A DNA stretch of 64,000 nt from assembly GCF_021513215.1 (NCBI RefSeq), contig NZ_CP090975.1:923501-987500 (forward strand), written 5' to 3'. This stretch comes from Suttonella sp. R2A3. GTDB lineage: Bacteria; Pseudomonadota; Gammaproteobacteria; Cardiobacteriales; Cardiobacteriaceae. Both the position numbers and the translations under genes were made by a program. The stretch's first letter is position 1, and each line of letters begins with the position of its first letter. Positions 1 through 64,000 of the stretch are shown here, in pieces. The notes under the pieces are model-generated. The model was not told the origin of the DNA, did not search any database, and worked only from the letters and a program-made list of their open reading frames with translations.

Positions 1-33
1 GAATCAGCCACAAAAAGGAAATGTTACTGTATT

Positions 34-696
34 TTACTTCTGCTTCTTGCATAAATGTTCTCGATAATTATCCCAAAGTAGGCGGGTATCAAAATGCTCG
101 GTGGCAAACATGGTTAACATCACTACCGCAGCGAAGGCAAAAATCCCTGTCCCAGGGGTAATGGTTGCAAAATTGCCTTGCACCAAAGCGCCTAACAGCG
201 CCACCACAAACACATCAATCATCGACCATCTGCCCACAAAATGAATAAATTTATACAGCTTGGTTTGTAGAACAGGCGCTTTTCGCGGCGACTGGTGGGT
301 GAGTAAGTATAACAATACGGCGATTTTGAAAAAAGGCGTGACAATACTGGCTAAGAAAATAATCGCCGCCACTACATACGACCCATGATGCCATAAAAAC
401 AAGATACTGCTTAAAATAGTATCGACTTGTGTCGGCTGACCCAAGCTGTTTGTGTAGGTGATCGGCAATAAGTTTGCCGGGAAAAACAACAAAATAGCGG
501 TGATCAAATACACCCATGTTTTCTGTAGTGAACGCGGTTTGCGACTATAGAGCGCTGCGCGGCAACGTGAGCAATTATCAGCCTCCAACACATCCTCTAG
601 CACTACCCCACACTTCAGGCAGTGACACAAACCTTGATTGCGTGCGGTTTCAAGCGTCAGATTATGGCGATGGGTCATACGCTTTAAATACCTCAT
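34..696 (-). CDS. PqiA-domain inner-membrane protein (second half)
   Basis: 220-aa protein with a cysteine pair pattern near the N terminus (CLKC...CSRC, a zinc-ribbon-like motif) followed by about four hydrophobic segments and the family signature region around FVGRWSMIDVFVVALLGALV. It corresponds to the C-terminal half of E. coli PqiA/YebS (about 420 aa), inner-membrane partners of MCE (PqiB-type) lipid-transport tunnels. It overlaps the preceding PqiA half by 35 nt in another frame. A second ATG at 678 would shorten the overlap, and neither start has a good ribosome site. An MCE gene would be expected just beyond the left edge. Family assignment is firm; substrate is unknown. Confidence 0.88.
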   Translation of the reverse strand: MRYLKRMTHRHNLTLETARNQGLCHCLKCGVVLEDVLEADNCSRCRAALYSRKPRSLQKTWVYLITAILLFFPANLLPITYTNSLGQPTQVDTILSSILFLWHHGSYVVAAIIFLASIVTPFFKIAVLLYLLTHQSPRKAPVLQTKLYKFIHFVGRWSMIDVFVVALLGALVQGNFATITPGTGIFAFAAVVMLTMFATEHFDTRLLWDNYREHLCKKQK

Positions 697-1273
697 CGCT
701 TAAATGAAAATACGCAGTGGTCATAATCGAGGCGATCATCAAGCCACAAAATGCCCAAAACCCAGCATTAAATTCAACCTCGGCAATCTGCATGATTTTG
801 ACCAGCGTCACCACCACAGCGACCAAATACACTTCTAGCATATTCCAAGGCGATAAATTGACCATCCAATGCAAGAAATGCCGTGAGAGACGAGGGAACA
901 ATCGATAGCGAAAACTAATCACCACCCAAAGCACACCGAGTAAATACCAAAGTGGTGTGACGATAATCAGGAAAAAGACAATCACCGCAAGGATGGGCAA
1001 GCGGTTTTCAAATAGTGTACCGATCGCTGAAAGAATCGAGATAGTGTTGCTATCGCCACCGAGGGTGATGGTGATAAACGGAGAACTGTGGGCAAGAATG
1101 AATAATAAGATCGCGCTAAGCGCAAAAATAAACGCTTTACGAAAGTCGGCTAAGCCGCGATCAATCGTACTATGGCAAGTGGTGCATGTGAGTTTCTGCC
1201 CGCTGGCAAGCGGCGTCCGTTGGTATAAGCTGTCACAGTATGGGCAGGCAATTAATTCATCATGCTCAGTCAT
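662..1273 (-). CDS. PqiA-domain inner-membrane protein (first half)
   Basis: 203-aa membrane protein with a four-cysteine ribbon at the N terminus (CPYC...CTTC) and four predicted hydrophobic helices, matching the N-terminal half of the fused PqiA/YebS proteins. Its end overlaps the start of the second PqiA half in a different frame. Tandem separate PqiA halves occur in other proteobacteria and no homopolymer lies at the junction, so I read this as two genes rather than a frameshift, though a frameshift is not excluded. The likely role is lipid trafficking across the envelope together with an MCE protein. Confidence 0.87.
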   Translation of the reverse strand: MTEHDELIACPYCDSLYQRTPLASGQKLTCTTCHSTIDRGLADFRKAFIFALSAILLFILAHSSPFITITLGGDSNTISILSAIGTLFENRLPILAVIVFFLIIVTPLWYLLGVLWVVISFRYRLFPRLSRHFLHWMVNLSPWNMLEVYLVAVVVTLVKIMQIAEVEFNAGFWAFCGLMIASIMTTAYFHLSDEVFKAYDPSP

Positions 1274-1274
1274 A

Positions 1275-1306
1275 ATTAAAAACCGGACGGCATCAAACCG
1301 CCCGGT
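1275..1306 (-). terminator. Rho-independent terminator
   Basis: Read on the minus strand, ACCGGGCGG and CCGTCCGGT form a 9-bp stem with one mismatch around a TTTGATG loop, followed by TTTTTAAT. It lies just after the stop codon of the Bax inhibitor-like gene and before the PqiA pair, and separates the two transcripts. Confidence 0.75.
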
Positions 1307-1324
1307 CGGTAAAACGCTGTTGTG

Positions 1325-1993
1325 TTAGTCGCCGCTGAATGCACCGATTAAATTCAACAAGCTTAAGAAAATGTTGAAGATATTCATAAACAAATTCAGC
1401 GTAGCCACGATATAGTTCGTTTCATGGCCGTGGACGATATTGCTGGTGTCATAGAGCACATAGCCTGAGAAAATCAGCAGGAATGCGCCTGAAACAACCA
1501 GACTTAATGCGGTCATACCAAACACCATCGCGCCGATACCAGCCAGTAACGCCACCATCACGCCAACAAATAAGAAGCCACCTAGGAAGGTAAAGTTCTT
1601 ACCTGTGGTTAACACATAAGCCGATAGGCCAAAGAAAATAATGCCAGTGCCGACTAAAGCCTTCACAACGACGCTACCTGCGCCCATTGAAAAGAACATG
1701 CTAAGGATGTTCGAGGTATAAACCCCTAAGAAACCAGTTAACGCGAAGAGCAGAACAATGCCCAAGCCGCTGTTACGGTTAGCACTAATCCCCATGGACA
1801 GGCCAATTAAAGCGATCATCGCAACAAACCAAGGAATTTGCCCGATACCCATTTGCATACCCACAAAAGCACATACAGCGCTAAAGAGCACATTCGCACC
1901 GAGCAAGATATAAGTCTGACGCAATACCTTATTACGCGCAATGATACTATCACCAGAAGCGGTCTGAACCGTTTGGTTATTCATCGTATTCAT
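1325..1993 (-). CDS. Bax inhibitor-1 (TMBIM/YccA) family membrane protein
   Basis: About 222 aa, almost entirely hydrophobic, with seven likely transmembrane segments and the family's C-terminal pattern (YVLYDTSNIVHGHETNY and a short hydrophobic tail). This places it in the Bax inhibitor-1/YccA family of inner-membrane proteins. E. coli YccA interacts with the FtsH protease; other members conduct calcium. Two adjacent ATGs occur. The second (1993) is better spaced from the GGGAG ribosome site, so I chose it. It is followed by its own terminator, so probably monocistronic. Confidence 0.9.
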   Translation of the reverse strand: MNTMNNQTVQTASGDSIIARNKVLRQTYILLGANVLFSAVCAFVGMQMGIGQIPWFVAMIALIGLSMGISANRNSGLGIVLLFALTGFLGVYTSNILSMFFSMGAGSVVVKALVGTGIIFFGLSAYVLTTGKNFTFLGGFLFVGVMVALLAGIGAMVFGMTALSLVVSGAFLLIFSGYVLYDTSNIVHGHETNYIVATLNLFMNIFNIFLSLLNLIGAFSGD

Positions 1994-2086
1994 CATAATC
2001 TCCCAATGTCATAACTGTTGTGATTGATTCTAGGGACAATCTTAAGGCAAGTAAAGCAAAATCCACAAACCTTACTAAAATCCCAT

Positions 2087-2605
2087 TTACTCGTTAATTA
2101 AACTTAAGGTCGGTAGTTCGCCTAATTTTTCCCGCCCGTTTAATTCTGGAATTTCCAACAAAAATGCGGCTCCGATCACCTCAGCGCCTAATTCACGCAA
2201 CAGCGCAATACACGCCGCCATTGTGCCGCCTGTGGCCAACACATCATCGACCATCATAATCCGCATATCGGGTTTGATGTCTTCGGCGTGAACTTCTAGC
2301 GTATCGCTGCCGTATTCGAGATCGTAGGTCAGCTTAGCCGTTTTACGCGGTAGCTTGCCAGGTTTACGTAGCGGAATAAAGCCAATCCCTAAACGCTGCG
2401 CTAAGGCAGAAGCAAAAATAAAGCCACGCGCTTCAGGACACGCCAAAGCATTGGGGCGCAAATCATCGCGCTCACAAAAAACCGCCAATTCTTCAATAGC
2501 CGATTGGAAGCCTGCTCCATCGGCCAGCAACGGCGTAATATCTTTAAATGTCACCCCTGGTTTAGGGTAATTGGGAATATCAATAACCAACGATTGCCAT
2601 TGCAT
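2087..2605 (-). CDS. apt: Adenine phosphoribosyltransferase
   Basis: 172-aa enzyme that converts adenine and PRPP to AMP in purine salvage in the cytoplasm. The type I PRTase PRPP-binding motif is clear (MMVDDVLATGGT, about residues 116-127), as are PKPGVTFKDITPLL at the start and EARGFIFASALA with RKPGKLPR in the middle. An upstream in-frame start exists at 2629, but the ATG at 2605 follows an AAAGGAAC ribosome site and matches the family's usual N terminus. Located 63 bp downstream of glnE on the same strand. Confidence 0.96.
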   Translation of the reverse strand: MQWQSLVIDIPNYPKPGVTFKDITPLLADGAGFQSAIEELAVFCERDDLRPNALACPEARGFIFASALAQRLGIGFIPLRKPGKLPRKTAKLTYDLEYGSDTLEVHAEDIKPDMRIMMVDDVLATGGTMAACIALLRELGAEVIGAAFLLEIPELNGREKLGELPTLSLINE

Positions 2606-2668
2606 AAACCTGTTCCTTTCACTGTTCAAAAAATGGCTTATTTTAACGTAATTTTGCGGATTTGTGCT

Positions 2669-5470
2669 TTAATCGCACATCACCGCCTGCCACACATCGC
2701 TGACACGCTGACGGATCGCCACCCAGTCATTCTCATCAACCGCGCTGTTGCTGTCGTTTAAATACTGACGGTGCGCTTCGCCGCGCAGCGTACGGTAAGC
2801 ATCGCGCAGGGTCATCGCGGTGGTTGACGGAATAATTCCAGTCGCTTCAAGCGCGGCTAGCTGACGAATATTGTCACTCATCCGCGCAATGACCGGTTCT
2901 TGATGGGCGTGTTTAAGTAACAGATATTGCACAATAAATTCAATATCAATCAAACCACCCGGTGATTGTTTAAGATGAAAAATACCGGCTTCCTGACTGT
3001 GATTGTCACGCATTTTCTGACGCATTTTGACCACTTCTTCACGCAAACCTTCATCACGCTGACGCGTCAGCGTGTCATGACGTACCTTGGCAAAGGCTTC
3101 ATTTAGCACTTGATCCCCACAAATAAAGCGGGTTCTGGTGAGCGCCTGATGCTCCCACGTCCAGGCTTGCTCGTTTTGATACTGCGCAAACGCCTGGATA
3201 CTTGAAACCAGTAAACCCGATTTACCGCCTGGGCGCAGCCGTGTATCGACTTCATAAAGCACCCCACTTGCTGATGGTGCAGACAGATAATTATTTAAGC
3301 GCTGTACTAGCCGGCTAAAAAACTGCTCATTGCTGATGCTTTTCTCACCATCACTCACCCCGCCACTACCGTGTTGATCATAGAGAAACAACAAATCCAA
3401 ATCCGAGCCATAGCCCAATTCCAAACCGCCGAGTTTCCCATAACCGATAATCGCGAAAGCCGCTTGTTCACCGTTTAGCCCGCGTGGTTCGCCATAGCGC
3501 GCAACCATCGTTTGATGTGCCCGCTGGTAGGCGCTCTCTAACACCAGCGTGGCAATCAAACTCAAATAATCGCTCACTTCCATCAGCGACAGGCGACCAT
3601 GAACGTCAGCCCACGCAACCTTAAATAATTGCGCATGCTTGAAATCACGCAACGCATGCAGCCACTGCTCATCATCGTCGCTGTTTTCCAAACGCGCTGC
3701 GAGATCATCGGCCAGCTGCTTAGGATCAGAAACCGCCGGACGCTCACTGAGCACATCATCGAGCACCAACGGATGCTCACAAATAAAGCGCATCAACCAC
3801 GCCGAATTCGCCGCAATATCCAATAAATGCTCGATCAAGCGTGATTGGTCGCTAAGCAGGTCGATATACACCCCACGACCACTCACCGCGAGCACCAAAT
3901 CAAGCACCCCACTTAAGCCTTTTTGCCGTGATGGCGCACTGGCGAGCGCCACAATTTGCGGTAATAGCCTGTCTAAATCGCTAAGCGTTCTTTTCGGCAG
4001 GCGCTGCCAAGGTAGGCGCTCACCGAGATCTTCGAGTGCGACAAACATTTTTACCGATTGTTCAGCCCGCACACCATGATCAGCTAACCACGTGCGCACA
4101 CGTTCTTCATCGGGTTCTCGCCAATCAATCCCTTGCAGCACATCATCAACGTTCGCCTCGTGCTCATCTTCAGCAAAAATCCCTTTGAACTGCTGATGAA
4201 CCACCATACGCGCTTCTTCAAGCCTCACTTGCAAATGTGCCACATCTTCAGCACCTACCGCCAGCACCAAGCGTCGCCATGCGCTTTCATTATCCGGCAA
4301 TTGATGGGTTTGCTGCTCGTGATCAAACTGCAGGGCATTTTCTACTTCACGCAGGAACAGATAGGCTTTGCGTAGCGCTGATGCTTCCTCACTGCCCCAA
4401 AGATCCAAGCTGACTAAATCCTCTAGGACGGCTAAAAAATGGGTCTGTTGCAGACGTGGGTATTGGCCGCCATAAACGAGTTGCATGGCTTGCACGCTAA
4501 ATTCCGCTTCACGAATTCCCCCTTTGCCCAATTTGATATGCCGCTCAAGGCCTTCATCGCGAATGTGGCGGTTAATCTCGGCTTTCATATCGCTAATCGC
4601 GCGTAACGCGGCGTAGTCTAAATAGCGACGATACATAAACGGACGCAAATTATTCAAAAGCTGCGCCCCACCGGCGATATCACCAGCCACCGGTCGTGCC
4701 TTCATCATCGCGTAACGCTCCCAATCACGACCATGCAATAAATAATATTGCTCTATCGCGTCATAAGACAACGCCAACGGCCCACTTTGCCCGAACGGAC
4801 GCAAACGCATATCCACGCGATAGACCATGCCGTCTTCAGTGACGCTGTCTAACAGATAGATCGTTTTTTGCGCGAGTTTGCGGAAAAATTGCTCGTGCTC
4901 AATCGGTTTCCCCCGCTCACCACCATCGGTTTCCCCGGCAGTGCGAAAAGCAAATATTAAATCAATGTCTGAGGAAAAATTGAGTTCACCACCGCCAAAC
5001 TTACCCATCGCCAACACGCTGAGGGTAAACGGGTCGCCTTCACTATCACGCGGCTCACCATAGCGCGCGACCAAGCATTGGTGTTGAAAATCAAGCGCTG
5101 CTTCGGTGAGGGTTGCCGCAAGCGCAGAAATGGCGTTTAAAAAATCACTTTGTGGCAATTGCTGGTTGACCACAGCATGCACTAGTGCGCTCTGGTGCGC
5201 GTGTTTGAATTGACGCAGCGCGCGCATCAATGCCGCTTCATCGTCATCATAGTCAGCCCACCAGCTTTGCCAAGCCGCGCTAAAATCATAATCCGCCCAA
5301 TGGTGGGCGCCTGCGATGAGTTCGTAGACTGCCGGATAACGCTGCAGCTGACGCGCCACATAATCACTGGCGCGTACCGTACGCTTAATCGCTTCATCTT
5401 GCGCCCAAACGGGTTGCTCATCGACAAACGCCGCCTGCCAGATCGCCAATCTGTCATCAAACTGTGTCAT
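2669..5470 (-). CDS. glnE: Bifunctional glutamine synthetase adenylyltransferase/deadenylylase
   Basis: 933 aa, close to the 946 aa of the E. coli enzyme. It adenylylates and de-adenylylates glutamine synthetase in response to PII and glutamine, tuning ammonia assimilation. Both nucleotidyltransferase domains carry the GxSDxD-type motif: GKFGGGELNFSSDIDLIF near residue 155 (deadenylylase half) and GYGKLGGLELGYGSDLDLLF near residue 675 (adenylylase half). A GAGGGG ribosome site sits 6 bp before the ATG. It starts a minus-strand run leading to apt and is divergent from the DNA glycosylase gene. Confidence 0.97.
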   Translation of the reverse strand: MTQFDDRLAIWQAAFVDEQPVWAQDEAIKRTVRASDYVARQLQRYPAVYELIAGAHHWADYDFSAAWQSWWADYDDDEAALMRALRQFKHAHQSALVHAVVNQQLPQSDFLNAISALAATLTEAALDFQHQCLVARYGEPRDSEGDPFTLSVLAMGKFGGGELNFSSDIDLIFAFRTAGETDGGERGKPIEHEQFFRKLAQKTIYLLDSVTEDGMVYRVDMRLRPFGQSGPLALSYDAIEQYYLLHGRDWERYAMMKARPVAGDIAGGAQLLNNLRPFMYRRYLDYAALRAISDMKAEINRHIRDEGLERHIKLGKGGIREAEFSVQAMQLVYGGQYPRLQQTHFLAVLEDLVSLDLWGSEEASALRKAYLFLREVENALQFDHEQQTHQLPDNESAWRRLVLAVGAEDVAHLQVRLEEARMVVHQQFKGIFAEDEHEANVDDVLQGIDWREPDEERVRTWLADHGVRAEQSVKMFVALEDLGERLPWQRLPKRTLSDLDRLLPQIVALASAPSRQKGLSGVLDLVLAVSGRGVYIDLLSDQSRLIEHLLDIAANSAWLMRFICEHPLVLDDVLSERPAVSDPKQLADDLAARLENSDDDEQWLHALRDFKHAQLFKVAWADVHGRLSLMEVSDYLSLIATLVLESAYQRAHQTMVARYGEPRGLNGEQAAFAIIGYGKLGGLELGYGSDLDLLFLYDQHGSGGVSDGEKSISNEQFFSRLVQRLNNYLSAPSASGVLYEVDTRLRPGGKSGLLVSSIQAFAQYQNEQAWTWEHQALTRTRFICGDQVLNEAFAKVRHDTLTRQRDEGLREEVVKMRQKMRDNHSQEAGIFHLKQSPGGLIDIEFIVQYLLLKHAHQEPVIARMSDNIRQLAALEATGIIPSTTAMTLRDAYRTLRGEAHRQYLNDSNSAVDENDWVAIRQRVSDVWQAVMCD

Positions 5471-5592
5471 ACAATCCCCTCACTCGCGAATGACCCATTA
5501 TAGAGGAACGTTTGACGTGTGGTTTTAGAGATTTCACTTGTCATCAGCGAGCAGGCGCTTCATGATGAATGCCAGTTGAATTTGGAGCGCTT

Positions 5593-6207
5593 ATGACACC
5601 AAGTTACTGGCAACAAGCCACCGACGCACTCAGCAAACGCGACGCCACAATGGCTGAATTAATATCGCGCTACCCTGATAGCTGCATGCAAAGCCGTGGG
5701 CGACCGTTTGTCACCTTATTGCGCGCGATTGTTGGTCAGCAAATTTCGGTCAAAGCCGCTGATGCGATTTGGGCGCGATTAAACGATACAACTGCGCTCA
5801 ATCCACAACACGTAGCGCAAATTGATCGTGACACCTTGCGCAGCTTAGGGCTTTCGCGCCAGAAAGCTGATTATATGCATGCGGTGTGTACGTATTTTTT
5901 AGACAATGACATCCATGATGATTATTTCAGCGCGCTTAGCGATAGTGAGATCATCAGCGAACTTTCTGCTATTCACGGTATTGGGCGCTGGAGTGCTGAG
6001 ATGTTTTTAATGTTCACGTTATTACGCCCCAATGTGTTTCCAGTCGCTGATTTAGGTCTGCTTCGTGCCCTGGAAAAACATTATCATGGCGCACGTCTAA
6101 CCCCTGCACAAGCGCGCGATCTCTATCAAAAACGCTTTGATCCATGGTGCAGCGTAGCGACATGGTATCTGTGGCGCAGTTTGGATCCGGTAGAAATTCA
6201 GTATTAA
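5593..6207 (+). CDS. HhH-GPD DNA-3-methyladenine glycosylase (AlkA-like)
   Basis: 204-aa base-excision repair enzyme. The helix-hairpin-helix is visible at LSAIHGIGRWSAEMFLMF, followed by the catalytic aspartate in FPVADLGLLRAL. LRAIVGQQISVKAADAIW is the usual lead helix. It has only the HhH-GPD core and lacks the extra N-terminal domain of E. coli AlkA, as in many short bacterial members. The ATG at 5593 was chosen over 5569 because GGAG lies 8 bp before it. Its 3' end abuts the IS30 remnant 14 bp downstream, so it is the last housekeeping gene before the accessory region. Confidence 0.92.
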   Translation: MTPSYWQQATDALSKRDATMAELISRYPDSCMQSRGRPFVTLLRAIVGQQISVKAADAIWARLNDTTALNPQHVAQIDRDTLRSLGLSRQKADYMHAVCTYFLDNDIHDDYFSALSDSEIISELSAIHGIGRWSAEMFLMFTLLRPNVFPVADLGLLRALEKHYHGARLTPAQARDLYQKRFDPWCSVATWYLWRSLDPVEIQY

Positions 6208-6221
6208 TATGCAAAGAGGTA

Positions 6222-6244
6222 GATTCAACATCGAAGTACAACGC
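6222..6244 (+). repeat. IS30 terminal inverted repeat, left
   Basis: GATTCAACATCGAAGTACAA plus three bases. It matches the reverse complement of 7071-7093 at 17 of 23 positions by eye. The truncated transposase reading frame runs into it and ends at a TGA inside the repeat. Confidence 0.75.
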
Positions 6245-6992
6245 AACCAAAGAAGTAGATATCTGTGTCTAGGGTATCTGCAATGATGTCATGCTTTGCA
6301 AATTCTTTACTGTTATCGAATGTGGTACTGAGTGTTTGTTCACCTTTGAGCATATCAATACAGGTATCAGCCACTAACTGTGCTTTACGGTTAGACAGGG
6401 CTTTGATTTTGGTTTCTCTGGTGGTTCTATCCACTAAGGTAAGTAAAACGCCTTGATGCCCTTTACCAACCACTGTGCCACCTTCATAGTCTCCGATGCG
6501 TGTACACTCTTCTATGATATCAGGACGTTCAGTAATATCTCGACGATTTACTATTTGCCCCCGCCTATCTTGACCTTGTAAAGCGCGTTTTCGGTAGGTC
6601 TTTTGACAGCGCAGGTGCTTGTATAGCTCACCACCTGATTGTTTATCAGCGTAGATATATTGGTAGATAGTTTCATGGCTTGGCACATCATCCCAGCCTA
6701 AAAGCTTAAGCCTACCTGTGATTTGTTCAGGCGAATATTGACGATGCAGTAAATAGTCAACATAGTGCCAGCCAAAGTCATTTATTGCAGGGCTATTTAT
6801 GGCTTTACACTCAGTCGCTAATCTATGTGCCTGTTTTGGGCGATAACCACGTTGGCCTCGGTTACGCTTAATCTCTCTACTCACAGTAGATTTATGACAG
6901 CCAAGGATTTTGGCGATATCACTTAAAGAGATATTGGCTTGCAATAAGGCTGGTATTTGTATCTTTTTTTCTGAGTAAGATGCGTGTAGTGT
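6225..6992 (-). pseudogene. IS30-family transposase, C-terminally truncated
   Basis: The reading frame keeps the helix-turn-helix (LSDIAKILGCHKSTVSREIKRN) and the first part of the DDE domain (GKGHQGVLLTLVDRTTR; FDNSKEF carries the second Asp). It stops soon after DTDIYF, where intact family members continue with the NENTNGLIRQYF region holding the catalytic Glu. The first catalytic Asp, expected in a WEIDTVIG-like motif, aligns with Gly here (YEGGTVVG). No ATG is present at the N terminus; the frame is open from about 6992 with TTG at 6944. I infer an inactive remnant. Confidence 0.85.
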
Positions 6993-7070
6993 TTAATGAC
7001 GTTCCGATATGTAGGAATTGAAGGCGAAGTGCAACACAGCACATCTTACTTCTCAACTCGTTAATATGAA

Positions 7071-7093
7071 TCGTTGCACTTCAGGGTTGAACC
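7071..7093 (-). repeat. IS30 terminal inverted repeat, right
   Basis: Begins TCGTTGCACTTCAGGGTTGA. It is the inverted partner of 6222-6244. A third, direct-orientation relative (core GGCGAAGTGCAACA) lies at about 7022-7035 inside the element, hinting at a nested or tandem end. Confidence 0.72.
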
Positions 7094-7100
7094 CTCCAAT

Positions 7101-7119
7101 CATAATGATAACGCTTCCC
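7101..7119 (+). promoter_or_regulatory. Candidate Fur box upstream of the TonB receptor
   Basis: CATAATGATAACGCTTCCC matches the E. coli 19-bp Fur consensus at 13 of 19 positions, including the uninterrupted ATAATGATAA. It lies about 60 bp before the receptor ATG and 7 bp outside the IS30 right end, a sensible place for iron repression of the cassette. Confidence 0.55.
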
Positions 7120-7180
7120 ATTACCAAAAATATGCATTAATATTCGCAACATTACATTTTGTCTATTTTTGGAGAGCTAT

Positions 7181-9946
7181 ATGTATTTCCTGCATCACTT
7201 CACCAACAAACTAACAGCGCTTGTACTCGCCACCTCAATGGCGTTATCTGTGCTACCCGCTCTGGCACAAGACGTTGATAAACAAGCAGGTGTACGGGAT
7301 GTTAATGATGAACAAACCACACGCAAGATATTAAGTTTAGATGATATTGTTGTATTGGGTGCTAACGATACCAGAGGAGGCGCCGCGCGCGATTCCAAAG
7401 GCTATGAAGACGTTTATGCACTTGATATTTCCACCACTTACGCAGGATTCGAAGAGGTACAACGCTTCAAAGGTTCAGCACCAGCAGAAATATTTCGCGG
7501 CATGATTGGTGTGCAAAGTGGGGATATGCGTAATAGTGGCGCGATTGACCCAAATGTGCGTGGCGTTCAGGGACAAGGTCGTGTGCCAGTAATTATCGAT
7601 GGCACCGAGCAAGCGCTTACTGTCTGGCGCGGTTACAACGGTGCCAATAACCGCAATTACCTTGATCCCATGCTGATCGGCGGTTTGCAAGTTGAGAAAG
7701 GCCCTTCTATGACGCGTGGGGTTAACGGCTCAGTGGGTGGTGCAGTGGTGATTAATACCATCGATATTGATGATATTGTGCCCGAAGGTGAAAATTTTGC
7801 CCTTAATTTTCGTTTTGAGGGCAGTAATAATACGGTGAAGCCACGCCTTCCAGCACTCGCCGAAGGTGTTGATGTGTTGAGCGATGAATTTAAACCTTTG
7901 TACCCAAATTCTGCTCGACCAAATCCACTCTTTTTCCCTCTAATTGACCCTGATGTTATTAAAACGCCGCATAATGGTGGGCGCAACAAATTTGGTCAAG
8001 ATATGGCGTATCGTATTGCTATCGGCAAACGTTGGGAAAGCGTCGATGTAATGGCCGCGCTAGTCCATCGGAATCGTGGCAATTATTTTGCGGGCAGCAA
8101 AGGCAGCGAATTATATTCAAGTAACGAATCTCGTTTCAGTGTAAAAGAGGATAACACGGCAAAAATGGCAAGGATTTATCACCCCGGTGATGAAGTGTTC
8201 AACACCTCTGCCACCACTACATCTGCGCTGGCCAAAGTTAACTGGCACCCCAATGATGAGCACGCGTTGCAATTAGGCTTACGCAACACGGTCAGCCGCT
8301 ATGGTGAAATTCTACCTTCGCGTTTAGATGCATTCCTAAATTCAGTGGTTAATGCAAAACTTTATGGTGTGGGAGCACATAAACTACCGCAATGGCCGCA
8401 GTCGAAATTACATAGTATGGCAGCTAATGTAGAGTGGCGTTGGCGACCAGCTAACCCATATATTGATTTAAATTCCAATCTATGGTTGACCAGAACCGTC
8501 ACCGACACCCATACTTCTGGTGGTTGGCCTCGGGAAACCATGGCTGAGACTTTCTTTTTTGCTCAATTAAAACAAATTTGTGTTCCAGGTCATCCTTACT
8601 ATCCATCACCTTATTGCGCTGCATTTCGTGATTTTCCTGATATGATCCCCAAAATCAATAAAACCTATCGCTCTTCGCAAACTAATGCCACTAATACCCG
8701 CCTTGGTCTGTCAATCAGCAATAAAATGAATTTAAATCCTAAAGTTGATTTAACTTTAGGGACGAATTACCAGTATGAAAAGCTGCGCTCTTCAGATAAT
8801 TGGTGGTACGGCAGAACACAAGAATTTATGGACGCAAATGCTATTGGATCTTCACCAGCACCACTTGTTAGTAGCATGTGGAATTTCCGCGCTCACCCGC
8901 GTGAGGGGCATCGTCAGGAGTTAAACGTTAACGCCAAACTAGACTACCGACCTAATGATTGGGCGGAACTCAGCGCTGGAGTAAATTTTGGTTATTATCG
9001 CGCGTTCGACGATCACCTGCAGCGCATGAAAAGCGAAGATAATAAAGGCTACCGTAATTATCCTTGGCCGGAAACGTGGTCAGGATCAGCATGGTCGCCA
9101 ATGCTTTCTGGTACGTTATTTTTTAGCGATTACTCGCGTCTTTACGGACGGATTGCACAAAAAGCACGTTTTCCAAGCATGTTTGAAAGTACTATTGGTT
9201 TTTCTGCTATTCCGACACTTACTTCAAGTAGTCAAAAAGAAGGCGGTTGGGGAGATGCAGTGATGAATACCACGCCGCTTAAACCAGAACGCACCACCAG
9301 TTTTGAATTAGGCTATGTACATGATTTACGGCAGTTCTTCCCTAGTGCGCAATATGCTGATATCAAAATAGCGTATTACCATAACATCACCAAGAATATA
9401 ATTGATCGGGATACTCGTTTCCGCTTCCGTAACATGGAAAAACAGACCCTTAGTGGCGCAGAATTGCAGGCACGTTATGATAGTGGGCACTTTTTCGGCG
9501 ATTTAGGCATCTCACGCTCAATTAAAAATGAAGTGTGTGACCAAAAAACAGCTGCCATTCTTGCTAGTTATCAAGAATTCAGTGGAGGATGCGTCCATGG
9601 CGGTTATCCTTATGGTTATTTGCAAAATACCGTCCCCCCTAAATACACCATTTCATTAGGCTTGGGTGGACGTTTTGTGGATAACGATTTAACCATCGGT
9701 ACACGCATTTTGCATCACAGCAAACCTAATAAGAATCGTGAATTTTTAGCAAATTACAACAATCCATTATATTGGGACAAAGTGACAACGGTTGATGCGT
9801 ACCTCAATTATCAGTTTGATGACACAACCAGCGTTGAACTAACGGGCACAAACCTGACTGATCGCTACTTTCTCGATCCACAGAGTCGTACCCGTAACCC
9901 CGCACCAGGTAGAACGATTAAGTTGACATTCAGCAAAACGTTCTAA
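7181..9946 (+). CDS. TonB-dependent heme/hemophore receptor (HphR-like)
   Basis: 921-aa outer-membrane receptor. A signal peptide (residues 1 to about 30, ending LPALA) is followed by a plug domain (about 50-190, with FRGMIGVQSGD, GRVPVIIDGT and GSVGGAVVINT) and a long 22-strand barrel ending in Phe (TIKLTFSKTF). GGAG sits 6 bp before the chosen ATG; an in-frame TTG at 7169 was rejected. It is followed by a hemophilin-like gene and a Slam gene, the arrangement described for HphR-HphA-Slam heme-uptake systems, so the ligand is most likely a heme-loaded hemophore. Receptor class is certain; ligand is inferred from neighbours. Confidence 0.92.
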   Translation: MYFLHHFTNKLTALVLATSMALSVLPALAQDVDKQAGVRDVNDEQTTRKILSLDDIVVLGANDTRGGAARDSKGYEDVYALDISTTYAGFEEVQRFKGSAPAEIFRGMIGVQSGDMRNSGAIDPNVRGVQGQGRVPVIIDGTEQALTVWRGYNGANNRNYLDPMLIGGLQVEKGPSMTRGVNGSVGGAVVINTIDIDDIVPEGENFALNFRFEGSNNTVKPRLPALAEGVDVLSDEFKPLYPNSARPNPLFFPLIDPDVIKTPHNGGRNKFGQDMAYRIAIGKRWESVDVMAALVHRNRGNYFAGSKGSELYSSNESRFSVKEDNTAKMARIYHPGDEVFNTSATTTSALAKVNWHPNDEHALQLGLRNTVSRYGEILPSRLDAFLNSVVNAKLYGVGAHKLPQWPQSKLHSMAANVEWRWRPANPYIDLNSNLWLTRTVTDTHTSGGWPRETMAETFFFAQLKQICVPGHPYYPSPYCAAFRDFPDMIPKINKTYRSSQTNATNTRLGLSISNKMNLNPKVDLTLGTNYQYEKLRSSDNWWYGRTQEFMDANAIGSSPAPLVSSMWNFRAHPREGHRQELNVNAKLDYRPNDWAELSAGVNFGYYRAFDDHLQRMKSEDNKGYRNYPWPETWSGSAWSPMLSGTLFFSDYSRLYGRIAQKARFPSMFESTIGFSAIPTLTSSSQKEGGWGDAVMNTTPLKPERTTSFELGYVHDLRQFFPSAQYADIKIAYYHNITKNIIDRDTRFRFRNMEKQTLSGAELQARYDSGHFFGDLGISRSIKNEVCDQKTAAILASYQEFSGGCVHGGYPYGYLQNTVPPKYTISLGLGGRFVDNDLTIGTRILHHSKPNKNREFLANYNNPLYWDKVTTVDAYLNYQFDDTTSVELTGTNLTDRYFLDPQSRTRNPAPGRTIKLTFSKTF

Positions 9947-9974
9947 CTATTGATTTTTAAACCATCGACAAATA

Positions 9975-10014
9975 AAATGACAATGATTATTGTTAATAAT
10001 AATCATTGTCATTT
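9975..10014. promoter_or_regulatory. 40-bp near-perfect palindrome with Fur-like half-sites
   Basis: Two perfect 17-base arms (AAATGACAATGATTATT and its reverse complement) flank a 6-base GTTAAT centre that is itself nearly symmetrical. The AATGATTATT/AATAATCATT half-sites resemble Fur operators. The second arm is followed by TTTGTTTTT, so the RNA would form a strong hairpin resembling a terminator. It lies between the receptor stop and the hemophore ribosome site, with only 19 bp left before the ATG. It could be an operator, an attenuator, or a hairpin protecting the hemophore mRNA. Confidence 0.7.
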
Positions 10015-10033
10015 GTTTTTAGGGGTTTATATT

Positions 10034-10810
10034 ATGCAGAAATTAACTAAACTGACTTTATCTGTGCTTGCTTTGAGTGTGAGTTACAGTGCTCAGGCGG
10101 AATTAGCTGGTGCTCAGAGTACGCCAAGCAACAACGTAAACTATATTCAAGTTGGTGGCACGAACTATAGCAATGATGATCCTAATGGCCATATTGGCCC
10201 TGAAGGCAGCCCAGGGATCATGGTCAATAAGATGTCTCCCAATCCCAATGATCGTAAATATGTTAGTCTTTTAGGCATGCAATTTATTGCTTGGCCAGAT
10301 TGGAACGGCGTTACTCATCTTGATGATAACACACCTTTTTTACCTGCCAGTCATGCTCAAAATATTGGCACCCACGATTACTCACGCGTGAGTATTTCTG
10401 GAGCCGAAGTGTATTTTGGAGAATGGAGCCAAAACGGCGAATTAAACGCCCCAGATCGTCAGGTATGGTATGTGGGTAAAGACAAAACCAGCAATATGCC
10501 TACCAGTGGTAGTGCTACTTACAATGTCAAAGGCATTCGTCAGTACCAGCACAATGGCATGATGACGGGCACATTAACCGCTAACTTTGCCACCAATAAA
10601 CTCAGCGGCAATGTTGGTGACATTAACTTTGGCAACAACGTAAATATCGACAGCAATAATGCCTCATTTGCTGGTGGGGTTAGTGTTGGTAGCACACCAG
10701 GGGGGACAGAAGGCCATTTCTTTGGTAATAATGCGGCACAATTAGCTGGCATTGCCACCTTTGCCAGCAACAAAAATTTAGATACTGCTTTTGGTGGTAA
10801 GAAACAATAA
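10034..10810 (+). CDS. Slam-dependent hemophilin-like secreted heme-binding protein (HphA-like)
   Basis: 258-aa exported protein. A signal peptide (residues 1-22, cleavage after AQA) is not followed by a lipobox Cys, and the mature protein has no cysteine, so it should be a soluble hemophore rather than a lipoprotein. The C terminus has the TbpB-like eight-stranded barrel signature used for Slam recognition (EGHFFGNNAAQLAGIATF, then LDTAFGGKK). The N-terminal part (about 23-150) has aromatic and His-rich stretches (GTHDYSRVSISGAEVYFGEW) as in hemophilin handle domains. The start at 10034 follows AGGGG; an earlier frame-open start at 9950 would run through the palindrome and lose the signal peptide. 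Confidence 0.87.
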   Translation: MQKLTKLTLSVLALSVSYSAQAELAGAQSTPSNNVNYIQVGGTNYSNDDPNGHIGPEGSPGIMVNKMSPNPNDRKYVSLLGMQFIAWPDWNGVTHLDDNTPFLPASHAQNIGTHDYSRVSISGAEVYFGEWSQNGELNAPDRQVWYVGKDKTSNMPTSGSATYNVKGIRQYQHNGMMTGTLTANFATNKLSGNVGDINFGNNVNIDSNNASFAGGVSVGSTPGGTEGHFFGNNAAQLAGIATFASNKNLDTAFGGKKQ

Positions 10811-10835
10811 ACTAATTGCACTGTAAGCAATAGAT

Positions 10836-10861
10836 GGCTGGTATCTCTATGGATATCAGCC
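10836..10861 (+). other. Stem-loop between hemophore and Slam genes
   Basis: GGCTGGTATC and GATATCAGCC form a 10-bp RNA stem with one G-U pair around a TCTATG loop. It is followed by a broken T tract (GTCTTGATTGT), so a weak terminator or processing site is possible. It could lower expression of the outer-membrane translocator relative to the secreted protein. Confidence 0.5.
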
Positions 10862-10895
10862 GTCTTGATTGTATCAAACATAACCTATACTCATT

Positions 10896-12332
10896 ATGAC
10901 CGCCACCATCACACGCATACTGCTGTTGCTCACAACCGTGTTGAATACTGGTATCAGCTATGGCGAAGAATCTGTGATCGCACAACGTCTATGGCAAGAA
11001 AGCATACAACTGCGCAATCAAGAACAAACCACTTTGCTGGCAACTATTGCCGCCAATAATACACAGAGTACAGTACAAAACCCTAGCGGCGTTGATCCGT
11101 TAATTGTTACTCTGTTTGATACCATTAACCAAGGTCAGTCCGTACCTTTACGCCAATTCCTCAATGAACACTCGAACCGTTTCTACCACAATGATCCTCT
11201 TTGGCTTTACGCACAAGCCAGTCTTGCTCGCTTAGAAGGTCGAACCCGTGCTGCCGAGCAAGGATATCGTCAAACCTTAGATCAAGCACCAGACTTTATC
11301 CGTGCACGCCTAGATTTAGCTAAATTATTATTTAATGATCAACAAAATCGTGAGGCGCAGCAAGCATTTGGTGTATTGAATGCCCAGCTATTACCACCCA
11401 CGGTACGCAACAACATCAATCTTTACCAGCAAGCATTAGGTATGCGTGAGCGTTGGCAGGGAAGCGTTTCTTTAGGTCTGATCACAGATAATAATATTAA
11501 CCAAAGCAGTGAAACAAACCAATGCTTATTTTCCTATCAGAAAGTATGCCTTGTTGAACGATCCACACCGGCTGCCATTGCTACCAGTGGACTAGGCTAT
11601 GAAGGCACCCTGAGCAAATACTGGCCTTTAAGAGGACATCACGGCCTCTACGGTCGCGGTTTGATTTATGGTCAACAAATCCCTAATTATCTTACCTATA
11701 ACAAAACCACCATTCAATTAGGTGCCGGCTATCAATTTGCCAATGCAACACAACATTTCTCATTTGGTCCAATATGGATAGGGCATAGAGAAGCCAATCA
11801 TCAACAGTTCAATGGTGTGGGGGTCGCCGCACAATGGCGAATTCAACCCAACAATACAATGGCATGGGATATGTATGCCGAGCACAAAACTATTCGTTAC
11901 ACACATGCTGATTATCAACAAAACAACAGCACTGATAACAATATCCATGTCACGTTTAGCACAGCTTGGCCTGAGGGTTGGCGTAGTCATATTGGTTTCG
12001 ATTATCTGCGTCGTGACACAGATCAAGCGGTTAACAGCTATCAACAAAAAGGCATCCGCCTTAGCGTTGACAAGCTTTTTGCACAAGGCTTTATGGCCAG
12101 TTTAGGTGGTGCATTCTACGAGATTGATTACAATGCCTACAACGCCCTTCTTGAACAAACTCGGCATGAGCGAAAATGGACGTTTAACGCCGCCATTAGC
12201 GCGCCACAATGGCAAATAGGTGGTTTCTCACCTAAACTATCTTGGCAACGTACGCGCTTAAACAGCAATGTTGATTGGTTATATAGCTATGATCAAGATC
12301 AGTTTATGCTCACTTTCCAGCGTTTGTTTTAA
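10896..12332 (+). CDS. Slam outer-membrane translocator (DUF560 family)
   Basis: 478 aa. A signal peptide (1 to about 23) leads into an alpha-helical TPR-like region (about 50-170; WLYAQASLARLEGRTRAAEQGY, FIRARLDLAKLLFNDQQNREA) and then a C-terminal barrel beginning at WQGSVSLGLITDNNINQSS and ending with FMLTFQRLF, the plan of surface lipoprotein assembly modulators. Slam proteins move TbpB-like lipoproteins and hemophilins across the outer membrane. The immediately preceding hemophilin-like gene is the obvious client. No strong ribosome site is seen before the ATG. Its end marks the end of the accessory cassette. Confidence 0.88.
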   Translation: MTATITRILLLLTTVLNTGISYGEESVIAQRLWQESIQLRNQEQTTLLATIAANNTQSTVQNPSGVDPLIVTLFDTINQGQSVPLRQFLNEHSNRFYHNDPLWLYAQASLARLEGRTRAAEQGYRQTLDQAPDFIRARLDLAKLLFNDQQNREAQQAFGVLNAQLLPPTVRNNINLYQQALGMRERWQGSVSLGLITDNNINQSSETNQCLFSYQKVCLVERSTPAAIATSGLGYEGTLSKYWPLRGHHGLYGRGLIYGQQIPNYLTYNKTTIQLGAGYQFANATQHFSFGPIWIGHREANHQQFNGVGVAAQWRIQPNNTMAWDMYAEHKTIRYTHADYQQNNSTDNNIHVTFSTAWPEGWRSHIGFDYLRRDTDQAVNSYQQKGIRLSVDKLFAQGFMASLGGAFYEIDYNAYNALLEQTRHERKWTFNAAISAPQWQIGGFSPKLSWQRTRLNSNVDWLYSYDQDQFMLTFQRLF

Positions 12333-12445
12333 CCCAGATTATGTATTAGCAATCGAACTATCACGTAGTTATATGAATGCACAAATTATTTCTAAAGAAA
12401 CACCATGCTTATTTTAGGGCGTAGGTTGAAAAATAGTTTGTAGGT

Positions 12446-12565
12446 TTAAGGGACGGGTGAAAACAATTCTTTAATGAATAACCCATAGTTCCATTCAGAA
12501 CCTCGTATCAATAATTTCTTACAATCCAATTGCTCTGCCCAGCGGAACGCAGTAAGATATGCCGC
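12446..12565 (-). pseudogene. Possible short coding remnant in the Slam-glyA gap
   Basis: The 260-bp gap between the Slam gene and glyA has no intact gene. On the minus strand a 39-codon open stretch has protein-like composition (AFRWAEQLDCKKLLIRGSEW, then NYGLFIKELFSPVP and TAA) but no start codon. It may be the 3' end of a gene lost when the cassette or IS moved in. I do not recognise the family, and chance cannot be excluded. Confidence 0.3.
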
Positions 12566-12594
12566 CTAACTTTATAACTGTCCACGGATTTTTT

Positions 12595-13854
12595 ATGTTT
12601 TCCACTGATATGACCATCGCTGGCTTTGATGACGAATTAGCAGCGGCGATTGCTGCTGAAGAAAAGCGCCAAGAAAACCATATTGAACTGATTGCCTCTG
12701 AAAACTACACAAGCCCTCGGGTGATGCAAGCCCAAGGCAGCTATTTAACCAATAAATACGCTGAAGGCTACCCAGAAAAACGTTATTACGGTGGCTGTGA
12801 GCACGTCGATAAAGTAGAGAAACTCGCCATTGAACGCGTCAAAACCTTATTTGGCGCCGATTACGCCAACGTTCAGCCGCACTCCGGTTCACAAGCCAAT
12901 GCAGCGGTATTCCTTGCGCTGCTCGAAGCGGGTGATACCGTACTGGGTATGGATTTAGCGCACGGTGGTCACCTTACCCACGGCTCGCCGGTAAACTTTT
13001 CAGGCCGCACGTATAACGCCGTCCACTACGGCATCGACGGCAAAACAGGCTTGATTGATTACGATCATGTGCAGCAAATGGCTGAAAAACACCAGCCAAA
13101 AATGATTATCGCTGGCTATTCTGCCTACTCACAATTACTCGATTTTGAGCGTTTCCGTGAGATCGCCGACAGCGTTGGTGCGTATTTACTCGTTGATATG
13201 GCGCATTTTGCCGGACTCGTAGCCGCAGGCGTTTATCCTAACCCTATTCCTCACGCTGATGTCGTAACCTCAACCACGCACAAAACCCTTCGTGGCCCTC
13301 GTGGTGGGATTATTTTGGCTAAAGCCAACCCGGATATTGAGAAAAAACTCAATTCAGCGATCTTCCCTGGCATCCAAGGCGGTCCTTTGATGCATGTGAT
13401 CGCAGCTAAAGCGGTTGCCTTCCAAGAAGCGCTTGATCCTAGCTTCCAGCAATATCAAGAACAAGTGCTGGATAACGCTAAAGCGATGGCTAAAGTGTTT
13501 ATGGCCCGTGGGTATGATGTCGTTTCGGGCGGCACAAAGAACCACCTGTTACTGATTAGCTTGATCAAAAAGGAACTCACCGGCAAAGCTGCTGATGCCG
13601 CTTTAGGTCGCGCACACATTACGGTGAATAAAAACAGTGTACCTAACGATCCGCAATCACCATTTGTCACCAGCGGCATTCGTATCGGTACCCCGGCGAT
13701 CACCACGCGTGGCTTCAAACAAAGCGAAGCCAAACAAGTTGCCACCTGGATGTGCGATATTCTCGATGACATTGACAACGAGGAAGTGATCCTTAACGTG
13801 CGCGAGAAAGTTAGTAAATTGTGCGCGAAGTTCCCGGTCTATCAACAGTCTTAA
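12595..13854 (+). CDS. glyA: Serine hydroxymethyltransferase
   Basis: 419-aa PLP enzyme interconverting serine and glycine and charging tetrahydrofolate with one-carbon units. The PLP-lysine motif is clear ([16 protein letters not shown], about residues 225-240), as are [16 protein letters not shown] and [15 protein letters not shown]. The start was set at 12595 rather than the earlier open ATG at 12559 because it follows ACGGA and matches family length (417 aa in E. coli). It heads a probable operon with nrdR 9 bp downstream and the riboflavin genes. Confidence 0.97.
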
Positions 13855-13863
13855 GGTAGATCG

Positions 13864-14322
13864 GTGTATTGTCCGGTTTGTGGTTATAGCGAAACCAAAG
13901 TCATTGATAGCCGTTTAGTGCATGATGGTGCACGTGTGCGCCGCCGTCGTGAATGTTTGAATCCTGATTGTGGCGAACGCTTTACCACCTACGAAGAAGC
14001 CGAAGTTTCCCTGCCTTTAGTGGTTAAACAAGACGGTACACGCGAACAATACGATTCAGAAAAATTGCGGCGCGGTTTGTTACGTGCGGTCGAAAAGCGC
14101 TCGGTGAGTATTGATACGGTCAATAACCTCATTGATACCATCGAGCAACGTATGCGTCACTATAGCGAGCGTGAGATCCCGTCCAAACGCATCGGGCAAT
14201 GGGTGATGGATGGTTTGAAAGCCATCGACCATGTTGCCTACATTCGTTTTGCCTCGGTGTATCTCAGCTTTGCTGATGTCGCCGCCTTTCAAAAAACCAT
14301 CGACGAACTCAGCAACGACTAA
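13864..14322 (+). CDS. nrdR: Transcriptional repressor NrdR
   Basis: 152-aa regulator of ribonucleotide reductase genes. The N-terminal zinc ribbon (CPVCGYSETKVIDSR...CLNPDCGERFTTYE) is followed by an ATP-cone (about 49-139), the usual architecture. It starts with GTG. The stop overlaps the ribD start (TAATG), implying translational coupling with ribD, a common gammaproteobacterial arrangement. Confidence 0.97.
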   Translation: MYCPVCGYSETKVIDSRLVHDGARVRRRRECLNPDCGERFTTYEEAEVSLPLVVKQDGTREQYDSEKLRRGLLRAVEKRSVSIDTVNNLIDTIEQRMRHYSEREIPSKRIGQWVMDGLKAIDHVAYIRFASVYLSFADVAAFQKTIDELSND

Positions 14323-15407
14323 TGGACAACGACGTCGATTATATGCGCCGCGCCATTGCGCTGGCGAAACGGGGCATTTTTTCTGCCGCACCCAATCCGG
14401 CAGTTGGCTGTGTGCTGGTCAAAAATAACCGAATCATCGGTGAAGGTTTTCATGAACGCACTGGTGAGGCACACGCTGAAGTCCACGCGCTCAAACAAGC
14501 GGGCGTTGCCGCCAAAGACGCAACAGCATACGTCACGCTAGAGCCTTGCGCGCATCATGGCCGCACCCCACCGTGTACCGACGCCCTGATTGCTTCAGGC
14601 GTTAAGCGCGTCGTGATCGCCTGTATCGATCCGAACCCTCAAGTGCACGGCAAGGGCATCTCACTACTCGAAGATGCTGGGATTACCGTCACAGTGGGTG
14701 TACTTGCTGATGAAGCACTCGCCATCAACCGAGGTTTTTTTCATCGCTACAAAGAAAAACGCCCCTATGTACGCGTAAAAATCGCCGCCTCTCTTGATGG
14801 CAAAACAGCACTTCCTTCAGGCGAAAGTCAATGGATCAGCAGCGCTGAATCACTTTTGGATTCGCATTACTGGCGCTTACGAAGCGATGCGATTATTGCC
14901 GGTTGCGGCAGTGTGATCGACGATAACGCACGCCTAAACGCGCGCTACCCGACCGAACTAGCCAGTAATCAACCGTTAAAAATCGTCATCGATAGCCAAT
15001 TACGCACCCCGATTGATGCCGCGATTTTCGATGATGGTACGCCAGTTATTTTGGCGACCACCGACAAGGCTGCGCATAAATCTTATCCAGAACATGCTGA
15101 AATCTTGCGCCTGCCAGCAAACGCACAAGGGAAAGTTGATTTATCTGCGCTGCTTGATGAGCTCGGCAGGCGACAGATCAATAGCGTTTGGGTGGAAGCA
15201 GGCGCGGGACTGGCGGCAGCGTTTACCGAACAGCGGTTATTTCAAGAAATCGTGCTGTATTTCGCACCAACGTTTCTTGGTGAGGGTTCTCGTGGCATGA
15301 TGCCGATTACCCCACCCACATCGCTATCTGCTAAAATGGCGCTGCAAATCAGCGAAGGGGTGCGCATTGGCGAGGACTGGCGTTTCACCCTCACCGCAAA
15401 ACCATAG
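14322..15407 (+). CDS. ribD: Bifunctional riboflavin deaminase-reductase
   Basis: 361-aa enzyme carrying out steps 2 and 3 of riboflavin synthesis from the GTP cyclohydrolase II product. The N-terminal cytidine-deaminase-like domain shows HAEVHAL and the zinc motif PCAHHGRTPPC (about residues 48-85). The C-terminal reductase domain begins near VRVKIAASLDGKTAL (about 148). Start overlaps the nrdR stop by one base; ribE follows 11 bp downstream. No FMN riboswitch is seen in front, as expected inside an operon. Confidence 0.97.
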   Translation: MDNDVDYMRRAIALAKRGIFSAAPNPAVGCVLVKNNRIIGEGFHERTGEAHAEVHALKQAGVAAKDATAYVTLEPCAHHGRTPPCTDALIASGVKRVVIACIDPNPQVHGKGISLLEDAGITVTVGVLADEALAINRGFFHRYKEKRPYVRVKIAASLDGKTALPSGESQWISSAESLLDSHYWRLRSDAIIAGCGSVIDDNARLNARYPTELASNQPLKIVIDSQLRTPIDAAIFDDGTPVILATTDKAAHKSYPEHAEILRLPANAQGKVDLSALLDELGRRQINSVWVEAGAGLAAAFTEQRLFQEIVLYFAPTFLGEGSRGMMPITPPTSLSAKMALQISEGVRIGEDWRFTLTAKP

Positions 15408-15418
15408 GATTTTAAGCC

Positions 15419-16060
15419 ATGTTTACCGGGATTATTGCTTGCACCGGCCAGCTTAGCGACCGCCAACCACACGGCGAAGATCAAACCCTGACCATCACCG
15501 CCCCTGACTTTGATTTTAGCGCTTGCAACTTAGGCGATAGCATCGCAGTCAACGGCGTGTGTTTAACTGCTGTTGCGTTAGATACCCATACATTTAGTGC
15601 CGATGTTTCGGTGGAAACCTTAACCCACACCACCCTCGGCGCTTTAGCTCTAGGCGATCGTGTGAACCTCGAAAGCGCGCTCACCCTGTCCACTCCCTTA
15701 GGTGGACATTTAGTGAGCGGGCATGTCGATGGTGTTGGCGAACTACTCAGTCGCAAGCAAGATGCGCGCAGCGAACGCTTAACCTTCCGCGCGCCTGACG
15801 CACTCAGTCGCTACATCGCCGCTAAAGGCTCCATAACTATCGACGGGGTCAGCCTGACGGTGAACAATGTCACAGAACATACATTTAGCGTCAATATTGT
15901 CCCACACACTTTGGCGCGCACGATTATTGATGATTACCAGATCAACACTGCGGTTAATCTCGAAGTTGATCTGCTCGCACGCTATATTGAGCGGTTATTA
16001 CAAGATAAAGAATCCACACCAACATTAAGCCTTGAGCGCCTGCGCGCCTTAGGCTATTAA
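15419..16060 (+). CDS. ribE: Riboflavin synthase (alpha subunit)
   Basis: 213 aa, the usual size. It dismutates two molecules of 6,7-dimethyl-8-ribityllumazine into riboflavin. The two internally repeated lumazine-binding barrels are visible: MFTGII with SIAVNGVCLTAV in repeat 1 (residues 1 to about 95) and SGHVDGVGELLS with SITIDGVSLTVN in repeat 2. Called ribC in E. coli. Lies 9 bp before ribBX in the same operon. Confidence 0.96.
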   Translation: MFTGIIACTGQLSDRQPHGEDQTLTITAPDFDFSACNLGDSIAVNGVCLTAVALDTHTFSADVSVETLTHTTLGALALGDRVNLESALTLSTPLGGHLVSGHVDGVGELLSRKQDARSERLTFRAPDALSRYIAAKGSITIDGVSLTVNNVTEHTFSVNIVPHTLARTIIDDYQINTAVNLEVDLLARYIERLLQDKESTPTLSLERLRALGY

Positions 16061-16069
16061 GGAACCACT

Positions 16070-17173
16070 ATGGCAATTCATCCCACAGAAGCGATCATCG
16101 CCGACCTTAAAGCCGGCAAAATGGTGATTATCATGGACGATGAGGATCGCGAGAACGAAGGCGATTTGATGATGCTTGCTGAACACATCACGCCTGAGGC
16201 GATTAACTTTATGGCGCGTTACGGCCGTGGCTTGGTGTGTTTAACGATCACCCAAGCGCGCAACGACCAACTAAAGCTTTGGCCACAGGCAACCAACAAC
16301 GCCTCAGCGTTTACGACCAATTTTACCGTATCAATTGAAGCCGCTGAGGGTGTGACTACCGGCATTTCCGCACACGATCGCGCGCGTACCATCCAAGCAG
16401 CGGTCAGCCCAACCGCCCATCCCAATGATTTAGTCCAACCTGGACATATCTTTCCCATCGTGGCCCGCGAAGGCGGCGTACTCACCCGCGCCGGACACAC
16501 CGAAGCCGGTTGCGACTTTGCGCGTTTAGCCGAATGTGAACCCGCGGCAGTCATTGTCGAAATCTTAAAAGACGATGGCACGATGGCACGACGTGGCGAT
16601 TTAGAGCTGTTTGCCAATGAACACGGCTTAAAAATCGGCACGATTGCCGATTTAATCGAGTACCGACTAGCGCGCGAGCAAACAGTCGCGGCGATTGGAC
16701 AATGTGAGCTACCCACCGCGCACGGCATATTTACGCTGGTAACTTATCAAAGCACAATTGATCAAAGCCTGCATTATGCTCTGATCAAAGGATCGATTAA
16801 CCCGGAAGTTCCGACGTTTGTGCGCGTGCATGTGCAAAATATGTTTAGCGATTTATTCCAAGCGGAACTCAGCGAACGCACCTTTTCGATCGATGATGCG
16901 CTACAATATCTCGCCAAAGAAGACAGCGGGATTATTGTCGTGCTTGACGAGGGGCAAAGCAAACACGATATTTTAAAAAGAATGCATGCTTTTGCCCACC
17001 ATGAGGCACCGCCCAAACGCGCCGCCGAACAAGATTTACGAACCTATGGGATCGGCGCACAAATTCTGGCCGATCAAGGCGTCGGTAAAATGCGCCTGCT
17101 GTCGACACCATATAAATTCACCGGTATTTCCGGCTATCATTTAGAAGTTAGCGAATACCTGACCCCACACTGA
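16070..17173 (+). CDS. ribB: 3,4-dihydroxy-2-butanone-4-phosphate synthase with degenerate GTP cyclohydrolase II-like domain
   Basis: 367 aa. The N-terminal DHBP synthase domain (1 to about 200) is intact, with DDEDRENEGDLMMLAE, GVTTGISAHDRA and RAGHTEAGCD. The C-terminal domain (about 205-367) has the RibA fold outline but lacks the zinc-binding cysteines of the CLTGDVFGSLRCDC motif; the aligned segment here is RVHVQNMFSDLFQAELSERT. It is therefore the RibBX type, and a separate functional ribA should exist elsewhere in the genome. Within the rib operon. Confidence 0.93.
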   Translation: MAIHPTEAIIADLKAGKMVIIMDDEDRENEGDLMMLAEHITPEAINFMARYGRGLVCLTITQARNDQLKLWPQATNNASAFTTNFTVSIEAAEGVTTGISAHDRARTIQAAVSPTAHPNDLVQPGHIFPIVAREGGVLTRAGHTEAGCDFARLAECEPAAVIVEILKDDGTMARRGDLELFANEHGLKIGTIADLIEYRLAREQTVAAIGQCELPTAHGIFTLVTYQSTIDQSLHYALIKGSINPEVPTFVRVHVQNMFSDLFQAELSERTFSIDDALQYLAKEDSGIIVVLDEGQSKHDILKRMHAFAHHEAPPKRAAEQDLRTYGIGAQILADQGVGKMRLLSTPYKFTGISGYHLEVSEYLTPH

Positions 17174-17188
17174 TTTTAGGAACGATTC

Positions 17189-17665
17189 ATGAGCCAACAA
17201 CCCAAACGTATCGAAGGCCAATTTAGCGATGCTAATGCGCGCTACGCCATTATCTGTGCCCGTTTTAACGAGCTGATCGTCAGCAAACTCGAAGGCGGCG
17301 CGATTGATGCGCTTATTCGTCATGGCGTGAGCGCTGAACAGATTGATATCATTTATGTACCAGGCGCGCACGAACTGCCGATTGCCGCGCAACGCCTTGC
17401 TGCGAGTAAGCGTTATGACGCGATCATTGCCCTAGGCGCAGTGATCCGTGGGGCAACCGCGCATTTTGAGGTCGTGGTTAACGAGTCGTCTAAAGGCTTA
17501 AGCCAAGTGGCGCTCAAGCACGACATCCCTGTGATTAACGGCGTACTAACCACCAACAGTATTGAACAAGCGCTGGAGCGCGCTGGCACAAAAGCCGGTA
17601 ATAAAGGCGCTGACGCCGCACTCGCTGCGATTGAGATGGTCAGTTTATTACGTCAAATTGATTGA
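17189..17665 (+). CDS. ribH: 6,7-dimethyl-8-ribityllumazine synthase
   Basis: 158-aa lumazine synthase, the penultimate riboflavin enzyme, which forms 60-mer or pentameric shells. Motifs seen are [47 protein letters not shown] with the catalytic His, and the C-terminal [16 protein letters not shown]. It is followed 7 bp later by nusB, a conserved pairing. Confidence 0.97.
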
Positions 17666-17672
17666 GAAGAGC

Positions 17673-18107
17673 ATGAGTAATCCGCCAAATTTAAAACGCC
17701 AAGCCATTGAACAACGCTCACGCGCCCGCCGCCTATTGGTACAAACCCTGTATCAATGGCAGATCAGCGGTGGTGATGCGAAAGAAACCTACCACAACCG
17801 TCTGATCGACCCACGAAACGGCGATATTGACGCACTCTATTTTGACGCCGCTTACGAATACATCAGCACACAATATGAAGTCTTAGAAGAAAGCTACGCA
17901 GCTTTTATGAGTCGTCAACCCAAGATGCTTGACCCGACTGAGCGCGCCATTTTATGGATTGGTGGCTATGAGCTACAACACTGCCCGGATATTCACTCGA
18001 GTGTGAGTATTAATGAGGCGATCGAACTTGCCAAGCAATTTGGCGCTGAAGACAGCTACAAGTTTATCAACGCCACACTCGATAAACTCAGCAAATCACT
18101 CGCATAA
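17673..18107 (+). CDS. nusB: Transcription antitermination protein NusB
   Basis: 144-aa all-helical RNA-binding protein that, with NusE, binds boxA in rRNA antitermination complexes. The arginine-rich N terminus (QRSRARRLLVQTLYQWQ) and the C-terminal VSINEAIELAKQFGAEDSYKFIN are family hallmarks. The ATG at 17673, just after the ribH stop, was taken because it matches family length and the conserved N terminus. The stop is immediately followed by the ATG of the HhH protein. Confidence 0.96.
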   Translation: MSNPPNLKRQAIEQRSRARRLLVQTLYQWQISGGDAKETYHNRLIDPRNGDIDALYFDAAYEYISTQYEVLEESYAAFMSRQPKMLDPTERAILWIGGYELQHCPDIHSSVSINEAIELAKQFGAEDSYKFINATLDKLSKSLA

Positions 18108-18347
18108 ATGACTCGATTTAATCCCCAAGAACGTAAACAGTTGCTTGGGATTAAAGGCATTGGTGAAACGGTGGTTAAACGCCTGGAGATGATGGGCTTC
18201 GATAGCCTTGAGTCATTAGCGCAGGCAGATGTTGATAGCATCCTATACCAAGGAAGCGTCATCACCCAAAGCTCATGTTGGCAAAACAGTCCACAAGCTC
18301 GAGCCGCCATCAATGCGGCACTCGCTTACGCTAAGCAGCACACCTAA
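18108..18347 (+). CDS. Small helix-hairpin-helix protein
   Basis: 79 aa whose N-terminal half is a helix-hairpin-helix motif (LLGIKGIGETVVKRLEMMGF), followed by a conserved-looking SSCWQNSPQARAAINAAL segment. It resembles the small Cdd1/'pathogenicity locus' proteins of unknown function. It begins at the base after the nusB stop, so it is probably co-translated. thiL often follows nusB in gammaproteobacteria; here this protein takes that place. DNA binding is likely from the motif; function is unknown. Confidence 0.75.
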   Translation: MTRFNPQERKQLLGIKGIGETVVKRLEMMGFDSLESLAQADVDSILYQGSVITQSSCWQNSPQARAAINAALAYAKQHT

Positions 18348-18351
18348 ACAC

Positions 18352-18939
18352 CTAACGCAACACCATAAATGCCATCGCGGTCATTAGCGCATCGTGATAG
18401 GCATCGTGGGCGCTGAGTGTGGGAATGGCGAGTTCGTGCATGATGGTGGCAAAGCGTTTATCAACGTGTTCATTGCCGCTGCGCCGTTGCTGGCGTTTGA
18501 CGAATAAATGGCCGATATCAAGGGTGCGATTCGGCAAGCTAAAACCTAAGGTTTTCTGGCATTGCTGATCGAGAAACCCTTTATCTAGGCCAATATGATA
18601 GCCAACGATCGTACGCGCGCCAATAAACGGCAAGAATTCAGCGAATAGCTCAGCGTAGCTAATCCCGTTAGCCACATCTTCGGGGCGCAGACCATGGATT
18701 CGGATAGTTTCTGCCGTCGGCATCGCTGGTGGTTTACAGACCCACTGTCGCGCGCTACCACTCAATATCCGCTTACCGTTGATATGAATCGCGGCAATGC
18801 TTAACAGCGCGTCTTGTCGTTTATCTAAGCCAGTCATCTCGCAATCGATACAGACAAATTCATCATCTTTCGCCTTGCCAAGTAATTGATGAAAACCCGC
18901 TTGCTCGATCTTTTTGCGACGCCCCCATGCAGCGAACAT
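18352..18939 (-). CDS. DnaQ-like 3'-5' exonuclease
   Basis: 195-aa DEDDh exonuclease. ExoI is seen at VCIDCEMTGLD (Asp, Glu), ExoII at VGYHIGLDKGFLD, and ExoIII at HDAYHDALMTAMAF. It resembles the PolC/DnaQ-type exonucleases found next to CBS-DUF294 proteins, not the replicative epsilon subunit. The ATG at 18939 overlaps the upstream gene's TGA (TGATG), implying coupling to that gene. Convergent with the small HhH gene, 4 bp apart, with no clear terminator. Confidence 0.9.
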   Translation of the reverse strand: MFAAWGRRKKIEQAGFHQLLGKAKDDEFVCIDCEMTGLDKRQDALLSIAAIHINGKRILSGSARQWVCKPPAMPTAETIRIHGLRPEDVANGISYAELFAEFLPFIGARTIVGYHIGLDKGFLDQQCQKTLGFSLPNRTLDIGHLFVKRQQRRSGNEHVDKRFATIMHELAIPTLSAHDAYHDALMTAMAFMVLR

Positions 18940-20714
18940 CAAAACATCCCCAGATGATAGCGATTACTCAGCGAGGCTTTAAATTCTTTGACGATATTTA
19001 AACATTCTTTGAGTACATCTCGCTCGAGCGCACTCATCGTCATCGGATTGACGCTCTTTCGCTCGCCTTTGCTGCTCGCTTCCAGCGCCGTTTTTAAGCG
19101 TTGTGCCATAAAGAAATCTAACGCTTCGGTGAGATTTTGCGCGCGTGAGGCGTCCATCACGTTCGCTTGGACTAACGCGTGTAAGCGCTCTCTGGTACTC
19201 GTGGCGCTCACTCCTAATTCAAACGCCATTGCACGCACCCCATGCACGATCGGGAAAATACCGGCTTTTTTCATATTGAGCGTATTACTTTCACCACCAG
19301 GTAAAAACTTTTGCCACCACGATTGGCTATCGCCAAATTGCAACGCCGCTTTAGCGAAATGGTTGATCAGTCCGGTTGGCGCATGTTGTCGCTCAGCGTG
19401 CACATGTGCATTGAGTTCATCTAACAGTTCGGTTTTACCACACACCGCACGCGCATCTAAAAAGGTAGATAGATGCATCATCGCTTCCATATTCTCTAAA
19501 TCCAACCAGCGCGAGGCGGTGCGTTTAAAATCGCTCAGCGACTGACGCTACAGTGGGTTATTGAGCATAATATGGCCATCACACAGCGGATACCCCATCT
19601 TCGCTAACGCTGCGTTGAATTGTTCTGCCACCTCATCAAGACGTGGATCGCTAAACCCGTCAGCGAGAATCAATCCATTATCTTGGTCGGTGCGTAAAAT
19701 TTGTTCGCCTCGCCCTTCTGAGCCCATCACAAACAGGCAGGTATTTTCAATAATTTCTTTAGGCGCAAGCAAGTGCCACAGGCGGGTAAAGACTTGCAGG
19801 TTAAGCGTTTGCACCATCGAGCTGATCACGCTCGTTTTCACCCCATTCTCGTATTGCGAGCGGATGTATTCACCAATTTTATCTGCGGCCTTATCGAGCG
19901 CGTCAAGGTCTTTGGCCTGCTCAATATCGAGCGCGATTAAATGCGAGTGGTTGGTAAAGAAGCTCAATAGATCGATTTGCCCCAACACACCAATAATCTT
20001 TCCCTCATCATCGAGCACGGGCAGGCGACGAATACGGTTTGACACCATCATCTGCAGTGCTTCGCTAAGCTCTTTATCCTGATGAATCGTTACCAGCTTA
20101 AAGTGGGTGAATTGTTCCACTTCAGTTTGCCGCACATCCACGCCAGCGATCACTGCATCGCATAGATTCGTACTGGAAAACATACCCACCCGTTTGTGCT
20201 GATGCACCAAAATATGCCCACTACTGTTCGCGCGTAATGCACGTGTGGCTTCTAAAATACTTGCTGAAGCATGAATAAACTGTGGTTCGCGTAAATAGCA
20301 ATCGCGCACTTTTTTAAACATCAGCGTTTGCGTTTCTTGGCGCGATTTCTGACTGGCAAGCCGACGCTCTTGTAAGCGATCAGAAAACAACGCAGCAAAG
20401 CCATCATTCTCTGCACAAACGTCAAGAATAGCCGTTTGTGCCAGTCGATAAAGCAAGCTGTTTTCGCTCGCTAGAATGCGTAAATCCGCGTTGCTGGTGG
20501 TAAACCAGTCATCTGGGTAGGCTTGAGCATGAAAGTCATCTCCACGACGTTGCTCGATACTGCCTTTGATCACCACAAAAACATCGCCACGCAAGCTTTC
20601 ATCAAGCGTTTCGTCTTTAGTGAGATAAACCACTTCTGCGCTGCGCTGCAATCGCTCACGTTGTGAGGCGCTCAATAAATCAAACGGTGGCTGGGTTAGC
20701 GATAGAGCGTGCAT
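18939..20714 (-). pseudogene. cNMP-like/CBS/DUF294 nucleotidyltransferase-like protein interrupted by an amber codon
   Basis: Two minus-strand reading frames, 19548-20714 (388 aa) and 18939-19505, lie in the same frame and are separated only by TAG at 19548-19550 in CDGHIMLNNPL-stop-RQSLSDFKRTASRW. A Trp codon (TGG) would restore about 591 aa. Domains in order are a cyclic-nucleotide-binding-like region (about 1-130), two CBS repeats (about 150-270), the DUF294 nucleotidyltransferase-like part (GSEGRGEQILRTDQDNG, about 335) and, after the stop, the substrate-binding-like domain. GAGG precedes the start. It could be a true nonsense mutation or a sequence error. Confidence 0.85.
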
Positions 20715-20813
20715 TCAGCGATCCTCAACGAAGGGGTTCACCGACCAGCATAGCATAAATTATCGTTTGTTATTGTTCTAATCGACCTTCACAAACCAAG
20801 GGCATTATCACGA

Positions 20814-21545
20814 TTAACTAAGCGCGCGAATATCAATCACCGCTTGTTTGGCAAACGCATGACTCAGCGCATAATCAACGATTTGTTGTGCCGTTTCATC
20901 AGCCGATTGCAATTCTTTATCAGTATAGAGATCAACAAAACGGTGACGTATCGGAAAATCCTCACTTTCGCGCAGCTCTGCCTGCATCGCGGTATCGACA
21001 ACACCTGGCGCAATACTTACGACCTTAGCACCACTGCGTTCTATCGAGGCGTTACGTGCGTGCTGATCGAGCGCTGCTTTACTCGCGCCATAAACCGACC
21101 AGCCAGGATAGGCTTTATTGGCTGCACCACTGGAAATATGCACGATGCGGGTGCTATTGCCCTTAGCTTGTCGTGCGGCTACTGCGTTGGCGAGCAATAA
21201 AGGCGCTGTGACATTAAGCGCGACCGCTAAAGCAATCTGCTGCGTGTCTTGCTCACCAAGAATGCATGAAGGCTGCACGGTGCCTGCGTTATTAAACAAC
21301 CAAATCGTGCGATAGCTGGCGCATAATTCTTCCCATTCGGCGCTCGCTAACCAGGCAATCAGCGCTTGTTCATCGGCCAGATTCAGGGTGACCTCGCGTA
21401 ACTTTTCGCCATATTTTCCATGCAATTCAGGGTTACCATGACGAGCAATCCCACACACAGCAGCACCACGTTCAAGCCAGGTGTGAGCTAACGCCGCGCC
21501 TAAGCCTCGACTGTGACCGGTAATGATAACCAAGGTATCTTTCAT
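20814..21545 (-). CDS. Short-chain dehydrogenase/reductase, sepiapterin-reductase-like
   Basis: 243-aa SDR with the Rossmann TGHSRGLGAALA (TGxxxGxG), the NNAG motif (WLFNNAGTV), and the catalytic Ser-Tyr-Lys (HISSGAANK, YGASKAAL). It is closest in pattern to the sepiapterin reductase/YueD-like group; substrate is unknown. Its ATG overlaps the rsmA stop by 4 nt, so it is the last gene of the lptD operon. In E. coli this position holds apaG-apaH. Confidence 0.88.
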   Translation of the reverse strand: MKDTLVIITGHSRGLGAALAHTWLERGAAVCGIARHGNPELHGKYGEKLREVTLNLADEQALIAWLASAEWEELCASYRTIWLFNNAGTVQPSCILGEQDTQQIALAVALNVTAPLLLANAVAARQAKGNSTRIVHISSGAANKAYPGWSVYGASKAALDQHARNASIERSGAKVVSIAPGVVDTAMQAELRESEDFPIRHRFVDLYTDKELQSADETAQQIVDYALSHAFAKQAVIDIRALS

Positions 21546-22324
21546 GATGTCCTCCGATAGTCCGCCAACCGCGCAAATGCCTCACCGGATAACGTTTCCG
21601 GACGCGCCGTCGGATCAATACCGAGCACGGCGAAATCCTCTGCACTAAAGTATTGCTGCAACGATTTACGTACCATTTTACGCCGCTGGGTGAACGCCGC
21701 ACGCACCAGCTCGTCAAATCGTGCAAAATCCTCAACATGCCAAGCTGGCTCGGCCAGTGGGGTTAGCCGTACAACCGCAGAATCGACTTTTGGTGGCGGA
21801 TCAAACGCATCTGGGGCAATATCAAACAGCGCCTCACACGCGCAATACAGCTGCACCATAATACTCAAACGCCCATAGGCTTTACTACCCGGTTCGGCAC
21901 ACACGCGCTCGACCACTTCTTTTTGCAACATAAAGACCATATCGCTAATCAAGTTGCGTTGTGCAAGGCAGTGAAAAATGATCGGTGAAGATAAGTTATA
22001 CGGTAAATTACCAACCACTTTTAGGGGTGAAGCCAAACCAAGAGAGGTAAAATCTACCTGTAAAATATCTGCATTGATCAGGTTCAGCTGACCGATACGA
22101 TCTGCTTTAATTTGTAAGGGTTCAAGTACCCTTCGATCAAATTCAATCGCACTCATTGCGCCACTTTCGCGCAGCAAAGGTAACGTCAGCGCGCCTAATC
22201 CTGGGCCAATTTCAACGAGTGATTCACCGGCACGTGGATCAATCGCGCTAACTAATTGATCGATCACTCGCTCATCTACTAAGAAATGCTGACCCAGATG
22301 TTTTGCGGCACGCACTTCAGCCAT
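21542..22324 (-). CDS. rsmA: 16S rRNA (adenine1518/1519-N6)-dimethyltransferase
   Basis: 260-aa KsgA methyltransferase acting late in 30S assembly. Seen are KHLGQHFLVDERVIDQLV, the SAM site VEIGPGLGALTLPLL, and the catalytic NLPYN motif (VVGNLPYNLSSPIIFH). An AAGGA ribosome site precedes the ATG, and the start overlaps the pdxA end by 8 nt. Central gene of the lptD-surA-pdxA-rsmA operon. Confidence 0.97.
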   Translation of the reverse strand: MAEVRAAKHLGQHFLVDERVIDQLVSAIDPRAGESLVEIGPGLGALTLPLLRESGAMSAIEFDRRVLEPLQIKADRIGQLNLINADILQVDFTSLGLASPLKVVGNLPYNLSSPIIFHCLAQRNLISDMVFMLQKEVVERVCAEPGSKAYGRLSIMVQLYCACEALFDIAPDAFDPPPKVDSAVVRLTPLAEPAWHVEDFARFDELVRAAFTQRRKMVRKSLQQYFSAEDFAVLGIDPTARPETLSGEAFARLADYRRTS

Positions 22325-23300
22325 GACATTTATCCTTATCTGTGTTTAGGGTTTGTGCTAATTCGAGGGCGGCAAGAAAGCTACCAGTATCAATCTGACC
22401 ACTTCCAGCTAAATCCAAAGCAGTACCATGATCGACCGAGGTACGGATATAAGGCAGGCCGAGCGTGATATTCACCGCCTGGCCAAAACCACGGGCTTTA
22501 AGCACCGGCAATCCTTGATCATGATACATCGCGATGATCGCATCGTATTGGTCGCTATAGCGTGGGACAAAGAGCGTATCCGCCGGTAGCGGACCTGTGA
22601 TGTCTAAGCCTTGTTTGCGCAGTGCATTAAGGGTTGGCGTAATCACACGCAGTTCTTCGTCGCCCAAATGACCTTGTTCTCCGGCATGAGGGTTAAGCCC
22701 ACATACCGCGATGCGCGGCTTAGGCAACGCGAAGTGATCGCGCAATGCCTGCTCAGTAATTCGCACTGTGTCACGAATAGCTTCTGCAGTAATCGCATCC
22801 ACGACATCGCGAAGCGGTAAATGGGTGGTCACCAGTGCTACACGTAAATCCGCGCAGGCAAGCATCATCACCACTTTATCAACCTCAGCGAGTGCTTGAA
22901 AGAATTCGGTATGTCCGCTAAAGGTTACCCCGCTGTCGTTAATCACCCCTTTATGGATTGGCGCGGTCATTAACGCCGCAAACTCACCTTCGCTGACGCG
23001 TGTTGCTGCCGAACGCAACATATTAAGAACGTATGCCGCATTAGCAGGATTAAGCTCGCCAGCAGTAACAGACGCTCGCGTGGGTAGCGGTAGAATTGTG
23101 AGGGCTGCGCGCTGTGGGTATATGGCTTGAGCCACATCAATACCCAACTGGGCTGCGCGCTCAGCAAATAATATTGGGCAACCAATCACCACCGCATCTT
23201 GTAACGCATTTTGCGCGGCGGCAAGCAGGCACAAATCCGGTCCAATACCTGCCGGCTCACCGCTGGTAATTAAAATCTGCTTGTTAACGGATCTCGACAT
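22317..23300 (-). CDS. pdxA: 4-hydroxythreonine-4-phosphate dehydrogenase
   Basis: 327-aa enzyme of pyridoxal phosphate synthesis. The start ILITSGEPAGIGPDLCL, the metal and substrate motif FSGHTEFFQ, NPHAGEQGHLG, and the C-terminal MYHDQGLPVLKARGFGQAVN with RTSVDHGTALDLAG are diagnostic. The start overlaps the surA end by 17 nt. Conserved surA-pdxA-rsmA order. Confidence 0.97.
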   Translation of the reverse strand: MSRSVNKQILITSGEPAGIGPDLCLLAAAQNALQDAVVIGCPILFAERAAQLGIDVAQAIYPQRAALTILPLPTRASVTAGELNPANAAYVLNMLRSAATRVSEGEFAALMTAPIHKGVINDSGVTFSGHTEFFQALAEVDKVVMMLACADLRVALVTTHLPLRDVVDAITAEAIRDTVRITEQALRDHFALPKPRIAVCGLNPHAGEQGHLGDEELRVITPTLNALRKQGLDITGPLPADTLFVPRYSDQYDAIIAMYHDQGLPVLKARGFGQAVNITLGLPYIRTSVDHGTALDLAGSGQIDTGSFLAALELAQTLNTDKDKCHG

Positions 23301-24570
23301 ACGCTTGCTGACGCAGCTGAATTAAGCGCTGCTGCCAAGCGTCTTCTAAATATTTATTGTAGAGACTTTCGCGAATGCGCGCGCGCAACACATCATCGCT
23401 GCGATCGACCTGTCGGCGATCGTTCACTTTTAAAATATGCCAGCCATAAGGCGTTTGTACAGGGGCCGTGATCTCACCTAATGGTACTTGAAGCATCGCC
23501 TGGGCAAACTCCGGCACCATCTCATCAGCACCAACCCAACCTAACTCACCACCACGTACGGCTGAGGTAGGATCTTGCGAATAGCGACGCGCCACTTCGG
23601 CAAAATCCGCACCTTGCTGCAATTGGCTAACCAATTGCTCAGCAATCCGCTGTTGGGCGATAAAATCTTCTTTACCCTGAGCACGCAATAAAATATGCGC
23701 CACATTAGCTTGATCTACAACCGCCTGACCTGATTGACTTTGTTTAGCGCGCACTTTCAAAAAGTGCATGCCATCTTGGTCAACCACCGGAGTAGAGAGT
23801 ACCTCACCACTCGATAACCTACTGACCGCCTCAGCAAAGCGTGGTGGCACTTGCGCTATATTGACCGCACCCAAATCAACAAACTTTGCTTTAGGAACAA
23901 CCTGAGCCACCTGCGCCAAATCATCATTGTGTTCATTCAAAGCTTCAGAGACCTGACGTATGGTTTCTTTAACCGCCGGCCCGCGTTCATCCGCACTGCC
24001 TTCGGGAATCGGCAATAATAAATCTTGTAAATACAAAGTGGTTTCATTTAAACGGGTAATTTGGGCGATTTGTGTCTCAATGGTTGCAGGAGAGATATTG
24101 ATATTGCGGCCAATCAACGCCTGTTTGAGTTTGTCTTGCACAATATTTGAAGCCATTTGTGCGCGAAAAGCGGCTTCATCCAATCCAGTATCGCGTCGTA
24201 CTCGCCGTAATAGCTGCGCTTTATCAAGCCCATTTTGTTGCGCAACCATCGCGACCGCTCGATCAATTTCTTCAGTGCTCGCAGAAAAATCGCCACGCTG
24301 CTCCATTTGTTTGAGCAAATGATTCATAATCACCCGTTCGGTGAGTTGTTCATTAATCTCACCTTCCGGTAAATTAATCCCTTTGGGCAGCATGCGGCGC
24401 TCAACCGCGAGTTCTTTTGCAAGTTGGCGGCGGGTTATGGTTTCTTCGTTGATGACCACAGCAATCTCATCTAATCCTTTGAGATTTGTCTCACCTGCCG
24501 GACCAAAATCCAGCGCCCAACCGGTCGCTGCCGATAACACACATACCAGCGAAATAAGCAAATGTCGCAT
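23284..24570 (-). CDS. surA: Periplasmic chaperone/peptidyl-prolyl isomerase SurA
   Basis: 428 aa (E. coli 428). A signal peptide (about 1-20) is followed by the chaperone N-domain (VVINEETITRRQLAKEL...) and two parvulin repeats. The second is well conserved (VAHILLRAQG...FAEVARRYSQDPTSAVRGGELGWV...YGWHILKV), the first more divergent. It escorts unfolded outer-membrane proteins, including LptD, to BAM. Its start overlaps the lptD stop by one base. Confidence 0.96.
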   Translation of the reverse strand: MRHLLISLVCVLSAATGWALDFGPAGETNLKGLDEIAVVINEETITRRQLAKELAVERRMLPKGINLPEGEINEQLTERVIMNHLLKQMEQRGDFSASTEEIDRAVAMVAQQNGLDKAQLLRRVRRDTGLDEAAFRAQMASNIVQDKLKQALIGRNINISPATIETQIAQITRLNETTLYLQDLLLPIPEGSADERGPAVKETIRQVSEALNEHNDDLAQVAQVVPKAKFVDLGAVNIAQVPPRFAEAVSRLSSGEVLSTPVVDQDGMHFLKVRAKQSQSGQAVVDQANVAHILLRAQGKEDFIAQQRIAEQLVSQLQQGADFAEVARRYSQDPTSAVRGGELGWVGADEMVPEFAQAMLQVPLGEITAPVQTPYGWHILKVNDRRQVDRSDDVLRARIRESLYNKYLEDAWQQRLIQLRQQAYVEIR

Positions 24571-26765
24571 TAGAATGATCTCTCCTCAGCTAATGGCCTG
24601 AAGCCATTGATTTCGTCACGCAATAGGGCTCCTGAACGGTTACCCATATTACCCAACCCTTTCAAAACAAATTCCAAGTATAACGCATTCCGCGCTTCTT
24701 TCGAATCTGGTTCATCGCGATAACGTTGGCCAAGCAAACGCCATGCCCAACAGCAGTCGTTGTATTCAATCCCCAATAAGGTATTAAACGATTGGTCGTG
24801 GCGCAATGAATAATCCTGACGCAAAAATGCGCGCCACTGTGGATCAAACCGCCAGACACCATAGAGCGAAATTTGATCATAATCATCACGCTTGTAGCGA
24901 TGACTTAAGCCGAAAAAGCGATCAGCATCGAGATTATAGCTTAAATCTAAAACACTACGCTGATTGCTATGCTTATCGATATTCCAAAACGATTGCCCAC
25001 GCAGGCGCCAATGTCGGTCTATTTGATACACCCCTTCACTGACCAAATCAGAACGCCCTCGATCGTCAAGATTATTGCCCGTCAGTGGCACGCGGCGGTC
25101 ACGAAAATACTGCACTTGCCCTACCGAAAGCCGCAATTTTTCCTGTCCGTCTTCATCGCTTAAAAAGCGCGTGGTCAGTGCGGTAGTGAGCTGGTGGTTA
25201 TCGCCGATACGATCCCCGCCGGTAAAGCGATTACGCGCAAAAAGCCATCCCCAGCTCAACGAACGGTTAGCACTGTCAAAATTAGGGACTTCAGATTGAT
25301 CTTGATACGGCGTGTAGAGATAGAACAATCGTGGCTCTAAGGTTTGTACCCAGCCCTCACCAAAAAGCGATAGATTACGCTCAAAAATCAGTTTGCCATC
25401 TAAACTAAACGTCGGCAAAACAAACGAGGTAGCTTTCTCATCGTGCAAACTGTCGTGGCGGCCACTAAAATTATAGTGCCGTGCATTAAGGCTCAGCTTT
25501 GGTTCTAAATAACCATAGATCGCGTCCCAACGATAAGCCACCGATCCATCGATCGTCCCACGCCACGCACCGCCAAGCTTATCCTTATAAAACCGGACCA
25601 ATTCTGCATCCAGCGTATAGCGCCAATTGTCATCGCGCCAACTGTTGGTATAGGTTATTTGTGGTAGGCGTGAATAGGGTATACTACTTGCTGATACGCG
25701 GTTACTGACTCGTTCATAATCCTGTGAACGCCACATCCAGCGCCCCCAGTCAGTACGACCGTCAACCCGTGCATAACGTTCAAGATACCAATCATCATAG
25801 ATCGATAAATCATTATCAAAATGATGGATATATTCCAAGTCTGATACGTCTTGATATTGCGCGTTTAATACCCAATCTGGGTTAAACCGATACTGATAAT
25901 TGCCTTTTATTGCCCAGCGGTTTTCTCCATCCGCATCCCGATCGTTCGGTAAATAGCTACCATAAAGCTTACCTTGCTGACGTTCAGTTAAAAAACGGTA
26001 CTCGGCATCGAGCATCACGCCACGTTTAGTCATCGGACGCAAAGTAAACGTCGCATCTTGGTTCGGAGCGATATTCCAATAAAAAGGAATTTGTAATTCG
26101 ATACCACGGTCTTCAGACGTATTCAGCGATGGTGCCAACAAACCCGTAGCTCGCTGATCATCGGTTGGAAAAGAGAAATACGGCAAATAAAAAATAGGGG
26201 TGCCTTTAATTTGTAGCGTTGAGTGCCAAGCGGTTGCGCGGTTAATATTTTTATCGATGGTCAAACTATTGGCTTTAAGCGACCACATCGGATCAGTGCG
26301 TTCACAAGTCGTCCAACTCACTTCGTCAAATTCGTTGATATTGGTAGCACGATTAATTCGCACCTCTTTAGCCTCGCCCAAAGAGTTTATCGCCGAGCCA
26401 CGTAAATAATATTGCGCCTGGTCCACCGTAATCACTTCATTGGTCAGATCATACTGCGCGCTTGTGCCAATCATCGCTGCTTCTGGTGAACCGAAAGTCG
26501 TTTTATCTTCGGTAAAAACCATTGACGTGGCACCATCATAATCAAGTTTTGGTGCAAATAAATGCTTATCGCCCTGCCTTAATGCCACATCACCAGCAAA
26601 TTGCACCTGATCGTAGTTACCACTTGAAGTATCAGCTTCTATATTGACTTTTCGCTGGGTTGGATCACCACCGAGTTCGGTATATTGCGCTAAAGGATCA
26701 ACCGCACATTGCAACGCCAGCGCCGCTGTGGGCAAACTCAATATTCCTGCTACAATCCAGCGCAT
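24570..26765 (-). CDS. lptD: LPS-assembly outer-membrane protein LptD
   Basis: 731 aa. A signal peptide, then an LptA-like beta-jellyroll (about 35-190; QRKVNIEADTSSGNYDQVQFAG... resembles the OstA fold), then the large barrel. A Cys soon after the signal peptide, one in WTTCERTD and an adjacent Cys pair near the C terminus (YNDCCWAWRL) match the disulfide pattern of LptD. With LptE (39.8 kb here) it inserts LPS into the outer leaflet. First gene of the operon with surA, its own folding helper. Confidence 0.96.
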   Translation of the reverse strand: MRWIVAGILSLPTAALALQCAVDPLAQYTELGGDPTQRKVNIEADTSSGNYDQVQFAGDVALRQGDKHLFAPKLDYDGATSMVFTEDKTTFGSPEAAMIGTSAQYDLTNEVITVDQAQYYLRGSAINSLGEAKEVRINRATNINEFDEVSWTTCERTDPMWSLKANSLTIDKNINRATAWHSTLQIKGTPIFYLPYFSFPTDDQRATGLLAPSLNTSEDRGIELQIPFYWNIAPNQDATFTLRPMTKRGVMLDAEYRFLTERQQGKLYGSYLPNDRDADGENRWAIKGNYQYRFNPDWVLNAQYQDVSDLEYIHHFDNDLSIYDDWYLERYARVDGRTDWGRWMWRSQDYERVSNRVSASSIPYSRLPQITYTNSWRDDNWRYTLDAELVRFYKDKLGGAWRGTIDGSVAYRWDAIYGYLEPKLSLNARHYNFSGRHDSLHDEKATSFVLPTFSLDGKLIFERNLSLFGEGWVQTLEPRLFYLYTPYQDQSEVPNFDSANRSLSWGWLFARNRFTGGDRIGDNHQLTTALTTRFLSDEDGQEKLRLSVGQVQYFRDRRVPLTGNNLDDRGRSDLVSEGVYQIDRHWRLRGQSFWNIDKHSNQRSVLDLSYNLDADRFFGLSHRYKRDDYDQISLYGVWRFDPQWRAFLRQDYSLRHDQSFNTLLGIEYNDCCWAWRLLGQRYRDEPDSKEARNALYLEFVLKGLGNMGNRSGALLRDEINGFRPLAEERSF

Positions 26766-26869
26766 ACCGGTGTCCTAACTCTCACTCAAGATAATCGATT
26801 ATTTTAACAAAGCGACTCCACCCTGTCGCCGTTTTTCACGCGATTATATAATAATGAGGGTAAGTTACG

Positions 26870-26875
26870 TATAAT
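26870..26875 (+). promoter_or_regulatory. Candidate -10 element for purH
   Basis: TATAAT, 45 bp before the purH ATG in the divergent region between lptD and purH. The -35 region is not convincing, and no PurR-like palindrome was seen. Confidence 0.4.
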
Positions 26876-26919
26876 GCGCAGTTTACGTTAAAAAATGAGA
26901 AGCACTGCTTGGAGTTTCA

Positions 26920-28494
26920 ATGAATACGCACGCTATCACCCCAAAAACAGCCTTACTCAGCGTTGCTGATAAAAGTGGCTTAATCGATTTCGCAAAACGC
27001 TTAAGCGCAGCGGGTGTAACCTTATTATCCACCGGCGGCACAGCAAAAGCGTTACGCGACGCCGGTATCGCTGTCACTGACGTCAGCGATCATACCGGCT
27101 TTCCAGAAATTATGGGGGGACGGGTAAAAACGCTACATCCGAATATTCATGGCGGCATCCTCGCACGACGCGGTGAGGATGACAGTGTGATGGCAGAACA
27201 TGACATCAGCGCGATTGATTTGGTGGTGGTTAACCTATACCCCTTCCGAGAAACGATTGCCAAACCCGATGTAACCCTTGAAGAGGCGATTGAACAAATT
27301 GATATCGGTGGCCCAACGATGGTACGCGCTGCAGCGAAAAATCACGCACACGTTGGTATTGTGGTGGACCCAACCGATTATCCTAATGTGATTAGCGCAG
27401 TAGAAAATGGACACTTAAATCTCAAATTACGTCGAGAGCTCGCTGCCAAAGCCTTCGCGCATACCGCCGGATACGATCAGGCGATTGCACAATACCTTAA
27501 CCAAGCCTTTGGCATTCAAACCACAGAGCAAGCTTTTCCAAAGCAATTACAACGCAACTATGCCCTGGTTGAAACGCTGCGTTATGGTGAAAACCCGCAC
27601 CAAAATGCAGCCTTTTATAAATCACTATCGCCAATCGGCAGCAGCCTTGCCACCGCCGTCCAGCATCAAGGTAAGGCGTTGTCTTACAATAATATTGCTG
27701 ATGCAGACGCAGCCCTTTCTGCCGTTTTGCGCTTTGATGAAGAAGCCGCTTGTGTGATTGTTAAGCACGCTAATCCGTGTGGGGCAGCTACGGGTGAAAA
27801 TGTGATGGAAGCTTATGATCTGGCACACCGCTGCGATCCCACCTCAGCCTTTGGTGGCATCATCGCGTTTAACCGCGGGGTCGATGAACGGACTGCACAA
27901 GAAATTCTTAGCCGCCAGTTTGTGGAAGTGATCTTGGCACCAGCTTACAGCAAAGACGCGCTGGAAGTCTTCGAACAAAAAGCCAACATCCGGGTTTTAG
28001 AAATTTCCAGTAGTGGTCACGAAGAAGATGAATGGCAGATTACCAGCGTACACGGTGGGATCTTAGTGCAAGACTGGGATAACGGTAATGTGTGTCGGGA
28101 AGACCTGAAAGTTGTCAGTAAACGCGAACCCAGTCATCAAGAACTCAACGATCTACTCTTTGCCTGGCGGATTGTTAAATCGGTTAAATCAAACGCTATT
28201 GTGCTTGCTAAAGACGGAGCAACGATTGGCATTGGCGCCGGACAAACCAGCCGCGTCTATTCTTCACTCATTGCTGCACGCAAGGCTCGCGATGAAGGGT
28301 TAGATGCTCATGATAGCGTACTGGCAAGCGACGCCTTTTTCCCGTTCAGAGATGGGATTGATGCTGCTGCTGAGGCTGGCGTAAAAGCGATCATCCAGCC
28401 TGGTGGCTCAATGCGTGATGAAGAAGTGATTGCTGCGGCTAACGAACACGGCATCGCGATGATCTTTACCGGCATGAGGCATTTCCGACACTAA
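26920..28494 (+). CDS. purH: Bifunctional AICAR formyltransferase/IMP cyclohydrolase
   Basis: 524 aa (E. coli 529) catalysing the last two steps of IMP synthesis. The N-terminal MGS-like cyclohydrolase domain ([33 protein letters not shown]) is followed by the AICARFT domain ([48 protein letters not shown]). Preceded by a TATAAT box and followed 14 bp later by a strong bidirectional terminator, so probably monocistronic. Confidence 0.97.
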
Positions 28495-28507
28495 GCATTC
28501 GGTGATT

Positions 28508-28540
28508 AAAAAAAGCGCGGTATTCCGCGCTTTTTTTAAT
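28508..28540. terminator. Bidirectional Rho-independent terminator
   Basis: An A7 tract, the GC-rich stem GCGCGG-TATT-CCGCGC and a T7 tract. It serves purH on the plus strand and the convergent anion transporter on the minus strand. Confidence 0.9.
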
Positions 28541-28551
28541 CTGATCACCTA

Positions 28552-30009
28552 TCAATAATAGCCTAATAATTTCCACCATAAGAGACCAACCCCGATCCAC
28601 AACGCCAGGTTGATCACACTCATGACAAAACCAATGCTCCACCAACGTCCAAGCGACACATAACCAGAGTTAAAAATAACCGGTGCAGTACCTGTTGCGT
28701 AGTGGGTCAAGCTCATCATCAAGTTACCCGCTGCGGCCATAATCAACGCAAACAGCATCGGCGGCGCACCAAGACTCAACCCCGCCGCATAAAATGCCGC
28801 AAACATCGCGGTAATATGCGCGGTAGTACTGGCAAAAAAGTAATGCGAATACAGAAACACTAACGTGAGAATAGCCGCTGCCACGATCCAATTAACGCCC
28901 ATTGTGGCAATCCCGGATTGAATACTATCGGCAAACCAGCCAATCAAGCCCAGTTTATTGAGAAAGCTCGCCATCATAATCAATGCGCTAAACCAGACAA
29001 TCGTATCCCAGGCAGAGCGCTCTTTTAGTACATCATCCCAACTCAGCACACCGGTGATCAGTAACAATGACAAACCAAGTAACGCCGTGGTCGCTGAATG
29101 CAACTTAGCCCCTTCACCGAACACTAACGCCGGAATATCTGCCCAAAACAATAATAATAAGGCAAACACACCGAGCATAATCCATTCATCACGCTTAATC
29201 GCACCAAGCTCTTTTAAGCGCTCACGGGCAAACTTGGTCGCATCCGGGGTGGATTTAACCTCAGGTGGACTTAACCAATAAATCACTAACGGCATGACCA
29301 GCAAACACGCCAAACCCGGTAGCAACATAGCCAATGCCCAAGTGGTCCAGGTTAGCTCGATTTGTGAACCTGTCGCCTCAGCAACAAATTTCACCACCAA
29401 CGGATTCGGCGCAGTGGCGGTGATAAACATCCCTGAGGTAATCGGGTTGGTGTTGTAATTCACCAGCGCTAGATAACGACCAATTTTGCCGCTCGTTCCC
29501 TCTTCAGGCGTTGAATGAAAACTGCTCGCAATCGAGCGCATGATCGGATGAATAATCCCACCACCACGCGCAGTATTCGAGGGGGTAATCGGCGCTATGA
29601 CCAGCTCAGAAAAGGCGAGTGAATAACCAATTCCTAACGTTTTCCTACCAAATAAGGAAATAAAGTAATACGCAATCCGTGCACCTAGACCTGTTTTAAT
29701 CAAGCCACGTGAAATCATGATCGAAAGGCCAATCAACCAAATCAACGGACTGGAAAAACTCGACAGTGCGTCTTTAATTGCGCCACTTGGGCTATCGTTG
29801 GTCACCCCTGTAATCGCCACCACAGCCATAGCCAAAATAGCCAGTGCGCCGATCGGTAAGGCTTTACCAATAATCGCCGCGATCGTGGCAATAAAAATCG
29901 CCAACAAATGCCAGGCATTCGGATCAACCCCATTGGGCACAGGAATCACAAACCAGATCGCTAAGGCAATGCCTATCGCAATCAACGAAGGAAGTGGCTT
30001 AATCGCCAT
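28552..30009 (-). CDS. DASS-family dicarboxylate/anion symporter
   Basis: 485-aa inner-membrane carrier with about 12 hydrophobic segments. It carries the paired SNT-type motifs of the DASS (SLC13/CitT) family: APITPSNTARGGGIIHPI near residue 140 and TGTAPVIFNSGYVSLG near 445. The sequence style is that of the 2-oxoglutarate/malate or citrate/succinate translocator subgroup; exact substrate is not readable. AAGGGG precedes the ATG. It lies 36 bp downstream of a Dcu-family gene, so two C4-dicarboxylate carriers probably share a transcript. Confidence 0.9.
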   Translation of the reverse strand: MAIKPLPSLIAIGIALAIWFVIPVPNGVDPNAWHLLAIFIATIAAIIGKALPIGALAILAMAVVAITGVTNDSPSGAIKDALSSFSSPLIWLIGLSIMISRGLIKTGLGARIAYYFISLFGRKTLGIGYSLAFSELVIAPITPSNTARGGGIIHPIMRSIASSFHSTPEEGTSGKIGRYLALVNYNTNPITSGMFITATAPNPLVVKFVAEATGSQIELTWTTWALAMLLPGLACLLVMPLVIYWLSPPEVKSTPDATKFARERLKELGAIKRDEWIMLGVFALLLLFWADIPALVFGEGAKLHSATTALLGLSLLLITGVLSWDDVLKERSAWDTIVWFSALIMMASFLNKLGLIGWFADSIQSGIATMGVNWIVAAAILTLVFLYSHYFFASTTAHITAMFAAFYAAGLSLGAPPMLFALIMAAAGNLMMSLTHYATGTAPVIFNSGYVSLGRWWSIGFVMSVINLALWIGVGLLWWKLLGYY

Positions 30010-30023
30010 ATTTAACCCCTTAT

Positions 30024-30041
30024 AAGATGCTCCACATCTTG
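30024..30041 (-). other. Small hairpin between the two transporter genes
   Basis: AAGATG and CATCTT on the minus strand pair around TGGAG just after the Dcu stop codon. There is no T tract after it, so it is more likely an mRNA structure than a terminator. Confidence 0.35.
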
Positions 30042-30045
30042 TATA

Positions 30046-31371
30046 TCAAATAAAAAAAGTAGCCAGCAACACACCAACAACACATGCAACAACTACACCT
30101 ATTAGCCCTGGAACCATGAAACTATGGTTGAAATAATATTTGCCGATTTTTGTTGTTCCAGTCACATCAAAATTAACTGTCGCAATATCCGAAGGATAAT
30201 TAGGAATAAAGAAATAGCCATAAGTAGCAGGCATCAACCCTATCAATAATGGTACTGGTAAACCCATCGCTAACCCGACCGGCAACATCATTCGAGCGGT
30301 TGCGGCCTGTGAGTTAACCACCACAGAAACTATGAACAATGCCAAAGCAAACGTCCATGGATAGCTTTGCACCATTTGTGTAATACCTTGCTCAAACGAT
30401 GGCAACGCATATTTAAAATAGGTATCACTCATCCATGCAATCCCAAAAATGGCAATAGCAGCAACCATCCCTGATTTAAAAACCACACCAGTTGGAACTT
30501 TTTGCACTTCGGTTTTCGTAGCGAGCAGGATAATACCACCAAACGCCAACATCATCATTTGAATAATTGGCGTCATAGATATCTTCTCTCCTCCGATAGT
30601 GCGAATACTAGGCACCATCGCTACAATCACAATACAAATTAATGCCAGTAAGAATAACAACACTGAATTACGTGCTGAGGATGGTAACGTTTCATCTAAA
30701 GATGTATTTGTCGTATTTTCGATGCGCTCACGCCACACCGGATCACTCATACGACGTTGATACTCAGGATCATCTTGCAGCTCCTTACCACGGCGCATAC
30801 TATAAAACGACAGCACCATTGTTCCGATAAAAGTAGCTGGAATGGTTACAGAAATAATTCCAAGTAATGTAATATTCTCATGTCCTGGAAGTTGGACAAT
30901 CTGACTCAGATAATAAACTACTGCCGCTGAAATAGGGCTGCCTGTAATTGCCAATTGTGAAGCAACAGATGCAGCAGCCATTGGCCGTTCTGGACGGATA
31001 CCGTTTTTTAAAGCCACATCGCCAATAATTGGCATTACTGAGTATACTGCATGACCTGTACCAAGCATTAATGTCATAATATAGGTCACAGTAGGGCCTA
31101 ATAATGTCACACGTTTTGGGCTACGCCTTAGAATACGTTCCGCCACTTGTAACATATACTTTAAACCACCTGCTGCTTCTAGAATTGACGCACAAGTTAC
31201 CACTGCCAAGATAATCAACATAACGTTAACAGGAGGACTGGTTGGCGGCATCCGTAAAACTAGCACTTCTACCAGTAAGCCAATTCCCGATACAACCCCT
31301 AAACCGATACCACCATAACGACTACCAATATATAAAAATACCAGTAAGAGCAAAAATTCCAGATATAACAT
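30046..31371 (-). CDS. Dcu-family C4-dicarboxylate transporter
   Basis: 441 aa, highly hydrophobic, with the DcuA/DcuB family N terminus (RYGGIGLGVVSGIGLLVEVLV, PPVNVMLIILAVV), the conserved LGTGHAVYSVMPIIGDVA and IRPERPMAAASVASQLAITGS. DcuB-like in the GTGH...YS..PII segment and DcuA-like in the ITGSPISAAVVY segment, so I give no symbol. The family exchanges fumarate or aspartate for succinate in anaerobic respiration. The codon and base composition looks more AT-rich by eye than its neighbours. Confidence 0.9.
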   Translation of the reverse strand: MLYLEFLLLLVFLYIGSRYGGIGLGVVSGIGLLVEVLVLRMPPTSPPVNVMLIILAVVTCASILEAAGGLKYMLQVAERILRRSPKRVTLLGPTVTYIMTLMLGTGHAVYSVMPIIGDVALKNGIRPERPMAAASVASQLAITGSPISAAVVYYLSQIVQLPGHENITLLGIISVTIPATFIGTMVLSFYSMRRGKELQDDPEYQRRMSDPVWRERIENTTNTSLDETLPSSARNSVLLFLLALICIVIVAMVPSIRTIGGEKISMTPIIQMMMLAFGGIILLATKTEVQKVPTGVVFKSGMVAAIAIFGIAWMSDTYFKYALPSFEQGITQMVQSYPWTFALALFIVSVVVNSQAATARMMLPVGLAMGLPVPLLIGLMPATYGYFFIPNYPSDIATVNFDVTGTTKIGKYYFNHSFMVPGLIGVVVACVVGVLLATFFI

Positions 31372-31642
31372 AGTGCAACCTTGTCTTTGTTAAATTAACA
31401 ACTTTACTATATAAAGTTTATGGATATTTTACGCTTCTACTCTCGAAAAAACCAATTTTTCTAGGGATGAAATTTGCTACATGCTTTTTTGGTCTAATTC
31501 ATAAAGCTGCTATCTAGCCAGATTTATTTGAATAACATTCCTTTTAAAGGACTACCACGTGGTGAAGTATTGTTGTTAGCAAAAATCGGGCTTTTGGCTA
31601 AGTTTCTGTTAGAATTGCGGCAATGTTGAATAAAATGTACCC
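31372..31642. other. Divergent intergenic region between the Dcu gene and orn
   Basis: About 270 bp with no gene that I can support. It contains the odd palindrome TGTTAAATTAACA at 31388-31400, 17 bp upstream of the Dcu ATG, and ACCACGTGGT at about 31553. No canonical FNR site (TTGAT-N4-ATCAA) is seen. AT-rich stretches near 31400-31430 may hold the Dcu promoter. Confidence 0.5.
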
Positions 31643-32197
31643 ATGCTTGCTCATAAAAATAACCTGATTTGGATTGATCTTGAAATGACCGGTTTGGATA
31701 GCCAAACCCACGAAATTATTGAAATCGCGACCATCATCACCGATGCGGAACTCAATATACTTGCTGAAGGCCCGGTGCTCGCCATTCATCAACCGGATCA
31801 GATTATCGACAACCTGGATGAATGGAACACCCATTATCATGGCAAATCGGGGTTAGTGGATCGGGTAAAAGCCAGCGCTATTTCATACGCTGAGGCCGAA
31901 CAGGCTACGCTTGAGTTTGTCCGGCAATATGTGCCCAAACGACAGTCGCCGATGTGTGGCAACAGTATCTGCCAGGATCGCCGTTTTATGGCGCGACTCA
32001 TGCCGGATTTAGAAGCTTTTTTCCACTATCGCAACCTTGATGTATCCACGCTTAAAGAGCTTGCCAAGCGTTGGTATCCGGATGCGATGTACCAAAAACA
32101 AAGTACCCATACAGCGCTCGCCGATATCAAAGATTCTATCGATGAGCTGCGTCATTATCGCCAACAGCTATTCATCAAAAAACATGAGCCAGACTAA
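31643..32197 (+). CDS. orn: Oligoribonuclease
   Basis: 184-aa DEDDh exoribonuclease that degrades 2-5-nt RNAs and pGpG, essential in many gammaproteobacteria. Seen are [44 protein letters not shown] and [19 protein letters not shown]. Full length. Its last 14 bases overlap the start of the PhoB-like gene in another frame. Confidence 0.97.
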
Positions 32198-32876
32198 AGA
32201 GATTTTGATCGTCGAAGACGAAAGTGGCATTCGCCAATTGATCACCTTTGCCCTGCAGCACGAAGGTTTTAGCTTCAGTGAAGCCAAAAGCTTACAAACC
32301 GCACAACACCAACTCTCCGAACACACTCCAGATTTAATTATTCTTGATTGGATGCTCCCTGACGGCAACGGCGTCAGCTTGCTGCAGCAACTCCGCAAGC
32401 GTAGCGAAACTGCGAATATCCCAATCATCATGCTCACCGCACGCTCCTCTGAACAAGATGTGATTAAAGGCCTCGACAGCGGCGCTGATGATTATCTAAC
32501 CAAACCGTTTTCGATTGCTGAATTAACCGCACGAATTAACGCTCTGCTGCGTCGTGCGAACAGCGACGAAAGCAGCGATGTCATCGAATGGAAAGGGATT
32601 GTGGTTAATAGCGAAACCCACGAAGTCACTTGCCAAGGACAAACGGTTACCTTGCATCGTCGCGAGTTTCAGCTATTGAAAGTGTTTATCAGTCAACCGG
32701 GCAAAGTACACGAACGTGAACAGCTTATTCACAAAGTCTGGGGCGATTTTGCGGAAGTTGGTGATCGCGTGGTGGATGTCGCGGTCCGGCGTTTACGTAA
32801 AGCCTTTGAGGGCATTGATTACGAACTGCCAATTAGCACCATCCGCGGCATCGGCTACCGTTTGGATAAGAGCTAA
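32184..32876 (+). CDS. phoB: PhoB-like OmpR-family response regulator
   Basis: 230 aa. Receiver domain (about 1-122) has acidic pocket residues in VEDES, the phospho-acceptor Asp in [13 protein letters not shown], the Thr in MLTAR and the Lys in DDYLTKPFS. The C-terminal winged helix (about 135-228) ends with [10 protein letters not shown]...[19 protein letters not shown] and [15 protein letters not shown] match PhoB more than OmpR. No sensor kinase gene follows, so it is orphan here. The ATG lies within the end of orn, so expression may be coupled to orn. The symbol is tentative. Confidence 0.87.
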
Positions 32877-32965
32877 ATGGCTCTCTATCTTTAATATGAG
32901 TTAACTACAGCCTAATATGTGAGCATCAGACCAGAAATAGCTGATTAATTCGCAAAAAACACGCC

Positions 32966-32994
32966 TAGGCAAGGTAAAACCTGCGCGCTATAAT
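32966..32994 (+). promoter_or_regulatory. Candidate sigma-70 promoter of ilvE
   Basis: TAGGCA and TATAAT are spaced by 17 bp. The -10 ends 31 bp before the ilvE ATG, and AAGGAA provides the ribosome site. Confidence 0.5.
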
Positions 32995-33025
32995 CTCCGC
33001 TTTAGCTTTATGTAAGGAATTCATT

Positions 33026-34022
33026 ATGCCACGTCCGATTCCCGCCGTGTTTGGCAGCGTTTTTTATGAACAGATGCCGGTTTCTGTGTATCAATCAGGC
33101 TGGCAGGCGGTCTCATGGCAAGGCAGTGATTCATTAAACTTACATCCAGCAGCGCACGTTTTACATTACGGCAGCACGTGCTTTGAAGGGCTAAAAGCGT
33201 TTCGTCATGGTGATGGACGGATGGCGATTTTTTCGCCTCGATGCACACATTGAGCGCATACAGAAAAGTGCGGAACGCCTCTATCTACCCGCTCCTGATG
33301 CGTCATTGCTGCGCGAGATGATTATTGATCTGGTGCGTCGTTGTAGGGATATGATTCCTGACGCGCCAGGGTCACTCTATTTACGCCCAACCTTAATCGG
33401 GATTGATCCAAACATCGGTAAAGCCGCGGTTGCTTCAGACACCGCAATGCTCTACGTACTTGCTTCTCCGGTTGGTGATTATTTCACTCCAGGCACACCA
33501 CTAAAACTGTTGGTTGAAACCGAACACCAGCGCTGCGCACCACATATGGGTAGTGTGAAGAGCGGTGGCAACTACGCCTCCGCCCTTTATTGGCAAATGA
33601 TCGCTAAAAAAGAAAAAGACGTACAACAGGTGTTGTTCTGCCCGAATGGTGATGTGCAAGAAACCGGCGCGTCAAACTTTATCCTAATCCAAGACAATAC
33701 CTTAATTACGAAATCACTCAGCGATGAATTCCTTCATGGGGTTACCCGCCGCACTACCTTGCAAATCGCCCAGGATTTGGGTTATCAAGCGCACGAAACC
33801 TCACTCAGCGTCGATGATTTACGCGAAGCGATTAACAACGGGGCTGAAGCTGCGCTCACCGGGACAGCAGCGGTGATTGCCCCAGTGACTGCGTTCCTCA
33901 TCGGCGATGAAACGATCGAGGTTCAAAGCCAGGAACACGCACTCAAGCTCCGTCGCGCGATTATGGATGTGCAGTATGGCCTCCGGCCTGATCCACACGG
34001 CTGGCTAACCTTCGTCGATTAA
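33026..34022 (+). pseudogene. ilvE: Branched-chain amino acid aminotransferase with a one-base frameshift
   Basis: A class IV PLP aminotransferase split by a frameshift. 33026-33227 encodes the start (HVLHYGSTCFEGLKAFRHGD, GRMAIF) and the downstream frame continues RLDAHIERIQKSAERLYLP to 34022, including the PLP Lys in SVKSGGNYASALYW and GTAAVIAPVTAF. The run at 33228-33233 has six T; five would give one 331-aa protein, normal for this branched-chain enzyme type. Sequence error, slippage or real inactivation are all possible. Flanked by its own promoter and terminator. Confidence 0.9.
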
Positions 34023-34050
34023 TTCGGTCTTATTGAGATACGTATAAAAA

Positions 34051-34075
34051 AGGCACCATCAATGGTGCCTTCTTG
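34051..34075. terminator. Rho-independent terminator after ilvE
   Basis: AGGCACCAT and ATGGTGCCT form a perfect stem, with an A tract on the left and TCTTGT on the right. It is placed between ilvE and the convergent ypfJ-like gene and may act in both directions. Confidence 0.75.
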
Positions 34076-34101
34076 TCATCAATCAAACTTAGTGAGATCG
34101 A

Positions 34102-34950
34102 TTAAAGCTGACTAAAGGTATCGCAGCGCTCAATCGAACCATAACGAATCCCTTGATTCAACCAATATTGGCGCTGTTCAGCACTACCGTGGGTGAATGA
34201 TTCCGGATGAACCGATCGTCCGGCATCCTGCATGATGCTGTCATCACCAACCGCAGCAGCGGCGCGCAACCCTTCTTGTAAATCGCCCGCTTCAAGCTGA
34301 ATATCGCTGGTACGCTCAACATGATTCGCCCAAATACCGGCATAGCAATCGGCCTGTAATTCGAGCGCAACCGAAATGGCGTTTGCCTCACTTTTACTCC
34401 GCCCACGCATCGCTTGATGCGCTTGTGGCAAGGTTTGCAGTAAATTCTGCACATGATGCCCCACTTCGTGCGCGATCACATAGGCAAAGGCGAAATCGCC
34501 TGCGCCACCTAAGCGTCGCAAATCGTTAATAAAGCTTGGCGGCAAATAGACGGTTTTATCGCCAGGACAATAAAAAGGCCCAACCGCTTGACTGTTAATG
34601 CCACAGGCTGTTTGCACATTCCCATCAAAAATCACTGCTGATGCTTGCTGATAACGCTCACCATAGCGGGCCAATTGCTTATCCCAGACATCTTGATTCG
34701 ACGCAAAGACCACCGAAATAAATTGCGCAATTTCATCGTCTTCAGCCGGCGGTTTGTCGGTTGTGCTTGATGAGCCGCCGAGCATGGAACTTCCTGCATC
34801 GACCAGACCAAGCATCATGCGCGGATCAACGCCCATAAACCAGCCAACCAGTACAATAATAATCCCGGTTAACCCGATGCCGCCCACCGCAGCACCTTTG
34901 CCGCGTCGATCACTCACCCGACCGCTTCTTCTCCCCTGTTTCCAACGCAT
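34102..34950 (-). CDS. YpfJ-family neutral zinc metallopeptidase
   Basis: 282-aa membrane-anchored protein. It has a basic cytoplasmic N terminus (MRWKQGRRSGRVSDRRGKG), one transmembrane segment (about 24-42), then a periplasmic domain with the zinc-binding HEVGHHVQ motif (about residue 160) and a downstream ELQADCYAGIWANH. This matches the YpfJ/'putative neutral zinc metallopeptidase' family, whose substrates are unknown. The ATG at 34950 was chosen because GGAGG lies 8 bp before it; an earlier open start at 34968 lacks one. Confidence 0.92.
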   Translation of the reverse strand: MRWKQGRRSGRVSDRRGKGAAVGGIGLTGIIIVLVGWFMGVDPRMMLGLVDAGSSMLGGSSSTTDKPPAEDDEIAQFISVVFASNQDVWDKQLARYGERYQQASAVIFDGNVQTACGINSQAVGPFYCPGDKTVYLPPSFINDLRRLGGAGDFAFAYVIAHEVGHHVQNLLQTLPQAHQAMRGRSKSEANAISVALELQADCYAGIWANHVERTSDIQLEAGDLQEGLRAAAAVGDDSIMQDAGRSVHPESFTHGSAEQRQYWLNQGIRYGSIERCDTFSQL

Positions 34951-35102
34951 GAACGCTTCCTCCAACAATCCTTTACTATCTAAATCCGTTCGCTCAATGT
35001 AACAACCTGCCTCTGTTTCAGCCCTGGCTCAAAACCACAGAACCCAACAGTCGCATCACAAGCCTCTGTCTCAATGTATAATACTGTAGATTAAACCCGC
35101 TG

Positions 35103-35906
35103 TCAGGATTGGCTGATTTCCTCAAGCATCGCCATCTCTAAATCATCAAACCCTGCCTGCAAGCGTGCTTCGAGGTTAAACGGCCCTCGAATCCGTGTTT
35201 TAAGGTAATTGCTTAATAAATCAGCAAAAGTTTCGCGATAATCTAAACCGCGTTCGGCACAACAATATTTAAACCATTTCGAGCCAATCGCAACATGTCC
35301 GTGCTCATCACGATAGATCACATCCAGTAAATCTGCGCTCCGTGTCTCACCATGCTGGCGCAATTTGCGTTGAATCCCCGGGGTGACATCCAAACCGCGC
35401 GCTTCCATCACCCGTGGCACCAGCGCCATGCGCACCATCACATCATATTCCGTATCCACACACGCCTGCCACAAGCCATCATGGGCAGGAAAAGCCCCGT
35501 AGTAACTACCAAGCGCTTCTAATCGCTCCACAATCAAACTAAAATGATACGCCTCTTCTTTGGCGACCAACAGCCAGTCGTGATAATACGCATCCGGCAT
35601 ATTCTGAAAACGATATGCGGCATCGAGCGCTAGGTTAATCGCATTAAACTCAATATGCGCAATCGCGTGCAACATCGCGCATACCCCTTCATTGGTATCT
35701 AAGCGCCGGCGTGGAACGTCTCTTGGCAACACCAACGCTGGTTTCGCTGGTCGTCCTGCATCAGGTAAAGATCGGACTTCCGTTGCCTCACGGTGCAACA
35801 AACCATCGCGATACGCATAGTGTAATTTATAGGCATCTTTTAGCTTCCGATTAACCTCATTATCGGTCAGCGTGCGCCAAATAGCCTCGTAAAGAGATGT
35901 TTGCAT
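35103..35906 (-). CDS. DUF455 ferritin-like protein
   Basis: 267 aa of the DUF455 family, related to ferritin-like di-iron carboxylate proteins. Candidate metal ligands are visible in four-helix style: HIEFNAINLAL (about 95), KEEAYHFSLIVERL (about 125) and RDEHGHVAIGS (about 208). The function of the family is not established; some members sit near tRNA or stress genes. ATG at 35906 with AGGTGG upstream; the preceding in-frame TTG was rejected. Confidence 0.87.
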   Translation of the reverse strand: MQTSLYEAIWRTLTDNEVNRKLKDAYKLHYAYRDGLLHREATEVRSLPDAGRPAKPALVLPRDVPRRRLDTNEGVCAMLHAIAHIEFNAINLALDAAYRFQNMPDAYYHDWLLVAKEEAYHFSLIVERLEALGSYYGAFPAHDGLWQACVDTEYDVMVRMALVPRVMEARGLDVTPGIQRKLRQHGETRSADLLDVIYRDEHGHVAIGSKWFKYCCAERGLDYRETFADLLSNYLKTRIRGPFNLEARLQAGFDDLEMAMLEEISQS

Positions 35907-35977
35907 CAATCCACCTAATCAAACCAACTTAGTAAAACCGCTCTATTTTAACCATTTTCGCGTGCCATTAAGCTATC

Positions 35978-36003
35978 AAAAAACCATCGAGCACTTCGAT
36001 GGC
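35978..36003 (-). terminator. Rho-independent terminator
   Basis: On the minus strand CCATCGA and TCGATGG pair around AGTGC and are followed by T6. It ends the PCuAC/beta-propeller transcript. Confidence 0.8.
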
Positions 36004-36075
36004 TTATGTGTATGATGTTAGATCAAGCGCTCTACCAGCAGCTATCAGTGCCTCACTCACCAGAAAAACATGACG

Positions 36076-37242
36076 CTAATGGCATAAGGTATTACTCGCC
36101 CCCATGATCACCTTATCTGCAGCGTCAATATACGGCAGCTCCAAGCGCTTGAGCGTCCCATCACGCAACCCATAGGCGTATAACGCCGCCTCACCATGTA
36201 CGGTTAATAGCGCCGTTTTGCTATCAGCAGTAATAAACACCGTTTGTACGGTACCAGGTAATGTTTGCTGATCGATGGTCTGAAAATCTTTGCTGCTTTG
36301 TAAATCTAAGCTTTTACCGGCAAGTAATAGCCGTTGATCAAGCCAACCGCTCGCCACAACCGATAACGATTGCCCAGTTTGTGGCACATCCACCACATCG
36401 CTCAAATCATCCACAGCGACACGCAGCCCTTTGCCTTCTTCAGAAAATAGCCAGGCATAACGCCCATTACTATCAACATAGGGTTGCAGAATTGGCGAAG
36501 TCCATTGACCTACAGTCGCTGCTACTTGTCGCTCAGATAATGACCAAAACACAGCTTGATAAATACCCTGTTGATTGGCTGCGGCGAAAATCAAATAACG
36601 CCCATCCGGGGTTATGGCTAACGGCGAAAAATCCTGCCAATCTTCAGGCAGTGGGTACGCTGTTTGTAGATTGTCATCCATCGACCAGGCAACCAGCGAT
36701 GGCGAACCTTTATCCAGCACCCATAAGACCTGCGCAAACCCGTCATAAAAAATCGTCTTAATATCATTTAGCGGCTCTGGGATGCGCTCTATGCGCTTAT
36801 CGACCATATCGAGCACCGCAACCGATTGTTGATCGGCATAAAAAAGCCGTCTGTCACCGTCATGATACTGCCAATGTTCAACGGCCATATCGAGCGTTTG
36901 CTGTTGCGATTCGTGGGTCGTGGTGTCATAAAAATAGACTTGCTTACTCCCCTGAGGCGCATAGATTAATTGTCCACTAGCTGCACTTAACGCCCAAAAA
37001 TCTGGCGTCGCATCGAGCGCTAACTGACCGATACTCTGGCCTTGAATCACATCGACCACGGTAACCGTTTTTTCCTCTGCTTCACTCACAAAAGCAAACC
37101 GCGTCGGGGCGTTAAGATCAAATAACTCGCTCATCACTTGATCTGGAGTGACATCCCGCAAAAAAAACCACGCAGCGGCTAGCGCGATAAAACCAAACAA
37201 CGCTGCGATAAGCAGCGTTGTTTTTTTCTGTTTATGCTTCAT
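36076..37242 (-). CDS. Membrane-anchored beta-propeller-like protein downstream of a copper chaperone
   Basis: 388 aa. One N-terminal transmembrane anchor (about 9-27) precedes a long exported domain built of repeated short beta-strand units with the style of YVTN/YncE or WD-like propellers (FAFVSEAEEKTVTVVDVIQG, LAITPDGRYLIFAA, VFITADSKTALLTV). I do not recognise a specific family. Starts 13 bp after the PCuAC gene on the same strand and shares its terminator, so it is probably co-transcribed and acts in the periplasm, perhaps in copper delivery or surveillance. This is inference only. Confidence 0.7.
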   Translation of the reverse strand: MKHKQKKTTLLIAALFGFIALAAAWFFLRDVTPDQVMSELFDLNAPTRFAFVSEAEEKTVTVVDVIQGQSIGQLALDATPDFWALSAASGQLIYAPQGSKQVYFYDTTTHESQQQTLDMAVEHWQYHDGDRRLFYADQQSVAVLDMVDKRIERIPEPLNDIKTIFYDGFAQVLWVLDKGSPSLVAWSMDDNLQTAYPLPEDWQDFSPLAITPDGRYLIFAAANQQGIYQAVFWSLSERQVAATVGQWTSPILQPYVDSNGRYAWLFSEEGKGLRVAVDDLSDVVDVPQTGQSLSVVASGWLDQRLLLAGKSLDLQSSKDFQTIDQQTLPGTVQTVFITADSKTALLTVHGEAALYAYGLRDGTLKRLELPYIDAADKVIMGASNTLCH

Positions 37243-37255
37243 GCAAGGTTAAGCA

Positions 37256-37813
37256 TTAGTGAGCATGTTCAGTGCTTTCAGCAGCTTTTTCCATATCCTT
37301 CATGTCATGGCTCATCTCGCCTTCTTTCATGTCCATGCCTTTCATATCATGGCTCATGCCGCCTTCTTTTCCGTCCATACCGAAATGTTCCATCACTTGA
37401 TCGATGCTATAAACCGGTGCCTGGCAGCTGACGCTCTCACCATCAGCAAAATTGAAGGTCATTTCATGTTCGCTACCCACTTCTGGCGCTTCTTTAATGC
37501 CCATGATCATCACATGATAACCACCCTTTTTAAATTGGTGCTCACCCGGAGTCAGATCATATTGTTTGATTTCTTGCATCTTCATCACACCGTCTACTAC
37601 GGCCATTTCATGGAGCTCAATTTTATCGCTGATAGAAGGAATTTCTGCGCTAACCAGCGCGATATCTTTATCTGATTCGTTATTAAATGTGACGAACGCA
37701 CCGGTCATCATTTTGGTCGGCAATACTTCTTGAATCACACAATCACTCACACTCACATCAGCCGCTTGTGCTAAACCACTGGCCAATAAAATCGCTACTG
37801 CTAACTTACGCAT
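37256..37813 (-). CDS. PCuAC-family periplasmic copper chaperone with Met/His-rich tail
   Basis: 185 aa. Signal peptide (1 to about 18, ending LAQA), PCuAC domain with the metal motif HEM...MKM...GGYHVMIMG (H-x-M sites at about 77-128), and an unusual C-terminal tail with two copies of MSHDMK-type units and final HAH. PCuAC proteins hand Cu(I) to cytochrome oxidase assembly factors; the tail should bind additional copper. The second of two adjacent ATGs (37813) is best spaced from AAGGAG. Divergent from the ClC gene. Confidence 0.9.
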   Translation of the reverse strand: MRKLAVAILLASGLAQAADVSVSDCVIQEVLPTKMMTGAFVTFNNESDKDIALVSAEIPSISDKIELHEMAVVDGVMKMQEIKQYDLTPGEHQFKKGGYHVMIMGIKEAPEVGSEHEMTFNFADGESVSCQAPVYSIDQVMEHFGMDGKEGGMSHDMKGMDMKEGEMSHDMKDMEKAAESTEHAH

Positions 37814-37927
37814 CATAAACTCCTTGAAGTTAAGAGATAAAAAAACCAATATGTCATCACTGACACCTGTGTTCATTGAACATATTGATAACGACATTCT
37901 AGCATTTTTATTCTATCATTAGTCTAT

Positions 37928-39658
37928 ATGAATCGCTTGATACGCATTTTTTTTAGTTATTTTATGCCGATCGTCGTGGGCATCTTAGTGGCCATGCTGA
38001 CCAGCATTTTTTACAAGATTATCCATCTGCTGAGCTCAGGCTGGCAAAGCAATTTACTGGCCAGTGCCTTGGATATCAATGTTGCCTGGATTCGCGCAGC
38101 AGCACCACTATTGTGCGCGCCCATACTGATTTTTTTGCTCTATCGTATTCCTGAGCGCCGTCAACACAGCCAGGCTGATGTGATTGAAAGCATTCATATC
38201 GACCAAACCAATTTTAATTTACCGGCATCGCTCTATTCAGTTTGCGCGTCAATGCTCGCGCTTGGTAGCGGCTATTCCGTGGGGCAACACGGACCGATTG
38301 TGCAGCTTGGCGCAGCCTTAGGCTATTTCTCTTATACATTTAAACTCTTCAAACGCCACTATATGCATGTATGCATTGGTGCCGGGGTGGCTGCAGCGAT
38401 TGCTGCTATTTTTCATACGCCAATCGCAGCGGTAGTCTTTGCCCATGAAGTGATATTTCGTTTTTTCTCGGTACGTGCGGTCGCCCCTGTGACAATCAGC
38501 GCGGTGATCAGCCATATTTTTGCCACCGAAGTGTTTAACATTCCCACGTTTTTAAGCACCTCTGATTTTACAATTGAGAATCCATTGGTGCATTTGTCCG
38601 TCATTCTCAGCGCGATCATCGCCGGTTTGATTGGCACGCTGTTTATTAAAGCCGTGATCAGCATGCAGCTTTATATCAATCGCCGGAAAATTGGTATCGG
38701 AAAACGGATCATGCTCGCGGCCGTCCTCATGGCGATCACTGGGTATTTTGTCCCTGAAGTGATGGGGATCAGTAGCTATTTTCTCCACAGCGTCACCAAT
38801 TATCACGATATTGCCCTGTCGCTCTTAGTCACCGTATTGGTGGTTAAATTACTCATTACGACCTGTACGCTTGGCCTTGGCGTACCGGGTGGGATATTCA
38901 GTCCAGCACTATTTTTTGGCGCTGTCCTTGGCGCGATCATCTCAAAAATCAGCGTGCTCTATTTCCCAGTGGCTTTTCAAGACAACGGCATGCTTGTGAT
39001 TGCTACCATGGCGACGATGGCCAGTGCGATTGTTGGCGCACCGATTTCAATGATTTTGATTTGTTTAGAGTTTACTGGTGATTTTAGTGTCACCTCTGCC
39101 GTCATGCTTGGAGTAGTGATTGCTAATATCATCGGTTATCGTTTGCTTGGTGTGAGTTCATTCTTTGACGCACAGTTGCGCGCACGTGGGATTAATATGG
39201 AAGTCGGCCGCGACATGATTTACCTCAAACGCCAGCAGATCATGGGCTTGGTCGATCAAAGTAAAATCACCATCTCTGCCGACACGTCCTTAAAAGACGC
39301 TGAAACTTTAGTATTAGAAAAACGCTTGGTGAGCACCTATGTTATTGATGATGAGGGCATCTATCTAGGGCGCATCACCTTGCTCAATATCCGCGCAGCC
39401 TTACGCGAAAGCGATAATAGCGATCAGCCGATTCGTGAATTTGTTGAAGACAATGGGCAACACCTATATCGTCACAGCTCATTATGGGAAGCTGTGGAGC
39501 TTATGGGACAGTTTGACGGCACACATATCCCGATCTTAGAAAGCCCTGAGCGCCCGATCTATCTTGGTACACTCTACGAATCGAAACTGATTCAAACTTA
39601 TCTCAACGACATGCAGCAATTGCGGAGCCGTGAACACCAAAATGTGCGCCGCGGTTAA
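37928..39658 (+). CDS. ClC-family chloride channel/transporter with CBS pair
   Basis: 576 aa: an N-terminal ClC membrane domain (about 1-420) and two C-terminal CBS repeats (about 440-565). Filter segments are recognisable (GSGYSVGQHGPIVQLGAALG and GVPGGIFSPALFFGAVLGA). The position of the gating glutamate of E. coli ClcA (GREGP) is His in GQHGP, which suggests altered proton coupling and perhaps channel-like behaviour. It shares a 115-bp divergent region with the copper chaperone gene. Confidence 0.92.
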   Translation: MNRLIRIFFSYFMPIVVGILVAMLTSIFYKIIHLLSSGWQSNLLASALDINVAWIRAAAPLLCAPILIFLLYRIPERRQHSQADVIESIHIDQTNFNLPASLYSVCASMLALGSGYSVGQHGPIVQLGAALGYFSYTFKLFKRHYMHVCIGAGVAAAIAAIFHTPIAAVVFAHEVIFRFFSVRAVAPVTISAVISHIFATEVFNIPTFLSTSDFTIENPLVHLSVILSAIIAGLIGTLFIKAVISMQLYINRRKIGIGKRIMLAAVLMAITGYFVPEVMGISSYFLHSVTNYHDIALSLLVTVLVVKLLITTCTLGLGVPGGIFSPALFFGAVLGAIISKISVLYFPVAFQDNGMLVIATMATMASAIVGAPISMILICLEFTGDFSVTSAVMLGVVIANIIGYRLLGVSSFFDAQLRARGINMEVGRDMIYLKRQQIMGLVDQSKITISADTSLKDAETLVLEKRLVSTYVIDDEGIYLGRITLLNIRAALRESDNSDQPIREFVEDNGQHLYRHSSLWEAVELMGQFDGTHIPILESPERPIYLGTLYESKLIQTYLNDMQQLRSREHQNVRRG

Positions 39659-39764
39659 CGCGTTTAAATGAGTGAACGGTGTCGGTTACACCATGCCTTT
39701 GGTGGCATTAAATTAGTGCTTTGCGTTACAATAGAGCATCCTTGAACCCGCAAACGGATGGACC

Positions 39765-40259
39765 ATGCCCTCATTACGTACCGCCTTTTTGTTGAGCGCT
39801 GTTGTGCTACTGTCTGCCTGTGGTTTCCACCTCAAAGGGACACAAGGCGCCTTAAGTTATACCCCGGATACACTCTATCTGGTAACCCCTGATAACCGTG
39901 GCGATTTAGCGCTGGTGTTACGCGATTATATTGATGCCCAGAAAATCACGCTACTTAAGCAAGGCAACGATGCGCTTACTGTGGTGATCAGCGACATCGA
40001 TAACCGGCGCATTGAAAAGGCTATGGGTAATAATACCGACCGCACCCGAGAAATTGAGCTTAATGATGGTTTTGTTGCCACGATCAGCCGCGATGGCGTT
40101 GTACTTGGCACCCGTCGTATCAGCTCACAAACTTCTATCGAGTACGCGAGTAACACCTATTTAGGAAACAGCGAAGAAGAGCGCGAGGCACATATTCGCC
40201 TGATGCGCGAAAACGCCGATAAATTACTGCGCTTTATCAGCGCTGTAGGTAAACCGTGA
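39765..40259 (+). CDS. lptE: LPS-assembly lipoprotein LptE
   Basis: 164-aa outer-membrane lipoprotein that plugs LptD. The signal peptide ends in a lipobox (LSAC at about 16-19), followed by GFHLKG as in the family. The lptE-holA neighbour order is conserved in gammaproteobacteria. The stop overlaps the holA start by 4 nt. Confidence 0.93.
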   Translation: MPSLRTAFLLSAVVLLSACGFHLKGTQGALSYTPDTLYLVTPDNRGDLALVLRDYIDAQKITLLKQGNDALTVVISDIDNRRIEKAMGNNTDRTREIELNDGFVATISRDGVVLGTRRISSQTSIEYASNTYLGNSEEEREAHIRLMRENADKLLRFISAVGKP

Positions 40260-41268
40260 ACATCAAAGCAGAGCAGGCGCCCGCGTATTTTCAAAACGTC
40301 GAGTGCCCGCCGATCACCTTAATTTATGGCGCTGAACCGCTGCTTAATTTAGAAGCCCTACATGCAGCCAAACAGCGCGCAAAGGATGATGGTTTTAGCG
40401 AACGCCAACGTCTTGATAGCGGTAGCGGCTTTAACTGGCAACAACTCGGCAATGAAATCGATACGCCCTCATTGTTTTCACCGAAGCGGCTGATCGAATT
40501 AGTTATTGAAGACAAAAATCTGAATAAAAAAGCCGCCGACGCCCTCAGTGCGCTTAGTGGACATCAATTTAAGCACACCCGGCTAATCATTTACGCACCG
40601 GATCTTGAAAAACCTGAAAGCAAGGCATGGGTGAAAAACCTATTTACCAAAGACAACTTGGTTATTCAATCACAAACCCTTTTCCCTAAAGCGTTTGCCA
40701 AACAAATCGAACAACGCCTACATCATGCCAAGCTACACTTAACAGAATCTGCCTATGTCCGCTTAATGGACTATAGCCAAGGCAACCTGCTTGCCGGACA
40801 GCAAGCCATCGATCGTCTAGCCATCCACCCGCAACACAAAGACATCATCAGCGCAGAGCTGCTTGTAGACTTACTCGCGGATATGTCTCAATTTGGCGCG
40901 TTTGCACTCAGCGATGCTTTGATCATGCAGAACTGGCTGGAAGCGTATCATATCGCCTGTCGACTCGAAGCTGAGCGCAATAACGAAGCGGTACTCATTA
41001 CCTGGAGCCTGCACAGGGACTGTACGGTAATGCTGCAGCTCAAGAACGCCATCCCCAAAGACCATGAGTCGATATTTAAACAATACCGCATTTTTTATCA
41101 AAAAAAGGGCATTACCGCGAAGCCGCAAGGCATTTTTCCCGCGGGCTTTTAGTGAATATGCTGCATTTAAGCGCCAAACTTGACCGAATCAATAAAGGCG
41201 CCGAGGCAGGCTCTTTTTGGCTGACGTTACGCCAATATCTCCTGCTGCGTGCGCAGCAGCAATCGTGA
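40256..41268 (+). pseudogene. holA: DNA polymerase III delta subunit with a 3' frameshift
   Basis: The main frame (40256-41152, 298 aa) encodes the clamp-loader delta subunit but stops early after YQKKG. Adding one A to the A7 run at 41100-41106 opens a continuation (HYREAARHFSRG, LLVNMLHLSAKLDRINKG, ...) to TGA at 41268, giving 337 aa against 343 in E. coli. The restored part aligns without gaps to the E. coli segment VWQNRRGMMGEALNRLS. holA is essential, so an assembly error or poly-A slippage is more likely than true loss. Operon with lptE. Confidence 0.87.
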
Positions 41269-41299
41269 CATCACAAGGCGTTAACACCATGATAGTTTT

Positions 41300-42001
41300 A
41301 TGCCAAGATCAATAAATACAACGATGCATAACTCGAATCAAAAACTCCCTCTCGACACCCCGTTATCTGGCTATATCCAGCATTGGAATGACGCTAAAGG
41401 CTATGGTTTTATTCACCAGGATGGCGTCAAAAAAGGGATTTTTTTTCATATTTCTAATCTTCCATACCACCATCATCGTCCCAAAAAAGGCGATCAGGTG
41501 TGTTTTATCGCACAACAAAACGATGGCCGTTACAGTGCCAAACGTGTGGTCTTTGCTAAAGATGCGGACAAACTCGATTGGGATGCGCATTACATTATCG
41601 ACCACCACCGCAGTCCGCATTTACGCTGTGGCGAATTGCTGGTTTTTGGGTTCATCGCCTTATTCTTCCTCGGCGTATTGGCTGTGTTATCAACCACACT
41701 CGCGCTCACTTCCGCGGTAATCAGTGTGCTGACTTTTATGCTTTACGCACTGGACAAAAAAGCAGCGATTACCCAAACACAACGTATTCCTGAGGCCAGC
41801 TTACACGTAGCAGCATTATTGGGCGGTTGGCCTGGTGCACTTATTGCCCGGCAACTCCTTTACCATAAAACCAAGAAAAAACGCTTCATCATCTTTTTTT
41901 GGCTGAGCGTGGTGGTGAATTTTTTCGCCCTTTATCTACTGATTGTCTATTTACCGATTGCGCTAAATCCTGATAACCCATTGATTAAGTTCTTCAGCTA
42001 A
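41300..42001 (+). CDS. Cold-shock domain/DUF1294 membrane protein
   Basis: 233 aa. The N-terminal cold-shock domain (about 20-85) carries GYIQHWNDAKGYGFIHQDG and IFFHISNL, variants of the RNP1 and RNP2 motifs. The C-terminal DUF1294 part (about 110-225) has transmembrane helices and the LGGWPGALIARQLLYHKTKKKRF signature. The fused CSD-DUF1294 form is known in proteobacteria; its role is unknown. An alternative ATG lies at 41324; neither has a clear ribosome site. Confidence 0.87.
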   Translation: MPRSINTTMHNSNQKLPLDTPLSGYIQHWNDAKGYGFIHQDGVKKGIFFHISNLPYHHHRPKKGDQVCFIAQQNDGRYSAKRVVFAKDADKLDWDAHYIIDHHRSPHLRCGELLVFGFIALFFLGVLAVLSTTLALTSAVISVLTFMLYALDKKAAITQTQRIPEASLHVAALLGGWPGALIARQLLYHKTKKKRFIIFFWLSVVVNFFALYLLIVYLPIALNPDNPLIKFFS

Positions 42002-42010
42002 TAACCCTCG

Positions 42011-44167
42011 TTATCGCTTCACTCGGTGAACACTATTCACATTTTTGACTTGCGCAATGCGGTCAATCACCCGTGATAGCTGTCGCATATCGGCAATTTC
42101 CAGGGTAAATGTGCCTTTCAAGCGCTGACGACCATCTTCTTCCATCTCTACGTCAATAATCGTCACTTTCTCATTAGCTAGAATCTGGCTGATATCACGC
42201 AACAAATGCGGCCGGTCGAATGCCTCAACCGCCAAATCGAGCGAATACACCCCACCGGCATCTTCTTGCCAATGCACATCAATAATCCGCTCAGGATGCG
42301 CATTGGTCAGATGCTGTAAGTTCTGACAGCTGCTACGATGGATATTAATCCCGCGCCCTTGGGTAATGAACCCGGTAATCTCAACCGGAGGTAACGGCTG
42401 GCAGCAACTGGCAAAGTTGACCATTAAATCGTCAACCCCACTCACTTCAATACTGCTGCTTTTTTGTTTGCGTGAGGCCTTGAGCGGAATACGCGCTAAA
42501 CGCTCTCCTAAACTTGGTTTTTCCGGTTGCTGTTTAAGTGCTAAACGTTCAGCAAGCTCGTGAACGACCGTGAGCACCCCCACCTCGCCAAAACCAATCC
42601 GCGCAAATAAATCTTGGACGCTATGCACATTAAAATGCCGCGCCAATTGCTGTATATCCTCAGGCATCGCGGTCAAGCTCAAACGCCGACATTCACGATC
42701 AAACATCTCTTGACCAGCGAGCACACTGCTTTCTTTTTCCAACTTTTTGAAATAGCTGCGTACTTTGGCCTTAGCGCGCCCACTTTGTAAATAACCCAGA
42801 TGATCATTAAGCCAATCACGGCTCGGGTTTAGCGCTTTTTGGGTAAGAATTTCTACTGTATCACCGTTTTTAATCGCGGTTGTCAGCGGAACAATCTGTC
42901 CGTTGAGTTTTGCTCCTCGGCAACGATGGCCGAGATTGGTATGGATATGGTAGGCAAAATCCAGCGGGGTTGCCCCTTCGGGCAAATCAATCACTTTGCC
43001 TTGTGGCGATAGCGCATACACACGATCGCGAAAAGCTTCATTTTTGAACTGATCGAAGACCACATCACCACGCGCACGGTCGCCACTACCATCGAGCATA
43101 CGGCGCAGCCATTCAATCTGTTGTTCAAACTGGCGCGAATGGCGCGCTCCTTTTTCCTTATAAATCCAGTGCGCAGCCACACCAAGCTCGGCATGATCGT
43201 GCATTTTGGTGGTACGGATTTGCACCTCAAGTACCCGACCTTCTGGGCCGACTAATGAGCAGTGTAACGATTGATAACCGTTGGCTTTAGGATGGGCGAT
43301 ATAATCATCAAATTCTTCAGGAATCGGTTGCCATAAGTCGTTGACGATACTCAATACTTGATAACAATCTTCTTCGCTTTCCACTTCCACACGCACCGCA
43401 CGCACATCATTGACCTGCTCAAAGCGCAAATTTTTGCGCTTCATTTTCAGATAAATACTATTGATATGCTTCACTCGGCCATAGATCTTATTGACCGTCA
43501 CGCCAGCTTCCTGCATGTTTTGCTCAAGCACGGCAATAATGCGGGTAATATAGCGTTCGCGATCCACACGCCGCTCTTCTAATGAGCGCGCCAATTCTTG
43601 ATAAATATCAGGCTCTAGAATACGCAGCGCGCGGTCTTCTAATTCCCATTTGAGCTGTGCGATACCAAGTCGGTTGGCAAGTGGGGCGAATAAGTCGCGG
43701 GTTTGTAGCGCCAGTCGTTGTTGTTCTAGTGGCAAATATTCATTCGCGCGGCGCATCGCCACAGTCTGCAAGGCAAGTTTTAACACCACAGCACGCATAT
43801 CGCTGGCCATCGCCAACAGCATTTTACGCAGTTGTTCTAAATCGTTATTTTCCTGCTCATGTAAGGCGTCAATGAGCGCCAAATCATCAAGGGCGCGTAA
43901 CAGGCCAGTGACATTGGGATCAACTTCGTCGTCAATACGCTGCCCATCGATTAATTTCCCCCGCCATGGCCTGACCAGCAACCCAGCGGCAATCAACGTC
44001 GCATCACTGCGTAAATCATAGAGCGAACCAATGAGCCATTGTGTATGCTCATCAAGCGCGCCATTAAGCGTTGCCGCCACATCATACGCGCGCTCAATAA
44101 GCTCGCGTGCTGCACTGTCGGGATATTCCGCCTGCCCAGGCAACCAATGTGGCCGCAATGTACTCAT
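42011..44167 (-). CDS. relA: (p)ppGpp synthetase RelA
   Basis: 718 aa. The N-terminal hydrolase-like domain lacks the HD motif, and the synthetase domain (about 230-350) carries EEFDDYIAHPKANGYQSLHCSLVG; its EFDD is the acidic ExDD form typical of RelA rather than the RxKD of SpoT. TGS (YALSPQGKVIDLPEGATPLDFAY), zinc-finger/RIS and C-terminal ACT regions follow. It makes ppGpp on stalled ribosomes. The ATG directly follows the pepN stop codon, so it is coupled to pepN. Confidence 0.93.
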   Translation of the reverse strand: MSTLRPHWLPGQAEYPDSAARELIERAYDVAATLNGALDEHTQWLIGSLYDLRSDATLIAAGLLVRPWRGKLIDGQRIDDEVDPNVTGLLRALDDLALIDALHEQENNDLEQLRKMLLAMASDMRAVVLKLALQTVAMRRANEYLPLEQQRLALQTRDLFAPLANRLGIAQLKWELEDRALRILEPDIYQELARSLEERRVDRERYITRIIAVLEQNMQEAGVTVNKIYGRVKHINSIYLKMKRKNLRFEQVNDVRAVRVEVESEEDCYQVLSIVNDLWQPIPEEFDDYIAHPKANGYQSLHCSLVGPEGRVLEVQIRTTKMHDHAELGVAAHWIYKEKGARHSRQFEQQIEWLRRMLDGSGDRARGDVVFDQFKNEAFRDRVYALSPQGKVIDLPEGATPLDFAYHIHTNLGHRCRGAKLNGQIVPLTTAIKNGDTVEILTQKALNPSRDWLNDHLGYLQSGRAKAKVRSYFKKLEKESSVLAGQEMFDRECRRLSLTAMPEDIQQLARHFNVHSVQDLFARIGFGEVGVLTVVHELAERLALKQQPEKPSLGERLARIPLKASRKQKSSSIEVSGVDDLMVNFASCCQPLPPVEITGFITQGRGINIHRSSCQNLQHLTNAHPERIIDVHWQEDAGGVYSLDLAVEAFDRPHLLRDISQILANEKVTIIDVEMEEDGRQRLKGTFTLEIADMRQLSRVIDRIAQVKNVNSVHRVKR

Positions 44168-46777
44168 CTACAATCCACCCAAAATCCGCTCAATCACTTC
44201 TCGCACATCGGTGCTAATCCCGTCAACCTCAAGCAAGCTGTTAAGCTCACCCGTCATTAAACCTTGTCGTGAACTGTCAAGCTGCGCCGCCACCGCAAAA
44301 GTATTGAGCATACGCGCGGCAAGCTGTGGGTTCAGGGTGACAATGCGACGAATTTGCCCGATCACAAAGCGATAACCACTGCCGTCTGGCGCGTGGAACA
44401 AGGTTAAATTCTGCGCAAATGCGCCAACTAGCGCGCGGAACCGATTCGGGTTGCTGATAACAAAACCTTCACGCTCACTCAGTGCATTAATTCTCGCTAA
44501 AGCGCCTTCATCTTTAGCGGATGCCTGTAACGCGTAGTATTTATCCAGCACTAACGGATAATCGGCAAAGCGCTCAGCAAAATCTGCTAAAGCCGCCTCG
44601 CGTGCCGCATCATGACGAACATTAAGCGCATGCAAAGCGGCCATGCGTTCACTCATATTACGCGCCTGTTCATAAGCGCCAGTAAAGCGTGCGCGCCACT
44701 GCCCGCTATCAGCTTCAGCCAAATGCGCCAATAACACCGCACGCAACTGACGAATCTGCGCATCGGCCGCACTATAGGCGCTATCAGTCGATGTATCGTC
44801 TTGTTGTAAGTATGCGTCGGCTTGTTCAGCTAGCATTGAGCTTAAATCGTGACGCAGGCGTATTTCCGCACCAAGCACCGCATCCATATCCCATGGGGTG
44901 GCTAACGCATTGATGAGCGATGCAGTCGCTGGAATGCTGAGTAACAGCGCTTTTTCACCCGCGCTACGCGCATCGCTTGCAAGCGCATTACCCATTACAG
45001 CGCTGGTTGCGCTAATGAGGGTTTGATAGGTCGCCTCATCTTGCTGATAAGCGGCATTAAATAAGCGACGATAGAGTGTCTGCATCGCTTCAACTCGCGC
45101 AAACCCATCGTCCGCATGGGCAACAATATGCGCTAGATCAGCGTGCTGATAACCATAGTCGTAATAGATAGGCGCACTAAAGCCATGCAACCAAACCGGC
45201 AACCACTCACCATCGATATCATGAATCACCCGCTCTTCTACGGCCTCTTCTAAAACCCATAAATCACTGGCCGCCTCATCACTAAACCGATACACCTCAC
45301 CGGCTTTATTAAGCAAGGAGAACACGACAGGGATTACCAATGCCGCCTGCGGTTTAACCTTCTCAGTCTGCTGCTCAGCGCGTAAAGTTAGGCACCGCGA
45401 GGCTTCATCATAATGGCTAGAAAACACAACACGCGGGGTGCCTTGATGGGTGTACCAACGGAAAAAATCCCCATCAAACGGAAAACCTGACGCCTCGCTC
45501 ATACACGCCGCAAAGTCTTCAATGCGTACAGCCTGTCCATCATGACGCTGCACATACAGGCGCATACCGGCCTGGAAAGCCTCTTCACCAATAATCGTAT
45601 GATACATGCGAATAATTTCCGCACCTTTTTCATAGACGGTTGCGGTGTAGAAATTATCGATCGCCGCGTAGGCTTGCGGCTGAACAGGATGCGCTAACGG
45701 GCCAGCATCTTCAGCAAATTGCACGCGACGCAGCATATTAACATTGGCAATACGCTCTAACGCAGCCTCACCACGATCGGCTGAGAATTCTTGATCACGA
45801 AATACCGTTAACCCTTCTTTCAGGCTTAACTGAAACCAATCACGACAGGTAATACGATTACCCGTCCAATTATGGAAATATTCATGGCCAATTACCGATT
45901 CAATACCCTGAAAATCCTGGTCGGTTGCCGTTGCGGTATCGCCAAGTACAAAACGGGTATTAAACACATTGAGGCTTTTGTTTTCCATCGCCCCCATATT
46001 GAAATCGCTGATCGCGACGATATTAAAGCGCGTTAAATCATAATCAAGATCAAAGCGCGTTTCATCCCACTCAATCGCATGAACCAGCGAATCCATCGCA
46101 AAGTCGGTTTGCTCAATAAACGCCGCTTCGGTATAGATGCACAAATCCAATTCATTACCGTGAGGGGTCGTCACACTACGCTGCGCTTCGGCCAAATCAC
46201 CAGCCACCACAGCGAATAAATAACTCGGCTTTGGGTGTGGATCATGCCAGTGCGCATAATGGCGGCCGTTATCCAGCATCCCTTGGTCAATGAGATCGCC
46301 ATTTGACAACAGCACCGGACAACGTGCTTGATCAGCCTCAATGCGCACGTCATAGGTTGCCAATACATCCGGGCGATCAAGCGCGAAGGAAATACGACGA
46401 AAGCCTTGTGCCTCGCACTGTGTACAATAAATCCCGTTCGAACGGTACAAACCCGAGAGCTCTTTATTACCATCGGCGTCAACGTGCACCACGCTCTTGA
46501 GCGCAAATGCATCCGGTACATCGGTAATGATGAGTTGCTTACCATCATACTGCCAAGCAGTACTTTCCAGCGCCACGCCATCGATCGCTAAAGATTGCAC
46601 CGTGAGCGCTTCACCATCGAGTACCAATGCAGCATTGCTAGCGCCTTGACGGACAAAGCGCTGTTGGTGATGGATTTCCGCTTCACCATCATCAAGTACC
46701 ACCCGCAAGACATGCGATAGAGTGGTAAAGTCTGGTGGTTGGTAGTCCGCTAATCGGGTTAATGCGAGTTCACTCAT
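44168..46777 (-). CDS. pepN: Aminopeptidase N
   Basis: 869-aa M1-family zinc aminopeptidase (E. coli 870). The exopeptidase motif GAMEN (FNMGAMENKSLNVFN) and zinc site HEYFHNWTGNR with downstream Glu (LSLKEGLTVFRDQEF) are present at about residues 260-320. Start overlaps the maeB stop (TAATG) and its stop abuts the relA ATG, forming a tight maeB-pepN-relA run. Confidence 0.96.
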   Translation of the reverse strand: MSELALTRLADYQPPDFTTLSHVLRVVLDDGEAEIHHQQRFVRQGASNAALVLDGEALTVQSLAIDGVALESTAWQYDGKQLIITDVPDAFALKSVVHVDADGNKELSGLYRSNGIYCTQCEAQGFRRISFALDRPDVLATYDVRIEADQARCPVLLSNGDLIDQGMLDNGRHYAHWHDPHPKPSYLFAVVAGDLAEAQRSVTTPHGNELDLCIYTEAAFIEQTDFAMDSLVHAIEWDETRFDLDYDLTRFNIVAISDFNMGAMENKSLNVFNTRFVLGDTATATDQDFQGIESVIGHEYFHNWTGNRITCRDWFQLSLKEGLTVFRDQEFSADRGEAALERIANVNMLRRVQFAEDAGPLAHPVQPQAYAAIDNFYTATVYEKGAEIIRMYHTIIGEEAFQAGMRLYVQRHDGQAVRIEDFAACMSEASGFPFDGDFFRWYTHQGTPRVVFSSHYDEASRCLTLRAEQQTEKVKPQAALVIPVVFSLLNKAGEVYRFSDEAASDLWVLEEAVEERVIHDIDGEWLPVWLHGFSAPIYYDYGYQHADLAHIVAHADDGFARVEAMQTLYRRLFNAAYQQDEATYQTLISATSAVMGNALASDARSAGEKALLLSIPATASLINALATPWDMDAVLGAEIRLRHDLSSMLAEQADAYLQQDDTSTDSAYSAADAQIRQLRAVLLAHLAEADSGQWRARFTGAYEQARNMSERMAALHALNVRHDAAREAALADFAERFADYPLVLDKYYALQASAKDEGALARINALSEREGFVISNPNRFRALVGAFAQNLTLFHAPDGSGYRFVIGQIRRIVTLNPQLAARMLNTFAVAAQLDSSRQGLMTGELNSLLEVDGISTDVREVIERILGGL

Positions 46778-49086
46778 TAATCAAGGTCACCTTCTTGAAT
46801 GTGTTCTTTGACACGCGCGTAATAATGCTGGGTTTCCACCACCGCGATCGCAGCCATGTTGATGATGCGTCGGGTGGTCGCACTGATCGTGAGAATTTCC
46901 ACCGGACGACGTAGCCCCATCATAATCGGCCCAATCACACTCCCATCAGAAACCACTTTCATCAGGTTGTAACTGATATTAGCTGCTTCGATGGTTGGCA
47001 TCACCAATACATTCGCTGTTCCTTTCACCCCATCTGGTGGCAACAACACATTACGCACTTCTTCAGCGAGTGCGGTATCGGCGTGCATTTCGCCTTCCAC
47101 CTCTAAATCTGGCGCTGCTTCACGAATGAGTGGCAATGCATCACGCATCACACGCGCGCTCGGATCGTTACTCGAACCAAAATTAGAATGCGAAACCAGC
47201 GCCACACGCGGGGTAATCCCTAAGCGTTCAACGGTTTCTGAGGCCTGCAAGGTGATTTCTTTAATGTCTTGGGCGTTAGGTTGCTTATGTACGTGGGTAT
47301 CAGTGATAAAGATCGTTCCCTTACTGGTCACCATCATCTCCATCGCTGCTGGTTCGTTCATACCTTCAATGGTACCAAAAATGCCGTTAACGCGGCGCAA
47401 ATGACGATCAAAACGTCCAGTTGAACCACAAATCATCGTATCCGCATAACCGAGCTTAACCAGCATCGCGGCGAGCACGGTTGGGCGCGTATTTAAATGA
47501 ATCCGCGCGGCATAAGAGCTCACCCCATCACGACCACGCAGCTTGTGATAGCCTTTCCAGCACGCCTCGTAATACGGGTTATTCATCGGCTCAATCAGCT
47601 CAATATCGTTATCAAAATCAAGCATCATATTGTTTTCTGTCAAACGCTTTTTGATCGTCTCACGGCGGCCAATCACAATCGGTTTACAAATCCCTTCTTG
47701 CACACAGGCGAAGACCGCGCGCAACACGCGTAATTCCTCACCTTCAGCAAATACCACTTTCAGTGGATTGGCTTTCGCCTGATCGATGATCGGCTTCATG
47801 ACAAACCCGCTACGGTTAAACAATACCGCCAAGCGATCAGCATACGCCGATAAATCCTCGATTGGGCGCTTCGCCACACCGCTTTCCATCGCCGCTTTAG
47901 CAACGGCAACGGGTAAGGTCGCAATCAAACGCGGATCAAATGGTTTAGGAATGACATATTCCTTGCCATAAACCAAACGCTGGCCACCATAAGCAGCAAT
48001 AACTTCTTCACCGGCCGGCGATTTCGCAAGGTCCGCCAAGGCATAAACCGCAGCGATTTTCATCGCTTCATTAATTTCACTCGCTCCAACATCCAGCGCA
48101 CCACGGAATAGATATGGGAAACACAACACGTTATTGACCTGGTTCGGAAAATCCGAACGCCCGGTTGCCACAATCGCATCGTCACGCACCGCATGCACTT
48201 CATCCGGCATAATTTCCGGGTTTGGGTTAGCCAGCGCCAAAATCAAAGGTTTCTCAGCCATTGAGCGCACCATATCGCCACTGAGTACGCCGGCTTGTGA
48301 CACCCCTAAAAAGACATCCGCGCCCACCATGGCATCAGCCAACGAACGTGCATCGGTTTGCGCAACAAACTCGGCTTTACGTCCATCCAAGCGACCTTCG
48401 CGCCCTTCATAAATTGGGCCTTTTGAATCACAAACGATAATATGCTCACGGGCAACACCCATCTCGATAAACATATCCAAGCAGGCCATCCCGGCAGCAC
48501 CAGCACCTGAAGCCACCACGCGCACTTCCTCTATATTTTTCTTCTGGATACGCAAGGCATTGATCAACGCAGCGGCCGCAATAATCGCTGTGCCGTGTTG
48601 GTCATCATGAAACACCGGAATGTTCATCCGTTCGCGCAGTCGGCGTTCAATCTCAAAACATTCTGGTGCTTTAATATCCTCAAGGTTAATCCCACCAAAA
48701 GTAGGCTCTAGTGAGGCAACGGTTTCAATAAATTTATCCGCATCGGTTTCGTTAATCTCGATATCAAATACATCAATCCCGGCAAATTTTTTGAACAACA
48801 CGCCCTTGCCTTCCATAACCGGTTTGCCGGCTAAGGCACCGATATTACCCAAACCGAGCACTGCAGTACCATTCGAGATCACCGCGACCAAGTTACCACG
48901 AGAGGTTAGATAATCCGCTTGCAGAGGGTCATCAACAATCGCCTCGCAGGCATACGCCACACCAGGCGAGTAGGCCAACGACAAATCCCGTTGGTTATCA
49001 AGTGTTTTAGTAGGTACGACTGAAATCTTACCTGCGGTGGGATAGCGGTGAAAGCGTAGCGCTTCTTCCTTGAATGATTTACTCAT
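46777..49086 (-). CDS. maeB: NADP-dependent malic enzyme with phosphotransacetylase-like domain
   Basis: 769 aa (E. coli MaeB 759). The N-terminal malic enzyme half has [36 protein letters not shown] and an NAD(P)-site [15 protein letters not shown]. The C-terminal Pta-like half (about 430-765) is thought to be regulatory. It converts malate to pyruvate plus NADPH. The ATG at 49086 was chosen over a long N-terminal extension open to 49203. Divergent from ppc, so C4/C3 interconversion genes sit back to back. Confidence 0.94.
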
Positions 49087-49224
49087 TATAATTTCCAATA
49101 CGGTGGTTAAGAACCGCGTCATTTTAACAGAATTACCGCCTACCCTCATTAGCAGCGGGCAATTTTGCGCAGCAAAAATCATACACGTGCTATGATTTAG
49201 CAAACTTTGCTATAGGGAGCCGCG

Positions 49225-52005
49225 ATGACCACCAGCTATGACGACCTGCGCGAACGTATTCGCTTATTAGGCGCAATGTTAGGCCACGCCATCAGTCGCC
49301 AGGAAGGAGAACATACCTTAGAGACGATTGAAACCTTACGCAAAGGATTCATTGTCGAGCGCACCAACCCTGATGAGAGCCAGCGTCGAGAGTTAATCGA
49401 GCTGATCGCCAGTTTAGATAACCGCATGCTACGCGATATTATTCGCGGATTTAGTCTGTATTTTTCGCTCGCCAACCTCGCTGATGAAGACCGACAACGT
49501 CAAGAGCGCGAGGTACACCGCGAGCAACAAGACACCTATTGGGAAGGGTCGTTCCGCAAAACCTTTTTGCAATGTAAAGAAAGCAATATCAGCGCCAAGC
49601 AAGTACGCAGTTTGATTGAGCAATTACGCTTTATCCCTGTATTTACCGCTCACCCAACTGAGGCGCGACGACGCACCACCATGAACCTGTTGCAAAAAGT
49701 GTATCGCCAGCTTGAGCGCCTCGATCGTCATCCCAATGACAGCCCGACACGCCAAGCGATCCTTGAAGACATCAGCACAGCTATCGACATGCTGTGGTCA
49801 TCGGATGAAGTGCGTACGCGCAAACCATTGGTCTACGATGAAATTAATAACGGACTGCATTATTTTAAATCGAGTTTATTTCGCGCAATTCCGCAAATTT
49901 ATCGCAATTTCCAACGGGCTCGCGACATGGCCTACCCTGAGCTAAGCGGTGAAGGCGTTCCGGCTTTTTTACGCTTTGGTTCATGGATTGGTGGTGACCG
50001 TGACGGCAATCCGTTTGTCACCCACGAAACGACCATACAAGCCGTGCACATGCATGCACGCACGATTCTCACTCATTATAAAAAACGCCTGAAGAAATTA
50101 CGCCAGAGCCTAGTCTATAGCGACACCATTGTCTGCATAGACCCAGCAATTACCGCCCGCATTAAACAAGAACGCGAGCTAGATGCAGAGGTTTTTACCT
50201 ATAACCCGGATGATTATCAAAACGAACCGTATCGACGTCTACTCGAATTAATGCGCAGCAAAATCGATCACACCCTGCATTTTATTCTCAGTGGCGGTAC
50301 AAACCGTCAGTCCGAGCGTTTTGCTTACCGCGACCCTGAGCATTTTCTCAATGATCTACGCCTCATCCGTCAGGCCCTAGCCAAGCACGACAGCACTCAA
50401 GCCGATGGCGATATCCTCGACCTGTTGCGACTCGCTAAAACCTGTGGTTTCCATCTCGCGGCGTTAGACATCCGCCAGGAATCCGCACACCACAGCGCAG
50501 TTATTGCCGATATCTTTGCCCATTGCCCAAATTTACCGGACTATGATGCACTCGATGAACAAGGGCGCATGCGCGAGCTTAGTAAACTGATCGAACAATC
50601 GGGTGCACCGCTGATCTACAGCAATGAACTTTCTGAAAGCACCCAAGAACAGTTGCAACTTATGCGTACGATTGCCGACTTACGCCAATTGGTGGGTAAA
50701 GATACCTTTGGCAGCTACATCATTTCGATGACCAACCGCGCGAGCCATATTCTGGAAGTGCTCTTTCTGATGCGTTTTGCCGGACTATCCGGTAACGACG
50801 CTGAAGGTAACCCTTTTGCCGCACTGCCGATCGCACCATTATTTGAAACCATTGAAGATTTAAAAAATATTGACCATATTTTGCCTCGCTTATTTGAGCA
50901 TAGCTATTATCGTTCATTACTAGAAAATGCCGCCAATATTCAAGAAATCATGCTCGGCTATTCAGATTCATCGAAAGATGGCGGCATCCTCACCTCAACC
51001 TGGCAGCTCTACCGTGCACAACAGAACATCACCCAGATTGCTAAGCAGTTTGGCTTACACACCCGCTTATTCCACGGTCGTGGCGGCTCAGTCAGCCGAG
51101 GTGGTGGTTCAACCCACCAAGCAATCGCGGCACAACCTCCGGGCACCCTGCAAGGCGAAATCAAATTTACCGAGCAGGGTGAGGTGCTTTATGCTAAATA
51201 CGCCAACTCAGATACGGCTGTATTTGAACTAACCATGGGTATTACTGGCGCCCTGAAGGCCAGCGCCACCCAATTTACGCAAAACCCACCAAATTTAGCC
51301 GCCTATGAAACGATGATGGCCCAGCTTGCTGAGACTGGGGAGCAACGCTATCGCGAGCTCACCGATCACTGCGAAGGGTTTTATGACTTTTTTGCCCAAG
51401 CCACGCCGGTTAAAGAAATCAGTTTGCTCAATATTGGTTCACGCCCAGCGCACCGTAAAAAAGGCAACCCCACCAAACAAACCATTCGTGCGATTCCCTG
51501 GGTCTTTGGTTGGTCGCTGGCGCGCTTTATGATGACCGCTTGGTATGGCGTAGGTAGCGCGCTGACCAGTGTTAAAGAAGAAGATCAGGCGCTACTGTTT
51601 GAAATGCGCGAGCAATGGCCATTTTTTGCCGCTTTTATCAGCAATATCGAAATGGCGTTTACCAAAACCCAGCTCGCCACCGCGCGTGATTACAGCGAAT
51701 TGTGTAAGGATGAGAACCTGCGGGGAAAAGTGATGGGGGCTATTGAAACCGAACACGCGCGTACCCTGCTAGGACTCAACACCTTGCTCGAGCAAGACAG
51801 CCTGCTCTCGCACCAGCCTGCACTCGCCCAATCACTACATTGGCGAGACGCCTACCTTGATCCAATTAACCTGATTCAAATTGAATTACTCGGGCGCTCT
51901 CGCGACGCGCAAGCGCACAATCAAGCTGATGAAGAAGCCGCGATTAATGATCCGCTGATCCGCTCGATTAATGCACTTGCTGCTGGTCTGCGCAACACCG
52001 GCTAA
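49225..52005 (+). CDS. ppc: Phosphoenolpyruvate carboxylase
   Basis: 926 aa, slightly longer than E. coli (883). Catalytic His in VFTAHPTEARRRT (about 141), FGSWIGGDRDGNPFVT, GYSDSSKDGGILTSTW and LFHGRGGSVSRGGGSTHQAI are all intact, and it ends in RNTG as usual. It forms oxaloacetate from PEP and bicarbonate to refill the TCA cycle. Divergent from maeB across about 140 bp; AGGGAG lies before the ATG. Confidence 0.97.
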   Translation: MTTSYDDLRERIRLLGAMLGHAISRQEGEHTLETIETLRKGFIVERTNPDESQRRELIELIASLDNRMLRDIIRGFSLYFSLANLADEDRQRQEREVHREQQDTYWEGSFRKTFLQCKESNISAKQVRSLIEQLRFIPVFTAHPTEARRRTTMNLLQKVYRQLERLDRHPNDSPTRQAILEDISTAIDMLWSSDEVRTRKPLVYDEINNGLHYFKSSLFRAIPQIYRNFQRARDMAYPELSGEGVPAFLRFGSWIGGDRDGNPFVTHETTIQAVHMHARTILTHYKKRLKKLRQSLVYSDTIVCIDPAITARIKQERELDAEVFTYNPDDYQNEPYRRLLELMRSKIDHTLHFILSGGTNRQSERFAYRDPEHFLNDLRLIRQALAKHDSTQADGDILDLLRLAKTCGFHLAALDIRQESAHHSAVIADIFAHCPNLPDYDALDEQGRMRELSKLIEQSGAPLIYSNELSESTQEQLQLMRTIADLRQLVGKDTFGSYIISMTNRASHILEVLFLMRFAGLSGNDAEGNPFAALPIAPLFETIEDLKNIDHILPRLFEHSYYRSLLENAANIQEIMLGYSDSSKDGGILTSTWQLYRAQQNITQIAKQFGLHTRLFHGRGGSVSRGGGSTHQAIAAQPPGTLQGEIKFTEQGEVLYAKYANSDTAVFELTMGITGALKASATQFTQNPPNLAAYETMMAQLAETGEQRYRELTDHCEGFYDFFAQATPVKEISLLNIGSRPAHRKKGNPTKQTIRAIPWVFGWSLARFMMTAWYGVGSALTSVKEEDQALLFEMREQWPFFAAFISNIEMAFTKTQLATARDYSELCKDENLRGKVMGAIETEHARTLLGLNTLLEQDSLLSHQPALAQSLHWRDAYLDPINLIQIELLGRSRDAQAHNQADEEAAINDPLIRSINALAAGLRNTG

Positions 52006-52028
52006 TCCCTCATCTATTACATCGCCAC

Positions 52029-52067
52029 AAAAAAAACGCCTCTTGTTGCTTGAGTTCACAAGAGGCG
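52029..52067 (-). terminator. Rho-independent terminator
   Basis: On the minus strand the 10-bp stem CGCCTCTTGT/ACAAGAGGCG, with an 11-base loop, is followed by eight T. It ends the DoxD-like gene and may also slow ppc transcription from the other side. Confidence 0.85.
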
Positions 52068-52112
52068 GTCTATTTAGCGTCGCTTTATCTATGCTTGCTA
52101 ATAATGCTCAGC

Positions 52113-53063
52113 TTATTCAGTGAACGTTAATTCCTGGTCTTTGTTATCGATAAGATCAATCACTGCAGAAGTTGCCCCAGCTGGGATTCGAATATCGGTT
52201 TTCGAACCCAAACGAAGCTTCAACACCCCATCAACCACTTTGCCAGATTTTGACCAAGGCAGGAAATGCTGTCTCACCACTTCAATCTCTTCTGGTGACT
52301 GCTCAACAATGCTGCCATCAGGCAACGTAAAGGTAATACCTTTAACGTAGCTTGCGGTAGAAGAACCACCAGCTTTGACATAAAGCGTGCGCACATCGCT
52401 TTGCCCTTCGACAACCTCAGCAACGATACTGTAGTTGTGGGTACTGGTTCTTTTCTCGAAATGGAAAATCCCGAAATAGAAGCTGTAAAAACCAATCGTA
52501 ATCACCGTTGCTAACACAACCAGAACACCGCTTACTTTAGGCGTTGCCCAACGTGCGAGGATGTCTTTATCCATCAATGAATCGAGTGAATAGCTGCCGC
52601 TGCCGATTAAGAAAATGGCTACGGAAATGGCAAAACCGGTTGCTGCCATCGTCCATTCATCCAAACACTCATAACCCATCCAGCCAAAGATGACCATCAG
52701 CACGATTTGTAAGCCCATCGAGCCGATTGCTGCTAAACGAGTAAACAAACCAATCATTAAGCATAAACCCACCACAAGCTCAGCCGTTGAAAAGAGATAA
52801 GTTGATAAAGACAGTAGCGAGGGTTGGTACATAATCCAGTGGATAATCCCCTCAATGGGTGAACCTGGTGCAGCTGCAACCAATTTGTTCGCTAAGTGCG
52901 CGGCACTCTCGATATCATGTTTGGCCGGCATATTATAAAAACGACGCCAACCCGCAATAAAAAAGACAAAACCCATGGTGATGGAAATTGCCCTAACCGC
53001 CAGCTCCCGCTTAGCAAAATTAATAGAATCTCTGTACACCAGACCCTCCATTTCATTATTCAT
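52113..53063 (-). CDS. DoxD-like (thiosulfate:quinone oxidoreductase subunit-like) membrane protein
   Basis: About 316 aa. The N-terminal DoxX/DoxD-type region has four or five transmembrane segments (AISITMGFVFFIAGWRRFYN, STAELVVGLCLMIGLFTRLAAIGS, IGSGSYSLDSL). A further helix at about 185-210 leads to an exported domain of about 120 aa that may correspond to DoxA. Whether it oxidises thiosulfate is unproven. Start is uncertain: ATG at 53063 lacks a ribosome site, while GTG at 53039 follows GGAGGG. It has its own terminator. Confidence 0.72.
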   Translation of the reverse strand: MNNEMEGLVYRDSINFAKRELAVRAISITMGFVFFIAGWRRFYNMPAKHDIESAAHLANKLVAAAPGSPIEGIIHWIMYQPSLLSLSTYLFSTAELVVGLCLMIGLFTRLAAIGSMGLQIVLMVIFGWMGYECLDEWTMAATGFAISVAIFLIGSGSYSLDSLMDKDILARWATPKVSGVLVVLATVITIGFYSFYFGIFHFEKRTSTHNYSIVAEVVEGQSDVRTLYVKAGGSSTASYVKGITFTLPDGSIVEQSPEEIEVVRQHFLPWSKSGKVVDGVLKLRLGSKTDIRIPAGATSAVIDLIDNKDQELTFTE

Positions 53064-53256
53064 TGAGTTTTGTTGCACCAAGCAACCAAATATTACATCT
53101 TTAGAGCTATATCTTTTTAGATGTAATTTTTATATTGTCTTTTATTAATAGCAGGATTGCAAGGTGTCAGAGGGTGCGTTTTAACACAAAAACGACTTGT
53201 GTTTGATTTATTATTCTTTTCTTTAAGCGTGTCGCAGATTGATGGCCTAAATCGGC

Positions 53257-53856
53257 TTAGTTGTCGTGCTTATTGCGGTGCGATGCCTTACGAAGGTAAT
53301 GGCTCTTACGGCGTTTATGCGTCGATTTTTCTGCTGCGGGTCGTGGCGCGAGATTGGGTACATGTTCAGCGAGCTCGTCTAAGGCTTGTTGATAAACTTT
53401 ACGTTTAAAGTTCACCACTTGCCTGGCTGAGCTCCAGTAATCAATCCAACACCAATCATCAAACTCCGGGGTCGTACAAGCGCTTAAATTGATGTCGTGT
53501 TCACCGCAGACCAACTGCAACAAATACCATTTTTGTTTTTGCCCAATGCATTGCACCATCCCCTGACGACGACGGCGGCGAAAACGCGACGGCAAACGGT
53601 ATTTCAACCAAGTTTTGGTGCTCGCGAGCAGAGTCACTTGCTCGGCAGACAAGCCGGTTTCTTCAAACAATTCACGCAACATTGCCTGTTCACTTGACTC
53701 ACCAGCATTTACCCCACCTTGAGGGAACTGCCAGGCATTTTGCCCACGACGTTTGCCCCAAAGCGCTTGCCCGTGCTCATTGACAATGATAATACCGACG
53801 TTAAAACGGTAGCCAAAAGCGTCAAAAATATTTTCTTCTACTTGATTATTATCCAT
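53257..53856 (-). CDS. rppH: RNA pyrophosphohydrolase
   Basis: 199-aa Nudix enzyme that removes pyrophosphate from mRNA 5' ends to start decay. The Nudix box is complete (GGVNAGESSEQAMLRELFEE, then TGL). FGYRFNVGIIIVN and CIGQKQKWYLLQLV fit RppH. The C-terminal tail is basic and His-rich (KSTHKRRKSHYLRKASHRNK), as in longer RppH versions. Confidence 0.93.
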   Translation of the reverse strand: MDNNQVEENIFDAFGYRFNVGIIIVNEHGQALWGKRRGQNAWQFPQGGVNAGESSEQAMLRELFEETGLSAEQVTLLASTKTWLKYRLPSRFRRRRRQGMVQCIGQKQKWYLLQLVCGEHDINLSACTTPEFDDWCWIDYWSSARQVVNFKRKVYQQALDELAEHVPNLAPRPAAEKSTHKRRKSHYLRKASHRNKHDN

Positions 53857-54014
53857 AGCGGTATTGTTTCACATGCACCCACCCAGCACAATCCGCAACC
53901 GTAATTAATTCACGCCTTACTAAGTTTCTTATCAACCACCTGCAAACTGACTTGCTAACGGCAGACATTTACGCTACATTAAACCGTAAATGTAAATCCT
54001 TATTATTTGGCATC

Positions 54015-54230
54015 ATGTATATTTGTATCTGCCACAAAATCAACGATAAAACCATCACCAAAAGTATTGCTGATGGGGCGAATAACCGTGTGGCATTAAT
54101 GAATCAATTAGGCGCTGGTACCGCCTGTGGCAAATGCGTCAGCATACTTGATGAGATGATTGATGCGCATACTATCGCGTCAATAACCAGCGAAGATATG
54201 CCGATTCTTTTTATTCCCAGCTCTATTTAA
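54015..54230 (+). CDS. bfd: Bacterioferritin-associated ferredoxin-like [2Fe-2S] protein
   Basis: 71 aa. CICHKIN near the start and GTACGKCV about 30 residues on supply the four cysteines of the BFD-like [2Fe-2S] fold. E. coli Bfd reduces bacterioferritin to release iron. The ATG at 54015 gives the family's usual short N terminus (MYICICHKINDKTI); the open frame back to 53952 is discarded. No bacterioferritin gene is adjacent. It is a possible iron-regulated partner of the heme cassette, but no clear Fur box is seen. Confidence 0.87.
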   Translation: MYICICHKINDKTITKSIADGANNRVALMNQLGAGTACGKCVSILDEMIDAHTIASITSEDMPILFIPSSI

Positions 54231-54405
54231 CCGCTTATTCGCACTTATCAACCAGTGCTGCAACAGCACTTGAATGTATAGTATTTTCATAATAAAGCAT
54301 TTTTTGTAAAAAAATGGCTGTCTCTTTTGAGACTATCGCTTGCACCTATTATTGAATATTTGTTAAGGTTGCCCGCCATTTATTAAAAAATAGGAATCTT
54401 CATTT

Positions 54406-56373
54406 ATGAATCAACTTAAAGCCCAATATAAGCCGGGGTTCAATCCGGTTGTATTTATTGGCTCTGCATTTATCATCCTTGGGATCACCCTATACGCCTT
54501 TTTCCAGCCTGAAGCTGCTGGCACCCTTTTTGGTAACATTCAAAGCCATATTATTGATTTTGGTGGGTGGTTTTACATCTTATCCGTCGCGATTATCCTG
54601 ATCACCATTGTTTATTTAGGCTTTTCGCGTTTTGGGGATATCAAACTCGGTCCGGACCATGCCACCCCGGATTACAGCCGCATGACCTGGTTTGCGATGC
54701 TGTTTTCAGCCGGTATGGGGATTGGCCTGATGTTTTATGGTGTTGCCGAGCCTGTGATGCACATGCTGACCCCACCAACCGCCGAACCAGGTACTCTAGC
54801 GGCTGCTCGTGAAGCGATGAACATCACCTTTTTCCACTGGGGCTTACATGCATGGTCTATTTATGCGATTGTCGCTCTAATCTTAGCCGTATTTTCTTAT
54901 CGTCACGGGCTACCGCTAAGTTTGCGTTCTGCGCTTTATCCACTAATTGGCGACCGTATCTATGGCCGTATTGGGGATTTCGTTGATATCTTCGCGATTA
55001 TCGGTACGCTTTTTGGGGTAGCCACTTCTCTAGGTCTTGGCGTTTCACAGGTGAATGCCGGTCTACACCACATTTTCCCGGCGATTCCGATTAACGAAAA
55101 TACTCAGGCGATCTTAATTATTGCCATCACCTTGTTCGCCACGATCTCAGTAGTAAGCGGTTTGGATAAAGGGATCAAAATCCTTTCTGAAATTAACCTG
55201 GGTATGGCTGGACTCTTGATGATCTTTGTCTTGATTGCTGGCCCTACGGTTTATTTATTCCAAGCGCTGACCCAGAACCTTGGTGATTATATGTCGGGTA
55301 TTGTGCAAAAAACGTTCAACCTCTATGCCTATAACAAAACCGATTGGAGCATTGGTGGTTGGACATTGTTCTATTGGGGTTGGTGGATTGCGTGGTCACC
55401 ATTTGTCGGGATGTTTATCGCCCGCGTATCGCGCGGACGCACCATTCGTGAATTCATCACTGGTGTCCTGTTAATCCCAACCGGCTTTACCTTAGTCTGG
55501 ATGACCGTATTTGGCAACTCTGCGATTGAAATGATCACCGAACAAGGCAACCAGGCACTTGCTGATATGGTGTCAAACGATGTTTCTATCGCGCTGTTTT
55601 CGTTCTTAGAGTCTTTCCCATTATCCAGCGTCACAACCATTCTAGCGATGATTATGGTGGTCGTATTCTTTGTCACCTCATCAGACTCTGGTTCATTAGT
55701 GATCGATATCCTGGCGTGTAACGGCTCAGACAACAATCCGGTCTGGATGCGTATATTCTGGGCATTTAGTGAAGGGGTTGTCGCGATTGTCTTACTACAG
55801 ACTGCCGGAGGCCTTAGTGCTTTACAAACGATGGCTATTGCCAGCGCCCTGCCGTTCACCATCATCTTACTATTATCGATGTATGGGTTGATCAAGGTTC
55901 TGAGAGTGGACTTACACAAGCAAGACGCCCTGCGCTTTGATAACCATATGCCGCAAGGGAGCTCGGCTAAAGGTTGGCAAAATCGCTTACACAATATTAT
56001 GGACTTTCCAAGTAAGGAAAAAGTCGCTCAATTTATTGGTGACACTGCCCTGTCTGCACTGCATTCTGTACGTGATGAGATTCGCGAGAGTACACAGCTT
56101 GAAGCCAATGTCGAAGAGCTCAGTAACGATAATATTCGCCTGCATGTCGTTCATGGCGAAGCACATGACTTCGTTTATGAGGTTAAACTTGCTGAGCTGA
56201 CCGCGCCTGGCTTAGACGACGAACTTGTTGGTCATAACTACGCGCGGGCAGAGATACACCTCAACGAAGGTGGGCAAGACTATGACATTATGGGTTGGAG
56301 CGAAGACGGCATAATTAACGACGTCTTGAACCAATACCACAAACATATGTACTTCCTGCATCGTTTGGTATAA
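54406..56373 (+). CDS. BCCT-family betaine/choline transporter
   Basis: 655 aa with about 12 transmembrane helices, the family FSAGMGIGLMFYGVAEPVMH segment near residue 105, and the Trp-rich TM8 signature (GGWTLFYWGWWIAWSPFVGMFIARVSRGRTIREF). A C-terminal cytoplasmic extension of about 150 residues resembles that of BetT, the choline carrier, where it tunes osmotic response. Choline or betaine is likely; substrate not proven. Followed by a strong terminator. Confidence 0.92.
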   Translation: MNQLKAQYKPGFNPVVFIGSAFIILGITLYAFFQPEAAGTLFGNIQSHIIDFGGWFYILSVAIILITIVYLGFSRFGDIKLGPDHATPDYSRMTWFAMLFSAGMGIGLMFYGVAEPVMHMLTPPTAEPGTLAAAREAMNITFFHWGLHAWSIYAIVALILAVFSYRHGLPLSLRSALYPLIGDRIYGRIGDFVDIFAIIGTLFGVATSLGLGVSQVNAGLHHIFPAIPINENTQAILIIAITLFATISVVSGLDKGIKILSEINLGMAGLLMIFVLIAGPTVYLFQALTQNLGDYMSGIVQKTFNLYAYNKTDWSIGGWTLFYWGWWIAWSPFVGMFIARVSRGRTIREFITGVLLIPTGFTLVWMTVFGNSAIEMITEQGNQALADMVSNDVSIALFSFLESFPLSSVTTILAMIMVVVFFVTSSDSGSLVIDILACNGSDNNPVWMRIFWAFSEGVVAIVLLQTAGGLSALQTMAIASALPFTIILLLSMYGLIKVLRVDLHKQDALRFDNHMPQGSSAKGWQNRLHNIMDFPSKEKVAQFIGDTALSALHSVRDEIRESTQLEANVEELSNDNIRLHVVHGEAHDFVYEVKLAELTAPGLDDELVGHNYARAEIHLNEGGQDYDIMGWSEDGIINDVLNQYHKHMYFLHRLV

Positions 56374-56390
56374 AACCACGCAGCCTAAAA

Positions 56391-56414
56391 AAACCCGCTT
56401 CGGCGGGTTTTTTT
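56391..56414. terminator. Terminator after the BCCT gene
   Basis: AAACCCGC-TTCG-GCGGGTTT with a stable UUCG loop and T tract; the A tract in front also makes it work leftwards. Confidence 0.92.
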
Positions 56415-56468
56415 ATTATTGGGTTAAAAAGACTTAGCTTAAGAAATGGGCTTTTTAGGTGATAAACC

Positions 56469-56496
56469 AAAAAAAACCACCTTGCGGTGGTTTTTA
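56469..56496 (-). terminator. Terminator after tRNA-Ser
   Basis: On the minus strand ACCACC-GCAA-GGTGGT is followed by a T8 run, 5 bp after the tRNA CCA end. Confidence 0.85.
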
Positions 56497-56500
56497 AATC

Positions 56501-56593
56501 TGGCGGAGAGAGAGGGATTCGAACCCTCGATAGGGCTATAAACCCTATACTCCCTTAGCAGGGGAGCGCCTTCAGCCACTCGGCCACCTCTCC
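56501..56593 (-). tRNA. tRNA-Ser (anticodon GCU)
   Basis: 93 nt including an encoded CCA. The acceptor stem GGAGAGG pairs with CTCTCTCC near the 3' end, the D-loop region reads TGGCCGAGTGG, the anticodon loop CTGCTAA gives GCU for AGC/AGU codons, there is a long variable arm (TATAGGGTTTATAGCCCTAT region) typical of serine tRNAs, and a T-arm GGGTTCGAATCCC. It lies between csrA and a terminator, the common gammaproteobacterial location. Confidence 0.97.
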
Positions 56594-56680
56594 GTATGAA
56601 GGGGCGTATATTACGCAAGATAATGCTCAAGGTAAAGTAGCAGGATAAAAAAAACAAATAAGTCCCTTACTTTACGACAA

Positions 56681-56857
56681 TTATTTGTTTTTCTCTTCTT
56701 CCTGTAAGCGTTTATATACTTCTTCCCGGTGAACGCTAACTTCTTCTGGTGCTGTAATGCCTAAGCGAATCTGATTCCCTTTAACGGCTATAACAGTCAC
56801 CTTAATATCATCTTCGATGATGATTGATTCGCCAATACGTCGAGTGAGTATTAACAT
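56681..56857 (-). CDS. csrA: Carbon storage regulator CsrA
   Basis: 58 aa translating as [20 protein letters not shown], then [20 protein letters not shown] and a charged tail ([18 protein letters not shown]). It is the small dimeric RNA-binding protein that blocks GGA-containing ribosome sites and controls carbon flow, motility and virulence. Arg44 of the RNA-binding surface falls in VSVHREE. AGGAG lies upstream. Located between lysC and tRNA-Ser, as in Pseudomonas and relatives. Confidence 0.97.
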
Positions 56858-56956
56858 GTTCCCTATTTCTCCTACCTTCTGGCAATATTATTTTTCGAAA
56901 AGGCGTGCGATTATACGCCTTGCGTTATAAAACTCAATTTATTATTCGATCCTTTG

Positions 56957-58198
56957 TTATGCAAAACTGCTTTCTTCAACCGGTGGTTCATCCAGTTTAA
57001 ATGCGCTGTGCAGCGCGCGAACTGCAAGCTCTAAATATTTTCCATCAATCCCCACAGAGATTTTAATCTCCGAGGTACTGATCATGCGAATATTGACTCC
57101 TTCCTTAGCAAGCGCTGCGAACATTGTGCTCGCGACAGCAGTATGTGAGCGCATACCCACGCCAACCACCGATACTTTCGCAATATTCGATCCTTCGATC
57201 TTTACCCCTTCGACATCAGAAAGATGTTCTTGGAGCACCTCTACCGTGGCGTCATAATCCGCACGCGGGACGGTGAAGGTAAAGTCGGTCTTACCACGCT
57301 CGCCGATATTTTGAATGATCATATCGACGTTAATATTTGCATCACCAACTGGCCCTAAAATTTTATACGCAATGCCCGGCTCATCTGGCACATCAACCAC
57401 ATTGATTTGTGCCTCGTCGCGGCTAAAAGCAATACCACGCACAATCGCTGATTCCACTGCATTCTCCTCTTCTAAACTAATTAGTGTTCCCTCGCCTTCT
57501 TCAAAAGAAGACAGTACCCTCAGGGGGACTTGATATTTACCGGCAAATTCTACCGCACGAATTTGCAAAACTTTAGAGCCTAAACTCGCCATTTCCAGCA
57601 TTTCTTCAAAGGTAATCCGATCCAGCTTGCGTGCTCGACGCTCGACGCGTGGATCGGTGGTATACACCCCATCCACATCGGTGTAAATCTGACATTCATC
57701 GGCTTTTAATGCTGCCGCTAAAGCGACTGCTGTGGTATCCGAGCCACCCCGACCAAGGGTAGTAATATTACCATCAGGATCAACACCTTGGAAGCCCGCA
57801 ACCACCACCACACGCCCTAAAGATAAATCATTACGAATCTTTTCATGGTCAATGTGGGTAATGCGTGCTTTGGTATAAGCACGATCAGTATGAATCGCCA
57901 CCTGCGTCCCGGTATAAGACACCGCCGGATAGCCACGTTTATTAAGCGCCATCGCCAGCAATGACATGGAGGCTTGCTCCCCACTGGAGAGCAACACATC
58001 AAGTTCACGCGGGGTTGGGCGTTCGCTAATATCTTTAGCGAGACCCAGTAAGCGGTTGGTTTCGCCACTCATCGCTGAAACCACCACCACAATATCATTA
58101 CCTGCTTTGCGTGCTTTCACCAAACGCTCAGCAACGTTTTCAATACGCTCAACCGAGCCCATCGAAGTACCGCCATATTTATGTACGATTAACGCCAT
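56957..58198 (-). CDS. lysC: Aspartokinase
   Basis: 413 aa, the monofunctional aspartate kinase size. VHKYGGTSMGSVERI at the N terminus, LGRGGSDTTAVALAAAL, and two C-terminal ACT domains (about 265-400) that bind lysine and/or threonine. It makes aspartyl phosphate for lysine, threonine, methionine and diaminopimelate. Immediately downstream of alaS (3 bp) in the recA-recX-alaS-lysC-csrA run. Confidence 0.96.
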   Translation of the reverse strand: MALIVHKYGGTSMGSVERIENVAERLVKARKAGNDIVVVVSAMSGETNRLLGLAKDISERPTPRELDVLLSSGEQASMSLLAMALNKRGYPAVSYTGTQVAIHTDRAYTKARITHIDHEKIRNDLSLGRVVVVAGFQGVDPDGNITTLGRGGSDTTAVALAAALKADECQIYTDVDGVYTTDPRVERRARKLDRITFEEMLEMASLGSKVLQIRAVEFAGKYQVPLRVLSSFEEGEGTLISLEEENAVESAIVRGIAFSRDEAQINVVDVPDEPGIAYKILGPVGDANINVDMIIQNIGERGKTDFTFTVPRADYDATVEVLQEHLSDVEGVKIEGSNIAKVSVVGVGMRSHTAVASTMFAALAKEGVNIRMISTSEIKISVGIDGKYLELAVRALHSAFKLDEPPVEESSFA

Positions 58199-58201
58199 TG
58201 T

Positions 58202-60844
58202 CTATCCTTCTTGCTTAAGCACATCAGCAACTGCTGCTAAGGCATCCGATAATGCTGCGGGATTTTTACCACCGGCCTGCGCAAAATCAGGACGTCCACC
58301 GCCCTTGCCATCAATATAGGTCGCCAGTGTTTTAATCAATTGCCCTGCGTGTAAGCCTTGAGCATTCTTTGCCACACTCGCCACCAGACGCGCGGTTTCC
58401 TCTTCTGCGCTACCAAGCACCACCAAATCTACTTGATGCTTGTCACGCAGCTGATCTGCGCTATCACGCAACGTTGCATTATCCAACCCGTCACGCTGTA
58501 GCGCAATATAGCGCCAACCTGCGGCTTCTTGCACGTCAATTTCCGCGCTACTGCCGCCTGAGGCCAGTTGACGTTTGAGCTGCTGGGTTTCTTTTTCTAG
58601 CACTTTCAGCTGTTGCTGAAGTTGTTCGATGCGTTCCGGTAAATGTGCTGGATCGGTTTTTAACGCCGCTGATGCTTGCATCGTCAACGCTTCATCGTCT
58701 TGCATTTGCTTGAGTGTCACTAAGCCGGCAGTCGCCTCAATACGCCGCACACCCGCTGACACCGAACTTTGACTGATAATTTTAACCATCCCGATTTCAC
58801 CGGTGCGCGCGACATGCGTCCCACCGCACAGCTCGATCGAATAATTATCCTCGCCCATACTGATCACACGCACCACATCGCCGTATTTTTCACCAAACAG
58901 CGCCATCGCGCCTTTAGCTTTCGCCTCATCGATCGAGAGTTCCTCGATCGTCACCGGCACATCATAAAGAACTTGCGTATTGATCCGCTGTTCAATCTCG
59001 TGTAACTGTTCCGCGCTAACGATACCATCGTGGGCAAAATCAAAACGCGTCACACGCTCATTAACCAACGACCCTTTTTGCTGCACATGATCACCCAGCA
59101 CCTCACGCAGTGCTTTGTGTAATAAGTGGGTGGCTGAATGGTGGCGTTTAATCGCTGTGCGGCGCGTGGCATCAATTTCAGCGCCCACCTGCGCACCACA
59201 ACTCAAGCTGCCTTGTTGCATATAGCCATAATGGAGATAGGTATCGCCTTGTTTTTGTGTATCTTCAACACAAAAATCACCTTCGGCGCAGCGTAATACG
59301 CCGATATCGCCCACCTGACCACCAGACTCACCATAAAATGGGGTGCTATTAAGTACCACAACCCCTTGCTGGCCTTCATTAAGCGCTGGCGCCTCTTCGT
59401 CATCAACAAAAATTTGCTGTACCTGTGCGTCAAGATGTGTTTCATCATAACCGGCAAACGCGGTTTTACCGTGTGTCGCAAGTGCTTTGCCGGCTTTAAA
59501 TTTACCAGCCGCTTTCGCGGTTTCTCGTTGGACTTGCATCGCCTGCTCATAACCCGCCATATCGAGCGCCAGGCCACGTTCACGCGCAATATCCGCGGTT
59601 AGATCGACCGGGAAACCGTAGGTATCATAAAGTTTAAAAACGGTCTCACCATCAATCGTTTCACCAGAAAGCCCTTCAAGCGCTTTTTCCAACACACCCA
59701 TGCCATCATCAAGCGTGCGTGCAAAGCGTTCTTCTTCGCGCAACACCGCCTGGGTAATCCGTTGTTCTGCCTTGATGATTTCTGGATACGCTTCGCCCAT
59801 TTCTGAGACAACCGTGCGCACCAGCTGATGGAAAAATGGCTGCTTTTGTCCGAGTTTATGTCCGTGGCGAATTGCGCGGCGCATGATCCGGCGCAGCACA
59901 TAATCGCGCCCTTCTTTGCCTGGCAAAACCCCATCAACCATCAAAAATACCGTCGAGCGAATATGATCGGCGATCACTTTCAGCGAGTTATGCGTTTTAT
60001 CATCGTAGCCAGTGGCTTGTGCTGCCGCTGAGATCAGCGCTTGAAAGATATCAATCTCATAGTTCGAATGCACGTGTTGCATCACCGCTGCCATGCGTTC
60101 TAAGCCCATGCCGGTATCAATCGAAGGCTTAGGCAGCGGCTTCATTGTCCCGCTAATGTCGCGCTCAAATTGCATGAAGACCAGATTCCAAATCTCAATA
60201 TAGCGATCACCGTCTTCATCTGGTGAGCCCGGTGGCCCGCCCCAGACGTCCGGCCCATGATCGTAGAAAATTTCCGAGCACGGCCCGCAAGGTCCAGTAT
60301 CACCCATTGCCCAGAAATTATCCGACTCATAGCGCGCCTTGCCTGACTTATCGCCAATACGCACAATCCGTTCGACCGGCACGCCAATATCGTCACGCCA
60401 AATGTTAAATGCCTCATCGTCATCAGCATAAACCGTCACCCAAAGTTTCTCCTCGGGCAGGCCATAGACCTTAGTAATCAAGTCCCAAGCGTAGCGAATT
60501 GCCTCAGCTTTGAAGTAATCCCCAAAGCTGAAATTACCCATCATCTCGAAAAAAGTATGGTGGCGCGCGGTATAACCAACATTTTCTAAATCATTGTGTT
60601 TGCCGCCTGCACGCACGCAACGCTGCGCAGAAACCGCACGTTGGTAATCTCGCACCTCGAGTCCAGTAAAGACATCTTTAAAGGGCACCATCCCGGCGTT
60701 GGTAAAGAGCAAGGTTGGATCATTGCCTGGCACTAGCGAAGCAGAGTGCACCGCTTTATGGCCACGGTCAGCAAAAAATTCAATAAATGTACGACGGATG
60801 TCGGCTGTGGTGGTTATCGGTTTAGTCGTCATGGTGAATGGCAT
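58202..60844 (-). CDS. alaS: Alanyl-tRNA synthetase
   Basis: 880 aa (E. coli 876). Class II catalytic core (HKAVHSASLVPGNDPTLLFTNAGM, GYTARHHTFFEMMGNFSFGDYF), editing domain (HSATHLLHKALREVLG, CGGTHVARTGEIG) and C-terminal coiled coil/C-Ala. An ATG at 60832 is an equally plausible start ([16 protein letters not shown]); either overlaps the end of recX. No ribosome site is obvious, consistent with coupling to recX. Confidence 0.96.
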   Translation of the reverse strand: MPFTMTTKPITTTADIRRTFIEFFADRGHKAVHSASLVPGNDPTLLFTNAGMVPFKDVFTGLEVRDYQRAVSAQRCVRAGGKHNDLENVGYTARHHTFFEMMGNFSFGDYFKAEAIRYAWDLITKVYGLPEEKLWVTVYADDDEAFNIWRDDIGVPVERIVRIGDKSGKARYESDNFWAMGDTGPCGPCSEIFYDHGPDVWGGPPGSPDEDGDRYIEIWNLVFMQFERDISGTMKPLPKPSIDTGMGLERMAAVMQHVHSNYEIDIFQALISAAAQATGYDDKTHNSLKVIADHIRSTVFLMVDGVLPGKEGRDYVLRRIMRRAIRHGHKLGQKQPFFHQLVRTVVSEMGEAYPEIIKAEQRITQAVLREEERFARTLDDGMGVLEKALEGLSGETIDGETVFKLYDTYGFPVDLTADIARERGLALDMAGYEQAMQVQRETAKAAGKFKAGKALATHGKTAFAGYDETHLDAQVQQIFVDDEEAPALNEGQQGVVVLNSTPFYGESGGQVGDIGVLRCAEGDFCVEDTQKQGDTYLHYGYMQQGSLSCGAQVGAEIDATRRTAIKRHHSATHLLHKALREVLGDHVQQKGSLVNERVTRFDFAHDGIVSAEQLHEIEQRINTQVLYDVPVTIEELSIDEAKAKGAMALFGEKYGDVVRVISMGEDNYSIELCGGTHVARTGEIGMVKIISQSSVSAGVRRIEATAGLVTLKQMQDDEALTMQASAALKTDPAHLPERIEQLQQQLKVLEKETQQLKRQLASGGSSAEIDVQEAAGWRYIALQRDGLDNATLRDSADQLRDKHQVDLVVLGSAEEETARLVASVAKNAQGLHAGQLIKTLATYIDGKGGGRPDFAQAGGKNPAALSDALAAVADVLKQEG

Positions 60845-61262
60845 GGTTAATCTGGTCGAAAGAAAAGCCGCGCCCGGCCAAAAAACGCTGACATTTTGCC
60901 AGCGCTTTTGCCTCCTGCGGCGGTTTGGCGTATTTTTTCGCGAACGCCTGTCGCGCTAAATCATAGAAATCGTATTCATCTAAAGCGGCATTGATCCATT
61001 GCTCGTCAACCCCGTTTTGGCGCAAACTTTGGCGAATAAACAGCGCCCCTTTGCCTCGTGCTACCGCACTGCGGGTATAGCTTTGAGCGTAGCGTTCATC
61101 GCTTTGCCAGTTATCCTCGGTTAGGCGATCGAGCACCTCACGCACCTCATCCGGCTCAAATTGACTGCTGAATTTATCGAGCAGTTCTTGATAGCCATAC
61201 TCACGTCGTGCGAGGGCGGTGAGCATTTTTCGCTCAATCGCTTGCTGAGAATCGTCAGTCAT
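60822..61262 (-). CDS. recX: RecX regulatory protein
   Basis: 146 aa of three-helix RecX repeats ([65 protein letters not shown]). It modulates RecA filament growth. It overlaps the recA stop by 8 nt and alaS at its end, the standard recA-recX pairing. Confidence 0.95.
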
Positions 61263-62292
61263 CGCTAAGTGGCGTGGTTTCCGGTAGGTCGCTCACCTGA
61301 TCTGAGCCAATCAGTTTTTCGCGCAATTGCGCCTCGATATTATTGGCGACATCAGGATGTTCGTTTAAAAACGCGCGAACCTTTTCTTTACCTTGACCAA
61401 TTTTATCACCTTGGTAGCTATACCAAGCGCCTGATTTATCAATCAAGCCATGATCGACGCCAAGCTGAATAATCTCGCCACTGCGCGAAATGCCTTCGCC
61501 ATAGAGGATCTCAAATTCTGCCTGTTTAAATGGTGGTGACACTTTATTTTTCACCACTTTAACTCGCGTCTGGTTACCTAATATCTCATCGCCATCTTTA
61601 ACCGCACCAATGCGACGAATATCCATACGCACTGAAGAATAGAATTTTAAGGCATTACCACCGGTAGTCGTTTCAGGTGAACCAAACATCACGCCAATTT
61701 TCATCCGGATTTGGTTAATGAAAATCACCAAAGTATTGGCGCGTTTAATATTAGCGGTCAACTTACGCAACGCCTGGCTCATCAAGCGCGCTTGCAGGCC
61801 CATGTGCGAATCACCCATTTCCCCTTCAATTTCCGCTTTCGGGGTCAGCGCGGCAACCGAGTCAACGACAATCACAGAAAACGCGCCAGAGCGCACCAAA
61901 GCATCGGTAATCTCCAACGCTTGCTCACCAGTATCGGGCTGAGTGATATAGAGGTTTTCAGTATCCACGCCAAGCTTTTTCGCATAAATCGGATCAAGCG
62001 CGTGCTCGGCGTCAATAAACGCTGCGGTTCCGCCTTGTTTTTGCGCTTCAGCGATCACTTGTAGGGTAAGCGTAGTTTTACCCGAAGATTCTGGGCCGTA
62101 GATCTCGACAATGCGCCCTAACGGCAACCCACCAATCCCCAAAGCAATATCCAAACCCAGCGAGCCAGTCGAAACTGCTGGAATATTGGTTTGCGCCGGC
62201 TGGTCACCCAAACGCATCACCGTGCCTTTGCCATATTGCTTATCAAGCTGCTTAAGCACCGCATCAAGCGCTTTTTTCTGGTCGTCGTTCAT
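61255..62292 (-). CDS. recA: Recombinase RecA
   Basis: 345-aa ATP-dependent strand-exchange protein and SOS coprotease. Walker [11 protein letters not shown] (about 67), Walker [11 protein letters not shown] (about 140), L1 [21 protein letters not shown], and L2 [17 protein letters not shown] are intact. The ATG at 62292 (AGGA upstream) gives the usual [21 protein letters not shown] start. I saw no canonical CTGT-N8-ACAG LexA site upstream. Confidence 0.98.
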
Positions 62293-62475
62293 TGCTTCAA
62301 TCCTGATGGTTGCAGGCGTCATACACGCCAAATTCATAATCATAACACACTCTCAATCGAGACAATAAGCTGAGCTATATTAATTCAAAAAAAACTTAAC
62401 AATCGTTTGTTTAATCGAAAAAATAACCCATTTTTAAACGACATAAAACACTATAAAGATCCACTTAGCTCACCC

Positions 62476-62504
62476 TTACTCGCCATGGTCAACAATGTTA
62501 TAAT
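62476..62504 (+). promoter_or_regulatory. Candidate promoter for the mevalonate genes
   Basis: A weak -35 TTACTC and a perfect TATAAT are 17 bp apart, 30 bp before the HMG-CoA reductase ATG. There is no good ribosome site before that ATG. Confidence 0.45.
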
Positions 62505-62533
62505 TAACCCTTTAAATGTAAACACGCACGCCC

Positions 62534-63574
62534 ATGCCCACACCGCATCAAACGCCTATTCCCACTCAATGGGTCGGTCCTATTCATATAATTGGTAACG
62601 CGATTAACGACGAAGTACGCGTACCGCTTGCGACTTACGAAACCCCACTCTGGCCATCCACTGGTCGTGGCGCAAAAATATCACGTCTTTGTGGCGGCAT
62701 TCGCGCCACAGTGGTTGATGAACGTATGACCCGTTCGATTGTCCTTGAAGCGGCTAACGCACAAGAAGCCTACGACGCTTTACAAGCGATCCAAGGCAAT
62801 CAGGCTTTATATACTGAGGCGGTTGCAGAAACCAGCCGTTTTGCGCGTCTACTCGATATGCACAGCCAGATCGTTGGCAACCTATTATTCCTGCGCTTTG
62901 AGTGCGCCACCGGCGATGCCTCAGGACACAATATGGTCACCAAGGCTGCCGATGCCTTAATTGCGCTGATTCTTGAGCGCCACCCTGAGCTAGGCTACGG
63001 CTCGATTTCCGGTAATTACTGCATTGATAAAAAAGCCAGTGCGGTCAATGGTATTTTGGGTCGTGGTAAAAATGTGGTTGCTGAAATCACGATTCCCCGT
63101 GAGATATGCGAAAAACGCTTACGCACCACGCCTGAAAAGATGCTGACACTCAACACGCGCAAAAATCATATTGGTAGCAATATCGCCGGCAGTTTACGCA
63201 GCGCGAACGCCCATTTTGCCAATATGTTGCTCGCGTTTTATCTTGCCACTGGACAAGATGCCGCCAATATCATTGAAGGCTCACAAGGAATTGTGCACAC
63301 TGAGATTCGCGACGACGCGCTCTATTTTTCCTGCACCCTACCCAACCTGATTGTTGGCACAGTCGGTAATGGCAAAGGACAGGGGTTAGAAATCGTTGAA
63401 GATCACTTAACTGAGCTTGGCTGTCGTGAAGCACGCGAACCCGGCGCGAATGCCCGTCGTTTAGCCGCCATTTGCGCCGCCACTGTCCTTTGTGGTGAAT
63501 TATCTTTACTCGCTGCACAAACTAATCCCGGGGAGCTGATGCGTTCACACATCGCTATGGAGCGCCACGGATGA
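62534..63574 (+). CDS. Hydroxymethylglutaryl-CoA reductase
   Basis: 346 aa. It reduces HMG-CoA to mevalonate, the committed step of the mevalonate pathway. Motifs: ATYETPLWPSTGRGAK, ECATGDASGHNMVTKAADA (HMG-CoA binding), GNYCIDKKASAVNGILGRGK with the catalytic Lys, ATGQDAANIIEGSQG with the catalytic Asp, LIVGTVGNGKG, and the terminal catalytic His in LMRSHIAMERHG. The DKK and GTVG segments look closer to NADPH-dependent class I enzymes than to class II degradative ones. The stop overlaps the IPP isomerase start (ATGA). Confidence 0.93.
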   Translation: MPTPHQTPIPTQWVGPIHIIGNAINDEVRVPLATYETPLWPSTGRGAKISRLCGGIRATVVDERMTRSIVLEAANAQEAYDALQAIQGNQALYTEAVAETSRFARLLDMHSQIVGNLLFLRFECATGDASGHNMVTKAADALIALILERHPELGYGSISGNYCIDKKASAVNGILGRGKNVVAEITIPREICEKRLRTTPEKMLTLNTRKNHIGSNIAGSLRSANAHFANMLLAFYLATGQDAANIIEGSQGIVHTEIRDDALYFSCTLPNLIVGTVGNGKGQGLEIVEDHLTELGCREAREPGANARRLAAICAATVLCGELSLLAAQTNPGELMRSHIAMERHG

Positions 63575-64000
63575 GTATTGCGGCGCGCAAACGTGAACAC
63601 ATCGCCGCGCTTGCTCGCGATGCAGAGATAGAACGCCACGCCAGCGGCTTTGATCGTCTGCAATTCACCCATCGTGCGCTGCCACAATGTGCACTCGATG
63701 ACGTTGATACGCGCGTCGATTTTTTAGGCAAAACTTTACACTTCCCACTACTGATTTCTTCGATGACCGGTGGCGACGGGGAAACCATTCGCAAGGTCAA
63801 TCAGCATCTTGCTGAAGCGGCAGAGGCGTGTGGTGTGGCGATGGCAGTCGGCTCACAACGCATCATGTTAAGCCACCCTGAAACCTCCACAAGCTTTGAT
63901 GTACGCCGTTACGCGCCCAACACCGTGTTGCTCGCCAATTTAGGCGCTGTTCAACTCAACACTGGTTTTGGTATTGATGAAGCCCAACAAGCAGTTGATG
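63571..64000 (+). CDS. fni: Type 2 isopentenyl-diphosphate isomerase (partial, runs off the window)
   Basis: First 143 codons only; the gene continues past the right edge. The start MSIAARKREHIAALARDAEI, the RLQFTHRALPQCALDDVDT segment, FPLLISSMTGGDGETIRKVN and AMAVGSQRIML are those of FMN-dependent IDI-2. It interconverts IPP and DMAPP. Overlap with HMG-CoA reductase by 4 nt implies co-translation, and further mevalonate genes are expected to the right. Confidence 0.93.
   Translation, partial: MSIAARKREHIAALARDAEIERHASGFDRLQFTHRALPQCALDDVDTRVDFLGKTLHFPLLISSMTGGDGETIRKVNQHLAEAAEACGVAMAVGSQRIMLSHPETSTSFDVRRYAPNTVLLANLGAVQLNTGFGIDEAQQAVD

Follow-up and report, generated by a model that had tools for sequence, protein, structure and literature searches.

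A divergent hemophilin cassette, very probably for iron-controlled heme scavenging, in Suttonella sp. R2A3

The described systems that most resemble the locus reported here combine a TonB-dependent receptor, a soluble hemophilin and a Slam translocator. The HphR-HphA-HsmA set of A. baumannii comprises a TonB receptor, a soluble bis-histidine hemophilin and a Slam, and it has been shown to be functional (PMC8560813). Heme is held by H43 and H106 in A. baumannii HphA (PMC8560813), and the cluster includes hemO and a tonB-like gene. Xenorhabdus nematophila HrpA-HrpB-HrpC, compared here by description, is made up of a receptor, a T11SS pore and a soluble hemophilin homologue, and the Hrp locus includes tonB (PMC8406197). 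Slam-type secretion has been shown for HrpB-HrpC, the release of HrpC being HrpB-dependent (PMC8406197). Hpl of Haemophilus haemolyticus (6om5) is also a soluble Slam/T11SS-type cargo with a clamp and a barrel (PMC10964412). HasA-HasR shares with these systems a secreted hemophore that feeds a TonB receptor, but HasA is exported by a type I pump and not by Slam.

The window analysed here is a stretch of 64,000 nucleotides (G000:C1:923501-987500), and it carries a hemophilin-type cassette that very probably scavenges heme under iron control. Three intact genes, all on the + strand, occupy positions 7181-12332 and encode the receptor, the hemophilin and the Slam in that order, which is also the order in the Acinetobacter and S. 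maltophilia loci. Gene identity, fold, conserved ligand residues, gene order and a Fur-like operator are established for the cassette in this work. A first-pass annotation had placed three consecutive genes at these positions and read them as a Slam-exported hemophilin and a TonB-dependent receptor for heme, and domains, fold, ligand residues and gene order all support that core reading. Its cassette span of 7101-12332 was right at the end but not at the start; position 7101 lies in upstream promoter sequence and the receptor gene opens at 7181. Unlike the A. baumannii cluster and the X. nematophila locus, the window cassette has no adjacent hemO or tonB, and it differs from the A. baumannii cluster in having a strong Fur-like operator between the receptor and hemophilin genes.

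The hemophilin gene (10034..10810, + strand) encodes a secreted protein of 258 residues with a heme clamp at about residues 20-142 and a barrel at about 155-257. Both HphA_N (6.1e-15) and HphA_C (2.2e-13) are matched above the Pfam cut-offs, and a sequence search finds six PDB hemophilin sequences, the best being 8gmm (2.6e-28). Read from the sequence, the protein has no Cys, a signal peptide that ends in AQA and no lipobox. This agrees with the earlier description of a secreted cysteine-free protein, and the motifs quoted there, FFGNNAAQLAG and LDTAFGGKK, are present. The NCBIfam model matched by the protein is named 'Slam-dependent surface lipoprotein'; there is no Cys, and the name therefore suits the family and does not indicate lipidation. 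The genome is one contig of 1.99 Mb, on which HphA_C has a single match, the hemophilin of the window. A HasA-type hemophore was considered and rejected, as Pfam searched at E up to 10 gives only HphA, HpuA, TbpB and FHBP models plus one chance match.

The structure prediction that the first-pass annotation had proposed was carried out, and the whole mature protein aligns with solved hemophilins. The model was built on an alignment of 38 hemophilins and has a pLDDT of 90.8 and a pTM of 0.87. Its residues 22-258 superpose on the S. maltophilia hemophilin 8gmm, the best structural match, with Z 30.3 and 2.2 A over 222 residues at 38% identity. The top five matches (Z 30.3, 28.2, 27.9, 27.8 and 27.0) are all hemophilins. 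Hemophilins of S. maltophilia, V. harveyi, H. haemolyticus, H. parainfluenzae and A. baumannii rank first, with Z 26.7-30.3 over the mature protein (Foldseek, VIA-align). Among them, Hpl scores Z 27.9, and A. baumannii HphA (7re4/7rea) has the same fold at Z ~27 and is ~30% identical over the structural alignment. The N-terminal domain and the ligand had both been thought undescribed. The domain is in fact the heme clamp HphA_N (PF22828), with hemophilins of several genera solved in the PDB, and heme is the likely ligand because both ligand histidines are conserved. H53 is kept in 61/63 and H107 in 55/63 aligned hemophilins by sequence, and the two align with H43 and H106 of A. baumannii HphA. 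Bis-histidine heme binding by the window hemophilin is thus likely on sequence grounds. S. maltophilia hemophilin also has both histidines. A Haemophilus quentini relative of Hpl has its first ligand histidine in an alignment gap, whereas the window hemophilin keeps both.

The receptor gene (7181..9946, + strand) encodes a TonB-dependent outer-membrane receptor of 921 residues and of the HphR, or hemophilin-receptor, type. Barrel (1.8e-23) and plug (1.1e-8) are matched above the curated Pfam cut-offs, and in a tree the protein clusters with receptors of hemophilin loci. Its score against the heme/hemoglobin receptor model TIGR01785 is 205.4 bits, below the curated cut-off of 316.85. By sequence the nearest solved receptor is HasR. 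The third gene (10896..12332, + strand) had been called a Slam/DUF560 translocator, and the profile searches confirm it. The 478-residue product consists of a TPR domain and a SlipAM barrel, matching TPR_Slam (1.3e-15, 58.1 bits against a cut-off of 35.2) and SlipAM (1.8e-40, 139.7 bits against a cut-off of 22). The hemophilin and the Slam therefore gave the profile matches that had been suggested as a check, and the matches of all three cassette proteins go far beyond what chance would give. No solved Slam was matched by a sequence search with the window protein, so the assignment rests on Pfam. Its cognate barrel cargo adjoins the Slam gene, the hemophilin gene stopping 85 bases upstream.

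Between the receptor and hemophilin genes lies a perfect inverted repeat at 9975..10014, with 17-nt arms at 9975-9991 and 9998-10014. It contains a 16/19 match to the Fur consensus at 9992-10010, which is the sole match of at least 15 in the window, where 0.1 would be expected. Because this Fur-like repeat precedes the hemophilin gene, the hemophilin-Slam pair probably has its own iron-controlled promoter, the repeat acting as a putative operator for both genes. Upstream of the receptor gene, at 7101..7125 (+ strand), are two overlapping 13/19 matches. Chance would produce about nine matches of that quality in the window, which leaves the pair not significant by itself and possibly fortuitous.

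By analogy with characterised relatives, we infer that the window cassette binds heme, secretes its hemophilin through Slam, docks it at the receptor, responds to iron and feeds a downstream route. The 258-residue hemophilin would be exported via Sec, and Slam would then recognise its C-terminal barrel, move it across the outer membrane and set it free as a soluble hemophore. Once outside the cell, the N-terminal clamp may capture heme from hemoglobin or other heme proteins and bind it through H53 and H107, and the hemophilin would pass it to the adjacent TonB-dependent receptor. Powered by TonB-ExbBD, heme could then move inward and reach an ABC importer and a HugZ-like oxygenase, whose genes lie ~357 kb away. 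The cassette had been described as a complete path, and this stands for the outer-membrane part only, as the candidate inner-membrane and cytoplasmic parts are encoded elsewhere in the genome. They lie in locus L108 (4098-10478; G000:C1 ~570097-576477), where ExbB-ExbD-TonB genes are divergent from genes for a periplasmic binding protein, a HugZ-like protein (DUF2470, PNPOx), a BtuC/HmuU-type permease and a heme-type ATPase. These genes score below the cut-offs of specific NCBI models, so that L108 is proposed as a heme import route from resemblance and gene order. The genome also encodes a ferrochelatase; the HemO and HemS families were not found in it.

The role of the secreted protein could also be defensive. 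A free scavenger by nature deprives neighbours of heme, and Hpl of Haemophilus haemolyticus acts in this way against non-typeable H. influenzae in mouse and culture work (PMC10964412). It is nonetheless unlikely that the window hemophilin mainly withholds heme from competing bacteria with its own uptake secondary, since its gene immediately follows that of a matching receptor and a putative route for heme import is encoded elsewhere in the genome. Withholding and uptake are in any case compatible, the one not excluding the other. Much less probable is a clamp that serves a different metal complex instead of heme, for example a cobalt or corrinoid compound. Some T11SS cargo that share the barrel are cobalt-linked, CrpC-type proteins being described as cobalt receptor proteins (PMC12282271), and the L108 ABC genes score best, although below the cut-off, against B12-type models. 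The window protein, however, matches HphA_N and conserves both heme-ligand histidines, and its closest structures are holo (heme) hemophilins. Least probable of all is a co-receptor held at the surface, in the manner of HpuA or TbpB, in place of a free hemophore: HpuA and TbpB_B_D models match the barrel and the NCBIfam name speaks of a lipoprotein, but a protein that has no Cys has no lipobox of the kind that marks the HpuA lipoprotein, the HpuA match (PF16960) covers only residues 162-257, in the shared barrel, HphA_N is present, and the next structural matches after the hemophilins, HpuA at Z 17.5 and TbpB at ~16, fall well below 30.3.

Uptake by way of a released hemophilin may involve more than one receptor. 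The genome has two more receptors of the window type, neither with an adjacent hemophilin, which makes three hemophilin-type receptors against one hemophilin and one Slam of that type. The paralogous receptor at L105 7499-10413 (G000:C1 ~997498-1000412) is 58% identical to the window receptor. The signal-peptide start of this paralogue and its receptor body lie in different frames, with seven A in a row separating them. The gene may be broken, the homopolymer may slip or the sequence may contain an error, and the data favour none of the three. The other receptor, of 1200 residues, is intact (L018 8016-11618, - strand; G000:C1 ~734576-738617 including a Slam remnant) and has a 17/19 Fur match ~50 bases upstream. 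On the same strand, ~325 bases downstream of it, is a Slam C-terminal remnant of 38 codons (L018 7577-7690; E 6.8e-4, profile 251-288). We read this locus as an apparent second cassette from which the hemophilin and most of the Slam have disappeared, leaving the receptor intact. HphR works in part alone, without hemophilin (PMC8560813). A tentative suggestion, held with low confidence, is that the window hemophilin now serves as a shared heme shuttle for several receptors, or that the orphan receptors work without one.

Other Slam-linked systems were observed in the genome. L016 2813-9493 (G000:C1 ~1339812-1346492) groups genes for a TbpA/LbpA-type receptor, for a TbpB-type lipoprotein and for another Slam, and this is a second, different Slam-linked iron system. 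At L017 ~8150-10474 (- strand; G000:C1 ~131150-133473) the gene for a barrel lipoprotein of the factor-H-binding-protein type (NF041466, 5e-16, below the cut-off) adjoins a Slam gene whose barrel end lies in another frame. Near the paralogous receptor, L105 301-4668 encodes, by eye, five tandem related secreted proteins of 269-303 residues; three of the five were tested against Pfam and gave no match. A mevalonate kinase-like gene adjoins a diphosphomevalonate decarboxylase gene at L105 4665-6552. The mevalonate pathway is uncommon in gammaproteobacteria.

The cassette adjoins an IS remnant, as the first-pass annotation had noted. This is a truncated, transposase-like frame of the IS30 type (6225..6944, - strand) that matches HTH_38 (Pfam), is ~31% identical to frames in a relative (tblastn) and is a neighbour, not a working part, of the cassette. 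Housekeeping genes do flank the locus, glnE and a DNA glycosylase gene on one side and glyA-nrdR-rib on the other, yet the site is a synteny breakpoint. In a genome of the same genus (G001), the SDR-ksgA-surA-lptD run comes immediately after glnE and the DNA glycosylase gene, and glyA-nrdR is on another contig; in the window the run starts only at 20.8 kb (20814). Because G001 joins the glycosylase gene straight to that run, the cassette and the IS30-type remnant are at a rearrangement boundary, the breakpoint region being 6207-12559. A clean empty site for the cassette was not found in relatives, where the flanking order is itself rearranged. Third-position G+C is 0.39-0.40 in the cassette genes, lower than the 0.50-0.52 of glnE, glyA and ribD but close to the 0.44 of surA and lptD. 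Horizontal gain of the cassette fits the sequence data without being proven by them, the alternative being loss in the relatives.

For the wider distribution, the hemophilin alignment was run against the 84,980 species of the genome_contigs collection and gave 62 loci; the single hemophilin protein as query gave no match in the same collection. Receptor, hemophilin and Slam genes follow one another on one strand in 58/62 loci, at times with one or two genes between. Two Providencia loci, related to X. nematophila Hrp, have the order hemophilin-Slam-receptor in contrast to that of the window, and the remaining two (2/62) comprise one without a receptor in the available stretch and one with the Slam cut by the contig end. 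Some Stenotrophomonas loci have two tandem hemophilins, where the window has one. Compact three-gene cassettes are thus the norm among related loci, and the compactness first put forward as a novelty is not one. Compact loci without an obvious adjacent hemO or tonB were also seen by eye in a Neisseriaceae MAG and in Haemophilus massiliensis. A contig titled as a Rickettsia endosymbiont MAG (JAHXDM010000024.1; L056) has a Stenotrophomonas-like hemophilin cassette and is probably misbinned.

The cassette proteins are divergent, the hemophilin being at most ~44% identical to any relative found. A plasmid search gave only relatives of <60% identity. The window proteins are on long branches in trees. 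By tree path the nearest relative of the hemophilin and the Slam is the Neisseriaceae MAG, which is also nearest to the receptor after the receptor's own paralogue. Branch support near the hemophilin and the Slam is weak and, given this and the long branches, no donor is named. HphA_N is matched in 1/12 genomes of the bacterial family, namely the window genome, and no close receptor of the window type was found in the other 11. HphA_C alone gives weaker barrel matches in family relatives, as expected for other Slam cargo. When 369 genomes were drawn evenly from the class, HphA_N was matched in one other genome.

The cassette is a standard kit and a divergent addition to a known kind, for which structures and functional tests are available from other bacteria. 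How such a cassette works has already been established in relatives. What the cassette adds is a deep, isolated hemophilin branch in a family where no other sampled genome has one. An intact cassette, what appears to be a decayed one and an orphan receptor occur in one genome, and this makes it testable whether hemophilin receptors share a hemophore or forgo it.
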